A stretch of DNA of 64,000 nt from Micrasema longulum (Eukaryota > Arthropoda > Insecta > Trichoptera > Brachycentridae): contig JAGVSM010001389.1 of the NCBI GenBank assembly GCA_022494885.1, positions 225,369 through 289,368 on the forward strand, written 5' to 3'. Positions 1-64,000 of this stretch are shown one piece after another. The first letter of the stretch is position 1. Every line of letters begins with the position of its first letter. A program made the translations under genes and the position numbers. The notes beneath the pieces are model-generated. The model did not search any database. It was not told the origin of the DNA and saw only the letters and a list, made by a program, of their open reading frames with translations.

Positions 1-629
1 CTGTTTAGCGCACATTTGAAAACTGCTTTTTTTTCTTCAATTAATGCAATGACTTCATAACGATATTGCACGACAGTAGATAACTTTTTTATAATGGAGC
101 TACAGTTACATGACGGCTTCAATAACATAACCTACTTTCAGCGGAATAGAGCCACAGCACACACAGCTAGAGCAGCAATGAGTAAGGTGAGGAGCCTTTT
201 TTTCTGGAAAATTAATAAGTAGCTTTGGTGACATAAACTGGCTCCCAAGATCACCTGATCTTACCATGTACAATTTTTGTAAAAAAAACTACTAATTTTT
301 TTATATAAAGAATTTGCCTTCAACAATAAGTGCCCTACAAGAAAATATCCAACGTGAGATTTCAGTATCAGTCCAGAAATCTGCGAGTGAGTTATTGCCA
401 ATATGAGGTCTTGATTGTGAGAGTGTTTGCAACAAAACGGAGAGCATATGGGTAATGTTATTATCAAAATATATATACTCAGTATTTCTGATCATGAAAT
501 TAAATTAATTAGATTTTACATATAATTATTACAAAATTGATTATTTTTTTAAGTGTCAAACTGCCAGAGGACAACCTGTATATACTCTAAGTAAAAAGAT
601 TAGTTTTTTCAAATATATATTACAGTATT

Positions 630-755
630 ACCCGTATGCAGAGACAAACCTTAAGATGAGGAAAGTACATTCTATTGTCTTCACCTTCGGGGTATTCTCT
701 ACATTTGAAATTAGAATGTACTTTCCTCACCTTAAGTTTTGTCTCTGCATATGGG
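630..755. repeat. Foldback MITE family 1, copy 1
   Basis: The element is a near-perfect palindrome: ACCCGTATGCAGAGACAAA at the left is matched by its reverse complement at the right end, and the arms share a long stretch including GAGGAAAGTACATTCTA. The short central loop carries CACCTTCGGGG. A second copy of the same length lies at 43757-43883. There is no coding capacity; it is a non-autonomous foldback element, and the arms would form a strong hairpin. Confidence 0.85.
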
Positions 756-866
756 TATATGTTTTGACTATATTTTGACTAAAATTATTATTTTTTCATG
801 AAATTATTACTAATAGAACTATTAAAATAAACAACACTTTATCTGAATTAAGGCTTATTTTCTTAC

Positions 867-2905
867 ATCATCTATGTCTTCGTGAAACGATGTAGTTTTC
901 TGGTAACTTTGGTAAGTTTTCAGTTCTTCTTCTAGATTTTTTGTTGTTTTCTGAGATACATTCCATAGTGAAATAAAAGATTCCTTTTCCTGAAATAAAT
1001 CATTATTAAAACTTATGTTTTCAGTGACACTCACACTTCGTAGTATGAATTCCATTAAAAACCTAATATTTTTTTATTACTTATACAGAATAACTAATAT
1101 TCTAAAAATATATGTCTAAAAAAAAACAGGTTATCGTGAATTTGAGAGCAGTGCTTTTTTTTCAAACACATATAATCAGAGTTAATTGTAATATGTATGT
1201 TTATTTTAAATGACTTTTTTTCTCTATTTAATCAATCTGTTATGTATGGTTTGTAATGTATTGAGAATTAATTGGATAACTAATGTTAATAAAAAATAAA
1301 TAAATGAAAACACAAATAAATGTGACGAGGACAACCAAGGAAGACGTGGAATGATCAGAAAAACCAAAATCTTTATTCGGCTCATGTCAAAAGCAGGTAG
1401 AAACAAAGGGCATGTATGACAAGATGTATGAATGTGGAAGAAGTTAGAAATGTATGCCAGAATAGACGTGTGTGGCGGTCCTTTCACTCTGCCTACCCCT
1501 ACTGGGAAATGGCGTCATGGTAGTAGTAATGGTTTTATTCATATATAATGTATTTTTGTGATAAAAATGGTATGTGTATCAGAAATCCCCGCTCGTATAG
1601 AGAAAGAAGGCGGAATGCGGCCTACAACGGTTGAACATTAAAAATAATATCAAGCCTGGCGGCCCTTGTTCGGGCTCATAGACGCGAAAGCTTCGGAGAT
1701 GTTAGCTGCACGGGGAAAAAGGCTCGCTGAGCGTTGAGAAATTGTCGACCTCCGGCGGCGGGTGGAGCTTCGCGAATTGATCGCTGGGCCGCGCTATCGG
1801 CGCTCTAACATGAAGATCTAAATGAGTGTTTTTTGTAATAATTTATATGTTGGTTTTTCTCGTTTATTTCGGCTATAAATCTCGATTTTGTAATCTTATG
1901 AGCTATCTCTTTAATAAAGACGGTTAATTATGTCACTTGCTGCGGGGGCAGACGTTAGAATATTGAGACTCTAGCTACAAATATGTATAGGATTGTGAGG
2001 TACTAGGCCTCACAAAATCCCACTAAAACTTGTGTCACCCTTTTGATAAGTGTGTAGGATCTTTCCCCTTATAATGTATGCGTCAATTGAGACACGGGGA
2101 AGATGCCTACATACTCAAATCATATGTTAACTCTATGTAAAGAGAGTTATTCAGTTTCAAAATTGTAATGAAGAAATAAAATGTAAAAATGTTCCCCCAA
2201 TGAGAGAGCGCGTCTATGAGTTAATCCAGGACAGCCCAACCCTCTCTTGCTCTCTCCTGCAGCTTATACGTGCTGTCTCGTACCGTATCCAGTGAAACAG
2301 TACAACCAGTTAAATAAAACCTGTCTGTTTTTGAAAGAATAAATTGTGTGTGAATCAAGACTAAGCGTGTTTTATTGGAATTATGCCCTCTCCGCCTTCG
2401 ACTCCGCCGCCTGCTTTTTTGGAGAATATCACCGCCGACCCGACCAGAAAAGTCTATCTCATCCGAGATAGCGGTAATAGCAGCTGCAGAGCCACCCCTA
2501 TTCTACAGTTAAACTATACACACTGCGAGGTGTCGTGTATAGTATGGGTAGCTACATGTTGCACAGAATTGTTATTATATAAATTATTACCTTTTGACAA
2601 ATACTAAGTTGATGATGAAGATTTTCTATAATTCCTTTACTATTTTCTCGTATATTATTAATATTTTCAATTTCACTCTTCTGTTGCAGGAGACTGTCAA
2701 GTTGTCTGGACATTTCCGCATTCTCTTGGACCAGAGCTTTGGTTTCTATTTTAAGATTTTCATATTCCCCCTGTAAATTAAAAATTATGCACACAAAACA
2801 CGCACCGACACAAACTTAAATAGGTATAAGTAAAAATAAACTTAGCAAACCTTATAAAACAATATTTGGGACTGCAATGCATCGGTCAAAGAATCCGGAG
2901 GACCA
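867..2905 (-). CDS. Coiled-coil protein, SCLT1-like (partial, 3 exons)
   Basis: Three consecutive minus-strand exons are supported by splice sites and frame. Exon 2851-2905 (acceptor TTTTGTAG, weak donor GTTTGC) ends in phase 0. Exon 2591-2770 is 60 codons starting GEYENLKIETKALVQEN, between ATTTACAG and GTAATA. Exon 867-989 is 41 codons starting EKESFISLWNVSQ, between TTTCAG and GTAAGA. The product is rich in E, K, Q, L and N in heptad-like spacing, so it should form a coiled coil. The order of motifs (SQILFYK, then an ENAEMSRQL stretch, then EKESFISLW followed by ELKTYQ) resembles the N-terminal half of sodium channel and clathrin linker 1 (SCLT1), a centriole distal-appendage protein. That assignment is from recalled family features, not a search. 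The gene continues left of base 1; the first exon was not found. The first intron shown (990-2590) holds retroelement debris. Confidence 0.55.
1318..1536 (+). mobile_element. RTE-like retrotransposon 3' end (decayed)
   Basis: This piece matches 41390-41600 closely in DNA, including GGCATGTATGACAAGATG and the terminal SAYPYG-type codons, and ends with the same TAG-trinucleotide tail. It encodes, with breaks, the extreme C-terminus of an endonuclease and reverse transcriptase. It is 5' truncated, the usual state of a dead non-LTR insertion. Confidence 0.7.
1580..1830 (+). mobile_element. GC-rich coding remnant, probably retroelement
   Basis: A locally GC-rich patch in AT-rich surroundings. One forward frame reads EMLAARGKRLAER, a stop, then EIVDLRRRVELRELIAG, which looks like former coding sequence rather than intron DNA. 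The family was not recognised; a gag-like fragment belonging to the adjacent LTR-like sequence is one possibility. Confidence 0.3.
1975..2540 (+). mobile_element. LTR-like sequence followed by a short gag-like frame
   Basis: Bases 1975-2370 look like an LTR: a GC-poor body, AATAAA signals near 2312 and 2338, and an end reading TTTTATTGGAATTATG, the position where a primer-binding site and gag start are expected. The frame from 2383 begins MPSPPSTPPPAFLENI and continues as a proline-rich start before losing coding character. No second LTR or pol frame is visible, so this would be a truncated or solo element in the intron of the coiled-coil gene. The assignment is tentative. Confidence 0.35.
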
Positions 2906-3518
2906 CTACAAAATAATATATATGAAATTATACTAATTAAATGTGATACACACAATTCATTTAACAGTAAATAAAATGTCTGTACTCATTGGCCGGTTCA
3001 GTCATTGTGTAAAATGAAAAATTTGCGTTAAGTCAACGCCGTTGCATCCAATATAATATCGTTAAATATTTCTTCTTAATTTTAAACATGGCAAAATAAT
3101 GCCAAAACAACGATTTAGAACTTAAAAGCAAAAGTAATATTAAAATACATTTTCCACAAATACGTATTTTCAGTTGTCATTGTGACATGTTTGTAAACAA
3201 AACGAGATTGTCTATGGTTTTGGTCGTAGCTTCCTTACGTAGAAGGCTATGTTTTGGTGAAATATTGGTACCTACTTACATTCAATAAAATCGACATGCC
3301 CTACGTGAATTGACTGTCGAGATTTTTCGTTTTTATATGACTATATCATTATCTTTAAACATGCTTGTAAATACACATAATTTAATTTAAAAATCTGCTA
3401 AATAGATAATAGATTTGCAGATAAAGCATATGTACATGGCGCATGTTAGAATAGTTCAAATAGAAAATGGTAGTTTTTTAGTATAATACTTGACATATTT
3501 TGGGTAGCAGAGATAATA
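2906..3518. other. Non-coding flank of the coiled-coil gene
   Basis: No supported exon was found. The sequence around 3170-3260 is less AT-rich and could hold the promoter or first exon of the gene to the left, but no clear start codon plus donor was found. Confidence 0.3.
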
Positions 3519-3623
3519 TTCTGAACGCTCTTGCGGCCGTAGAAAAAGCTTTCACCTCGCGTATTTACATACAAAATACACGAGATAAAAGTGTTTTCTA
3601 CGGCCGCGAGAGCGGTTCAGAAT
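3519..3623. repeat. Foldback MITE family 2, copy 1
   Basis: A 105-bp palindrome: ATTCTGAACGCTCTTGCGGC at the left is matched by the reverse complement at the right (GAGCGGTTCAGAAT), and the CGGCCGTAGAAAA arms pair almost perfectly. Related copies are at about 12790-12898 and 26875-26985, sharing the TTCTGAAYGC terminus. Confidence 0.8.
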
Positions 3624-4940
3624 AGCACCGCAGGATAGTTATAAGTACCATATTCTCTGTACGAAATTTGTATACTAAATAATATCTTCACGTATTTCCA
3701 AATAAACAAATAATGCTTTTTGGATAACAAAAAAGGTGTTTGTTTTAAATACTATGTAAAAAAAATACAAAGAAAAAACGATATTTAATCTGTCCAATAA
3801 GTATTCGTTTTAAATTACATTTTTCTTTTATCGAGTCCTTTAATCTAATTTTTAATTATCAGTCAAAATGCAAGTTTTCAGATAACATATTTATTGAAAT
3901 AAAATCTAATTATATGATATAAAAATATTTTCCGAATTATATATTGTTTCCATAATTTCTTGTTATTTTACTAAATACCAACAGTATGATTACAATATAG
4001 GTGTAAATAGAAAATGAAGTCACTTACAATCTGCAAAAACATAAAACATGTTTGTATTTTTTTATTCCAAAAAGTTCATCAAGGTACCCATGGGTACACC
4101 AGAGTATCCCAGAATTCCTTCCTAGTCTTTCACTGCACAATTCAAATGTCTTTCTTTGTATTGTACTTTATTTAAATTCAATACGTAAAACAGATCATTT
4201 GTTTTTTATTACAAGGCTCTTCAGAAATTGAGTCTGAAATAATGTTCGAGAAAAAAAATAAAAGCAAGGATTTAATAAAGCTATTTATTTCACTGAAAGT
4301 TCTTAAAATAAATTACCTATAAAATTATTATCTAGATTCAACTTATTTACATAATATATGTACTATTGACATTTGATTACAAAAAAGTAAACCATTTTAA
4401 AACAAATTGGATTTCTAAATAATGAATAAGATAATTCTTCAAATGAGGATATTGACTAAGAGGAAGCTACATTCATTTTTATGGTTAAATTAATTATAAT
4501 ACCAACATGAAGAAAGAAAAATGTTTTCTCTAAAACGGATTGCATAAAAAACCCACCTATTGAAAAAATATGAAACGAACTTATTTCACTTTATTGCTTA
4601 GATTTACTGAGTATTTTCAATTAACGTTACATTAAATAATTTCTCAGAACTGACATGTTATGAATGATCATTATGCCTACACATAATATATTTTTATTGA
4701 TATTTTATGCACAATTAGATGTAGATGTGGATAAAGAAATACAAAATTAACTTATTTATGCAGAGGGGCTACTTACCTTAAGGAAAAGGCTAAAAACATT
4801 ATTAAATAAACAATTAAATAGAAATTATTTAAGCACTAAATCAATATATATGATCAAAATATGTTTTGCCAAATAAAATGGGTAAACATTTTTTGTGTAT
4901 TATTATTTTATGAAGTAGTTGACATAAATATTTATTTATA

Positions 4941-5086
4941 AGGTGTTTTTACACTGCAGTATTTGATAGTCCCTGAAGCCTTGCTCCCATCTTGCTTTCA
5001 TACAACAAAAAACTATCTAGATGTGCTGCTATTAATGTACCAATGCGGTGCCATATGCACCATTAGGCGTGAATAAGGGGATACTG
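4941..5086 (+). repeat. SINE family 1, 3' body (copy 1)
   Basis: The stretch from AGGTGTTTT through ATAGTCCCTG and GCACCATTAGG matches the bodies at 43498-43669, 32845-32994 and 36211-36470. The tRNA-like head is missing, so this is a 5'-truncated and diverged copy. Confidence 0.65.
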
Positions 5087-5731
5087 AATATGTAAAATAA
5101 AAATAATACAAAAATAATAAATGCTTAATTTTATATTCTGTTGATTTTTACACAAAACTAACCAGATACCTATATGTTTTTTTTAAATACACATTTTATT
5201 AATTTTGGTTATAAAGATTTAAGATTTATTATAATACATAGGTACCTATGGTAAGAAAAACAGAAAGGAATTAGGTGTATGTTAAATCTAGACCAACAAT
5301 ACATAACCCACAAATTAACTATGAATATATTATCATATTGCTTAATTTGTCATATAAATTTTTAAATAAAAATTATTTTTTTCAGTTTACTAATAATAAT
5401 TGCACCAATGACACAAAATAATTTTAAATTAAAATAAAACAACTCTGTTCTTAACTTAGAGTAATAACCTAATGGAGTCACCTATACGGAGAAAACCCAC
5501 TCTATGATTATTGACCACGAACTTAGTTACAGATTACAGCAATACAACGGGCCATAGGTACTTGCGTTGATAATTGCGAGCACAAACCAAAACCGTCCAC
5601 TGCTCGCTTGTTGTTAAACTAAAAATAAAACTAAAACCAAACCAAAAATTTAGAACGCTATTGTTCTATGCAATAGAGATTAAGGCCTTCTTTAGAAAAT
5701 CATTACTCTGAGTTTCTTAACCACTGATTTT

Positions 5732-5998
5732 ATACCAACCGGTTTCAAAGCTACACAAGCTTCTTTATTAAGGTATAATTTACTAATGAATCTTATGTTT
5801 TATTTTTATAGGTTTACTAAATATTGAATCTTCCTACCTTTACAAGACCAACGGGGCAAACAGACATGACTTATTATCGCCATATATTTAGATTGAATAT
5901 TTAGTAGACACTGTTATAATAAAATGGGATAAGGTGTATTAGTAAATTATGCCTTGATAAAGAAGCTTGTGAAGCTTCTAAACCGTAAAAACTGGTAG
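5732..5998. repeat. Inverted repeat with hammerhead-like arms
   Basis: The two ends are inverted copies of about 45 bp: left ACACAAGCTTCTTTATTAAG, right its reverse complement with few changes. Read outward, each arm has a GAAGCTT stem, a short loop, an AAGCTTC-like strand, then (G/T)AAACC and later GGTA. This order matches stem II, the GAAA box and stem III of a hammerhead ribozyme. It is probably the terminal-repeat remnant of a Penelope-type element. Confidence 0.5.
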
Positions 5999-6344
5999 GT
6001 AAAAAAAAAATAAGCGGTTAAAAACGAAGTTGTATTATTTTAATTTTAAGTTTAATGAATAACCACAAAGTAAGTGCTTCAAATATAAATTTTATATTGA
6101 AAATACTGTTTCGATTTTATTTTAATGCAAAATAATTCGATTTTACAGCTAATATTGGCATGATAATGCAAACACTTAAAACATAAATTAATAAACTGAA
6201 GTTTAAAGAAGTGCATATTAAAAAAAATATTTTGTTAAATTATTTTTAACAGTTTTACCGATTATATAATTGTGCATTATTTTAGCTGTTCAATTTTGAT
6301 TGTTGAAAAGTTATCCTTGGCTGAAAACTTACTCAATATTTTTA

Positions 6345-6568
6345 AAATATTTTTTTTTGGAATAACCCACTAAGCCTCTATTTTAGATGCTCGTCAGCAG
6401 GTAGGAAAGAAAGGGTATGGAAGGAAGTTAGGAATTAAACACCACAACACCCAGATCAATTGAGAAAAATGTCTTTGTTAGATTTTTTCTTTTTGCAACT
6501 GGCGGATCTCGAACCCGCAACACCAGTTTAACAGTTGGCCATTTAGCCAACTGAGCCATGACGCCTAT
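6345..6568 (-). repeat. tRNA-derived SINE or tRNA pseudogene, family 2
   Basis: On the minus strand, bases 6568-6495 read as a degenerate tRNA: GGCTCAGTTGG (box A), CTGTTAA at the anticodon position (GTT, asparagine-like) and GGTTCGAGATCC (box B). The anticodon stem has too many mismatches for a functional tRNA, and there is unrelated sequence after the T arm, so a SINE head or tRNA pseudogene is the best reading. The body probably runs toward 6345. Confidence 0.55.
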
Positions 6569-9412
6569 TGAGATGTAGTGCATTTTAGCTACTTTTTTAA
6601 ATTCATGGTACCCTGTTGCCAGTCAGCCAATCCCCTACTTCATAACTCATAACATAACTAAATTTTACAATAATAACATAATTTATCACCAATTTATTGC
6701 CACATTCTTGAAGTTTAGGTAAAAATACATTTGTACTTATTACTCTACCAGGAATCGATAACTCAAATTCTATTAACAAGAGAATTTTTTTTTTCGAAGA
6801 TGGAGTTCCAATAACCAGCTTAGTGAATCTAGAAGAAAACCGAATAAAAGATTATGTGGCCTGTATGAATAAAAGAAAAATCTGTCATATAAATATTTTT
6901 AACACAGAGATATGTAGTATGTAGTATATAGTCTGGTGAAGTGAGCACTGTTTTATTTTCAAGAAGTTAATTATGAAATTTTTGAAGGTTATCACATACT
7001 TTACTTTTGAATTCTCACCAACAGGAAATAGTCGTGAGCACTTATCGTCCAAAAAGTTTTAAAAATCAAATGCACATTTTGATGAACCAGATTTGATGAA
7101 ATACTTGTTTAAAAGATAAAATAGAAACCCTTTCTTAAAACATATATGGCATTAGATATTTTGATTGTTTAATGGTGGTATACATTTTTTTAAAAACAAA
7201 ATCATATATGAAACAATAAACAAATGTAGAAATTTTATAATAATATTAACTAACATAAGACTACTTCATATTAATTTAGTTTTCGAAAATGAAACATTTT
7301 AAAAGTTTGATAAAAAATAATTTCATGGAGTTATTATAAGCAATATTTTTTTAATAACTTTTATGCTCAGAAATGAATACAGTCTTCCAAGATAGGAATT
7401 TATTTTTGGCACATTTGAAAATATATTTTTTTCAATCAATTTATAATATTTACCCATGACCAGTAATTTAGCCTAAAACAAAATTACAAGCAGAAATTAT
7501 TTGTTATTAAGGGATCACAAGTAAATAGCTAAAGATTATTGTTTTAGCTTTAATTGCCTGCTTTTTAGAAAAAAACAATGTGAAGTCTGATCTCACATTT
7601 TTTTCTATCAATTAATGTATCCAATAAAAAACTGTTTATTTTGTTCAATTCTATATTTATTTTAATATAAATTGTTCAACATAAAAATAATTTTGAAGTC
7701 CCAGGGGAAAAATTGGAGAATTCTTTATTTTTTAATACCTTAAATAACAGTAAACATAAATAATAAAGTAAAAGTATGTAATAGGAAACTTAAACTATAA
7801 AAATTATGTTATATTAAAATAATCATTTATATTCCTTATTCTATTTATACGCGGGGAAATTACTAGAATACTTTCGGAAATAAGTATGGACTGCGGGATT
7901 TTAAATAAAAAATTAATGTCATATAGATTAACATAACAATACGATATACAAACAAAATTGTCGATCAAAACTGATCTAGGGTGCATGTTATTTCAAGTAT
8001 GGGTAAATTTGGTGTTATCCCTAAATTGTTTCCACACATTCTGTTTAAATTTATTTATAGATTACATGAAATTATTTTTTTATCTACCCAGCAATAATTA
8101 TTTACAAGTTCTCAACCGTTGTGCTTTAAATAAAAATATGAGAACACGATACATTTCCATTATATTTAATGAATATCCCCCCTAGTTAAATTAAATATGC
8201 TATTTACTCAAAATCTAACGCAATTATTTTAGCAAAAAAAAAAATTATTGTTACAATGATTATAAGATACTCACAGATTTTAAGTATTTTGATAAATAAA
8301 GAAAAAATATGTTTGGCATTTAAATGATTTATTATTATAGTTCATTTCATAAAACAATGTTTTGGAACAAAATTGAAATTTCCTAAATAAACTTTGTAAG
8401 AAAAATAAAACACATATAATTATGTGGTCCTCCCATATTTTAATAAAGTGTGTCATTTTAAGACAAGCAACCCTCGGAGAAATTTAATAATTTATTATTG
8501 AATGTAAATATCATTTTTGGATCATAATGAATTAATGCGAATCGTTGTAATTTTTAAAGCTAATATACTGACTTTGTACATAAGGAGTTTCTAGAATGTT
8601 CATTATAATATCTCGGATACAAATAAAGGTAAACAAAGAAGCTATAGATTCTTTACAATAAAAAAAAGTATCACTGAGACAACATTATTTACATTGTTTA
8701 AACATAAAGTGATATTTTTATGTGAAACTCCGAGGGTTGCTCGAGACTTTGAACTTGGAATATTAGTCAACTATAAATTTAGTCCAAATTATAAAAAAAA
8801 CATTTTTTCATAAAATACTTCAAACCAAGCCCAACCAGCTATATTATCATCATAAATATAATGAATTCTATCTTAGACTTCATCGAAGATTGAGTTAGAA
8901 CCTCTTCTTTTGGATACGATTCTGTAACGTTGGTTTTTACAGCAATTTAACAAATATTTTTTTTAACTGCGCATTAGAGATTTACAGAAAACCCAGTCTT
9001 ATAAAACCTTACTTAAAACTATTTACACCTAATGATTTTACACTCAACACGAGTACTTGACAGATTATTGGATGTTAGAATTACATCTTCATCATATTAT
9101 ACATACATCAAACAACAAAACCATTGAACATTTCTTTTTTCACCAAATTACAGTTGTTATCGGATAGGAGAGTTCTCCTTAATTTGATATGAAGATACGC
9201 TATTTATCTAAATTTAATATAAATACACCGGACAAAACAACAGACTGCGGGTTTTCCGCAAGTCCCTGAAACAAAATTACAAATAGGAAATATCAACTGG
9301 TCGATAACCAACGCTACAGAACTACAGTACCTAATAAAATGTGTAAAAATAAACAGGTTCACGCTTCGTATTACAATTACTTTACATTATACACTAACAG
9401 AAAATTGTCACG
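6569..9412. other. AT-rich non-coding spacer 3' of Hcf
   Basis: No gene is supported. Short frames here (for example around 7804-8185) have no coding character. A 14-bp motif, AGCAACCCTCGGAG, occurs near 8466 and inverted near 8732, perhaps the ends of a small decayed element. Confidence 0.4.
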
Positions 9413-9537
9413 GTGTCTTTCGATTTGTCAGAAGTCACTGGTCTTCCGAGCGATTTGACACTTTCACTCTCGGGAGACGCTTTTCTCCGCAATGTTAATT
9501 TTGTACACGAAATGGAATTTCTTTACAAAATAGCCGT

Positions 9538-11871
9538 TCATTGTGGCTGTGGGTTTACCGGACTCTGCTGGGAGCCAGACTTGGTGATGACGATGGTCTG
9601 CTTTCCTCCCGGGCCGGCTTTGCCCAGCTGGAGCATGTTGGAGGGAAGGGTGATGATCTTGTTGCCGCCCATGTTGTTGGCGGCCACGAGTTTTACAATG
9701 TGCGCCCCGGGGGCCAGCGCTTGTCCGCTCTGCCCCGCCGTCGCGGGCCTGTTCTGCACCATGGCCATCTTGGGGACTGTGGCCACCGTCATGCCTGTGG
9801 AGGTCTTCACAAGCGTGACATACTGCGGCTGCCCTGAGGCCTGTCCCCCCACATTAGGGGACTTCTTGATAATGACGGGAATGCCTCCTGATCCAGAGGC
9901 GGGCCGCAGTACCGTGTTGCCCGTACTGACTATAGACGTGGGAACTACATTTCCCGATAATTGCGCCGTTTGCACTTGGTGCATTTGTCCACCTTCCATA
10001 GTTATCATTTGCGCTCCCTTGTTGGGGGTAGTGACTATCTTGTAAACGGGTGTTTTGACGTGAATATTGCTGGATTGGCCTAAAGTGGCGCTCCCCGCTA
10101 TCTGGATGCCTCCCGCCGTTCCGGCCACGACGGGAAGGACGGTCTGGTTGAGTTTGACAGGCACTCCACCAGCCGATAGCTTTCCCTGGAGATTGATTAC
10201 GCCGGAGGTGACTGGCATTCCTCCGGCCGTCTTTAAGAGAACATTGGAGGAACCGATCTTCATGGGGACTGTGCTTCCTATCTTGACTGTGCCACCCGCT
10301 GTGACCTTGGCTGCGCCGGGGGACGATACAGTCACCTTCTGTACATTCTGCATTCCGGGACTGTTAATTTTCAGAGGAACTCCGGTGGCGAGTTTCACAG
10401 GCATATTTCCCGTTCCTAGCTTGACCGGAACGGCGCCGGTGACTCCCGTCTTAACTTGCACATATCTAGGTCCCGCCGCCGTACCCGGAGATCCGGCGGA
10501 GCTGATGAGAAGTTGCGCGCCCCGGTTGACCACGTTGGTCACCCTTTGGACGCCGGTGGCAGGGCTCGCCGCAGACACGCGGCTGAGGGGCGCCACGGCG
10601 GCCACCTGGGCGGGCTGCGGGGGTGGGGCGGGGGGCGATAAAGGCGCGGGCGCAGGTGCAGGCGGGGGTGCAGGTGCCGCACGCGGGGGCAGGGGCCCAC
10701 AGCGCTGCAGCTGCAGTAGAAAGGTGCCCACAGTAGACTGCTGAGGCCAGGACAGCTCCAGGCTGTGGGTACCGGCACGCACTAGCTGCACGCGGCCGGC
10801 CGGCGGAGGGGGGCTGACCTCCAGGTACCACAAGTCCTTGCAGCAGATCTGGTTGTTCCACGTCTTCCGGTAGCCGTCTCGGCCGGACCAGATGTACAGG
10901 CGGGTCTGGATGGCCACGGCGCTGTGGCCGGCACGGGCGCGCGGGACGCAGTCCTCGTACTTGTCCATGGAGATGCCGTCCCAGCGCAGCGTGTCCAGAT
11001 TGAGCGAGGCGAGGGTGTTGGTGCATTTCCACTCCTTCTCGTGCGCGGAGATCTTGGTGTCGTCGGCCACTAGTGGCACCCAGCCCCCATACACGTACAT
11101 GTAGTTGCCGATGACGGTGGCGGTGTGCAGCGAGCGTGGAAGCGGCGTAGGGCCCCCCAGCGAGGGCCGAGACCAGCTGGATGAGTCCGTATCGAGGATC
11201 CACAGATCCCCCAGCCGGAAGCCGCTCATGCCGCCGTAGATGATGAGAGAAGACTTGCCCTTTACCTTGTCTGTGTACGCCACTCCGCTGTGGGACTCTC
11301 TGGGTGGCGGAGCTTCACCGTGAGTGATAGGAACGTTCCAAGCGGTGGTGGAAGAGTTAGAAAACAGTTCTAGCGTGTATAGATCGTTCAGATATCTGGG
11401 TATATTGTTTTTCGGGTCGTCGCTTTCGTTGGCCAGTCCGCCGAATAAATAAACCTTGCCATTAAGAAGTGTGAAACTGTGTCCCAGCCGCGGACAAGGT
11501 GGCGGATCTTGTTTCGGAGGCCGCGGCTTCAGACGCTTCCATTCCCAGCGAGACGCTTGCAGTTCGTACAGGTCATTTGAATATTTTCCGTACTCCACCA
11601 TGCCCCCGAAGACGAGAAGGCGTGTTCCGTCCACGACGAAACCGTAAGCTGCGCATCCCGGAGGAATTTCTCCTTTCGTGACAGGGACAAACCATTGGTT
11701 CGTTGTCGTGTTGAAGACATGTAATTCGTGAACGATACCTTCGTTGCCGCCGCCGAAAACTATCATGAGATCTTTGATAGCGACTGCCCTGTGTCCATGA
11801 CGAGGTCTAGGCTGGGGACCTGTCGGATTATTCACTTTTTTCCACTTAAGAACGGCGACTTCCTTCATCAT
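9538..11871 (-). CDS. Hcf: Host cell factor (Hcf), kelch-domain chromatin cofactor
   Basis: A single uninterrupted frame of 777 codons starting MMKEVAVLKWKKV. Residues about 15-365 form the kelch beta-propeller, with repeated GG turn motifs such as VFGGGNEG, LVFGGMVEYG, YLFGGLAN, IYGGMSG and YVYGGWVP. Residues about 365-405 (PPPPAGRVQLVRAG, then SLELSW) are the N-terminal fibronectin half (SAS1N). A proline/alanine-rich linker and a long Gly/Val/Thr/Lys-rich basic region follow to the end. HCF proteins are nuclear scaffolds that bring histone-modifying complexes to promoters. The gene is far richer in G+C than its surroundings. The frame stops after ITKSGSQQSPVNPQPQ, without the acidic region, SAS1C and nuclear signal of full-length homologues, so either a downstream exon was missed or the protein is truncated. 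The start is the first of two consecutive ATG codons; it has the canonical kelch N-terminus. Confidence 0.93.
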   Translation of the reverse strand: MMKEVAVLKWKKVNNPTGPQPRPRHGHRAVAIKDLMIVFGGGNEGIVHELHVFNTTTNQWFVPVTKGEIPPGCAAYGFVVDGTRLLVFGGMVEYGKYSNDLYELQASRWEWKRLKPRPPKQDPPPCPRLGHSFTLLNGKVYLFGGLANESDDPKNNIPRYLNDLYTLELFSNSSTTAWNVPITHGEAPPPRESHSGVAYTDKVKGKSSLIIYGGMSGFRLGDLWILDTDSSSWSRPSLGGPTPLPRSLHTATVIGNYMYVYGGWVPLVADDTKISAHEKEWKCTNTLASLNLDTLRWDGISMDKYEDCVPRARAGHSAVAIQTRLYIWSGRDGYRKTWNNQICCKDLWYLEVSPPPPAGRVQLVRAGTHSLELSWPQQSTVGTFLLQLQRCGPLPPRAAPAPPPAPAPAPLSPPAPPPQPAQVAAVAPLSRVSAASPATGVQRVTNVVNRGAQLLISSAGSPGTAAGPRYVQVKTGVTGAVPVKLGTGNMPVKLATGVPLKINSPGMQNVQKVTVSSPGAAKVTAGGTVKIGSTVPMKIGSSNVLLKTAGGMPVTSGVINLQGKLSAGGVPVKLNQTVLPVVAGTAGGIQIAGSATLGQSSNIHVKTPVYKIVTTPNKGAQMITMEGGQMHQVQTAQLSGNVVPTSIVSTGNTVLRPASGSGGIPVIIKKSPNVGGQASGQPQYVTLVKTSTGMTVATVPKMAMVQNRPATAGQSGQALAPGAHIVKLVAANNMGGNKIITLPSNMLQLGKAGPGGKQTIVITKSGSQQSPVNPQPQ

Positions 11872-11899
11872 TTTTATACATTTGTCACAGCGCTTTCTA

Positions 11900-12789
11900 C
11901 CGTGCGTATTCCATAGATGACCATAGAAACGGAAAATTTGAAGCTACAACAATATAATGCGTTTCCATAGAAGATTTTAAACATAATAAGTTTGCTCTTT
12001 CATCTTTAGTGGTACAAGAGTTGGTGACAACACTTGTTTATACCACGAAAAAGCTTATAATGTATCGCATGATTTTCGTTAAAAAGCACAGGCTGAGTGG
12101 AATCTGTTATTTTCAACCAATTATAAAATGTCAATTTAAAATTTTTGCTTTACGGTAGGTACTGGTAAAAGTAAAAATAATTGCAAATCGTCCCATAGAA
12201 GTCTATAAAAACGTAAAAAAATAAACTCCTACTAAGGTAACAACACGAATTAATACAAACCATATTTTTTCTGGAAAGGACGCTTTAACACATCTTTTTA
12301 TATAACCTCATAGAATTATATTATTAATTCTATGTATTACCAATACTTTGTTATTATTGCTATAATTTTGTGTTTTTTTTTTAATGACGATACTTATTCT
12401 TATTATTAAAAAGAAGAAGTATGTTGATATTTGCAAAACAAAATAATAAATAATTTTGCGGCCGTGATCCATGGGATTGTGGATCAAATACATAGTAATC
12501 TATAAATATGAAAGCACGACAATTTATTATATGAATCGTAAACGTATAAATGTACATAGTAACAAGTAGGTAAGTAATCTTTAATAATTGTTCACAGCAT
12601 GCACGCATGCAAACTGACCGAAAAACAACATGAGATTTTTCAGACACGTATTTTCTATATTTACGAGAGATTATTTTGCCTAACATGAACATAAGCACTT
12701 AAGTACATATTAAAACCTATCATATACACAATGTAATTTTGTAAATTTTAAAAACATTAAACTTTTTTTAACCCTTTATGATTGGAATG
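11900..12789. other. Upstream region of Hcf, non-coding
   Basis: AT-rich DNA immediately 5' of Hcf, expected to hold its 5' UTR and promoter. No distinct core promoter motif or additional exon is convincing. Confidence 0.3.
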
Positions 12790-12898
12790 ACGTTCTAAAC
12801 AGAATTGCACACGAAGAGATTGCTCTGTAAGCGTGTATTTAGTACGTAAACACGCGTTAAAAGTGCATTTTCTACGCGCGCTTTTGCGTTCAGAATAC
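12790..12898. repeat. Foldback MITE family 2, copy 2
   Basis: Imperfect palindrome ending in GCGTTCAGAATAC, with internal arms AGCGTGTATTTAGTACGTAA and AACACGCGTT. It is related to the tighter copy at 3519-3623; left boundary approximate. Confidence 0.6.
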
Positions 12899-13194
12899 TA
12901 TTCCTGGCTGGTTTGTATTTTTTTGTCACAATGGCTGTTATTTTCTTTTAATAAATAAAATAAAAAAATAGATATGGAGTAGATTGTATAATGTTGTTCA
13001 ACTTTTGATATACCTACGTGTACCTTTTTACGAATTACTGGCAAAAGAAGAAAAAGAACATCTGGCTGAAGAAAAGAAATTGAAATAATATATTTCGAAC
13101 TATAAATCTATTCTTTATTGAAATAAATTATTTATTCGTAAAATTCTAACACTGTTATATCTTTCTTTATCAGAGGCGTCCAATAAGAGTATTG

Positions 13195-13745
13195 TTATGC
13201 CCTGAATCCCTAGCCATTGTAGTATTTCCGAGAACGAAAAAGTGGACGCGTTAGCAAAAGAGGCGGTCCACTCCGGGGATCCTGCCTTCAGTTATATACT
13301 ACCGCTGGGTGATCTCCTTGTTATGACGAAGGAGAAGCAACTTTGCACATGGCAAGAATATTGGGTAGCCTCCTCACAAGCTAATGGTAGACATCTTTTC
13401 CAACTGAAGCCAAATGTAACAGAAAAGCCTAGGTTTTTCAAAGTAATTCTGAACAAGTTTGAGACATCCTCCATATGCAGAATGCGCACTGGGCACTGCT
13501 TTAATATGGTTCTCACCTGTTCAGAATCCATGTCCGGGACTCTGCCGAATCTCTTGCTCTTGCGAATGTCAGCTTGATGAGGAAGATTTAAACTTTTTTT
13601 TTTGGATGCCCCATAAATGATTGTTATCTTGATTTCCTATCCGACCTCTCTAATATTAATATTCCATTCCCTATTCATATTCTAACTCTCCTGTCCCAGC
13701 CCAATAAAAATGTATTTAAATTCTATGTAAATATCTAGTTATAAA
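13195..13745 (+). mobile_element. I/R1-type non-LTR retrotransposon 3' part (RNase H)
   Basis: The forward frame reads IPSHCSISENEKVDALAKEA, the end of an RNase H domain as found in I- and R1-clade retrotransposons, followed by ICRMRTGHCFN and, after a frame change, CQLDEEDLNFFFLDAP, which resembles the family's C-terminal Cys-rich segment. It is 5' truncated and frameshifted, so it is a dead copy. Confidence 0.75.
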
Positions 13746-13799
13746 TGGTGTTAAGCTGTAAACATGTTATTTTATAACATGTAAATATATATTATATTA

Positions 13800-15280
13800 A
13801 ATACTAACTTAATAACTTGTATATATTATATTACTAACACATGTATAAATACGTAAAAAAAAAACGAAAAAAACTCGACACTGGCCAGAACAGAAAAGAC
13901 CATAAAAAACGAAGAAGAACACTATTATTATTCGTGTTGTTATTATGTTTATTGTTAATTAATGTAACTTGTTTTTGGCCGATGTTATCATGTATATTTT
14001 GAAATTCAAATTCCAACTAAATTTTGCATTAAATTTGAAACATTCTATTACTCGCATAATTTGTTTATGATATTTTGGGGAAAATTAATCATTTTCATGA
14101 GGTATTATGCCTATTAAATTATGCAAGGGAAGTAATTAAATATTAAAACACCAACCATTGGCGCCAACTCTAGGGTGGGAAAATCCAAACAAAATCTGAC
14201 AAGTGATATCATGTGAAGTTGGCAATTCTAGGACCGTAGGTTATGTTTTTCTGAAGTGGAAGTTTATGCGATTTGCGATTGTGTACAAATTTTGTAGCGC
14301 ACAATTTTGAATTTTTTCTCTTAATCCGATGTCCTGACTGTTTAAAAATGTATTATAGTGTCCATTTCATAACCTGTGTGATTTTGAAGTTAATCATATA
14401 AAGGTAAAGCAGTGTTTGAGACGTTTCAAAATAATGTTTTTGTACAATGGATCGCCATTTTTATAATCTGTGTTCTCGAAGATGTACGTTAGAAATTAAT
14501 TTCACTGAATCTTATCTAATGTTTTACAGCTAGGAAATGATTCCTAGATTATTACTTATTGCATCTGCAACATTTTTGACGTGCTTCTCGTTGATAATAT
14601 TGTAATGTAAGCTGAAAATCGCCAACTGGAACATGCATACTAGGAACGTTAATGTTTGCCATATAATTTCTTGAGGAGTAGTGTTATTCAGATATTAATT
14701 AATTACGTGAAATGAAAATGTGCCACCATGGTTTAAACAGTTTTCCCGAAGAGGCTTTAAGTTTAAAAAATAAATATATCTTACTTTATTTATCATTTTA
14801 ATGGGAAACGTCCATTAACCTTCCTAAATTTACTTATATTACCACCATTTAACTTTTAAAACATGTAGCTATATAATTGTTATTTGTTTGGTGAAGAAAT
14901 AATTAAAGATGTGTGTATGCAATCAAATATATACGTGACAAGTAAGTTAAGCTATTTTAAAATTATAAGCAGATATTCATATTTTTCATGGATAACGTAT
15001 TAAGGGAATTCTTCCTACAATACAAAAATAACATTGTCAGGTAGAGGCACTATATTAGTCCAAGTAATATATTCATGATAATATTTAGAAAATTGATAGT
15101 GACTCTCATTCTTAACACATGTACTAAATACCTCAACACTATGTATTGATATATAATACAAATAATTTACAGTTTAAACAACATTTTTATATCATTTTTA
15201 GGAGTTGGAAAACAGATCAATTGAATTTCATTTATTTCTTATGAGGTTTTTTTATTTTTATTATTCTCTATCATATTCAA
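13800..15280. other. Non-coding AT-rich spacer
   Basis: No gene, RNA or recognisable repeat family was identified here. Confidence 0.3.
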
Positions 15281-15559
15281 TATTTGTTAGAACCACATGA
15301 ACAGTTTAATGACAAAAATAGATTATAATCTTGATAACAATATCAATAAAATTCCTTGGTTAAGTTTTATCATTCTTTTATTTGACCAACGAGCGCTTTG
15401 ACTTAAGTTCAGGACTGGTAAATCGTTTACAACATTTTCAACTTCAATACAATTTTTTGACAAGGTTTTGAGAGATAAGAACATCTGGTAAGTATTTTAT
15501 TTAGGAACAGCCAACATATAATTAGTCAAAACATTTAAGTTTGTAAGGTAATTGTCTTG

Positions 15560-16485
15560 TCCCGAAAAACAAGCTGAGAGATTTAGGTGTGATTATGGAT
15601 GAAAAACTCTTATTTGATTCCCATATTCAGGTGTGTATAAATAAGGCCTACAGAAATCTAGGATTTATTATACGCACCACTCAACCATTCAAAACAACCG
15701 CATCCCTCAAAATCTTATATAATGCATACGTCCGCAGCCATCTTGAGTTTGCATCTGTTGTTTGGAATCCTCATACAATTTATATATCACAAGTAGATAG
15801 AATACAGAATACATTCCTTAAACTTCTGGATCGTAAATATCTTACATATTTTGACTCGTATGAAGACTCTTCTTCCTTTCATAGTTTAACTTCCCTTACT
15901 AAACGTAGAAGCATTTCTGATCTGTCTTTCCTCGATTTTAAACAATTTTATCGATAGTCCATATCTCTTGGAGCGTATTTTAATCGATTGTCCCGTAAAG
16001 TCAACACGACAAGTTAATTTTTTTTATAATTCATTGCCCAAAAAAATTATGTTAAAAACTCATTTATTTATCGTAGCTGCTCCAAATTTAATTTACTTTG
16101 TCCCCATTTAGATATTTTTAATACAAAATTTTGTGACTTCAAAAAAAAACTTTTTGAAACACTGTAAAATGAAACATTTGTCAGTGTGTAATAAGTTCAC
16201 GTTCCTTCAAATATGTTTATTTTATTATATCAAAATTTTGAATTGGTCAACTATATTATGAAAATCCCTCTCCTCCACTCTATTTTCTCATCCCTTAACT
16301 TTCTTACGAGCTCTTTTTTTTTTTTTTCATGTCTTATAATATATTATTTTTCTCTTTACTGTGTAACATATTCTCTCATTATATTTGTGAAAAACTTTAA
16401 CTGGATGCATGTACTATTTTTTATATTTTGTATTCTTATATAACAACTGTTGTTTTTCCTTAATAAATAAAAATAAATAAAACAA
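15560..16485 (+). mobile_element. Jockey-like non-LTR retrotransposon 3' part
   Basis: The frame from 15589 to 15957 encodes the C-terminal end of a Jockey-type reverse transcriptase: LLFDSHIQVCINKAYRNLGF, LKILYNAYVRSHLEFASVVW and a typical RIQNTFLKLL motif. A 3' UTR follows and ends in an AAATAAATAAAA tail near 16482. It is truncated at the 5' end, before the catalytic FADD box. Confidence 0.85.
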
Positions 16486-16524
16486 GTGAAAATTCTAGAT
16501 GGAAGTTCATTGAAATTTATTATA

Positions 16525-16685
16525 TACATAAATAATAGACGAGTAATACTTTAATCCACAAATTTGGAATATCCAGTGACCGGTTTCATCGCTTTCGCGA
16601 CATCTTCGAGACTGGTGTTACTTGTGACTTTGGATGACTTATGACTCGTGGATTAAAGTATCACTCATCTTTTATTTATATAATT
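16525..16685. repeat. MITE with hammerhead-like core
   Basis: Inverted ends GAGTAATACTTTAATCCAC and GTGGATTAAAGTATCACTC enclose a core which, on the minus strand, reads GAAGATGTCGCGAAAGCGAT followed by GAAACCGG. The TCGC-GAAA-GCGA hairpin next to GAAAC matches stem II and the GAAA box of a hammerhead ribozyme. Confidence 0.55.
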
Positions 16686-17721
16686 AGTTAGTTTGCAAAA
16701 TAGTTGATTTTTATGATAGGAAAGTTTGTCATTGGACTAAAATTAGTAATTCGAACTTAGGTGAAAGCGTTCATTGGTCAAATAAAACTAAATAAAATTT
16801 AACCAACAAATTTTAAACTTTTATCAAAATCATTAACTATGGAGTTTTATCAAGAAATATCTACAAAAGATATTAATATTACAAATCTAGAAGTTCCACT
16901 GTACTGCTTTTTAAATATACATATTTATTTACTTATTTATTTTCTTTTGTTTGTGCCAATAAAAATAAAATGAATGGCTATGTTGACTAGTTTTCCATCA
17001 TAGTACTGACATTTATTCAGCTAGGTAAATGAAACCTTTAGAACATGTCAATGACCAGGTATACTTATCGTAATTTTCAAAAGAAGATGAGTTTGGTACC
17101 AAAGAGATCTCAGGATTTTTTTTACCACGAAAATGATGATTGTACTCCGCACTCTTTAATTAAAATTGTTATTTTATTTATTTTGAAGGTGGTGAGGTTT
17201 AGGCTGTGGTGTGAAAGATGGGTGCTATCCACCGTTTCAATGGTGTTACAGAAATGTAATATTGACATTCTACAACCCCTGTGTTTGTGAGCTGTCCGTC
17301 AACCCGACATAACTCCAATAGAAGGTATGTTTTATTTATTTCGTCATGATCGTAGAACAAAGACGTTCTTTATATTTGATCTTGTATAGGTTTTATAAAG
17401 GCTTTATATTCCAGGTTTTAAAAAAATTAAATACATAAAACTAACCGCTCTTATGTAAAGTTGAAGGAAAACACATGCGAGTGACGATTTAGTTCATGTA
17501 TGGTTAACAACTCGGTACATTTTTTGTTCAATGGGTGTTAACGTGTTGTACTCTATATTATTTATAAAAAGAAAACACGGGTCCTTACACTATAATTAGT
17601 GATTATTACCTTTATGTATTTATGTATATCAATTCATAAAAGCAGAGCCAGACCTATCATAGGTTCAGTTTGCAAAAAGAACCAGACCCTTGCTTACAAG
17701 GGAGGGGAGAATAATATCGCG

Positions 17722-19168
17722 AGTGAACTACAACTAGGTAACTTCAAAATCATTATTTATGAGTTACCCACTAAAAACACATTTTTTTATCCTCCCCATG
17801 AATGCTATAAATAGACAAGTTACGCATTAAAATCATCATTATGAAAGATGGTGGAGTTCTATAATTGAGAATATATATGAAGAACGTTAGTTATGCTAAC
17901 TTAAAAAATGCATGTATTTTATGTATTCTTGTTGAACTTCCAAATTAAAAAAATTAAAAAAAAATGGCGTAAGTATAGCCTGTGAGCTCGCCAATACATG
18001 ACAGATGACATTAACATAACCATAGAAAAACATAGCAGTTGAGCTCTCAGAAGTAAAGCAACGTGAATGCAGCAATGTTTGAACTACATGTCAATAATAT
18101 TCTAATAATAAATAATATTATTTGGCCATACGGAACTTTAAAGCACACCTTGGTTTCATTACTAATAGTATTTTATCGGTTAGGTAGGTGTATTTAAAAA
18201 AAATGTTGCGTACCTGAAAAAAGCACAAATAATTATGTTTTGTAAATGATGTCAGTAGCGACACTCAGTGGCTTTGTGACGCTTTGACATTTTTTATAAG
18301 AAATTCATGGCGTAGCCGAAATACTGTTATAAAAACGAGGATGTTTTGTTGATTGACGTTAGCAGGCGCTACCCAGGGGCGACTTTGTGACGTGAGAAAT
18401 TATTTTAAAAAGGAGATTCATGGCGTAGCCGAAATATTGTAATTTAAACGAGGATGTTTTTGTTGATTGACGTTAGCAGGCGCTACCCAGGGGCGACTTC
18501 ATGACGTGATGAAATTATTAATTTTAATATTTTTTTTCATTTTACATAGCGTAGCTGAGATAAGAAATTGCGTGGTGTTTCGAAATTTAACCGTGTAGGT
18601 AGCCGCCTAGTTACAATATTATTTTTGTATTTGTATTACTCCTGTTTTATAATGTTTATGTATTTATCGCTATAAGAATTAAACTAAAGATAGTTTTTAC
18701 TTTTAATCGCTATCCGTTTTTTAAATTATGTTTGTAACACTCAGTAATATCTATTTTTCAAGTATTCAATGTTATTTTTGCATTTTAATTAATATTGTTA
18801 ATATGGCGTATTTTTATTTATTCGAATTTACTGGACTGTTTTTATTACAAAAAAATGCATATTTCTCTGTGTATTTTTCTGTTATAAACAATCTATTAAA
18901 ATAATACACATCAAATTTCCATTGTCTGTTGATTTGATTTGCAATCTTCTTTTTTTTCGATGGTTAAAACTCTAGGAAATTCAAAGACAATAAAATTTTT
19001 CCTGTCATATATTGGCGAGCTCACACGCTATACATAGCCCAAAAAAATTATATGATTTTAATGAGTCACAACTTGCCTATTTGTAGGATTCATAGAGGAA
19101 GATACATATAATATGTGTTTTTAGCGGGTAACTCAAAAATGCTGATTTTGAAGTTATCTAGTTGTAGA
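17722..19168. mobile_element. Long-inverted-repeat element with internal tandem repeats
   Basis: Left arm (about 17722-18010) and right arm (about 19010-19168) are inverted copies sharing ACAACTAG(G/A)TAACTTCAAAA, GAGTTACCC(A/G)CTAAAAACAC, ATTAAAATCAT and GTGAGCTCGCCAATA. The interior has a 113-bp unit repeated at 18306-18418 and 18419-18531, each with CATGGCGTAGCCGAAATA and CAGGCGCTACCCAGGGGCGA, and partial units on both sides. No transposase frame is visible. Such foldback elements are usually non-autonomous. Confidence 0.7.
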
Positions 19169-19189
19169 CCCTACTATATTTTATTTATT

Positions 19190-19880
19190 TTATTAACATA
19201 AACGGCAAATTTGCCTTTTACAAAAATTTATAATACTAACATATTTGGCTTAATATATATATATATATTTTTAAAACATAAATTTCCTTATACCCAAGAC
19301 TTATAAAAAAAAATAAACCTAAAAATTATACAAGATTTATATTTAAAAAAATAACTTAAAAATAATACAGCATATTCAGTAGAATGTTTAAAGAATTCAA
19401 GAATAAATGTAAAAAACAAAATTAAATAATAAAACATTCTACAGTAATACAACAAGAAAATCATAAGTACTGTTGCATACAGCTGGGCAAAGTGACCAAA
19501 AAACTGTATATATTATGAAATGCATGAATAAATAAATATAATTACCATTCACCATCTTTGAAAAGTTCAAAAGGTTTGTTCTATAAGAACAATACCCTAC
19601 ACTAAATATATCAGATACGTGGGAATAACTATTGCCGAGTTCATGAAGTCTATTTAATACGGCATTACAAGTATACACTGTCCGTGAATTGTTGCTACAA
19701 AACGGTGGCACCTGTCTAGTCATTCTTCCAGGCACCCTGAAGTTGATGAGAGATAATAGTTTAGGCCAATCCCATATTGAATTTACAATTTTGAATAAAT
19801 TTAAAAGGTCTATAATTTTTCTTCTATCGTTAAGTTTTAACAAATTTAATGTTTTCATGACTGATGCTCGTATTCATTTA
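19190..19880 (-). mobile_element. Jockey-like retrotransposon, family J1, copy 1
   Basis: The minus frame 19858-19439 reads LNLLKLNDRRKIIDLLNLFK and FRVPGRMTRQVPPFCSNNSR, the C-terminal tail of a Jockey reverse-transcriptase ORF. The 3' UTR ends in AATAAAATAAATAAAATA at about 19190. A second copy (37575-38515) is highly similar; a third piece of 3' UTR lies at 42465-42705. Confidence 0.85.
19251..19275. repeat. TA dinucleotide microsatellite
   Basis: An (AT)n tract, within the 3' UTR of the J1 retrotransposon. Confidence 0.7.
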
Positions 19881-20203
19881 CAAATGTTTATATTCCGGTC
19901 CCTTCTCTGGAAGTAACGGAGTGGTAGATCCCGTTAGATCCAGCGCTGAATGAGATTTATAAGATGTTTTATTTCTTTTTTATTTTACATTACCTTACTT
20001 ACCATACCCTCACTTACCCTAGCTTACCACCTTTTATTGTACACAGTAAAACAAAATTAAATATACCTACTACGTTGGTACACGTGATGATACAATTAAA
20101 ATAAAACAAATTACTTCAAAAATTATACATTATCTAAACCAAACACAATTTGAGAACAAAATTAAAATGGAAAACAAAAATAAAGACATGATACAAAATA
20201 CAC

Positions 20204-20560
20204 TTGTATTCTTCTTCTTCACGTGTCCTGTCGGGTCCCCCCGACGTTGACGATCACTTGGGAGAAAGCTTCTCTATCCTGAGCAGTGCGAAACAGCTCC
20301 TCCACAGTTCTAATCCTGGTCCATGCTTGGATGTTTCGAAGCCAGGAAAGCTGTTTTCTTCCGACCCCTCTACGTCCCTCGATCTTCCCCTTCATGACAA
20401 GCTGAAGTATGGCATATTTATCACCTCTCAACGCATGGCCAAAATATGAAATCTTACGAAGCTTAACTGTGATGAATAGTTCTCTATTAGTATTGGCTCT
20501 ACGTAATACTTCATTGTTGGTTATCATATCTGTCCAAGATACTCTTAACATTTTCTCTAA
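20204..20560 (-). mobile_element. Non-LTR endonuclease/reverse transcriptase 3' end, family E1
   Basis: The minus frame 20551-20219 encodes MLRVSWTDMITNNEVLRRA, KLRKISYFGHALRG, KGKIEGRRGVGRKQLSWLR and TAQDREAFSQVIVNVGG, the diagnostic C-terminus of a common insect retrotransposon (RTE-like, often named endonuclease-reverse transcriptase). The tail is GAAGAAGAAG. A shorter copy of the same end lies at 27105-27190. Confidence 0.85.
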
Positions 20561-20572
20561 ATATAATTAATG

Positions 20573-20825
20573 TTAAGTTAAAGTAAAAAATGAGGATTCT
20601 AGACATTTTTTGATTTGTGAATCACTTGCGTTAAAAATATCTACAGTATTTCTAAACTTATTAGCAATAATAATAATGTTATTGTAATCAACATTGGTTC
20701 GGCAGTTTTCTTCCTGAGATAACATTTGTTGCCTTGTATGTCTTTGTGGCACATAAAACCTTATTAATTGTACAATTTCTGGGCAATCAAATAGAGAGTT
20801 AACTATTTTATGCAGTAACATCCAT
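20573..20825 (-). mobile_element. Second non-LTR retrotransposon fragment (Jockey-like)
   Basis: The minus frame reads LLHKIVNSLFDCPEIVQLIR and YVPQRHTRQQ, which parallels the NLFKIVNSIWDWPKLLSLI and GRMTRQ segments of the J1 family. It abuts the family E1 fragment, so one element probably inserted into the other. Confidence 0.65.
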
Positions 20826-21615
20826 CTGTGTCCGGCCGGATGAAGACTACAGTTATGTGTGTGAAACTGAACTAGAATCCTGGATGAGTATTTTCGACAT
20901 GACGGCTACTCTCAGATAAAGTTCCGGGTTCTGTTGCTGGCAGAGTCTATGTGAAATTGATTTAAAGGTGACTTTATTCTACAGTATTTCTTCCAATGAC
21001 AGGGAAATGATGATATCATCAGATTGTGGAGAATATTGAAGTAGATGGTGAATATACCATATTAAATCATTATTATTTTCATGAATTTTTATGTTTTATT
21101 TATATTATGTAATATACTTATTTTTAATTTTTAAATTTCTAACCTGACTTACATCATTGGATATTTGGCACAGTTCCAATCTTTAAAAAAAAATCATATT
21201 TATTTTTAAAAATGCCATATATTATTATAAATAAACATTTATTTTTAATGGCTGTTATTACCTTGTCCGATTCGTAGCATTATGGTTAGCGCTTTTGTAA
21301 CCATCATTCCGTAGCAAGCAGCTGTTTTTTCTTATGTAGTACGGGATTAATTTTGTCATAGTGATTTTTCTCTCTTGGTTTCTTTGAAATATCAGAACAA
21401 AACGCTTAACATTTCAATCTTCAAAAAAAAAAAATATTTTGTATCGAAATACAGAATTGAGGTAATGTTATATTTTTAGCAATTGGTGAAGTGGTTATTA
21501 AAATAAAATATCAAAAATTAAGTTTTGTATGTATTTCTGAAATTGACTAGGATAATCTTGATGTGATGTTTGAATTAATTTTTTATAGTTTTGAAAATGT
21601 TTTTTTTAAAAATAT

Positions 21616-24600
21616 TTAATTGTATTTTTGAGAAAAGTAATTCATCATCTGGACAATATCATTATTCAGAAGTGCATCAATGTTCTTTGCATACAAAAAG
21701 TCTAGATGGTTGAATTTCTCATATGGTATTGCCTTGTCGTGGACTTCGGGGGATGTTTTCGTTAGTTCAATTATCAATTTTTTGGAATTCTGAAATAAAA
21801 TTATGGGATATTTATAACAGTGTAATTAAATATAATGTTCAATATCAGATTTTTAGACACCCATTAAAGAATTATTTTTTGCTTTTAATTTCATAAAAAA
21901 ACTGGTGAAGTGTTTTGTAACATTTTGTAAAGATCAATTGATTAACCGTTCCAAGAATATTTCCTTCAAAAAGATTTTGAGTAGAAAAAAAATTACCTGT
22001 GATGTAGCCAGAAGATCATTTTCCCCGTAGAATATAGCCGCCGGAGCTCTGTTAGCTGTAAGATCATATGGTGGAGGTGTGGCTTGGCCATACATTTTTT
22101 TATTTTCCATTCTCCCATAGTCGAAAGCTGACAAAACATCTGGAAATCGTCCCATTAGTTTCAATAATTCCTTTCTATCTTTAATGATGATTATTTATTG
22201 TATAGGTATATCTGTTTTATTATAATATTGAATTATTTATCGAATGTTCGTAAATATTATTATATAACCACTTACCGACTTTGTGTGTCGAACGATTTCG
22301 AGACGTACCCGCCTCTTTGTCAGGACACTTACCACACCAACATGCAAATACTAAAATACACTTTAACCTTTACCATCACCGTAGTTACAGATAGTATTAA
22401 CGAAAAATTTCATAAATTACATGCAGAGTTATCGGGGGATGCAATCACCACCGCGTCTAAACATGCACTAAAAATTAGGTTGAAATGTTAAATGGTGTGT
22501 TGGGGAATGGATGGGAGTTTGGGAAGGGAAATTGCTAGAAGGTTGAAAGTTACACGATTGGTTAATTTTTAAATAAAAAAATGGGCTATATTAAAAATAT
22601 ATTTGATTATTTACTACGGGTTTATTATTTTTAAATGCTTGTTTAATGTGAAAAACCTCCGTGTTATTTAATTTGAGCCTTTTTGAGTATTTGAATGTAA
22701 ACTTACTCCTGTATCCTTATCAAAATGATGATTTGAATTCACGAAGAGGCTGATGCGTCTCGAAACCGGTACACATAAAATAGTCGGTAAGCGGTCATAT
22801 ACTACTTTATGGAGTTCTCACTGAGTGTGATTATTGAGGAATAAGTTCGTTGTTGTGGATATTAAGATTTTTACTGTTTTTAATTACCTGTTACGGATAC
22901 TTGAGAATAATGTTCCAACAATCGTAATGCTCCAGGTTGTAACTTGGCTATAAAGACCGGGTGTTTTGCCTAAATGCAGCCAAAAAAATGACACAAATTA
23001 GACTAAAGCATGTTAATAAATAGTAGAATCATTAAAATATCAACATTTGATATTCACAAGTGGATGGCAACAGGGATCAGATTTAAGGCCAATCTTGAAG
23101 TATATATTTTTCTATGATTTTACTTAACTTTTCTTACTTCCTTGCTCAATTGGAGTTTTTTTTATTAAACGTTTTAATCGTATTGTTTAAAACTGCAACA
23201 TTGTACTCTGATGATTGTTGCAACTTAAATTACTAGAAACAGAATATCATAGGCCACTAAAAACCATGCGCACGCTAAGGGCATTTCAATTCCTTATTAA
23301 TTTAAATCCAAATATATAAATTTATGCTAGTTCCCCTAAAGGATACAAAATTAAATAATAGCGCTTCCTATCGATTTTCTTTGTTCGTGGAATGTTTTTC
23401 TAATATACAACACATAGAATTAAGAATAGTCCAAAAACCGCATACGAGCATCAAACAGAAGGCGACTAAACTACTCATGAATGAGTAGTTTTACGTTTTG
23501 ACCCATTCGTTTTTTTGTAGACGTCGCTCAGTACGCAACTCCTGATTTGAATTCCACTATGCCGTGTTATGTCATTTTAAAGTGTAGAAATATTGCTAGG
23601 ATCTTAAAGAAACAGGATGGGATCTCATTTCATGTGCAATTAGCAAATGAACGTGTAAGTAGCAAATAAATTACTTAAAAATTGAATTATTTTTCCATCT
23701 GTCAGATTGTCGAAGAAATCAAAATGGACATTTCGTTAGTGTTGCCAGGGTAGTATTTTTTTTTACCTTTGTTCATCTAATGAGAAAACTAATGAAAATT
23801 GGACCTCGGATTAAACAATTCTGTGGTGGACATTTGACCGACATTATCTTTAAAACATCAAATATTATTTAACATGATATAAATATATCCGGTTTATGTA
23901 AAATAAAATTCGTTTTATATTTTAAGTTCAAAGTTCATTAATTCAATTACTCTTATTAAATGACCCTTCCCTTATCTACTATGTTGTGTCAATAAATATT
24001 TCCGCGTGCACTATACAATTTTGGAGAAATTAACAGATTGCTTTTTTTTTACCTTACATTTGTGTTATGATTATATTGTTTCCCATCATACAACGCGGCG
24101 ACATCGCGAATGCGCGCGGCGAAAGTGGGGCATAGTGGGGGGTTTTTTGGACACAGTCCGATGTGTTAAAATATGATTCTACGCTCCTTCTGAACTATTC
24201 TTAATTCTATGATACAACGTAATTTAAAAAGTTGATAGGAACCATTTCGATTAATAATGACTAGTTGAACATACCCAGTCCACTTGGTCATAGTCTTCTC
24301 CTGCGTAGTACATTAATCCCTCCATGCAAAAATTAGGCTTTCGGTCGTAGGCTGAACATGATGCTATAATTAAGTTGCGTAAATGTGGGGGGGTAAACAC
24401 TAATGGATCCAGATGCAGTACAGCAGATTTTCTCTGAAAATGTTACAAAGCTAAATGGATTAGGTCTTTTTTCTTGTACATTCTTATTTTTCTTCTACCA
24501 ATAGCATAAGCCAGTTCATTTAATTGAGCCTATTTTTCTTCCAAGATCTTAGCGAATGTGAAGCAGAGTTCTCCGGGTTTTATAATTTAACCTTACATGA

Positions 24601-27600
24601 TTATTTTTAATGGTTTTCTCACTTCATCAAACATATTGAAGTAATACTCAACTACTTTTCAGGCTAGTATAGGAGATAATGTATATTATTGTAAGTTCCT
24701 TACGTACATGTCAAAACACAAGTTTTTGTCACATAACTCTATCTGATTCCACGTAAAGCTCTAAACATCATATTTAAGAAAATCCAAAAATATAAATAAA
24801 AAAAAAAATAAGTCAATTAATAATTGCACTTGTATATCTTTCTCGCGTAAACATAATCCTTGAAATTTTCAGTATACTCTAATGAATGAAATGGTTCCAA
24901 GGAAGAACGTTATCAGAGACATGGGAATAGTTTTAGATTCCAAGCTAGTGTTCGATATTCACATTAATGGAATTATTAACAAGGCATACAAAATGCTAGG
25001 TTTTTTAATGCGAATGTCTAATGACTTCAAAAACATTAAAACATTTATATTGCTATATAACGCATATGTGAGAAGTCAGTTAGAATATGCTTGAATTATA
25101 TGGAATCCCCAATATAAAATATATACAAACAACCTAGAAAGGACACATAAGAAATTCATAAATTTAATAAAATATAAATTTCACTATACGCGATGTCAGT
25201 AATTATGTATGTACTCGTATGTTCAATATTATATTTTGTACCTTTTACATTATTTTAATAAAACTTTTTTCTTTTCTTATTCTTTAAATTTAAATTTATC
25301 TTATTTCTATTTACTCTATTTTTATACTTGTACATAAACATATCTATTTTTATTTTATTTGCAACTTTTAGGTGCCTAACATTTCTTAATTGTTAAATAG
25401 CTTACTACATCACTGTGGAAAATTTATATTGACTTTTTTCACAATTTCCGTTTTCTTATTTTCTGTATACCTACACTGTTTTTTTCCCAAATAAAAAAAA
25501 TAAATAAATAAAGTATACAAAAGAATAGATAAAACCATACCGCTATTCTGCTGTTGATCAAAATATAAGATGGTGTCTTGTATCGCGGGCCGATTGCCGC
25601 CACTGGCGCTAAGCCGGTGAAGGAAGCAACTCGGGCCGTCATCTCGGGCCGGGCACTGCACATGATGAAGTAGGAGGTAGTCCCCATGCTGTAGCCGATA
25701 TAGTGCACGCGTGCACTGCCCGTAGCGCGCAGCACGGCGTTAATGATCGCTGGCGTGTCTAACCTACCGTGCTCGTCCAAACTACAAATCGGGGATAGCA
25801 ACATGACATCAAGTATCTTTAACTCTTAAAATGAAAAATTCCTTTACCTGCGATGATCAGACATTTGAAAGAAAAAACATACAGGCAAACTGTTAAATAA
25901 TTCCTTTTCTATAATTTAGGCCTGTTATAGCAAAATAAACTAAAAATCATAAATACGTCGACCATATATAACTAGCGTGCACTCCCGCCTACTGCCAATA
26001 ACCGACTGATTGAACGAATTTATTATTTTGTTCTTGTCTCTTTCACACAAACACCGGCCACAGAACAGCGTCTTTGTATTCCTTGTTACAAGTTCTATTC
26101 TTGTGCTCTTTCTTATACAGCAAAACAGATTTATTGTGGTATTGGCATCACTTTAATTCGTATAATTATTCTTCGCATAGTAAGGATAAATATTTTTTGT
26201 ATTCATCCATTATATTTATACAAATTTTTCTTTCCAAATCCGATGTGAAAATGTCCATTAGAAGATTACAAAAAATATAACTTCATAATTTAAATAAATA
26301 AGAGAGGTACAAATATCATGTCTTGTATCGTATGTAGACTCGCGTTACACCACAGCCACACAAGAGTTAACTCTGAAAGTGGTGACCGCTAAAAAATCCC
26401 ATTGCAAATGGTGCTGTAACATTGTATTACATTAAACAAGAGACAAGGTATTTTAAAATACAGGAGTTTAAAAACGACTATTTAACGCATGTATAATGCT
26501 TAATAATTTATTTTCCATTATTTATAAAAACAATCATACAATTTTGGCCTATTAATAGCAAACTATGACTACAATATTGAAAAAGATAGGAGAGACAATA
26601 TGTCAAGTCTTGTATTATGTAGTCTTATGTGACATCATAAGGGTTAAAAATGTTAAGCTACCATTATATCTATGTAATTTTTTAGCTCAGACTTGTAGTT
26701 TATCAATTTAGCTTGACTGTAGTTGTGGTGTGATTAGGTTACATTTATTAGACTGATTTTTTAATTTTTTATTCGCGTTAATATTAATAAATTTTCAGAG
26801 CATTATCTCTTAAATATTTTAATTATATGTATGAACATAAATATAATAGCACATCATATGAGTCTTGGGCTGGTTTTCTGAATGCTTTCGTAGGGGTAGA
26901 GAACGCGTTGCTAACGTGTAATTATTACATAAATTTCGTGCTAGCAACGGGTTCTCTACTCTCGCGTTGGCGTTCGGATCGCACTGCCGATGTCGGTGCT
27001 AAAACGTTCCAGCAATTTTTTATATGACTTCAGGATTGTCTAGTGTAGGTTAGTAAAATTAATAAATTGTTGGTTAGTGGTAGTACTATAGATACTATTA
27101 GATATTAGGCAGCGTTCCAGGCAGCGCAAGACAGAGAGGCATTTTTAGAAGTGATTGCCAACGTCGGGGACCCCTGATATGGCACAAGAAGAAAAAGAAA
27201 ATATTAGGCAAGCCATGAACGATAAGAAAGTCACGATTCTAATCCTCCTGGATTTTAGCGGCGCTTTAATTCTGTTGATTTTGGTATCCTTGCACGTCTC
27301 GGTTCTCTCGATTTCTCACTTCCAGTCTTAAAATGGTTTTTCTCTTGCTTAAATGGGAGAAGTCAGAGCGTCATGCGTCATCCGCATCAACTTTTTGACC
27401 AACTCTTCTTTTGACCAGTACGTTTTTTGGCTGGCTGAAATATATTTTAGCAACAAGTCCGCCAAAGTACTTATTCTTTGTACTTGAAGTTTTAAAATAA
27501 ATTAGTAAATAAAAAGTAATAGTCTATACCTGAAATTCCAAAATGCTTGATCTTTTTTGCTATATACTTCGTGTGATGTGTACAGATTGCCTCTGAAATT

Positions 27601-29006
27601 ACCTATCCACACATCGTAACCGCTATCTGCTAGGAGATACCCTAAAATATTGAAATGATGAGAAATAATGAAGAGAGATTAATAGAGATAACTGTTAACT
27701 CTGTGCTTCTATTCTTCTTCAATTAGAATTTTTTAATGTTCTGTTCCCATGTCCCGGTTTCCAGTTTGCCCTAGTCAGGACAATTTTTTCCACTTAAGCC
27801 ATTGCAGGTATATGGGAACGAAACTAACACCATACGTTTATTCGGAGCATGTTATTTACGTTAATGTCGATTAATGAACCTGACACGAAATAGTGATAGC
27901 GTCTGGCTCCAGGCATGGCTCACCTGTTGACAGTTGGACAATCTGCTTTTACCTGGAATGGGCTTTTATTTTATTTGTGCGACCGAGCCGTTATTGATAT
28001 TCACGCGACCATCTTCCCTCGAAACACCCAAGTTCATTTTTTTAAAGACTTGTTGGATTTTACTAGAGGGTGGATGGAGCTCCCTATCCTAGTTGGAGAT
28101 GACATAATAAAACGACGTTAATGCTTCGAAGTGTATTTTTTACATCATGAATAATATTTAGAAATCGATAATGGAACGCGAGAGTCACTGACTGATTAAC
28201 CGAGTGTTTTCAACGAATTTATTAACTTCTGGTACCCAAGGGTGCTACTGCTTACATATAAATTATCCACAGTGTTCACTTAACTTCATAGGGACATTGA
28301 GGTCATTTTCTATTTTACAGCCAATTTGTCAGCAATTTGATATCCGCGCGAGTCAGCAATTTATCAGTAATTTGGATGTTCGATTATTCATCGAGTGGTG
28401 ATTATTTATTTTCGGATGAGTTCCACGGACTATCGGAAAACGTTCTGGGTACGTATTTTCTGATGGGAAGTTAATATTTATCTTCAATTTTATCTACGAA
28501 GTAAAATAAGTTTTCTGTATGAAAAATAGAATATGTTTACATTTTTTTTCTCAACATTTTCAATTACCGGTTACCGATGAGATACTTTCATACACAATTT
28601 CGTACACACATATCGATATTAGTTTATACCTATGAATATAGCCGTTCATAATCGCGGCCCTGCAAACAAATAAAAAAATTACAGTACTCTTCTCTTCTAC
28701 ATCGATAAGAGTCTTATTTTATATAGAAATTGTTTCTTAAACGACGAATCTTTGTGTGTCATATTAATGCAGTAGTTTACCATGTTGATAAACTAATCTT
28801 CACATACCGATACTTCTGTTATTCCCCATTCTTATAAAGTCTTCGGAGCTGCAGCTGAAGCCGTGCATGATGAGCACGGGGGCAGCGCGACGCGCAGCCA
28901 CGCCCGGCCGGCGCAAGCGGTGCACGCCGAGCACGTAGCCGTCTACCGTGTGCGCCGCGTGAACCTCCACCGAGTACTCGGGACCCTCGCGCTCTACCAG
29001 TTGGGT
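21616..29006 (-). CDS. Acid lipase A (tandem copy), alpha/beta-hydrolase
   Basis: Seven exons fit splice rules: 28808-29006, 27530-27641, 25541-25781, 24275-24433, 22888-22969, 21997-22139, 21616-21789. The product resembles insect lipase 3 and lysosomal acid lipases, secreted esterases cleaving triglycerides or other lipid esters. Visible landmarks in order: oxyanion region LIMHGFSCSSEDF, YLLADSGYDVWIGNFRGN, FWNFSLDEHGRLD, nucleophile serine in HYIGYSMGTTS, aspartate in FYGENDLL, histidine in FNHLDF, end YFSQKYN. The stop is TAA at 21616. The signal-peptide exon was not found; a candidate would lie between 29007 and 39200. Introns carry a P-like transposon (23413-24211), Penelope-type repeats and retrotransposon ends close to two donors. 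All catalytic residues are intact, so it may be functional if a first exon exists. Confidence 0.85.
22257..22805. repeat. Penelope-type inverted repeats with hammerhead-like motifs
   Basis: The left arm (22257-22345, motif on minus) and right arm (22725-22805, plus) match the arms at 34716-34860 and 35560-35662, including ACTTACCGACTTT. The minus-strand left arm reads CTGACAA, a GAGGCG/CGTCTC stem closed by GGTA, then GAAA. It lies in a lipase A intron and overlaps no exon. Confidence 0.55.
23413..24211 (+). mobile_element. P-element-like transposon, non-autonomous
   Basis: Terminal inverted repeats begin CATAGAATTAAGAATAGT at both ends (18 identical bases, then diverging). Flanking 8-mers are ATACAACA on the left and ATACAACG on the right, a 7-of-8 match to an 8-bp target duplication, the size typical of P elements. 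An internal plus-strand frame at 23559-23654 (see next entry) looks like a THAP exon. The remaining 0.5 kb has no transposase frame. It sits in lipase A's intron between exons 24275-24433 and 22888-22969. Confidence 0.7.
23559..23654 (+). pseudogene. THAP-like exon inside the P-like element
   Basis: Thirty-two codons start MPCYVILKCRN and contain GISFHVQLANER, immediately followed by a consensus donor GTAAGT. THAP zinc-finger domains start M-P-x-x-C-x-x-x-x-C with a later ISFHxFP and are often split by an intron at this place. The Cys spacing (3 and 9) is off by one and FHxFP reads FHVQL, so this is a degenerate or divergent copy. The rest of the domain was not located. Confidence 0.5.
24860..25513 (+). 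mobile_element. Jockey-like retrotransposon 3' part
   Basis: The plus frame from 24882 has VLDSKLVFDIHINGIINKAY and TFILLYNAYVRSQLEYA, then a stop and the decayed continuation NLERTHKKFINL. The 3' UTR ends in an AAATAAATAAATAAAG tail at 25513. It is antisense to lipase A and ends 27 bp from the donor of exon 25541-25781. Confidence 0.8.
26875..26985. repeat. Foldback MITE family 2, copy 3
   Basis: Palindrome with arms GTAGAGAACGCGTTGCTAAC and its reverse complement (GCTAGCAACGGGTTCTCTAC), and outer GAATGC/GCGTTC ends like the other two copies. Confidence 0.65.
27105..27205 (+). mobile_element. Family E1 retrotransposon 3' end, short copy
   Basis: The plus frame reads AAFQAAQDREAFLEVIANVG, matching the end of the family E1 ORF at 20219-20551 on the other strand, followed by an AAGAAGAAAAAG tail. 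Confidence 0.7.
27206..27515 (+). mobile_element. Non-LTR reverse transcriptase mid-domain fragment
   Basis: The plus frame reads IRQAMNDKKVTILILLDFSG followed by decayed sequence, corresponding to the LLDFS(K/G)AF box of Jockey or CR1 reverse transcriptases. It skips the downstream RT and ends in TTTTAAAATAAATTAGTAAA, so it is internally deleted. The tail ends about 6 bp from the donor of lipase A exon 27530-27641. Confidence 0.6.
27650..28800. other. Lipase A intron, no further feature recognised
   Basis: A short plus frame at 27915-28121 has no recognisable domain. No exon or known repeat is supported. Confidence 0.3.
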
Positions 29007-29984
29007 CTGAAAATGCAAAACCGTAGAGCTGAATATTTATTTAATATATATAAGTTTAACTATGCTGTTTGACTGTCTGAAATTTCGAAGAAAAATTATG
29101 TAGGCATTGTATTAACCTTTCCCTTTCTGTCCCGAAAACATTCGCGCGTTACGGTGCTGTGAAGTCATTACACATGCAACATGATAATATCATAAGCTCA
29201 TGCTCCCAGCGCGTGCGAAAGATCCGCCCCCGAAGAAAGTCGGGCAACTAGCAGCTACTAACGTGCGTCTGGGAGAACTCTCCCGCTCCCGAATATACAC
29301 GTGTTATCGAGAGTGAGACGTAAATAGTGTGTGAGACAATTATATGTTAGGATTACTATTATACCACGTACGCAACATGCGGCACATCGGTAAACTTTCT
29401 ATTGTATCGGTGATTTATCTCCGATTTTTGATAAAATGCCTTTTTATGTTCCCAATAAGCATTAATTATTTAATAAAAAAAATATTTTAACCGATACGTA
29501 AATGTATAACGGAGGAACAACAATCTCAACAAATATTTTTAAAATATTTATGGAGATATTAAAGTTATTAGATGCAATGTGTTCTAGGTACACATCACCG
29601 GGAAAGGAGAGTTAATATAACAGCAGTTTTCTTCGGATTTTCAGGCATGCAACAATAAAATTTTCGCTTTATTTTCATATATCACTTTTTAAAAATAAAT
29701 GCAGATAGGTCTCAATTACATTGATGTTTTATTTACATACTTCACCTTATTTACATGCTTCACCTTGGCGAATTTCAATTTATTACTGTTTTTAATAACT
29801 GACGAATCGTCTTTCCAGTTGCACTATGTATAAAATGAACTGGAATAATGATTCGGCATGCACAAAACGACCCTGAAAAAGTACGAGGATTGGATTGTGC
29901 TTTACTTTAAGTCCGCAGTCCGCATTGACAGCGCAGAATATTCAGCCTTCGATTAATTGTCGGTTTTGTATTTTGGGAAGATGA

Positions 29985-30240
29985 AGTCTAAGCATTTACA
30001 GGGCTTGCGACCTGTCATTGACTGGTTTAAATGGCCACGTGGATCAACAGATGGAAGAATTGAAAGAATATAGATGTTCAAACAAGAATGGTGAATGTTA
30101 CACAGTTTGTAAAGTGGATGCATAAACCAGCCAATGACAGGTCATAAGCCCTGATAATGCCTAGATATCTATATTCCTTTCCATAAAATGTTGTTCATCT
30201 TTGTTGTAATACATTAATATTAATAACTCCCAAGGGGGTT
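29985..30240. repeat. Repeat family R5, palindromic copy
   Basis: Two inverted arms share CCTGTCATTGACTGGTTTA and AAACCAGCCAATGACAGG. The same unit, AAGTCTAGGCAT through TGACCTGTCATTGGCTGG, recurs at 39745-40060, 40790-41145 plus 41603-41700, and about 49920-50385. There is no coding potential; it is probably a non-autonomous DNA element. Confidence 0.7.
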
Positions 30241-31304
30241 GAATCCAGTTCTTGTCTATAAAAAATTGGATAGACCAAATTATTGTTGATTAAGAGTTTT
30301 CATTTCTATATCTTATTTTAAAGAGAACTATACTACACAGTTATTATTTTTTGTATTTTTTTAAATATATTTTTTCTTCTATTTAAATGTTCTTTAGTCA
30401 AATTATGTAGTTTTATTGTTCGTCAACGTGATTTTTGGGGTAGCGTATTATAAATTTTTTAAACCGAATAAATTATGTTAATATTGGAAAGTAGAGGTTT
30501 ATAGTATGTAAAACATTAAAATTTGTTAGTCAAAATTAAAGTCGAACTATAAATTTCTAATTATATTTTCTATTTTTCTTCTTTTTTGGATCATAAGACG
30601 CACTTTTTTACTCTGAAAATTCAACCAAAAATTGGGGTGCGTCTTATGGTCCGATGCGTCTTATCGTCCGCAAAATACATACGAAATTCAGTAAGGCTTC
30701 GGCTGGTAGTCCTATTGTATGTCCCTCTTCCGCAAGCTTAATGATTAGCAGTGATATCAGTAACAAGGAAGTCATGCTAAATTTTGGCAGTCTAAAAAAT
30801 AATTAAACAATTTTCAAAAAATATATGTGTATTTGCAAAATAACGTCAGAGCCGAATAAATCTAATGTAATTTTTTCCTAAAACATGTAAAACTTAGTAT
30901 AATAATTTGAATAATTTATTTGACAAACCTGTCTTGTCCACCTAACCGTGTTTTTAGATAATCAACAGAAAAGTTTATCTTTGTTTGGGGGAGTTATTGA
31001 AAAAATATAATGATGCAAAATGGTGTAAAAAAATATAACCAATTTTATATGACAATTTTTCCATAAATGTGTAATATTAATGGACAAGTTAATTGTTGTT
31101 TATCAAATACAATTGGACATGTGCTGTTTTTCAAATAATTGTGTTTAATAAAATTATTGCTTATTGATGAATTTGAAGAGGTTCCAAATTAAAAATAATA
31201 TTTTTACTTAATACATCTTTATCTAACATAGTTTAATATAACAAATATTACTGTACTTGGCTTTGGCATGGTCCAATTAATCTAAGGTTATTATCATCTG
31301 TACC
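30241..31304. other. Non-coding spacer
   Basis: AT-rich, without a gene. GGTGCGTCTTATGG and GATGCGTCTTATCG occur near 30640-30665 as a short direct repeat of unknown origin. Confidence 0.3.
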
Positions 31305-31641
31305 TTAAAGGATAAACCACGGAAGTCACATTCGACAAAATATTCAGAAACGAGATTTTTAAATTGTGTAATTTCCAAAGCATCATAACTTTTGAACCAA
31401 ATGACCTTTTAATGTAAAATAACGTTTTTTTACCACATAGCAAAATTGTGTATCTGAGACTACTGATGTTTTTTGTACTAATACAAAGTGGACTTCAGAT
31501 TTTTATTTAAGCTTGAAAAAGCATTTTTACGACGAAAGTTGAGTGGCGTTTGATTCACGTATAACATTGCTTATTGTGATAATTTCTAATTTTTTTACTT
31601 CAAAACGGGAAAAAGTGGACTCCCATGTTTTATCCTCTATG
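31305..31641. mobile_element. MITE family 3 (TIR AGGATAAA), copy 1
   Basis: The ends are inverted: AAAGGATAAACCACGGAAGTC at the left and the reverse complement of GAGGATAAAACATGGGAGTC at the right. The whole interior aligns, inverted, with 43669-44175. Confidence 0.75.
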
Positions 31642-31983
31642 GTACAGATATTATTACAATATTATAATGGGAACACAAACTTTAATATACCAGAAAATTA
31701 ACACATTTAATGTAGCTCAAATATTATTTTATTTTGTCGAATCATTTATTAAAAATATTTAAAAAAACGTTTTCATCGTTTGATTTTAGCCATTTATAAA
31801 ACAATAAAGCTTCTTATAAAACATCGTATTATTGTCCGGGACTAATCTACTTAATGTTTAATTTGAAAGATACAATTGGGTCATCTGATCGGTGATAAAT
31901 GGTCGAGTAGGAAATATAATCAGGAAAAGTTTTACTATATTAAAAATTTAATTAAGAGACATTAGAATACTCTTTCATCTGCC

Positions 31984-32479
31984 TATAGTCCTTAAAATAT
32001 AGCTTGATTAGAATGACAGCTGTCAAACTAATTTCATTAGTGATGGGAAATTACTGATCACTGATCACTGAAATTCAAATTGATTTTATCAGTTATTTCA
32101 TGCAATCGAAAACTCTATTTCCGAAAATTGATATAAAACGCAAAAAACCTATAATTGTGTGTTTTCACCCAAAAAAAATTATAGACATTTATAATTTTTT
32201 AATGAACAACTTTATAAAATGAATATCTTTTATTCGATCAATTTACATTGATCAATCACAATACATCTCAACGTTTTGCAAAATGATGTAACCTTGTAAG
32301 AACGTCGTTAATAGTTGGGACAGAACAGGGTTTTCATATTAAAAAATTAATTAACACTTCAGATACAGATGATTTTTCGTGTTGTCAATATAAATAAGTC
32401 CTTTGACGGTACTAAAAAGTTATGTCGTCACTTTTTCTAACAACTGTCATTCTAATCATGTTACATTTTAAGGACTATA
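31984..32479 (+). mobile_element. MITE family 4 (TIR TAGTCCTTAAAAT), copy 1
   Basis: The ends TATAGTCCTTAAAATATAGC and (inverted) TATAGTCCTTAAAATGTAAC are flanked by TA, the target of Tc1/mariner elements. No frame of useful length lies inside. The copy at 33111-33661 has the opposite orientation. Confidence 0.85.
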
Positions 32480-32844
32480 AGTACTTTTATTCCCAGTGAA
32501 TTAAGAGAAAAGTTTTTTTTAGTAAGATGGCCCCCATGTTTTCTTAGATTGCATAAATAAATAAATATAATAAAACAATTACTAACCTTGTTTGGCAAAT
32601 AATTTCCGATAAGTATTGTTTTATTTAAGTTTCACCGTTTTAAAAACATTGAATAATATTTCTCCCGTAAATTTTCTCAAATAATTTTTAACGACGCAAT
32701 AATCACATTACGTAAAAACTCGCCTGGTGCTTTGCAAGACTGCGAGATGACTGAACCATCAGTGCGTAAACAGCTCAAGGGATCTACATATTATGCACAT
32801 AGAACCGGGTTGTTTTATTGTGTGCAGGCGGATGAAAAATACAC

Positions 32845-32994
32845 TACAACATTTCATTGTTTCTGGACTGGCGCCTGAAGCGTAGGACTGATCACCTTAC
32901 CTCTGTGTTACAGATAATCAAATTACGCTGCATTTAGTTTACTAATGCAGTGCCCTATGCACACTGAGTGCGGAAAGGGGAATGATGATGATGG
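32845..32994 (+). repeat. SINE family 1, body (copy 2)
   Basis: It has the GACTG(G)CGCCTGAAGCGTA block, AATGCAGTGCCCTATGCAC and the GATGATGATGG tail of the family. The tRNA-like head is missing. Confidence 0.75.
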
Positions 32995-33110
32995 ATTTAT
33001 TCAAATAGTTTTAATTTTAATATACGTACTGAAATAATAAGGAAGTTCAGCCCGGGACCGGAAATTGAATATAAAAAAATATTCTTACGTGCGGTAAAAA
33101 ATAGAGCATT

Positions 33111-33661
33111 TATAGTCCTTAAAATGTAACATAATTAGAATGACAGTTGTCAGAAAAAGTGACGACATAACTTTGTAGTAGCGTCAAAGGAGTTATTTAT
33201 ATCGACACACGAAAAATCATTTGTATCTGTCGTGTTAATTTATTTTTTTAATAAAATTCTTGAAACATAAATCAACATAAATAAATAAAATCAGCTTTAA
33301 AACTAAAAGAAAACTCAAATAAACATAATTATTAACGACGTTCTTACAACGTTACATTATTTTGCAAAAACGTTAGAGATGGGACAAATTGATCGATGTA
33401 AATTGATCGAATGAAAAAATAATTCACTTGATGTTGTTCATGAAAAAAGTATAAATGTCTCATTTTTTGATGAATAATTGTGTTCAACACACTATAATAA
33501 GCTTGTTTTTGCGTTTTTTATATCAATTTTCGGAAACAGAGTTTCATGATTGCATGAAATAACTGATACAATCGATTTGATCAGTGATCAGTAATTTCCC
33601 ATCACCAATGAAATTAGTTTGACAGCTGTCATTCTAATCAAGCTATATTTTAAGGACAATA
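33111..33661 (-). mobile_element. MITE family 4, copy 2 (inverted)
   Basis: Inverted copy of 31984-32479 with the same TIRs and TA flanks; internal segments such as GTTATTTATATCGACA have moved apart by indels. The pair, about 630 bp apart, could form a long RNA hairpin if transcribed. Confidence 0.85.
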
Positions 33662-34715
33662 GTTGCAAGGCGAAGTTTCTTGAAAATGTATGAAAGAAGA
33701 ATAAAATTGTTTTTTTTTTAAAGCGAGCTACTTTGAACGACGTTACTAGTTCATATAAGTCAACGAATGATAAGAGTGTTGTGAAAGTCAACGGCCCTTC
33801 TGCGGAACTGACCGATAAGAAGGGGAAAAGAATTTGAGACATCACACGCGGAGTAATTTCAAAAATACAAAACTTAACAAAAAAGCATAGCGCTGATAAT
33901 ACGATAAATAAAAATGTAATGACTAATTTTTTTTTCTTGTTAAATGGTTCTATAATATGCACTAAGTCTTTCTCAATCGCCCACTAAATTCATCCAATGT
34001 AGTCGAAAATTTGTCATCAATCCATGATGACAAAGATCTTTCCATCCATCACTATGCTGTGTCTTTTGGAAACAATCTTTCGTGCTAAAAATATGCTAAG
34101 CTTTTGAGCGATCACAATGAACAATAATGAACATGCTAAGTTATCGCAGTCCTAAGTCAACGCACGGTTATCTCTAAGTCAACCCTCGTATCGGTTTATT
34201 TTCTTCGTAAATAAATACAGTTCACTGGCGAAAAATCAGCGTTTACCATAAAAAATAATACAATATATTGCATTTGCAAAATAGTAAGGAGTATCTAATA
34301 TAAATAAATGAAAATTTAATTACAATTACTATGGCGACTGCTTTTCTTGACATTTGGCTTGACAACCGCCGGCTAAATGCAACAAATAGCGTGATAAATA
34401 ATTAATAAATAATAAATAAATAAAAATAGCAGTTTTGGAATATTTTCCATATTTACACCGGTGAAATTCAAATATGTGATTGCGCATCAGGATTATACGT
34501 CGCCAAACGTAAATATTTTGACATTTAATATTAAGTGTTTACGGATGTTCCATTGTGATTGCGAATACGATAAACAACCATGGTGAGATATTGTTATCAC
34601 GTCGCTTATTAGCACGTCGATATTTATTTGTAATTGAGCTACAAACATGTTTCCACAATTTCGAACATACATGTTGTATTATTTATATTTAAAGCTTTGT
34701 GGTCAAACATTTTAC

Positions 34716-35662
34716 TAAATGTTATTAAATATTTTTTTATAACCACTTACCGACTTTTCTATGTCTACCGGATTCGAGGCGTACCCGTCTCTTCGTCAGG
34801 ACACTAATTAAACCAACATGCAAACCAACATGCAAAACCCACCATACACCTTCACCATAGTTGTTACACAAAAATAGAAAACCAACACGACATGCATTTT
34901 AATAGGCATATGCACTGATTAGGAAAAACATGCTCTGATTAAATTATGAAAATATTTTCTTGTTTGAGAATTAATGAAGAAAGTAGAGGGGATGGAGGGA
35001 GGGGATAAGCTTAATAGGTTTTATAGGGTGACCATTACAGTGGAACATCGAAAATGCAATTCTTGTCCTTCAGTTTACGCTGGAAGAACATCAAGAAATT
35101 TTGATATTCGTGTTTAAGAACATTATGAGGTGTCTTCACAATAATAGTTTCTCTGAATTCGCAAATCACCTAATCAATTTAAATCATGACTTTAATAAAA
35201 ATACTGGAGTTAAAATCTTACATACAAATAATAAAGGGTTAAAAGTAAATAATATGGAAATATTTCACATTAGAAAAGCTTTAAAAAATAATGTTCCTTT
35301 GTTCAATAATCAAACAAACTTCCAATATAGTCCTTTATACGATGTTCCACTGTAATGGTCACCCTATAAAACCTATTAAGCTTATCCCCTCCCCATCCCC
35401 TCTACTTTTTAATGAATTCTCAATATTTTCATAATTTAATCAATGCGTGTTTGTCCTAATCAGTGCATGTGCTTATTAAAATGCATGTCGTGTTGGTTTT
35501 ATTTTTTTGTGCAACAACTGTGGTGAAGGTGTGTAGTGGGTTTTGCATGTTGGTTTGCATGTTGGTTTAATTGGTGTCCTGACGAAGAGATGGGTACGTC
35601 TAGAAACCGATAGACATAGAAAAGTCGGTAACTGGTTTTATACAAATATTTAATAACATTTA
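34716..35662 (+). mobile_element. Penelope-like element remnant with long inverted terminal repeats
   Basis: Inverted arms of about 330 bp (34716-35051 and 35338-35662) flank a short coding remnant. Read from 35052, the plus frame gives KCNSCPSVYAGRTSRNFDIR, a stop, then EHYE; after a frame change it continues FSEFANHLINLNHDF and ILHTNNKGLKVNNMEIFHI. This is the GIY-YIG endonuclease at the C-terminus of Penelope-like retroelements. The reverse transcriptase is missing. The right arm carries a hammerhead-like motif at 35579-35630 (plus), and the left arm its mirror at 34749-34799. It is a dead copy. Confidence 0.7.
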
Positions 35663-35934
35663 ATACATATTGTAATATATACCTTGTGTGTTTTCATACC
35701 AATGCTAATTGATTTATTGTAATTGTTTAGAATTAATATTTGTTTGCCACGTTCGTAAAGAAAATAAACACTGGTATAAAATGTTTAATTATCGCCAAGG
35801 TTAATGGATATTTTCTAATTAAAAATAAGAATATACTTACTTATTGCGTAATAAGTTTTACGAAGCTTTTGAAATGCAATACTATTTTGAGTTGGCAAGT
35901 ACGTAATATTATTACATCGGTGTTTTTTGTAGAT

Positions 35935-36065
35935 GTTTCTTGATAAAACTCCATAGTTAATGATTAAGATAAAACTATAAATAAAACTATCAATAAAACT
36001 TCTTGGTTTAGTTTCAGTAAGAGCGCTTTCGCCTAAAAAAGCGTCTTCAGGACTGGTAAATTGTT
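35935..36065 (+). repeat. Penelope-type terminal repeat, second family
   Basis: It shares TTGATAAAACTCCATAGTTA and TTCAGGACTGGTAAATTG with the repeats at 15285-15440 and 16735-16860. No coding remnant is attached. Confidence 0.4.
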
Positions 36066-36210
36066 TTCCACATTTTGAACGTTTATAATATTTTTTACGT
36101 AAACCTTGTTTAATTTAAATGAATTAATCTTATCTTTATTATAATTAAAAATTTGTTTTTTTATTTTTTTTTATCTAAATTGAAAATTTTCATTATTTTA
36201 TATAATTCTG

Positions 36211-36470
36211 TCATCATCATCATTCCCTTTCCGCACCTTATGGAGCATAGGGCACTGCGTTGGTACACCAATCGCAGCGTATCTTGATCATTTTTGTTAC
36301 ATGAAGGTAAGCTGATCAGTCTTACGCTTCAGGTACCAGTCCAGGGACTGTGAAATATTCTGAAGTGAAAAAACCACTTTAAATAAATATTTCTTATCAA
36401 CCATGTCGGGAATCGAATCCGAGACCTCTTGCATGGCAGGCTAACCCGCTGACCATTACACCACGAGGCC
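36211..36470 (-). repeat. SINE family 1, full-length copy
   Basis: On the minus strand a tRNA-like head is present: GTGGTGTAATGGTCAGCGGG (box A region), GCCTGCCATGCAAGAGG (glycine-like anticodon arm) and GGATTCGATTCCCGAC (box B). The shared body follows and it ends in an ATGATGATGATGA tail at 36211. This copy defines the family: a pol III promoter from a tRNA-Gly-like gene fused to an unrelated body. Confidence 0.8.
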
Positions 36471-36499
36471 TTTGCATTATACGTTGTTCTTTTAACGAT

Positions 36500-37567
36500 G
36501 TCTTGCATTTGTTTAATATATATATATTTTTTTATTTTTTTTATTAAACTGAAAACATATTATACATATTTTTTTATAATATTCCCAAGGAGTTTTTAAA
36601 AAAACTCTTTTAGGGACATACAGTTACCAATATTTATTAAAAGACGTTTTTACATTTTAAACTATAACATTATTTACAAAAGCAGAATAAAAATTATGAT
36701 ATACTACAAATTAAAAAGGGTATGAAAAATATTTAAAAATAACAAAATCAACATAATACTAGGCATGGAAATAAATTCAAAATGATGTATACATTATACA
36801 ATCTGGGAAAGAAAAATTAAAAAATATAAAAAGTTTGAAAATTACATGTATGTACATATACAAACTGAACTAGTACAAAATATTTTTTTTTTTAATTAAC
36901 AAAATATGCGCACACCCAATACAGGTTTAAAAAAATATCAAAAACGTATTAAAATTACGTATACAAGCTAAAAAAGTATAAAAAAACACAAATAACATTT
37001 CAATAGTATTAAAAATTACATATACAAGCAAAACAGTAAAATATTAAAAGTTATATGTTCAAGATGCGCTCAAGATGTTCAAGATTCTCTGGATAAACTA
37101 ACATTATTTATTCAAAGTACTTCTGGAAAAAATAATTCTTCAATTCGCACGTCCTGTTTCTATATTTTGAAATTGGTACTTTGAATTTTTGTGGCAATTT
37201 ATTGAATTCCTTGAAACCTATGTATTGTAAAGATCTTCAAACTTCGTAGACTTCACAGGTCCAATATAAATATTATTTTTTGATCGAGTACTGTACTGGT
37301 GGATGTCTCTAATGAAAGCGGGCTTTATGTTACTGTGCATTGAGTCGAGAGTAGTATTAATGATAGTGTCAGTTATCTCGAAATAGGAAAGCATGCTAAA
37401 AGGCATGATTTTTGTTTCAAAATAAATGTCCCTTACATGAGTATCATACTGTAGGTGAAACACATTTCTGATCGCTTTATTCTGAATAACCTGCACCTCA
37501 GAAATTTTACTCTTAGTTGCAAAATCCCAAACACAGCATAGGTATGATAAATGTGAATGGACCATAG
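36500..37567 (-). mobile_element. Jockey/CR1-like retrotransposon 3' part, interrupted
   Basis: The minus frame 37565-37218 reads MVHSHLSYLCCVWDFATKSK and EVQVIQNKAIRNVFHL, a typical reverse-transcriptase C-terminal block. A long AT-rich 3' UTR probably follows to about 36500. The 5' end is cut at 37567, where the J1 copy 2 begins on the opposite strand. Confidence 0.8.
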
Positions 37568-37574
37568 AAAAATA

Positions 37575-38515
37575 GATTTTTGATCAAAAATTATCCCATA
37601 AATAGATTCAGCACATAAATAATATTACTAGTAAATCTCTAAACATGTTAGGCTTCATGTTACGTGTGACTAATGAATTAAAAAACATAGGCACTTTGAA
37701 GTTGATGTATACTTCATTAGTGAGAAACCAGTTAGAGTATAACTCTACAATATGGACTCCTTGCTACAACTGTCACCAAAATTATCTTGAAAGAGTAAAA
37801 AAAAAATCTAACGGTATATAAATTTTAAACTTAGAATCAGTCATGAATTTTTAAATTACGATTTTTTACTAAAAACATTAAATTTGTTAAAACTTAACGA
37901 TAGAAGAAAAATTATAGATTTTTAAAATTTATTCAAAATTGTAAATTCAATATGTGATTGGCCTTAACTATTATCTCTCATCAACTTCTGGGTGCCTGGA
38001 AGAATGACTAGACAGGTGCCACCGTTTGGTAGCAACAATTCACAGACAGTGTATACTTGTAATGCCGTATTAAACAGACTTCACGAACTCGGCAATAGTT
38101 ATTCCCACGTATCTGATATATTTAGTGTAGGGTATTGTTCCAATAGAACAAACCTTTTGAACTTTTTCAAAGATGGTGAATGGTAATTATATTTATTTAT
38201 TCATGCATTTCATAATATATACAGTTTTTTGTTCACTTTGCCCAGCTGTATGAAACAGTACTTATAATTTTCTTGTTGTATTACTGTAGAATGTTTAATT
38301 ATATAAACTTTCTACTGAATATGCTGTATAATTTTTAGGTTATTTTTAAAAATATAAATCTTGTTTAATTTTTAGGTTTAATTTTTTAAAATTAATCTTG
38401 AGTAAAAGGAAATTTATGTTTTTTTTTTTTTAATATTAAGCCAAATATGTTAGTATTATAAATGTTTGTAAAAGTCAGATTTGCCGTTTATGTTAATAAA
38501 ATAAATGACCATATT
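37575..38515 (+). mobile_element. Jockey-like retrotransposon, family J1, copy 2
   Basis: Forward frames with breaks read LNMLGFMLRVTNELKNIGTL, KLMYTSLVRNQLEYNSTIW and, at 37992-38186, a match to the VPPFGSNNSQTVYTCN segment of J1 copy 1. It ends after GCCGTTTATGTTAATAAAAT. It inserted beside or into the opposite-strand element at 36500-37567. Confidence 0.85.
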
Positions 38516-39205
38516 ATTATCCATATGCAAAATGTGAAATTATGAAAGCATTGTATAATATCGTTAATTTTGTTCTGTTATCAATGACTTCTCTTCTTCT
38601 CATTGCCCAATAATGGAACCCATTTTTAAAAAAAAATGTATTTTTTTATTGATTAATGAATTAATTTATAATGCATTTTCCAAAGATTTTGTATTTTAAT
38701 TTTATTTATTTGGAATACAATCAGATGTACAGGTTAAATGATTATAAATAGATACTATAAAAATGTATATAAAAAAAATAGTAGGGCTTGCCATCCAATA
38801 ATATGTATTCAGTTAATTATACTAAAATAAAGCGACGACGGTCTAAACTATATAAAGAATAAATATACTATATATTAAATTAAAAAAGAATAAAAGAAAT
38901 ATGGACAAAAAAAGAGGATAGTAGGAAGGAAAATAAGGAAATTGATAAGGAGTAGTGAAGGATGAATGAAGGAAAGTAGGAGTGGAAAAATTGGTTTTGA
39001 TTTGATGAGAACGAGCAAAAAAAAAGACAAGACAAAACGACAAAAAATATATTTTAGGTTATAACAGGCACACATATATTTATTAAACGATGCCTGACCT
39101 CGGGACCCTGCTTTACAAAGTAATGCAACACGTTAAATTAGTGTATATTTTGGGAGCTTAAGTTAAACATGAAGACAAACACTAAATCCTAAGTTAGAAT
39201 AGTAT
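38516..39205. other. Spacer between lipase B and the upstream retroelements
   Basis: AT-rich, with purine-rich minus-strand frames of low complexity (38843-39075). No gene supported. Confidence 0.35.
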
Positions 39206-42200
39206 TTAATTATATTTTTGTGAAAAGTAATCAATCGCGGTCACAATATTGTTATTTAGTAGCGTTTTAATGTCCTTTGCCCAAATAAAGTCCATGTGAT
39301 AAAACTTTTTGTACTCTACCGGTATGTCGTAGACTTCTGGGGATGTTTTTCTAAGTTCAGTTATCAATTTTGCAGCCACCTGTAAAAGATATGTCAGTAG
39401 TCGATTTAAAATTAATATAGTGTAAAAATATTTTATAGTATTGAATCACAATTCGTATTATATTCCGTTATTATGATTTCGTTAAAATCCCCAATAGCAA
39501 ATCGGACGAAATGGCGAAACAAACCATGACACGGTACAATTATGTTAAACGAGTTTTCCAGGTGCTCGATATACCTAGTTAAGGATATAGAAGCTAGTTA
39601 TAAAAAATGCACCACATTTTTTTGTGATTTAGCTGTGTTTATCAATGAAGAAGTTTAGTATTTTAAAAAATTGCATTGTGCTATTTTGTTACTGCCAAAA
39701 TTATTTTTAGTGGTTTTTTTAAAAATCATTCATTTAACAAATATATTACAGAGGTAAAGAACATTCTTGAGAAGGGAATATGTAAGTCTAGTCATTTACA
39801 GAGCATATGACCTGTCATTAGCTGGTTTAACACTTTTTAAACCGTGTAACATCCGCTATTTAGCTTTGAACATTTATATTTCTTCAATTATTCCATCTGT
39901 TGATTTTTATCAAGTCTGGAAGCCTTAAATATTTATGTTGGTGAGATTCATCTGACTGATTTATTTCACCTACTAGGCAACACCTGAATATATTTTATAC
40001 TTCTTGGACCGGTTGGTTTATTCAACAATATTTTGAGTTCTCAAATGTTTGTAGACCAGTGATTTAATTTTTAATTAAAAAAACCGAGAAATTGAAACGT
40101 TTTATAATAGTATATAAAAAGTTACCTCCGGTGTTGCCATTAGATCATTCTGCCCGTAGAAGATGGCCGCTGGTGCTGTACTCGCTGTCAAGTTATACGG
40201 TGGAGGTGTGGCCTGGCCGTACACCTTCAGATTTTCTCTAGTCCCGTAGTCGTAAGACGATAGAACATCTGCATGAAATACACCTTATTAAATCCTCCAC
40301 CAAACAATTCGTTTGATGATATTATAATATATAAGAATATGAGGGTTTATGAAGCAAACTTAGAAATCTCCATTGAATGAGTTATTGAGATATTTGCAAA
40401 AAAATTTGAAAAAATAATTTTTAGATTTCTAATTTTGCTTCACCAACTCAATGGAGAATGCTAAGTTTGCGGTGTCAAGTAGTATAATGAAGTCTGTTTT
40501 TTGCAAAATTTAGAGATGGTTTAGAATTACGCTATTATTTAGGTAGGTATGTTTTTATGTAGTTTATTTTGGCATCAATAACTGATTTTCCGTTTTGTAG
40601 ATTTCTAAGTTTACTTCTAATACTCTCATGTACTCGTATATATTATAATAAATACATAATATATTTTTTATTGACTGATTGCTAGTGACTGACACACAGA
40701 CGTTTCGGCTAACCATATAAGATATTATTTTAGTCTGAAATCACTAGGCTGTAGAGTAAGTTTTTCTAAGGGTTTGAGATGGAAAACACCATATTTGTTA
40801 ACATATTACAACAGAGATTGAGAACATTTTAAAGAAGGTAGTATATAAGTCTAGGCATCTACGGGGCATATGACCTGTCATTGGCTGGTTTAAGTGGCTA
40901 CTTTACACACTGTGTAACATTCACCATTGTGCCCATATTTGAACATCTATGTATATGCCTTCAATTATTTCATCTGTTGATGTTTGCGAACTGAAGAGAG
41001 CTGAAACCTTTATTTATGCGGGTGAGATTTATCTAATTGAATTATTTCACCTACATACGGGACGCCTGAATTTTTTTTTTTCATTTTCTATACTTCATGG
41101 ACCAGGTGGATTTATCAACAATATTTTGAGTTTGTCAACATTTTTGTAGAGGAAGGATGAAAGCCGAGTGAACGCGGTTGAAATGCGATCTCTTAGACGA
41201 ATGTGTGGGAAATCAATGTATGACAGGGTTACGAATGATGAAATCAGGCGAGAGTGTAAATCTGAGTCAAGTATAATTGATAAGATTAAGAAAGGGTCTC
41301 TGAGATGGTTTGGTCACGTAGAACGAATGGACGACGAGAGAATGGTAAAACAAGTATATATGGCAAAAATGAACGGCAACGTTAGACGAGGACGACCAAG
41401 GAAGACGTGGCATGATCAGATAAACCAAAATCTTAAGTCTGGTCATGTCAAAAGCAGACAGAACCGAAGGGCATGTATGACAAGATGTATGAATGTGGAA
41501 GAGGCTAGGATTGTATGCCAGGATAGACGTGTGTGGCGGTCCATTCTCTCTGCCTACCCCTACGGGGAAATGGCGTGATGGTAGTAGTAGTAGTAGTTGT
41601 TGTAGACAATGACTGGATTCAACTCCCTGGGGAGCTGTTAATATCAACATATTACAACAAAGATGAAGAACATTTTAGATAAGGTAATATAGAAGTCTAG
41701 GTCTAGTCTAGTCCATAGTTGTGTTTTTTTTTTTACTTTGCGTTTGTTTTTTTTTTTTTAATTGCGAGTTAAACTTAATCTAATAATGATAAAAGTTTGT
41801 TTTGTTACAATAAAATTAAAGCTGCTAAAAATTATCTTCTGGCGTACCGGAATTAATGTACAAGTATATATTATTATAAAGTAAGGAATTTTCCAATATT
41901 TTTTGCCAAATGAAAAAAATAAAGCTTTACTCGTATAATATGTGAGAAAACTGTTAATTATTTAAATTTCATAATATTTGCCAATTTTATCTACGACTAT
42001 GCGCCACGGAGAGCATATACTCATAATTCCGTGCAAAAAGAAAGATGGCAGTTTTGACGCGATGTAATCATCGACTAATTTTTGTATCTCTTCAATCGTT
42101 CCAAAGTGAGTACCTGTCAAAGCGTTTTGCATCGATCTGAACGAGTGGTTGTCGGAAGGCGCAAGGTCTGGGCATCCAGGCCATAGGCCGGATGCTTCAG

Positions 42201-45200
42201 AACTTCCCAACCATATTCTGAACTCCTATCCATTTAACTATGTTTTGACGCTATACAAAAAACATCGCTGATACACTTAGTTATTAATTTTTTCTCCCAA
42301 CCATCGACTGTCGTCAGTATTTTGTTATACTTTTCGGTGTTTTTTCGAGGTGCTGCAACTTCGCAAAATAATCTTTTTAGAACGAGAAGCTAATGTATAA
42401 AAAAATGAATGCTTAATCGGCTCTTAAACTACACTTTTAATTTTTTTTTAAATAAAGTTGTATGTTATTTATTTATTTTACATAAACGGCATAAATTGCC
42501 TTTAACATATATTGAACATAAATATGGAAAAAAAATACATATATAAAAACATAACAAAAAATTATAAAATTGCATAACTATAACAATAGTAACAAGTAGG
42601 TAAATACACATAAGCAACCAAAAATATTAACGTAATAAATACATAAATATGAAAAAACAAAAAAGGAAAAACATTTTAAAATATAAAGAAAAGTTTAAGA
42701 ATAATATTGCCAGAGAAAAGGAGAAATCAGACTCGTTTTATAACTATCAAGTCCAGAACCAAATATATCAGCCTTGTCCTCATACTGATTGCCATATCTC
42801 TGGAGCCTAGGGATAGGCGAGTGCATGTGATAGTTGGTCCTAGAACTTGCAGAACAAAAAGGAGATCTGTGGCGGGTATTATCTTACCTGTTACTGATAA
42901 CTGGGCATAATGTTCTACTAACTTGAGTGATGGCGGTTGTATCTTGGCAATACATGTCTGCATCTTATCCTAATGCAGAAAATAATAAATATTATATTGG
43001 AGGATCAGGTCAGCGCGTTTGCCTACCATACGAGAGGTCTTTGGTTCGATTCCCGACATGGTTGATATGAAATATTTATTCAAATAGATCAAGTCGAAGA
43101 AGGAATCGTCTGTTAGAAATACCACATTGTAAAACGAGGCTCGCACAGAGACATGCGTATTTTATAGGCCCAAATTTTTAAAATTCTTTTTTACTCATGA
43201 TTTCATTGATTCCAAACCTTAAAAATTTTCATTCTTTTAAAAAACACGCACTATCCTGGATTCAAACTAAAGATATAGACTCGTTTTTTCTATGATATAT
43301 TTTGTTGCCCTTTAAGGAAAAGGGAATATTTTTGTGTTTTTTAGATATTTTTTATTTCCTTTTTTAATTACTATAAAAAAAACATAATCTTTTACAGAAT
43401 ATTATATTTACTCTTTCTTATGTTACACAAAAATGTTATAACTGTATTTTTTTACCCTGTTTTACCTCTTATGTATTTTGTAAAAAAAGAAAAAAAAAGG
43501 TGTTTTCACACCAGAATATTTCATAGTCCCTGGACTGGTACCTGAAGCGTAAGACTGATCATCTTACTTTCGTGTAGCAAAAATGATCAAGATACGCTGC
43601 GATTGGTGTATCAATGCAGTGCCCTATGCACCATTAGGTGCGGAAAGGGAATGATGATGATTATGATGGAGGATAAAACACGGGAGTCCACCTTTTGCCG
43701 TTTTGAAGATGAAAATGCAGAAATTATCGCAATGAGCTATTTTATACGTGAATAATATCCGTATGCAGATACAAAACTTAAGGTGAGGAAAGTACATTCT
43801 ACTGTCTCCACCTTCGGGTTATTCTCCGCATTTGAGATTAGAATGTACTTTCCTCACCGTAAGTTTTGTCTCTGCATACGGGTAGAAAACACCGAGTCCA
43901 CTCTCTCGTCATAAAAATGTTTTTTTTAAGTTGAAATAAAAATTTGTAGTTCTCTTTGTTTTAATGCAAAAAACATCAGTAGTCCCAGATATGCTATTTT
44001 AATATTTACTATTATTATCAAAATAATCATGGTTTTACATTGAACGTTCTTTACAATATGCATTGGAATTATCTAATTTGCTTCAAAAGTTATGTTGTTT
44101 TGGAAATCGCAAAATTACAAAATCTTGTTTCCGTAACATTTCGTTAAATGTGATTCCCGTGTTTTATCCCTTAATGTACAGATATATTATAATAATAACA
44201 ATAATAATCATGGTTCATTAACAAAAATAACTAAATCTTGATCTACTACATACACACTTAGGTAATAGATTTCTCTGGATCATGTCTAGTCTGCCTAACT
44301 AGCTAACTAACCTGTTTTAAGGCAGACATTTTTATGCAAAATAAACAATAACATCTCTACCTGCTAGGTAATTTATTATACAGTTATACAATATTAATGC
44401 ATAAATATATTAATTCAATTTAATTTATCTACAAATTGTCGAGTCACTCACACTATTAGAACACAAGTCCTTCCTCAAAAGAACAAAAGTCCCGTGTCAA
44501 GTTGGGACGAATGGAGCACCAGCACAACAAAACATATTTAAAAACAAATACAATAGTCACAACATCATACACTCGGCATGTCAATATAGAAAGAAGAAAC
44601 GACGATAAAAGTTTGATTTCCATGGAATAATTATTTAAATCATTAAAAAATCGTCAAGGAACTTTCAACTTAAATCCCTCCCATCATTGATATCATTGAT
44701 CGTCAGCGAAATGAAAATTTCAGTGGGCAGGACCCCCTGGCAAGACAAAACAATGATAGGTAGGCACCCAGAATAATAAAGTGGAGACCACCAGCAAACA
44801 AAAGAGGCGTTAGAAGGCCACAAAAAAGAAGGGCCGACGACATTGCCTCTGTAGCCGGTAGAATATGGATGATAAAAGCGGGTAGAAAGGAGTGGAAACG
44901 TTTGGAAGAGGCCTTTATCCAGCAGTAGAGAGAACGGCCAAAGAAAAATGATTAAGCGATTTAGTACACAACTTACCCAATCCATCTGATCATAGTCTTC
45001 TCCCAAGAATTTCACAAAACTCTTTATACACGTATTGGGCTTTTGATTATAAGGAGTACACAACGATCTGAATGAGTATTTAAACAGTTTACTATCCACC
45101 AATTGATCCTTTTTCAGTGTTCGCAAAATTCTCTGAAAATTTCAATATAATGTTGAATAACCTCTGGAAACCTGAGACAAACCTGGCCACCAAGAAAACT

Positions 45201-48200
45201 TATTTTTTCTTTATAAATGATGAGGGTGGTAAAAGTAAACCAAACCCGATCAAAAAAAAGTAAATGTTTATTTACAAAATTATTTAATAATTTTTGCATA
45301 ATTATAAAATTGTTATATTTATTAATTTATTAAATAAATAACTTTACAAAGATTTTAAATATGTGTTATGCAGGCCAGTTAAATAACGATTTATATTTCA
45401 TAGGTTAATCTACTTAAATACTTTTTCACAGTGTAATTTATTTTTTAAAAACTTCGTTATTAAACGCGAAAAAATTCCATAACTGGATACTATTTTGAGT
45501 AATTCACACTCGAAGATTTTTGACAGAAACAATAACCATTCAAATCTGCCGAAATAATCTTATGTGCTGTTTTGCTGTAGTAGAATACACCGGAGAGCTG
45601 TTTAAAAGTATTGCCAGTGTAAAAAAAGACATTCACTGTAAGTAAAAAAAAAAAATGGAAACCCGAAGTTCACATATGTGTACTCAGGGACGCTAGAGGA
45701 TAAGGAAGTAATAAATTAATTAGTTTTGTATTATCTAACGCTGTATTTTGTTAAAAGTAAATGAAAATCAACGAAACTCGTTGTGATATTTTCCATTATT
45801 ATTTTAATGCATTGAGTATAATATAATAATAAATATTTATTAAATTTCTCAACTTGTATTATAAATGAATATTTTTGCAATACGAAAACAAACACGTAGA
45901 ATTGCTTTTACCGCCAATTTCCGAAAAAAATAAATATAATACACCGCAAGACAAAAAAAAATACGAGTTTACCTGCTACCGCGCCCCTTGACTTTACTGA
46001 ACCCTTTTTCTAAGAAATCCTTTATCGATACCTCTTTCTTTTGTTTAATAAATTAAGGACACTATGTGTCACCTTTCTACAATATTTACATTTTAAAATG
46101 TCTCAACAGTCTTGTTTTACCCGCGTTTGAGTGAACATAACACAACAATCATGGAAAGTGCAAAGCAAATGTCGATTGCGATAAAATCCAAAATAATCAC
46201 ATTGTCGCAAGGAAACATATCTAATTGTGAAATATCTCGTCGAGTTGGGTATTCAGAAGGTGCAGTGAGGTTTTTATTTAAAAAAATCCAAGAAACTGGA
46301 TCCATAGAACGGAAAAAAGGAAGCGGACGGGGGCGCGTGACATCTGCCCGAGATGATCGCTTAATAAAAAAATTGTTATGCGCGATCGATTTTTAACGGC
46401 ACCTGAAATACACGCAGAGGTGCAGTCTACCAGCACATCAACATTTTCAGTAAAAACAGTGTCCAGGCGGCTGTTGGAGCATGGTTTCCAAGCACGGAGT
46501 CCCGCAAAGAAACCATTACTCACGGACAAAATGAAGAAGGCTAGACTGGATTGGGCGAAAGAGCACCAGAATTGGACCTTGGAGGATTGGCAAAATGTTG
46601 TTTTCTCTGATGAATCAAAATTCAACCTTTTTGGTCCAGACGGCAGAAAGATAGTTCGACGAAAACGTGTGGAAAGATATCATCCGTCGTGCGTCACTCG
46701 AACCGTTAAACATTCACCCTACGTGATGATTTGGGGGTGCATGACAGCATACGGTTTAGGACCTCTAAATTTTGTACAGGGTACGATGAATGCCATTCAG
46801 TACAAAAAAAGTGTTAAAAAAACATATTATTCCAACAATCGAGGACATTACGCAGTATACCGCGGACCCAATTTTTCAGGACGATTCTGCGCCGTGCCAT
46901 AGAGCCCGCAGTGTGAGTACAAATATATATATTTTTAAATGCATTTTGTGACCACATGATAAATAATTTATTGTTTTTTTTATAGATCAATGAATTCAAG
47001 GAGAAAATTGGCTTAAAATCGTTGACGTGGCCCGGGAATAGCCCTGATTTGAACCCGATAGAAAATTTATGGGCGATTATGAAAAAAAAAAAGTCGGGAA
47101 AAAAAAATCAAAAAACATTGAGGAATTAAAAAAAACTTAATTCAAGTTTGGGAAGAAGAAATAACATCAGAAATTTTAGATTCGCTTTACGCTTCTCTAA
47201 ATAATAGAATTTTATATGTTATAAAAAATAAAGGTGAATTCACTAAGTACTAAATATTTTTAAATGTTATAAATATGTTTAAATGTAAAATACTTTAATT
47301 TAAATAAAGCGATAAGAACCTACTTCTTAAATATGAATTAAAAAATAACATGTCTTTTATTATTCCATCACAAACACTCGACCATAAATGAACCGTTATG
47401 GGTCTCTAAGGTTCGGGTAATCTGATACCTGATATATAATGGCAATTTCTAAGTACAATTCATGAGTAAGATTTTTATTTTAACCTTGAAATAACGAGTA
47501 GTCATCACATATGTCAAACAATATAAAAAAAACTAATTAAATATCAAGAATAATTAATTATATGTCAATTTTAGTTTTTTTTGAGAACTCGTAAATTTAT
47601 TTGTCTTGCGGTGTATATGATAGTGGCAGAAGTTTGCCTATTATCACTTCATAAAATTCTTATTATAAAAAAATATTGCATTTAGAAACACCGGGCTTCA
47701 GAAATTTCCACTAAATGGGATCAAGAAAACAATAATCGCCCCTGAATATCAATGAAAGAAAGTAGTAGTAGTAGTATCTAATTTATGTTTTTTTTTATTA
47801 TTGCGCGATTAAAAAAAAAACATTCGGTTTGAAATCGCAAAATCGTATGATTTCCTAATTTTGCGTTCGTTTTACCAGACTTCAGCCTTAATACATCGAA
47901 ATGTCTGCCAGTAATAAAGAGTTAAACCATTACCCCAAATCCACTTTTAATAAATCCGTTTGACAAATTCTTAATGGCTGGGCCGAATGCGGGCACAGGC
48001 GCTAAGGCCGTGAAGGATGCAATGCGGCGTGTCATGTCAGGCCGGGCACTGCACATGATGAAGTAGGAGGTAGTCCCGATGCTAAAGCCGATATAGTGCA
48101 CGCGAGCGCTGCCCGTGATGTTCAGCACGGTCTCGATTGTCGCTGACGTGTCCAATCTTCCATACTCGTCCAAACTGGAAAACGAGGATTTTTAAAATGC

Positions 48201-51200
48201 CTAAATTTCTAAGCCAGCAAAATCGACTAATACTGCATCGTAGGCATTAAAAAATATGACCACAGTTCACTATATTTTCACGTCATAAACAAACAAACAA
48301 TCATATAACCTCACATATTTGATATGACAACGTGCTCAATCGGAAGCATGTGTATTCCACCAGTCCGGTTATAAAAGAGAGAGACAGCGCTCTACAAAAC
48401 ATTTAAGGACGCGTGTCAGATAAAACAATTTTGGGTTTTAAATATAAAATTTACGTTGTATAAAAAGAATTGTTTGCCTCAAATCCGTAAATACAAAATA
48501 AATACTAGTGTTTCTACGTTACAAAACGGAAGTGAAAAGATATATTTATAATTCTTTTTTGAGTAGCACTGATTAAAAACACCATTTATTTTTTTTTGCA
48601 ATATATGTATTATCTTAAAAATATTAATAATTAAAAATAAAATATTCAAATTATTGTAAGACGTCACTCCCCATTATGTACACAAGAATTGTTTTTTTCT
48701 TTTACGTAATGGGAAACGTAAATGTAAATATATGTATTGAATTTATATAATATTGTATTTATTAATAATGTTTTATACTTATATTTTGTTTATCTGAATA
48801 AATCATTATGTATCTAAAATTTTTTTTTAATGTGTATTCCCTTTACAAAACGACGTATGTGTTCTACGATGTCAGCGATAGCCGACTGTTGCCTGCTAGT
48901 ATATAAGATTATCCCACTGAGATAGAACATACATATATCATTCCTACCTATTGCTGTCGCATACTTTATAGATTTAAAGGCATTAACTAGTAAACTTTCC
49001 TGTTTGTATTTACAACTTTCAAACATAGTTTTTAAAAATATATAATGATGTACGTGCCTAAAGTTCCAGAAGGCTGACGACTTTTTGCTCAGAGTTTTGT
49101 GGGATGTGTACAAATTTCCCCGATAATTACCAATCCATACATCGAAGCCCTTATTTGCTAAAAGGTATCCTGAAAAACGGACATTTTCTGTATTATTATT
49201 GTGCTATATTTACTAATTAATAAAAACTATTTAACAGAAGCGACGTTGACGGTGGAACTCTCGTATGAAATTTTCACCGTCTTTCCCTTTAATTTCAAAC
49301 GAAATGACGTTGTTTATCAAAATGTTATACTAATAGTATTTTACTACTTGGCAAATTCCGAATTTAGTTAAAAGTTTATTTGGTTTAAAAATAAAAATAA
49401 AACTGGAAAACAATATTTAGTAGGAATATAGGTATTACATTTTTAAACTAATTTAAAGTTAAGTATTAAACGCAATCTCAGTACGTTATTACTGATTTTT
49501 ACTATTCGTTCTGAAATAAATATTATGATAATTTTTAATGTAAACAATTCTTATAATGGTTAATTTGTGATTTTTACACATTCGTTTTTTTTATGTCTCA
49601 TAGTTCAAGTTTAAATACATTATCATTGTTTTTTTTATAGATTTTGCAAGGTTTATTCGGTATTTTCATAAATAATAATATTATTTTTTTGCTGCATAAA
49701 TTTAAAGGATAAACGCGTTACTTTTCTGTATATGAAAAGTTTTATTTATTTACTTTTCAAATACATATTCGTTTTAAATATATATACGGGCGGGTATACT
49801 GCTTTAAGGCAATTTCTTCCTTCCTACCCGCACAGGTAGGCTGTACAAGGAAATTATAATGTGCAGTCTTGCCACCCCGTTTCTTGATTCAGTGTCCCGA
49901 TTAAAATGGCAAGTCAACAGATATATTATATTAGACTAATCATAAGCCCTCTGAATACCTAGACTTCCATATTTCCTCATTTAAAGTATTCTCCAACTCC
50001 CTAGTGAGTGAAATCCAGTATTTTGTCGAAAAACATTTTGATGAACTCAAAATATTGAAATTAAGCCAACTGGTGCAAGAAGAGATAAAAAAATAAAAAA
50101 ATAATTGTTTTCAGGAGTTACTAAGTATGTGAAATAATTCAACCAGACGAACCTCTTCACAACAGTAAAGGTTTCAGCTCTTTATCTTCAATATAATCAA
50201 CTGATGGAAAAACTGAAGAAATATGTATGTTGTAAACAAAGGCAAAGGTTAATGTTGCACAGTGTGTAAAGTGGCCACATAAATTAGCCGATGGCAGGCC
50301 ATAAGCCATGTGAATGTCTAGACTTCCACAGTTCCTTCTCTTAAATGTTCTGTATATATGTTGTAATTTGTTAAGATAGGTAGATCTTCAATTGTAAAAT
50401 AGATTCTTCTGCACAAATATGTTTGTATTTTGGTGTTTTTTTTAATTATTTAAAACATGTTTCCGAAGAAGTTTTTAAAATTTTTTAAAAACTCTGTTCA
50501 CTTCGCTCCATTGTAATCAGGGCCCACGTAAAAAAATTGAGTTAATATCGACGAAAACAGTTACATATTATATATTATCTTACCTACCCATTCTTATCGA
50601 AAGCTATGTGTTTTTTACAATCTTAAGGAAACCGTTTTTAATAATAGCGTGTTGTGTAATTACTGATCTTCACGTACCGAGACTCCTGTTCTTCCCCATC
50701 CTTATAAAGTCTTCGGAGATGCCGGTCATGCCGTGCATGATGAGCACGGGGGCAGCGCGACGCGCAGCCACGCCCGGCCGGCGCAAGCGGTGCACGCCGA
50801 GCACGTAGCCGTCTGCCGTGTGCGCCGCGTGCTCCTCCACAGAGTACTCGGGACCCTCGAGCACTACCAGTTCTTGCTGTAAATAAATGCTAGCTTCCTA
50901 ATCCATCGACTCTCCTACTGCGTACATTAACTACATCGGTTTTTAGCTATGTTGTCATTGCAATATCTTCTTATGTATTTGTCACACTACGAATTCTGCA
51001 CAACTATTAACTACATAATAATAGAGGGACCCAAAAGTAATAAAAAAATCTTAGACGCTCTGTTTCAGTCAGTTTGTGTCCGGATACGGCGTAGGAAACG
51101 AGTCATTTTTTGCTAGTAACGGATTGTGTTTATTGTATTTATTTTATTCGCATTTTTACGATTATTTATAAACGAAGCCAAAAATTTGTGAAGAACATTT

Positions 51201-51506
51201 GCGCCCTTGGGGATTTTTAAAATGCACAAAAATTGCGATTGCTTTTGGGTCCCCCTCAAACTTATTAGTTATCGTTTCGAATATTTCGTGGGTGTGTGAA
51301 ATTTTTACCTTCTTCGCTTGGTGGCTGGCTTTTTCACTTCAAGTTAATATCGAATTGTAAATCGACATAACAGCCAATATTAACATTGTATGTAAAGTGA
51401 AAATACTTACGAATGAAAGAAGCGATTCTGCCGGTTTTTTGTAGAACATTTGCACCGGTTTCGCGAGGAACACAATTAGGGTTATAAATGTCACTGAAGG
51501 CCACAT
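39206..51506 (-). CDS. Acid lipase B, complete secreted alpha/beta-hydrolase
   Basis: Eight exons in frame: 51411-51506, 50678-50876, 49058-49169, 47934-48174, 44977-45132, 42888-42969, 40126-40268, 39206-39379 (1203 bp, 400 residues). Exon 1 starts at a true ATG and encodes a signal peptide, [18 protein letters not shown]. Then follow [50 protein letters not shown], nucleophile [21 protein letters not shown], aspartate FYGQNDLMA, histidine FYHMDF and end YFSQKYN. Acid lipases with this set act in the gut lumen or lysosome. The donor of exon 49058-49169 is GC (TTTAG then GCACGT) instead of GT; reading frame demands it. Exon lengths match copies A and C. Introns contain a Tc1-like element, RTE, SINE and MITE insertions. 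Confidence 0.9.
39745..40060. repeat. Repeat family R5, copy 2
   Basis: It shares GACCTGTCATTAGCTGGTTT, TTCCATCTGTTGA and a terminal AACAATATTTTGAG with the copy at 40790-41145. It is in a lipase B intron. Confidence 0.65.
40790..41700. repeat. Repeat family R5, copy 3, split by an RTE insertion
   Basis: The repeat covers 40790-41145 and resumes at 41603-41700 (GACTGGATTCAACTCCCTGG, then ATATTACAACAAAGATG). The RTE 3' end at 41150-41600 interrupts it. Confidence 0.7.
41150..41602 (+). mobile_element. RTE-like retrotransposon 3' end
   Basis: The plus frame 41168-41578 encodes [40 protein letters not shown] and [18 protein letters not shown], the conserved C-terminus of RTE-type reverse transcriptases, and ends in a (TAG)n tail. 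Close DNA match to 1318-1536. This copy keeps 136 codons open, so it is younger. Confidence 0.85.
41962..42215 (-). mobile_element. Mariner transposase C-terminal fragment
   Basis: The minus frame reads [20 protein letters not shown] and [17 protein letters not shown], the region around and after the final catalytic aspartate (PDLAPSD) of mariner transposases. The N-terminal two-thirds are absent, so it is a dead fragment. Confidence 0.8.
42465..42705 (-). mobile_element. Jockey-like family J1, 3' UTR only
   Basis: It is the reverse complement of GCAATTTATGCCGTTTATGT followed by AAATAAATAAATAAC, matching the J1 3' end at 19190-19260. The coding region is absent. Confidence 0.6.
43006..43669 (+). 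repeat. SINE family 1, copy split by a 0.4-kb insertion
   Basis: The head at 43006-43088 (GGTCAGCGCG, CCTACCATACGAGAGG, GGTTCGATTCCCGACATGG) runs into AAATATTTATTCAAATAG; the body resumes at 43498 with GGTGTTTTCACACCAGAATA and ends in GATGATGATTATGATGG. In the full copy (36211-36470) the two parts adjoin. The intervening 43089-43497 sequence is of unknown nature. Confidence 0.65.
43669..44175. mobile_element. MITE family 3, copy 2, carrying a nested foldback
   Basis: Inverted counterpart of 31305-31641 with ends GGATAAAACACGGGAGTCC and the reverse complement GGATAAAACACGGGAATCAC. The match is interrupted at 43757-43883 by a foldback MITE of family 1. Confidence 0.75.
43757..43883. repeat. 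Foldback MITE family 1, copy 2 (nested)
   Basis: It is nearly identical to 630-755 across both arms and loop. It lies within MITE family 3 copy 2, at a site where the other family-3 copy is continuous. Confidence 0.85.
44176..44700. other. Lipase B intron, unassigned
   Basis: No gene or repeat family was identified in this stretch. Confidence 0.3.
44705..44960 (+). mobile_element. Reverse-transcriptase 3' end, RTE-like, second type
   Basis: The plus frame reads [20 protein letters not shown] and [20 protein letters not shown], matching the RRADDI...W...EAF C-terminus of a common non-LTR element. It ends about 15 bp from the donor of lipase B exon 44977-45132. Confidence 0.75.
45942..47613 (+). 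mobile_element. Tc1-like transposon with intact TIRs, broken transposase
   Basis: Terminal inverted repeats start CACCGCAAGACAAA at both ends, continue with (T)TACGAGTT, and are flanked by TA duplications at 45940-45941 and 47614-47615. The transposase begins at about 46151 ([20 protein letters not shown]), with an N-terminal helix-turn-helix ([19 protein letters not shown]). First catalytic aspartate in [12 protein letters not shown], second in [12 protein letters not shown], final glutamate in [12 protein letters not shown]: a DD34E-type Tc1 enzyme. A 70-80 bp intron with GTGAGT donor and TTTTATAG acceptor splits the domain (about 46912-46985). Frame is lost at three A-homopolymers, so it is inactive as given. 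It lies in a lipase B intron. Confidence 0.9.
47785..47905. repeat. Repeat family R7, copy 1
   Basis: CGTTTTACCAGACTTCAGCC and the ATTGCGCGATTTAAAAA region reappear inverted at 58945-59065. Confidence 0.6.
48180..49057. other. Lipase B intron, unassigned
   Basis: No repeat family or gene was recognised. Confidence 0.3.
49745..49860 (-). mobile_element. CR1/L2-like retrotransposon 3' UTR
   Basis: On the minus strand it reads GAAGAAATTGCCTTAAAGCA followed by CCCGCCCGTATATA and an AAATAAATAAAAC tail. The same 3' end is attached to a coding remnant at 52868-53455 and 60590-61038. Confidence 0.65.
49920..50385. repeat. Repeat family R5, copy 4
   Basis: It contains two sub-blocks with GCCATAAGCC(A/C)T and TGTCTAGACTTCCA in lipase B's intron, related to 40790-41145. 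Confidence 0.55.
51024..51256. repeat. MITE with TIR GAGGGACCCAAAAG
   Basis: The left end GAGGGACCCAAAAGTAAT and the right end, inverted, GAGGGGGACCCAAAAGCAAT match, preceded by TA. The ACCCAAAAG terminus is typical of Tc1/mariner-type elements; no coding sequence remains. It lies in lipase B's first intron. Confidence 0.65.
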
Positions 51507-51869
51507 CTTTTCTAAAAGCACCCTAAAAAATAATTTTTGAATTGGCATTTTTTGAGTTCTTTAAATTATATTTTTATTTTTTAGGTTGTTGAATAACAAC
51601 ATACATACATTTTAATTTACACCCGATCATCGATCAATTACATAAATCAAATGATGTACTAATCTATAAGAATAATATTTATTTCTGATTTTTAGCGAGC
51701 ATTTAATATGAAATGTGACGTCTGAAGCGTATTTACAAAATGAAAACAAACAAACAATCATGCCGTTTTTCCGTAGGGGTAGGCAGAACGGATAGAACAC
51801 CATATCACTCTGTATTTGCATACATACCTTACCTTATCTCCATCCACACATCTCAATTCAATCAAATTT

Positions 51870-52445
51870 AATTTAATTTATTTATTTAAAATAATACATA
51901 CATCACAATCTAAAATTTAATCCGTACATATTATAAAAGACAAACAATACATAAAGAGACTCTTGTGAAAATAGTAGCAGAATCCTGGTTCTCTTCGGAT
52001 ACATGGAACAGATCAACATCCGGAGCGATGTTGTTCAGCATAGCGGCACCCCTCCCAACAGGCAGGTTAGTCTGTATATTGGAATAGGAAACAATCTATG
52101 CTGACGCTGTCTTAGGTAATTATCAGGAACATACAAACCAATGCTCATCATAATCTCAGAATTATCGATCATACAGCGCAACAATCGATTAAAATGTGTA
52201 GTCAAATACACATTCCTTCTAGTCTCTAAACTGTTGTGGCCAAGAATACCCTGGAAAAACTCGGTCGGGTAGAGCCAAGGATAATACCCGCACTCTCATG
52301 TAGAGATATCTAAGATTTTTTTAAAATATTTTCTCTATCATAAGATCTCGAGTCTACTTCGCACCAAGGAGTTGTAAAGAGTTCTGAGTACGTAGGTATT
52401 TTTAAAAACCCTGGCTGTACGCAGAACAAATCCTAACATCTTCAT
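51870..52445 (-). mobile_element. Jockey-like retrotransposon 3' part
   Basis: The minus frame near 52445 reads MKMLGFVLRTARVFKN followed by VLRTLYNSLVRSRLEI, a Jockey C-terminal reverse-transcriptase block. A 3' UTR and AAATAAATAAATTAAATTAA tail end near 51870. It lies upstream of lipase B. Confidence 0.75.
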
Positions 52446-52865
52446 CTCATGCACGTATGCCAATTATTCCGACATTCAGTGTGTCCATCTTCAAGTATTT
52501 GTTGGATTTGGTCAAGCTATGTTTCCAAGTTTTCGTCGTTTTCCGCATCCATCACCGTTCTCATCATAAAACTTTCAAGTTTTTCTTTCGCTGCCCATTC
52601 TCTCTACATGTCTAATCCAACGCAGAACTCCTTTCTTGATTTTTTCGATAGTGCATATCTCAGCCTTACATAATGTCGGATGTCGACATTTGTGAACCTA
52701 TCTTACATATTTTTACTACACTTTCGCTTAAGATATGACATTTGACAGCATTCATTCTAATTTCATTCTTGTTTTTCCTATTCCATACCTTGCTTCCATA
52801 CATAAGGTACATTTTTGGTCTTCGGAAATATGACCACATTTCTGATATCGTAGGCAACTGAAATG
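52446..52865 (-). mobile_element. RTE-like fragment
   Basis: The minus frame contains RRPKMYLMYGSKVWNRKNKN and, further on, KKGVLRWIRHVERMGSE, typical of the C-terminal third of endonuclease-reverse transcriptases. It has breaks. Confidence 0.65.
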
Positions 52866-52867
52866 GC

Positions 52868-53455
52868 TCAAAATTAGACAGCGGAGAGACTATCACTCCC
52901 TCTCACTTCTGTTCAATGTACTTAATAGTCCTAACGCTCCTATATACCTGCGTGAAAAATTTCAACGCTTATCAATTCATGGTTTACCTCTTCGTTCTAA
53001 TTCTCAAGGCACTCTCTTAATACCCATCCACAATTCCTCTTTCTTCTCTAACTCATATAGTGTCCATGCGGCTCGACTGTGGAATCATCTCCCATCCACT
53101 ATCAAAGATGTTACTACATCATCTCTGTTTAAATCACGTCTGAAGAAACATCTCCTTTCTCTTCCTTAATCTCTCCTCCTTTCCTTTTTCCTTTTTCCTT
53201 TTTCCACTTTTTTCCTACATCCTATTGAGTGATAGTTTTTATTGAAGGTAATTTATAAACAAATACGTTTATTTCTATTTTTATATATCTATAGCTTTTT
53301 AATCTTTTTTTTCAATTGAATATGTTCTGTAACTTGAATTATAAAAATAAAACTTTTATTTTATCGGTTGGTTGGAAGAAATTGCCATTTGGCAATAAGC
53401 CCGCCAATGTACAAATAACATTATGCACAAAAAGTTATATAAATAAATAAATAAG
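52868..53455 (+). mobile_element. CR1/L2-like retrotransposon 3' part
   Basis: The plus frame (about 52868-53170, no ATG) reads NSPNAPIYLREKFQRLSIHG and SVHAARLWNHLPSTIKDVTT, ending in SRLKKHLLSLP and a stop. This is the conserved C-terminus of CR1/L2-type reverse transcriptases. The 3' UTR has TTGCCATTTGGCAATAAGCC, then a TAAATAAATAAATAAGG tail. Confidence 0.8.
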
Positions 53456-53459
53456 GATC

Positions 53460-54420
53460 GGCACCAAGACTGAACTGCTAATTTCGCCTACTGCGACAAA
53501 CGTTTATTTGAACGATTTTTGAACCGATATCGATAAAATATATAGGTACATATTTCAGCGGTGTAAACCAAGTGAGCAATTTAAAAATGAATAATAATTA
53601 AGTACTTTGATCCTTCTCATGTTACTCACATATCGTACGAATTATTTCCATAAAGATCTTAGCATATTTCTCTTTAATGTTGCTTCTTACCTGGTCGCAG
53701 GATTTGTGAAACAACAACTGCAATTAATACGAAGAGTTTACGCTCGACTTGTGCTAAATAAGACTGAACACAAAATATTTTGATTCTTGAAGAGATATGA
53801 AATTAGTTAGTTAAAGAATTTTCCTGCTTTGAGCGGTATAAAGAAAACTTTAAAAAAATGGCACCGTGACCCTTTGTTACCCACGTTATTTTGCTATTAT
53901 ATATTTTATTGTTTTTATCAACATCAACAATATGTTGAGTAAGTAGGAATAAATATAATATAGTATATATTTTTTTTTTACTAAGTGTGGGATTTGACCC
54001 CTGAGCATTTTTTTTTAATGTTGACATTTAATTTATATATTCTTTACCTTACGTATGCCTTGAATATATTTTTTGTAATGTGCGTAAACGTATTAATAAA
54101 TAAATTTAAATATTTAATTTATAAAGTTAAGATTATTTTGAATTATTTCACCCTCTAAGTAATGCCTGAAAATCTGAAAAAATTCAATTCAGAATCCACA
54201 AAAATTCGCATCGTAAATCTTTTCAGTCTCTCTTTCATTGTTCATTAATTACAGCTTCAAACCAAAAATACTGTCGATTATGCTAGTCTCAGGTATGCAA
54301 ACTGCCCGGATTTCAGTTATATAGACAGTTGCCTGAGATATCTCATTTCGGCAGCTTTCAGCCTATGCTATTTCTTGTTTATCCAATTCTACCCTTCATT
54401 TCCGTTTATTATAGTCGTTA
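53460..54420. other. Spacer between lipases B and C
   Basis: No gene supported; a decayed box-B-like motif near 53985 was not convincing. Confidence 0.3.
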
Positions 54421-54423
54421 CCA

Positions 54424-56095
54424 GTTAATACGAGGGTCATCCACAAAATAAGGTTACAAAGGCTCCTGAGGCCGCGGGAAATTTTTTGTTCCAAAGTTGG
54501 CGCACCTGACGTCTAGGGGGGATCCTAACGGTTAGTTTATTAGAGTCGCGCGTGTTTGTCGGCCATTTTGTTTAGTCGTAGTACATTTTCCGATGGAGAG
54601 CACCTCGCGCGCTCCTGCCACCTCCCGTTCGTGCGAGGTTCGCGCGGTTATCCGTTTTTGACCTTGCAGAACAATACCGCCGCGAATATCCATCGGAAGC
54701 TAGTGGAAGTTTATGATAGTGATGTAATGAGTTTACAAAATTTCACGAAGTCAGTTAGGTTTTTCAAAGAAGGCCGTACTGATACTCATGACGAGGCAAG
54801 GAGTGGGAGACCATCAGTGATTTCTGACGAATTTGTGCAAAAATAAAGAACTAAAAATGAAGAAGTATCGCCATGTGACGCTAGACGACATTCACGAAAA
54901 CTTGACTGGCATTTCTCGGAAGTCTCCTTTGTGAAATTGTGTCGGAAAAACTTGGTTACAAGGAGTTGTGTGCGAGGTAGGTGCTCAGAATGCTCATACC
55001 GAAAAACTGTCGAAATCGCGTGACCACCACGCGTGAACCTTTGGATCGTTTTGCACTGGAAGAGATGCTTTTCTCAGACACTTTTCTTTTCTCTACTCTA
55101 TCGGAGAATATTGTAAACAGTCAGCCCCTTACACGCTTGCCTGTAGATAATAAAGATAGTGAGAATTGTGACTTACCAGCCATCGGAATATTTAACAAAG
55201 ATGGCATGTGTTTGAAAATATAATGGAAAATAGCGCAATATTTTACTGATCAATTTTGGAACCGGTGGGTGAATGAATATTTACCCACTCTAATAAAACG
55301 AACTAAGTGGTACGATTCAGTACCTAAAATAAAAGAAAGAGACATGCCTATCCTTTGTGATAATGCGTTTCCCAGAAACACTTGGCCAAGGAGAATAATA
55401 ACGAAAGTGTATCCGGGGTCTAATAATCAAGTTCGCGTTGTGGGTAAAAAGATCTAATCCAGGAACATATCGTATCTATTTTAGATATTAAATAAGCTAC
55501 TATTTTGGTGAATCTCGTCAATTGACGGTGGGTGGAATGTTTAGACCTTTTATGAGTAGATTTCTAGACATATATTATTTTTGTATTTGGCCTATTAGAA
55601 TATTCCGACTTTGCATACGGACATCGCTTTCTCTATTATCATACGTCTTATCTTCGCAGTCGACATCTACGCCCTGTTTGTTACTGTTGTACTTCTAAAT
55701 AAGCAGAAAAATAAAGGAAATTTTAATCTATAGTGTTTTCTACTTTTTGATTTACAAGACTGCCAAGTTCCAGTACCACAAAGACGATACAGGGGTCGAT
55801 TTTGGTTGATTTTATGCCTAAAGGGACTACCATTAATACAGAGGCTGACTGCAATACTCTAAAAAACACAAAAGAGCCATACAGAACCGCAGAAGGGGAA
55901 TGCTGACCAGGGGAGAAAGCCTCCTGCGTGACAACGCCAGGCCCTGCACCGCGCGAGTCACACAGGAGCTGTTGACATCGTTTGGATGGGATACTGTCAC
56001 CCACCCCCCCCTATTCACCCGACTTGGCGTTTTCGGACTATCACCTTTTCACTAAAATTAAAGAGTTTTTAAGATGCCCTAGTTCACCATTAAAT
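54424..56095 (+). mobile_element. Mariner transposon, interrupted and decayed
   Basis: The left end CGAGGGTCATCCACAAAATA resembles mariner TIRs. The frame from 54594 encodes MESTSRAPATSRSCEVRAVI, then LTLQNNTAANIHRKLVEVYD and EGRTDTHDEARSGRPS, the helix-turn-helix part. A stop at 54844 ends it. The C-terminal part is at 55770-56090: VDFMPKGTTINTE, LRDNARPCTA, LLTSFGWDTVTHP and, after a frame change in a C-run, PYSPDLAFSDYHLF. The middle is disrupted and holds the BEL/Pao-like fragment. No right TIR was found. Confidence 0.75.
55040..55500 (+). mobile_element. BEL/Pao LTR-retrotransposon fragment
   Basis: Forward frames include SENIVNSQPLTRLPVDNKDS and, at 55269-55457, NEYLPTLIKRTKWYDSVPKI, DMPILCDNAFPRNTWPRRII and VYPGSNNQVRVV. 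The last is the conserved small C-terminal domain (DUF5641-like) that follows the integrase of BEL/Pao elements. Only this C-terminal part is present. Confidence 0.65.
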
Positions 56096-56556
56096 ATCTG
56101 GTTTCTTCATTCCCGCACTGCTACCTCTAACTGTGTAAATAATTTTAACTAATGCACTGTTTAGAATCCTACATTTTTTTGGCCACACAATTTCAAAAAA
56201 TCCCTTTTTTGTGTTGTTCTCATAAGACAAAGCGCATCAAAATTTTTCTGCCCCAAATTTTAATTCATCCAGTCTCATTTAGACTCTCGGTGATTCAATA
56301 ATTTTTTTTGTCGTAATATAAAGTTCAAATAATATTTTGTTGACTAGAAATAATTTCTCTTGATTTTAAAAACTTAATACTGTTTGAGTAATAGTGATGT
56401 TTCAGGAAAAACTTAAAACACTCTTGTTCTAGAGAAAAATATCCAATAATTTAGAAATTATTGGATATTTTCTCAGCATCTAATAACAGAATAAACGAAT
56501 TTAATTTAATTAATAAAATTCATAACGTGATAATTTGTATGTTTTAATTTGTATTA

Positions 56557-59500
56557 TCAATTATATTTTTGTGAAAAGTAATTTATCGCGATCACAATAT
56601 CGTCGTTCAATAGCGTTTTAATGTCCTTTGCCCATAGAAAGTCTGCGTGGTTGAATGTCTCGTACTGTACTTTTAAGTCGTAGACTTCTGGGGATGTTTT
56701 TTTGAGTCCAATGATCAAATTCGCAGCCACCTGTAAAAATTAAAAAATCAGTTAATTAACTAAGATACCTATGTTAATATGAAGATACTATAAAGATACC
56801 TATGTTAATGTTACGTTATCATCATGTATCATAAATGTACATTATGTTGGAGATGATGATGATGATGCTGTAAAATGACGCTTTCTGTGTAAATTAAATG
56901 AATAAATTATTACGTACCTAAAAAAGTGTTTAATTGTTAACAGATTGAGTTAGACATTGAGGTCCCATTGTCTGTAGGTAGGTTCTCCTACCTAAATGCT
57001 GTTTCGATAGTATATGTAGGTAGGGACCGTCAAATCAATAGATACAAAATAATACTTTTGGTCGTAACTCGCTTTATTTATTTATTTATTAATTTACACG
57101 CCCAACGGGCTTTTACATATATTAGAAATTACATTCAAGTGCAGCAGTGAAACATAAGTATGTAAATTTAGTTAAAATTAAAGATAACATAAGAAAAACT
57201 AAAAGATACCATAATAAGTAAAAATAAGGAAATGTACCAACATAAGTATATGAGTACATAGAAAAATATTTAATAAATTTACATATGAAAACATACACAC
57301 ATACATACACATGCATATGCATACATACACACACACATATACAAATATGTATGTACATATATATATACATACACATACATGCACATACATAAGTTTATAC
57401 ATTATTATAGAGATACATGAGAAAAAAAAAGTAAATAAAGAACAATATTAAGAAATTTTATACAAATTAATTTATAACCTTTTGAATACTTAACCTATAT
57501 TTATATAAAGACAGACGAAATATATCAACTTCACCATACTCGTTACCCAGCCGGTGTAGTCTAGGTATTGGTGAATTGTAATAATAATTGTGACTGCCAG
57601 GAGATTAAAAAAATAATGTTAGCTGCCGAGTATTTCGAACAGGTACTTTAAAGCTAATAAGACCACTTAATTCCGGGACGTCCAATACGCCTTTTGCTAT
57701 TTTATATAAATTTAATAAATCATTTATAATTCTTCTTTTACAAAGAGTTGACATATTTGGTGTACATAATAAATTATCGTAATTAATATTTTCAGTGGGT
57801 ATATTAAGTTTGTAATCAATGAATCTAAGGAATTTACGTTGTACTCTTTCTAACTTTAAAATATGAACATTGTAATAGGGTGACCAAATTGTTGAATTGA
57901 ATTCCAAATTACTTCTAACTAAGGCAGTAAATAGCACTTTGAGGGTAGTGATGGAATTAAAATCCTTTACAGTTCGCTGCTAATATCCAAAACATTTCAT
58001 CGCCTTATTAGTGATGGTATCAATGTGAGGAATAAATATCAATTTTTCGTCAAAAACTATCCCCAAATCCTTTATTTGTGTAACTCTTCTCAGATTGATA
58101 TTATTAATGTTGTAATCGAATAATATGGGTTTTTTACTTCTTGTAAATGATATTACACAACACTTGTCGACATTTAAGTAAAGTTCATTTTTATGGCACC
58201 AATTGTACAGCCTTACCAAATTAGACTGAAGAACTCTACAATCGGTATCAGAGGTAACAGTTTTTGAAATTTTGCGATCGTCGGCAAAGAGAAGAATGTC
58301 TACTTTCTCAAATATCGACACAATGTCGTTAACAAAAAAAGAAAACAGTACTGGTCCCAGGTGGGAGCCTTGGGGTACCCTACTAGATGCCTCAAACTGA
58401 TACGAGTTGTAATCGAATACTTTTACTAAGATTTTCCTTGATAACAAGTAGCTTTTAAACCATTTCAAGATATTACCAGTAATTCCCAATGAACTAAGTT
58501 TGCGTGTTAAAATTGTATGAGAAACCTTGTCGAACGCTTTATAGATGTATATTAAGTTACCTCTGGTGTCGTCAAGAGATCATTCTTTCCGTAGAAGATG
58601 GCCGCTGGTGCTATGCTCGCTGTCAAGTTATACGGCGGAGGTGCGGCCTGGCCGTACACTTTCATGTTTTCTCTGGCCCCGTAGTCGTATGGAGACAGAA
58701 CACCTGCATGAAATGCATTTCTTAAACATGTAACTAAAAAAACATTTGAATAGGCTTTTCCTTTCGCTTGATAAGTAAAACAATGTTAGTTTTGCCTTGT
58801 ATTAGTTGATTATAGGCGAATTACGAACCCACCTACCACCCACGTGTTAAAAAGTCTTCGAAGGGCTGCTTGTCGTTAGCTACATTTGTTACAAAGGAAA
58901 TACTAAAATGTTTCAATTTAAATCAACTCTACGCAGTTTAAGGCTGTAGTCTGGTAAAACGCACGCAAAATGAGGGAATCATACGATTTTGCCATTTTAA
59001 AAGGAATGTTTTTTTTTAAATCGCGCAATAATAAAAAACTAAAAAATATATAAATTAGATAAAAACAATACCCTTTAAAGGTATTTCTGTTGAAAAATAT
59101 ACTTGAAAGAATTTATGTTACTAAAATATAATTACTTTTAGATCGGCAGATTACGCCATTTAAAATTTAGACCAAACTTACGTTTCAGGGATCTCAATAA
59201 AGACTAAGTATCGAACTAAAATTTGTTGCAATAATTTGAACATGAAAGTGGCCGAAGCAAAATTGTTTTTTTTTGTTTTTGAAAAGAAATACAAGCATTT
59301 TAAATAAAGTACATTTTCCTTTATTTCTACGTAAAATTATGCCTTCGGTAATACTTAAAAAAAAATAATTATCGAAATATTTTTGTTGAACCCTTTTTTC
59401 ATAGAATCGTGTTCTCTTTTTTATTTTTAAAGAAGATAATTCTGGTTGTAATATTCAATTTATTCAACAATATCTTATTAACGTTTTTATGACCTTCATA

Positions 59501-62500
59501 CCTACCCTTACCGGTACCGATATATACAGGGTGTTCATTATACCCTGTCTTCATTATACCCTGTCATATCCGAAACCACGATAATCAATATGAGTTAGAA
59601 GACATATTGGCACATTCAAATTAATTTTTAGAACGAATAAAATTTTTAAAAATAAAATATCAAAAAAGCAAATGGTTCCTTATTTCTGCAGGGGAGAAAC
59701 GAGGATGGGGGGGGGGGGGAATCTTATACACTGCCGACCGCGCGGCCACGCCTCCATCGCTTCTCCCCTGCAGAAGTAAGCAACCATTTGTTTTTTTTTT
59801 TAAATAAAATATTTAAAAAAATTATTTGTTTTAAATATTTTTTAAAATATGCTAATATGTCTTTTTGCCCATACTGATCATCGTGGTTTCCGATGTGACA
59901 GGGTCTAAAGAACACGCTGTACATATATCGATATACATATATATGCAGGTTTTTTCCAGTGAAGTATTCACGTAGAAAAAAAAGTTGCGTTAAATAATAA
60001 AATGAATATCGTCGGTCGGCATCTATTACCGCCAATCTATAATTTTAACGAACATGATATTTTTATGTTGGGGGATTTATAACTCTTATTGAATGTTCCC
60101 TAATCATACGATATGCGTGGGACCAATAGGAGGCGGCTTTCTGAAGAAGAACAGTACCGTAGATCGGATCGATCGGAGTAAATGATGTGTTGGATTAGAA
60201 TTTTTGTACGTTTCTGGGTATTCTACTATTTAAAAACAAAAAACAAACATACGGCCCTTATAAGGTGTAAAATATATTGTAGGTATTCACTAGTCTTACC
60301 TGTTACGGCTAACTGCGCGTAATGTTCAACTAGCCGAAGTGAAGCAGGTTGCATTTTGGCTACACACGTTGGTTGCTTACTCTAAAAATACAGTAAACAA
60401 AAGCGTCATTAAATAAATACATTTATACAAAATTATACCATATTTTATTGCATTATTTAAGATTATAAACTAGCATTAATCCAAAAAACTTTTTTCCATT
60501 AGCCATAATTTTAGCATACGTCTCACTCCTGTATTTTACTCACTATTTTTAATTTATATTTATTTATTTAATACTTAAATACATATAAGGGCGGGCATAT
60601 TGCCTCAAGACAATTTCTTCCTAACCTACCCAAACCTAATTAAGAAAATTACAAGTACATGGACATATTGAATCTTACAATTTTATACAAAAATTAAAAA
60701 AGAAAGATTAAGACATTAAAAATATATAAAAAAATTAACACTTTACTATAAAAAGAAGAGAGGGGATGGGAAGGAAAGAAGAAGGATAAAAGAATAACTG
60801 TAATATTTAGATAGTGACATTTTAATCTTGACTTAAATGTAAATAAAGAAGGAGCGTTTCTAACATTAGTGGGTAGATCATTCCACAATCGAGCAGCTAC
60901 TACTGTGAAAAAAGAGGCAGGAAAATTAGAGCGATGAAAAGGTATTTTTTTATATTTTTTTTTATTTAATTTATTTGGATAACCAACAGCTATAATTATC
61001 TCATATTTATATAACAAAACAAATAACAAATAAGCCAATTACAGGTTTTTTGTTTTTGTAGCATCACAGTAAGTTAAAAAAGATTCTCGAACATAAAATG
61101 AATAGTAATTAAATGTAAATTTAAAAGAAAAGAAAAGAAAAAATACTACGAGTTATTTCGAAAGCAAACGCCGTACGTCATTAAGATCATTTGCAAATAA
61201 TTCTATGTTAAATGATTTATTTATTACATTAAAATTATTAAAAGTTCGCCATGAAAATGAATTGTGCCTATAATCAGATGAAACAAGAGGTATGTGAAGA
61301 AGAGGGTTATTTCTTAAAACTTTGGAAGGAACATTGATAGAAAGTTTGCAAAGTAGTTCAGGACAGTCAATTGAAGCAGATGCAATTTTAAGTAAATAAA
61401 TTACATCCGCTATTTCACGACGTTTTTGCAGAGGCAGTAGGTGATGTTTTTTACATATATGAATATACTGGTCAGATTTAAACTCAAGTTTCAACCGGAA
61501 ACACATGAACTTTACGAATTTTTTTGTTGAATATTTTCAATGCGTGATATCTGCACATTGTACATAGGGTTCCATATTTGTGATGCATATTCTAAGTTGC
61601 TTCGCACTAATGTACAGTAAAGGATTTTAAGTGTCTTTGCCATAGTGAACGACGTAGAGCTACGCATAACAAAGCCAAGCGCACGCGATGACTTTTTTAT
61701 GATGCTGTCAACATGGGCGTCAAAAAGTAATTTACTATCATGGAAGACACCTAGATCCTTTAATGAGCGTTGGAGGTTTTGACCCTTAAGCACATAGTTA
61801 GTGCGTAAAAAGTTTACTTTGCGACTAAATGTAATAACTGAACACTTAGAAGGATCAAGGTCCAAGCAGTTGGAGTTGCAGTAATAGTATTAAAAGGGTC
61901 TCTCGTTACTAGAACGAAGAGATAGTCCGTGTTGTTATAGGGGCTGGAAAAGCTCTAAAAAGCTTTAAAAATATTGTGAAGAAGTGATAGAATGTGAATG
62001 TTTCTTCTATGCATGATACTGAGCCAGTGTAGTTGCGTGTGATATTCGGTTATGTGGTCGGATTTGCGAAGATCAAAGATATATAGAATACAAACATTAT
62101 GCAAACGTTCTAACTTTGTGTCTCACTGTGAGTTTCGAACTGCCGTTTAAACCGCTACAACTTAATTCCGCTCTCGCATAAAACCGTTCTCTAATTTTCT
62201 ATAGTGCTAATTTTAAACAATTATCCCCACTACCCGGTCCAGTTCTTTTTTTTCGATTTTGCCGGTCCAGTTCTTTCGCGCACGCTGGTGATATTTGTTT
62301 TGTGTTTTAGTGTAATCTTTGAGTGTTTTTAGTGTCATCAAAAAACTTATTATCTCGCTTTCGCAAAAAAACCGTTCTTTAATTCTTTTAGTGCTAGTTT
62401 TAAACAATTTTCCCCCTACCCGGTCCAGTTTTTTCTGCCGTTAACGCTGATGTTATTAGTTTTGTGTTTTAGGGTATTTTTTTTAGTGTTTTAAGTGATT

Positions 62501-63788
62501 TTAGTGTCTTCATAAAACTTATTATCAAGTGGGTACACACCTCCGACAGCAGTTAAATGCAAAACCGACACTGCACGATCGCTGTTTTTGGGAAGGCCAA
62601 CTAAACCAGCGGCAAAAATCCTTTTTTTTTAAAGTTTAATGTGCAACTTGTGTTTTATATAACAGGTAGCGAAAAGACTATCCATTTTAAGTTGAATGTG
62701 CACATTGAACTTTAAAAAAATAGTCATTTGGCTAGGCATTCATAGTGATTCACAGTGGCGGTTTTGCATTTGACTCCCTCATACGAAGATTCCTTTTTTC
62801 ATCATCTTTAATTTAGGTATTTTTGTTTTATTTGTCTTACTATCGAATATTCGTGTGTCTTTTTTCTCTTGCTTCTTATAGTTTGGTAGCAGTATTTAGT
62901 ATTAGATAAATAGTGTGATTGGTAAAGGATCTTCACCGACAAGCCATGCAAGTTGGCTTGGTGAGTCTTTTCACTAACAATATATTAGTCATGTATTTTG
63001 CGTACCTTTATTGTATCACAATATGTTTGTTTTAAATAAATACGTAGATAAAAATACATTATTAATTTAAATGTACCTACTGCATTACATTACGAAATTA
63101 ATTATTTTGGTAGATGATTATTTTGTCACACATATAATTGCATATTAAAATACATATTTGAATGACTAACATTCCGCTTTTTCACGTAACATATTTATTA
63201 TATTATTTTATGCGTAGTCTAAATTCAATTAAGTTTAGTGCATAACGTACCCAATCCACTTGGCCATAGTCTTCTCCCAAGTATTTCATCATAAACATCA
63301 TACAACTGTTTGTCTTCTGATTTTTGGGAATACACAACGCATTGAGATTGTGTTTAAACATTTTGCTGTCCACAAATTGGTCCGTTTTTAATTTACGCGA
63401 CATCCTCTGAAAATGTTAGGTATATAAATTAAATTAAATTAAATGTAATATAATTTATTCTATTTAAATAGTTGTACAAAATAAACAAAAATATTCATCC
63501 TGATTATTAAAATGTATTCTTTTCAAAAGTACTAACAAATTAATTACCCCTAATCCGCTTTTAATAAACGTGTTTGCCGATTCCCTAATGCCGGCGCCGA
63601 ACGCGGGCACAGGAGCCAAGGCGGTGAAGGAAGCCACCCGGGCCGTCATCTCGGGTCGGGCACTGCACATGATGAAGTAGGAGGTGGTCCCCATACTAAA
63701 GCCGATGTAGTGCACGCGAGCGCTGCCCGTGACGTTCAGCACGGTTTCGATTATCGCGGGGAGGTCCAACCTGCCTTGCTCGTCCAAT
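56557..63788 (-). CDS. Acid lipase C (partial, 5' end outside the window)
   Basis: Five exons in the window: 63548-63788, 63251-63406, 60300-60381, 58561-58703, 56557-56730, with lengths equal to those of copies A and B. Landmarks: DEQGRLDLPAIIETVL, nucleophile HYIGFSMGTTS, LGEDYGQVDW, aspartate in FYGKNDLL, histidine in FNHADF, C-terminus YFSQKYN, stop TGA at 56557. Signal-peptide and first lipase exons must lie beyond 64000. A 5'-truncated retrotransposon (57062-58550) ends a few bases from the donor of exon 58561-58703, leaving GTAACTT intact. All three catalytic residues are present, so it is probably functional. Confidence 0.85.
57062..58553 (-). mobile_element. Jockey-like retrotransposon with part of RT domain
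   Basis: The minus frame from 58545 reads YKAFDKVSHTILTRKLSSLG, VPQGSHLGPVLFSFFVNDI and LLFADDRKISKTV (FADD catalytic box), continuing in another frame at 57937-57605 (FTALVRSNLEFNSTIWSPYY). A 3' UTR with GCCCGTTGGGCGTGTAA ends in AATAAATAAATAAAT at about 57062. Same strand as lipase C, within its last intron. It is the most complete reverse transcriptase in the window; frame shifts make it dead. Confidence 0.9.
57286..57400. repeat. CA/TA-rich microsatellite
   Basis: ACATACACACATACATACAC-type sequence, in the 3' UTR of the retrotransposon. Confidence 0.75.
58945..59065. repeat. Repeat family R7, copy 2 (inverted)
   Basis: Reverse complement of 47785-47905: GGCTGTAGTCTGGTAAAACG and TTTAAATCGCGCAATAATAA match. 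Confidence 0.6.
59527..59938. repeat. MITE with long TIRs and a central G-run
   Basis: The left end CAGGGTGTTCATTATACCCT and inverted right end CAGCGTGTTCTTTAGACCCT match, continuing through GAAACCACGAT. TA-rich flanks ATATA and TACATATA are near-duplicates. The centre holds a run of at least twelve G around 59706 and a palindrome CAGGGGAGAA / TTCTCCCCTG. Confidence 0.75.
60590..61038 (-). mobile_element. CR1/L2-like retrotransposon 3' part
   Basis: The minus frame reads HRSNFPASFFTVVAARLWND and LPTNVRNAPSLFTFKSRLKC, ending in the CR1/L2 C-terminus. The 3' UTR includes GAAGAAATTGTCTTGAGGCA and a tail AAATAAATAAATATAAA. Confidence 0.8.
61150..61870 (-). mobile_element. Jockey-like retrotransposon 3' part
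   Basis: The minus frame 61865-61512 reads LDPSKCSVITFSRKVNF, RSLKDLGVFHDSKLLFDAHV, LKILYCTLVRSNLEYASQIW; after a frame change at 61506 it continues to 61153 (LPLQKRREIADVIYLLKIAS). It ends near 61150 in an A-rich region. Confidence 0.85.
62150..62520 (+). repeat. Direct repeat of about 185 bp (two units)
   Basis: TACCCGGTCCAGTT at 62231 and 62417, TAAACAATT, TTTTGTGTTTTAG and AAACTTATTAT recur at the same spacing in two tandem units. The unit could be a retrotransposon UTR; no coding sequence. Confidence 0.6.
62538..62778. repeat. Short TIR element
   Basis: GTTAAATGCAAAACCGACACTG near the left end is inverted as CAGTGGCGGTTTTGCATTTGAC at the right, with TTAAGT(T)GAATGTGCACATT-type inner repeats. 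No coding sequence. Confidence 0.55.
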
Positions 63789-64000
63789 CTAAAAATTAAG
63801 GCATTTGCATGTATTATGAATTTTTTAAATCAAAGCGTTGTAATACAAAGGCTTTTCGCCTTTAAAAATAAGGGTATTGTTATAATGCTCAAGAAAATCC
63901 CTTTTGCGGAACCAATTGTGGGTACTAAGCTTTCATAAACCTTTTTCATCAACATCTCGATCCCTCGGAATAACAAGATTCCATCTGACACTGGCATGGT

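What the first reader, a model, noticed from the sequence alone, without database searches (positions are those of the whole stretch)
34716..35662. Penelope-type remnant whose inverted terminal repeats carry hammerhead-ribozyme-like motifs
Seen: right-arm bases 35579-35630 read CTGACGA, a hairpin GAGATG-GGTA-CGTCTA (five of six pairs), then GAAAC, then ACCGA paired with TCGGT, followed by A. This is the order CUGANGA box, stem II, GAAA box, stem III, NUH cleavage site of a hammerhead. The left arm has the mirror. Between the arms lies a GIY-YIG fragment typical of Penelope-like elements. Known: Penelope-like elements have been reported to carry hammerhead motifs. Inferred: the motif could process their transcripts. 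Stem I is not convincing in this copy.
Basis: partly seen in the sequence, partly recalled or inferred. Interest (0 to 1): 0.75.

Follow-up and report, generated by a model that had tools for sequence, protein, structure and literature searches.

The report
Dead jumping gene with decayed ribozymes
This is one old, truncated copy of a very abundant Penelope-type jumping gene whose two ends point outward like mirror images and each carry a damaged copy of a small self-cutting RNA; both features were already known for this class of element.

Summary
Window 34677-35665 is a dead, 5'-truncated Penelope-like element (PLE) insertion with head-to-head inverted pLTRs, between imperfect target duplications (14 of 16 letters).

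The arms carry a hammerhead, but not the one drawn. The genome holds 4293 sites at <=3 mismatches (control 0). Two other sequence families keep the architecture with different, still-pairing stems. Both window copies are damaged; Rfam finds no hammerhead in the window or in 5 copies searched.

Hammerheads in PLEs, inverted pLTRs and the optional tail are published. What is added here is a count: cDNA ends fall at two sites about 40 nt apart, and in 33 of 37 scorable inverted copies one end is short and the other long (p = 2.8e-6). That fits priming from both target-DNA ends and disfavours simple fold-back. Arms show no pile-up at the ribozyme cut (1 of 40 within 5 nt, 1.27 expected), so templates were apparently uncleaved there. 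No cleavage was tested.

The parts
34667..34682 (.). left target-site duplication ATACATGTTGTATTAT (overlaps the arm end by a few bases of microhomology)
   Evidence: 14 of 16 identical to 35663-35678; score 12, control scores for this locus 0-8
34677..35050 (-). left arm: inverted pLTR with the long (tail) end
   Evidence: 94% to the family pLTR consensus over 34677-35049; inverted repeat with the right arm
34762..34803 (-). decayed minimal hammerhead of the left arm; cut would lie between 34766 and 34765
   Evidence: stem I 4 of 4, stem II 5 of 6, GAAT in place of GAAA
35051..35355 (+). 3' end of the PLE ORF (GIY-YIG-type endonuclease end), frame-broken
   Evidence: translations; related copies; weak Pfam match of copy L018 only
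35340..35665 (+). right arm: pLTR in element orientation with the short end
   Evidence: 93% to the pLTR consensus over 35341-35665
35575..35616 (+). decayed minimal hammerhead of the right arm; cut would lie between 35612 and 35613
   Evidence: boxes intact, stem I 4 of 4, stem II 5 of 6, 15.2-16.2 pair broken
35663..35678 (.). right target-site duplication ATACATATTGTAATAT
   Evidence: 14 of 16 identical to 34667-34682

Best explanation
A dead, 5'-truncated insertion of a high-copy Penelope-like retroelement. The element's endonuclease cut an AT-rich target on both strands. Each free 3' DNA end primed reverse transcription inside the pLTR of element RNA: one at a short start site (consensus index about 330-350), the other about 40 nt further downstream, beyond the tail. 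The two cDNAs were joined head to head, which leaves inverted pLTRs inside one target duplication. Each arm carries the family's minimal type I hammerhead (stem I TGTC/GACA, stem II hairpin, helix III reduced to two pairs, cut at CGGTA^GACA). Both cDNAs start 3' of the ribozyme and run through it, so the template RNA was uncleaved there. In the parent element the ribozyme presumably acts on tandem transcripts, as a dimer or with protein help as published for other PLEs; in this copy it is mutated and would be trapped in a long hairpin. Shown here: anatomy, consensus motif, pairing families, two discrete end sites, target duplications. Inferred: two-ended priming and any cleavage.
For: Inverted arms in one target duplication (score >= 9 in 24 of 40 inverted copies against 9 of 240 controls). 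Right ends of 62 distinct copies: 37 at index 330-350, 21 at 370-380, none between 350 and 370, 4 lower. End types opposite in 33 of 37 scorable inverted copies, p = 2.8e-6; 34 of 38 with other bins; 2 further loci of 6 fetched showed both outer ends and follow the rule. Motif: consensus, 4293 sites, control 0, strict descriptor control 0, families B and D with other letters and kept pairs. Published support: PAc protein cuts and extends both strands and starts reverse transcription at two internal sites that bound the tail (PMC11167929, main-text section).
Against: The same paper saw no difference in start site between the strands in vitro. Four of 37 scorable inverted copies break the rule, and 22 of 62 copies have no detectable inverted arm. 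Left and right arms of one insertion are not detectably closer to each other than to other copies (7.3% against 7.6%; 169 of 1000 permutations reach the observed sharing), so a common RNA is not shown. The 'long' end is capped by the consensus length used (379). Copies were chosen by similarity to the window, which could hide copies ending at the ribozyme cut. Every hammerhead family here has an extra base before stem II, some copies read CTGGCGA, Rfam gives no hit, and the 69-nt consensus fold is not significant (z -0.98; the 46-nt core gives z -2.33, with three extra pairs across the core). The flank 3' of the motif is nearly as conserved in relatives as the motif (0.88/0.83 against 0.91/0.89).
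Confidence: 0.75

Rival explanations
1. The inverted arms arise by self-priming: a cDNA, or a copy of an antisense RNA, folds back and copies itself, so the second arm is a copy of the first.
For: Proposed for Adineta vaga PLEs because palindromes sit at the inverted junctions (PMC3846280, passages). The innermost 54 nt of the window arms are 100% complementary.
Against: A simple fold-back should end at the same site on both sides; 33 of 37 scorable inverted copies have opposite end types. The four exceptions could be fold-backs.
Confidence: 0.12
2. The conserved block is kept for something else (protein binding, reverse-transcription start, splice donor, promoter), and the hammerhead likeness does not cut.
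For: The region 3' of the motif is also conserved in relatives (0.88/0.83); a splice-donor-like GGTAAGTGG follows it; CTGGCGA copies exist; no Rfam hit.
Against: Families B and D keep boxes and pairings with different stem letters, and the random control of the descriptor was 0. Other PLE hammerheads are described as self-cleaving (PMC7761336 and PMC11167929).
Confidence: 0.15
3. One reading: a longer stem III ACCGA/TCGGT with the cut after TCGGTA.
For: The pairing exists in the window and in the consensus, and both strands of it are kept in the relatives within L009 and L015.
Against: No stem I next to that cut, while TGTC/GACA pairs next to the nearer one. No counterpart was seen in families B and D (by eye).
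Confidence: 0.04
4. A DNA transposon or MITE with terminal inverted repeats that captured a PLE fragment.
For: Long inverted repeats with target duplications.
Against: Left-arm length varies from copy to copy while outer ends fall at two fixed sites; 22 of 62 copies have no detectable inverted arm; the enclosed coding remnant is a PLE end.
Confidence: 0.02

Closest known systems
Minimal type I hammerheads of Penelope-like elements (Cervera and De la Pena 2014; Lunse et al. 2017: papers not held, seen only as titles in reference lists; described in passages of PMC6155905, PMC7761336, PMC7229834)
   Same: Type I order, helix III almost absent, located in the pLTR of a PLE, thousands of dispersed copies.
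   Different: One unpaired base between CTGANGA and stem II in all families seen here; I could not compare this with the original papers. No activity data here.
Poseidon of Anolis carolinensis, PAc (PMC11167929; main-text section read)
   Same: Hammerhead upstream of two internal reverse-transcription start sites that bound the tail; AT-rich targets; both strands cut and extended.
   Different: There no strand difference in start site was seen in vitro; here the two ends of an inverted insertion are nearly always of opposite type.
Inverted-pLTR Penelope elements of Adineta vaga (PMC3846280, passages)
   Same: Head-to-head inverted pLTRs, short target duplications, a 31-bp tail on one of the inverted pLTRs.
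   Different: Explained there by self-priming; low copy number there, thousands of motif sites here; the word ribozyme does not occur in that paper's main text.
Metazoan retrozymes (PMC7229834, passages)
   Same: Type I hammerhead in dispersed retroelement DNA.
   Different: Retrozymes are small, non-coding and mostly tandem, with canonical hammerheads; this element has a coding remnant and inverted repeats.

Membership tests
Penelope-like element with endonuclease | GIY-YIG endonuclease at the ORF end | tested here: inconclusive
   Motif clear by eye in translated copies; Pfam GIY-YIG E 0.001 but below cut-off in copy L018, no hit for the window pieces
Penelope-like element with endonuclease | telomerase-like reverse transcriptase domain | not tested
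   No copy reaching the RT was fetched; shared upstream sequence between different loci extends at most about 470 bases
Penelope-like element with endonuclease | pLTR, direct or inverted, with optional 30-40-bp tail | tested here: met
   Inverted arms in 40 of 62 copies and two end sites about 40 nt apart
Penelope-like element with endonuclease | 5' truncation and short target duplication | tested here: met
   (24 of 40 against 9 of 240 controls); the window copy lacks everything before the endonuclease end
Type I hammerhead ribozyme (minimal, PLE type) | CUGANGA and GAAA boxes with UH at the cut | tested here: met
   Consensus; 35 of 62 right and 15 of 28 left arms keep them; window right arm yes, window left arm no
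Type I hammerhead ribozyme (minimal, PLE type) | stems I and II next to the boxes | tested here: met
   All ten pairs in 32 of 62 right and 16 of 28 left arms; kept with other letters in B and D. Deviation: one unpaired base before stem II
Type I hammerhead ribozyme (minimal, PLE type) | recognised by a curated hammerhead model | tested here: not met
   No Rfam hammerhead in the window or in 5 loci
Type I hammerhead ribozyme (minimal, PLE type) | self-cleavage | not testable with these tools
   Needs an RNA assay

The most novel reading that the evidence does not exclude
PLE insertions are normally made by two-ended target-primed reverse transcription with an enforced asymmetry: one target strand starts at the upstream site and the other at the downstream site of the same tail, as if one RNA were held by a protein dimer. 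The hammerhead just upstream stays uncleaved until both cDNAs have passed it, so it acts late (releasing or resetting the RNA) or only on tandem transcripts.
Probability: 0.4. Interest if true: 0.65.

Novelty: new member of a known kind. Interest (0 to 1): 0.42.

Why it matters
How PLEs integrate and why they keep hammerheads are open questions; PMC7761336 (passages) calls the in vivo role of these ribozymes still a mystery. A genome with thousands of copies of one family makes both testable from sequence. The one-short/one-long rule is a concrete constraint on the integration machinery, and passage of cDNA through the ribozyme argues that cleavage at that site does not come before reverse transcription. 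The window copy itself is ordinary and dead.

Tried and rejected
Run-off at the ribozyme: if the RNA were cut before reverse transcription, inner ends of inverted arms should pile up at the cut; 1 of 40 lies within 5 nt, 1.27 expected. A loose excess of inner ends at index 213-238 (10 of 40, list) was seen after the fact and left unexplained.

Same-RNA test of the two arms (37 left arms): inconclusive.

Rfam relaxed: no hammerhead. MAFFT misplaced the boxes across hammerhead families, so pairs were compared in hand-registered segments, without a formal covariation statistic.

A 42-mer 3' of the cut has 3474 sites at <=3 mismatches, fewer than the 4293 of the hammerhead. This runs against the simple picture that the 3' flank is always present; faster divergence of the flank may explain it. 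The matching upstream count did not complete, so whether some copies end at the cut stays open.

The 42-mer around the hammerhead-like site at 36052-36009 (-) has no genome match but itself at <=3 mismatches. The pattern CTGATGA...GAAAGNNCTA gave 26 sites against 7 control, many of them family B.

Full report
WHAT IS THERE. Between them lies the 3' end of a Penelope-like ORF on the + strand, in two frames. The same protein end, with SGVYQLKCNSCPSVYIGRTSRNF, is found in other copies. A piece of copy L018 reaches the Pfam GIY-YIG model at E = 0.001 but under its cut-off, and the window pieces do not. Imperfect target duplications (14 of 16 identical) flank the whole at 34667-34682 and 35663-35678. 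The insertion spans about 34677-35665.

THE FAMILY. The window belongs to an unnamed 584-Mb genome in 5184 contigs. The first look found 6267 candidate places for the element and 3812 for the right arm, of which 40 each were scored. I held 70 loci at that stage and dropped 8 as duplicates, leaving 62 distinct copies. Right arms differ from the pLTR consensus by 4.2% and left arms by 4.0%. The copies were chosen by similarity to the window, so they are not a random sample.

THE RIBOZYME. The consensus pLTR, from 58 of the 62 copies, contains TGTC CTGACGA A GAGACG GGTA CGTCTC GAAA C CG G TA^GACA. In hammerhead terms (position names recalled): stem I TGTC/GACA, stem II GAGACG/CGTCTC, helix III reduced to A15.1-U16.1 and C15.2-G16.2 with a two-base loop, cut after GUA. 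This is the minimal type I form described for PLEs as lacking helix III (PMC6155905, PMC7761336; passages). The 46-nt core folds into stems I and II (z -2.33), with three further pairs across the core; a 69-nt version is not better than shuffles (z -0.98). The 42-nt motif has 2121 + 2172 sites at <=3 mismatches, control 0. A strict descriptor (boxes, stem I >= 4, stem II >= 4) gives 42 hits in 282 kb of partly overlapping loci, 0 in 20 random 64-kb sequences and 0 in the window.

OTHER FAMILIES WITH THE SAME ARCHITECTURE. A variant shared by L079, L090 and L091 changes one stem II pair from C-G to T-A on both sides. One D copy, ACAT CTGAGGA T GGGTAAT ACTG ATTACCC GAAA C TA G TC^GTGT (L064:260-311 minus), keeps all pairs with other letters and is followed by a relative of the family tail. 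Two relatives inside L009 and L015 are 74% and 64% identical upstream and 91% and 89% over the motif; but the stretch 3' of it is also kept (88% and 83%), so conservation is not special to the motif. Further points against: every family has one unpaired base between CTGANGA and stem II; 7 loci, these two relatives included, have a CTGGCGA version; the comparison rests on three families, hand registration and one D copy. Family B was not shown to carry PLE coding sequence.

THE WINDOW COPIES. Right arm 35575-35616: boxes intact, stem I 4 of 4, stem II 5 of 6, 15.2-16.2 broken. Left arm 34762-34803 (-): GAAT, stem II 5 of 6. Over all copies, boxes and all ten pairs are intact in 18 of 62 right and 8 of 28 left arms. 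Rfam recognises neither the window nor 5 copies searched. Read through as one RNA, the insertion is predicted to fold into a long hairpin (-532 kcal/mol; 20 shuffles mean -202) that buries both motifs, so this copy is not expected to cut itself.

HOW THE INSERTION AROSE. Right ends of the 62 copies fall at index 330-350 (37) or 370-380 (21), none at 350-370, 4 lower. The stretch between corresponds to the 'tail' of other PLEs, bounded in PAc by two reverse-transcription start sites (PMC11167929, main-text section). An inverted arm was detected in 40 of 62 copies. Of 37 scorable on both sides, 21 are short right/long left, 12 long right/short left, 3 short/short and 1 long/long (p = 2.8e-6). 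Other bins give 34 of 38, and strong arms alone 29 of 31. Of 6 further loci the 2 that show both outer ends follow the rule. Target duplications score >= 9 in 24 of 40 against 9 of 240 controls, so the arms entered together. A simple fold-back would have equal ends. Priming from both cut strands, each at its own start site, fits best; PAc protein does cut and extend both strands in vitro. That paper saw no start-site difference between strands, and I could not show that both arms come from one RNA, so the asymmetry is an observation without a proven cause. That a tail may sit on one of two inverted pLTRs is published (PMC3846280, passages). I found no count of it in paper searches, which cover open-access papers only.

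WHAT THE RIBOZYME DOES. The cut lies at index 284, and 58 of 62 right ends lie about 45-95 nt downstream of it; L008 ends 11 nt after it. Of 40 inverted arms 29 run fully through the motif, 7 end inside it, 4 end before reaching the cut, and only 1 ends within 5 nt of the cut, as chance predicts. So the template RNA was not, as a rule, cut there first. This agrees with PAc, where ribozyme mutants insert normally and cleavage needed the protein (PMC11167929). Selection of copies by similarity weakens this point for the right ends, and 3474 sites of a 3' 42-mer against 4293 of the motif leave room for copies that end near the cut. Action on tandem transcripts, or after reverse transcription, remains possible and untested.

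VERDICT. A real feature, correctly sensed and misdrawn; a known kind, here in a very abundant family. The end-type rule is the part worth following.

Noticed in passing
window 22243-22348 (-) and 22741-22802 (+): A second, older head-to-head pair of arms of the same PLE family (84-85% to the pLTR consensus) with decayed hammerheads.
   Followed up: partly
window 36052-36009 (-), 15318-15410 and 16753-16840: Hammerhead-like motif CTGAAGA C GCTT TTT AGGC GAAA GCGCTC next to the finding, with related sequence in an inverted pair at 15.3/16.8 kb (76%) and in L040; the 42-mer itself has no other genome match at <=3 mismatches.
   Followed up: partly
L077-L080, L088-L096, L098, L099: Family B: an abundant repeat with a minimal hammerhead; L098 and L099 are short head-to-head inverted pairs without obvious coding sequence. 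Could be a non-autonomous, retrozyme-like relative.
   Followed up: partly
pLTR consensus just after the hammerhead (right arm about 35625-35634): A splice-donor-like GGTAAGTGG follows the hammerhead in the consensus; PLEs are known to retain introns (recalled). Not tested.
   Followed up: no
L002, L007, L009, L010, L015, L036, L061: Hammerhead copies reading CTGGCGA in place of CTGACGA, including two diverged relatives; could be a core variant or a lineage that lost activity.
   Followed up: no
window 9538-11943 (-): A long ORF that looks like host cell factor 1 (recognised by eye, not searched), suggesting an animal genome.
   Followed up: no
window 36398-36470 (-): Borderline Rfam tRNA match, 29.1 bits against a cut-off of 29; possibly a tRNA-derived repeat.
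   Followed up: no
window 46357-46902 (+) and 57980-58579 (-): ORFs that look by eye like a mariner-type transposase and a LINE reverse transcriptase; not searched.
   Followed up: no
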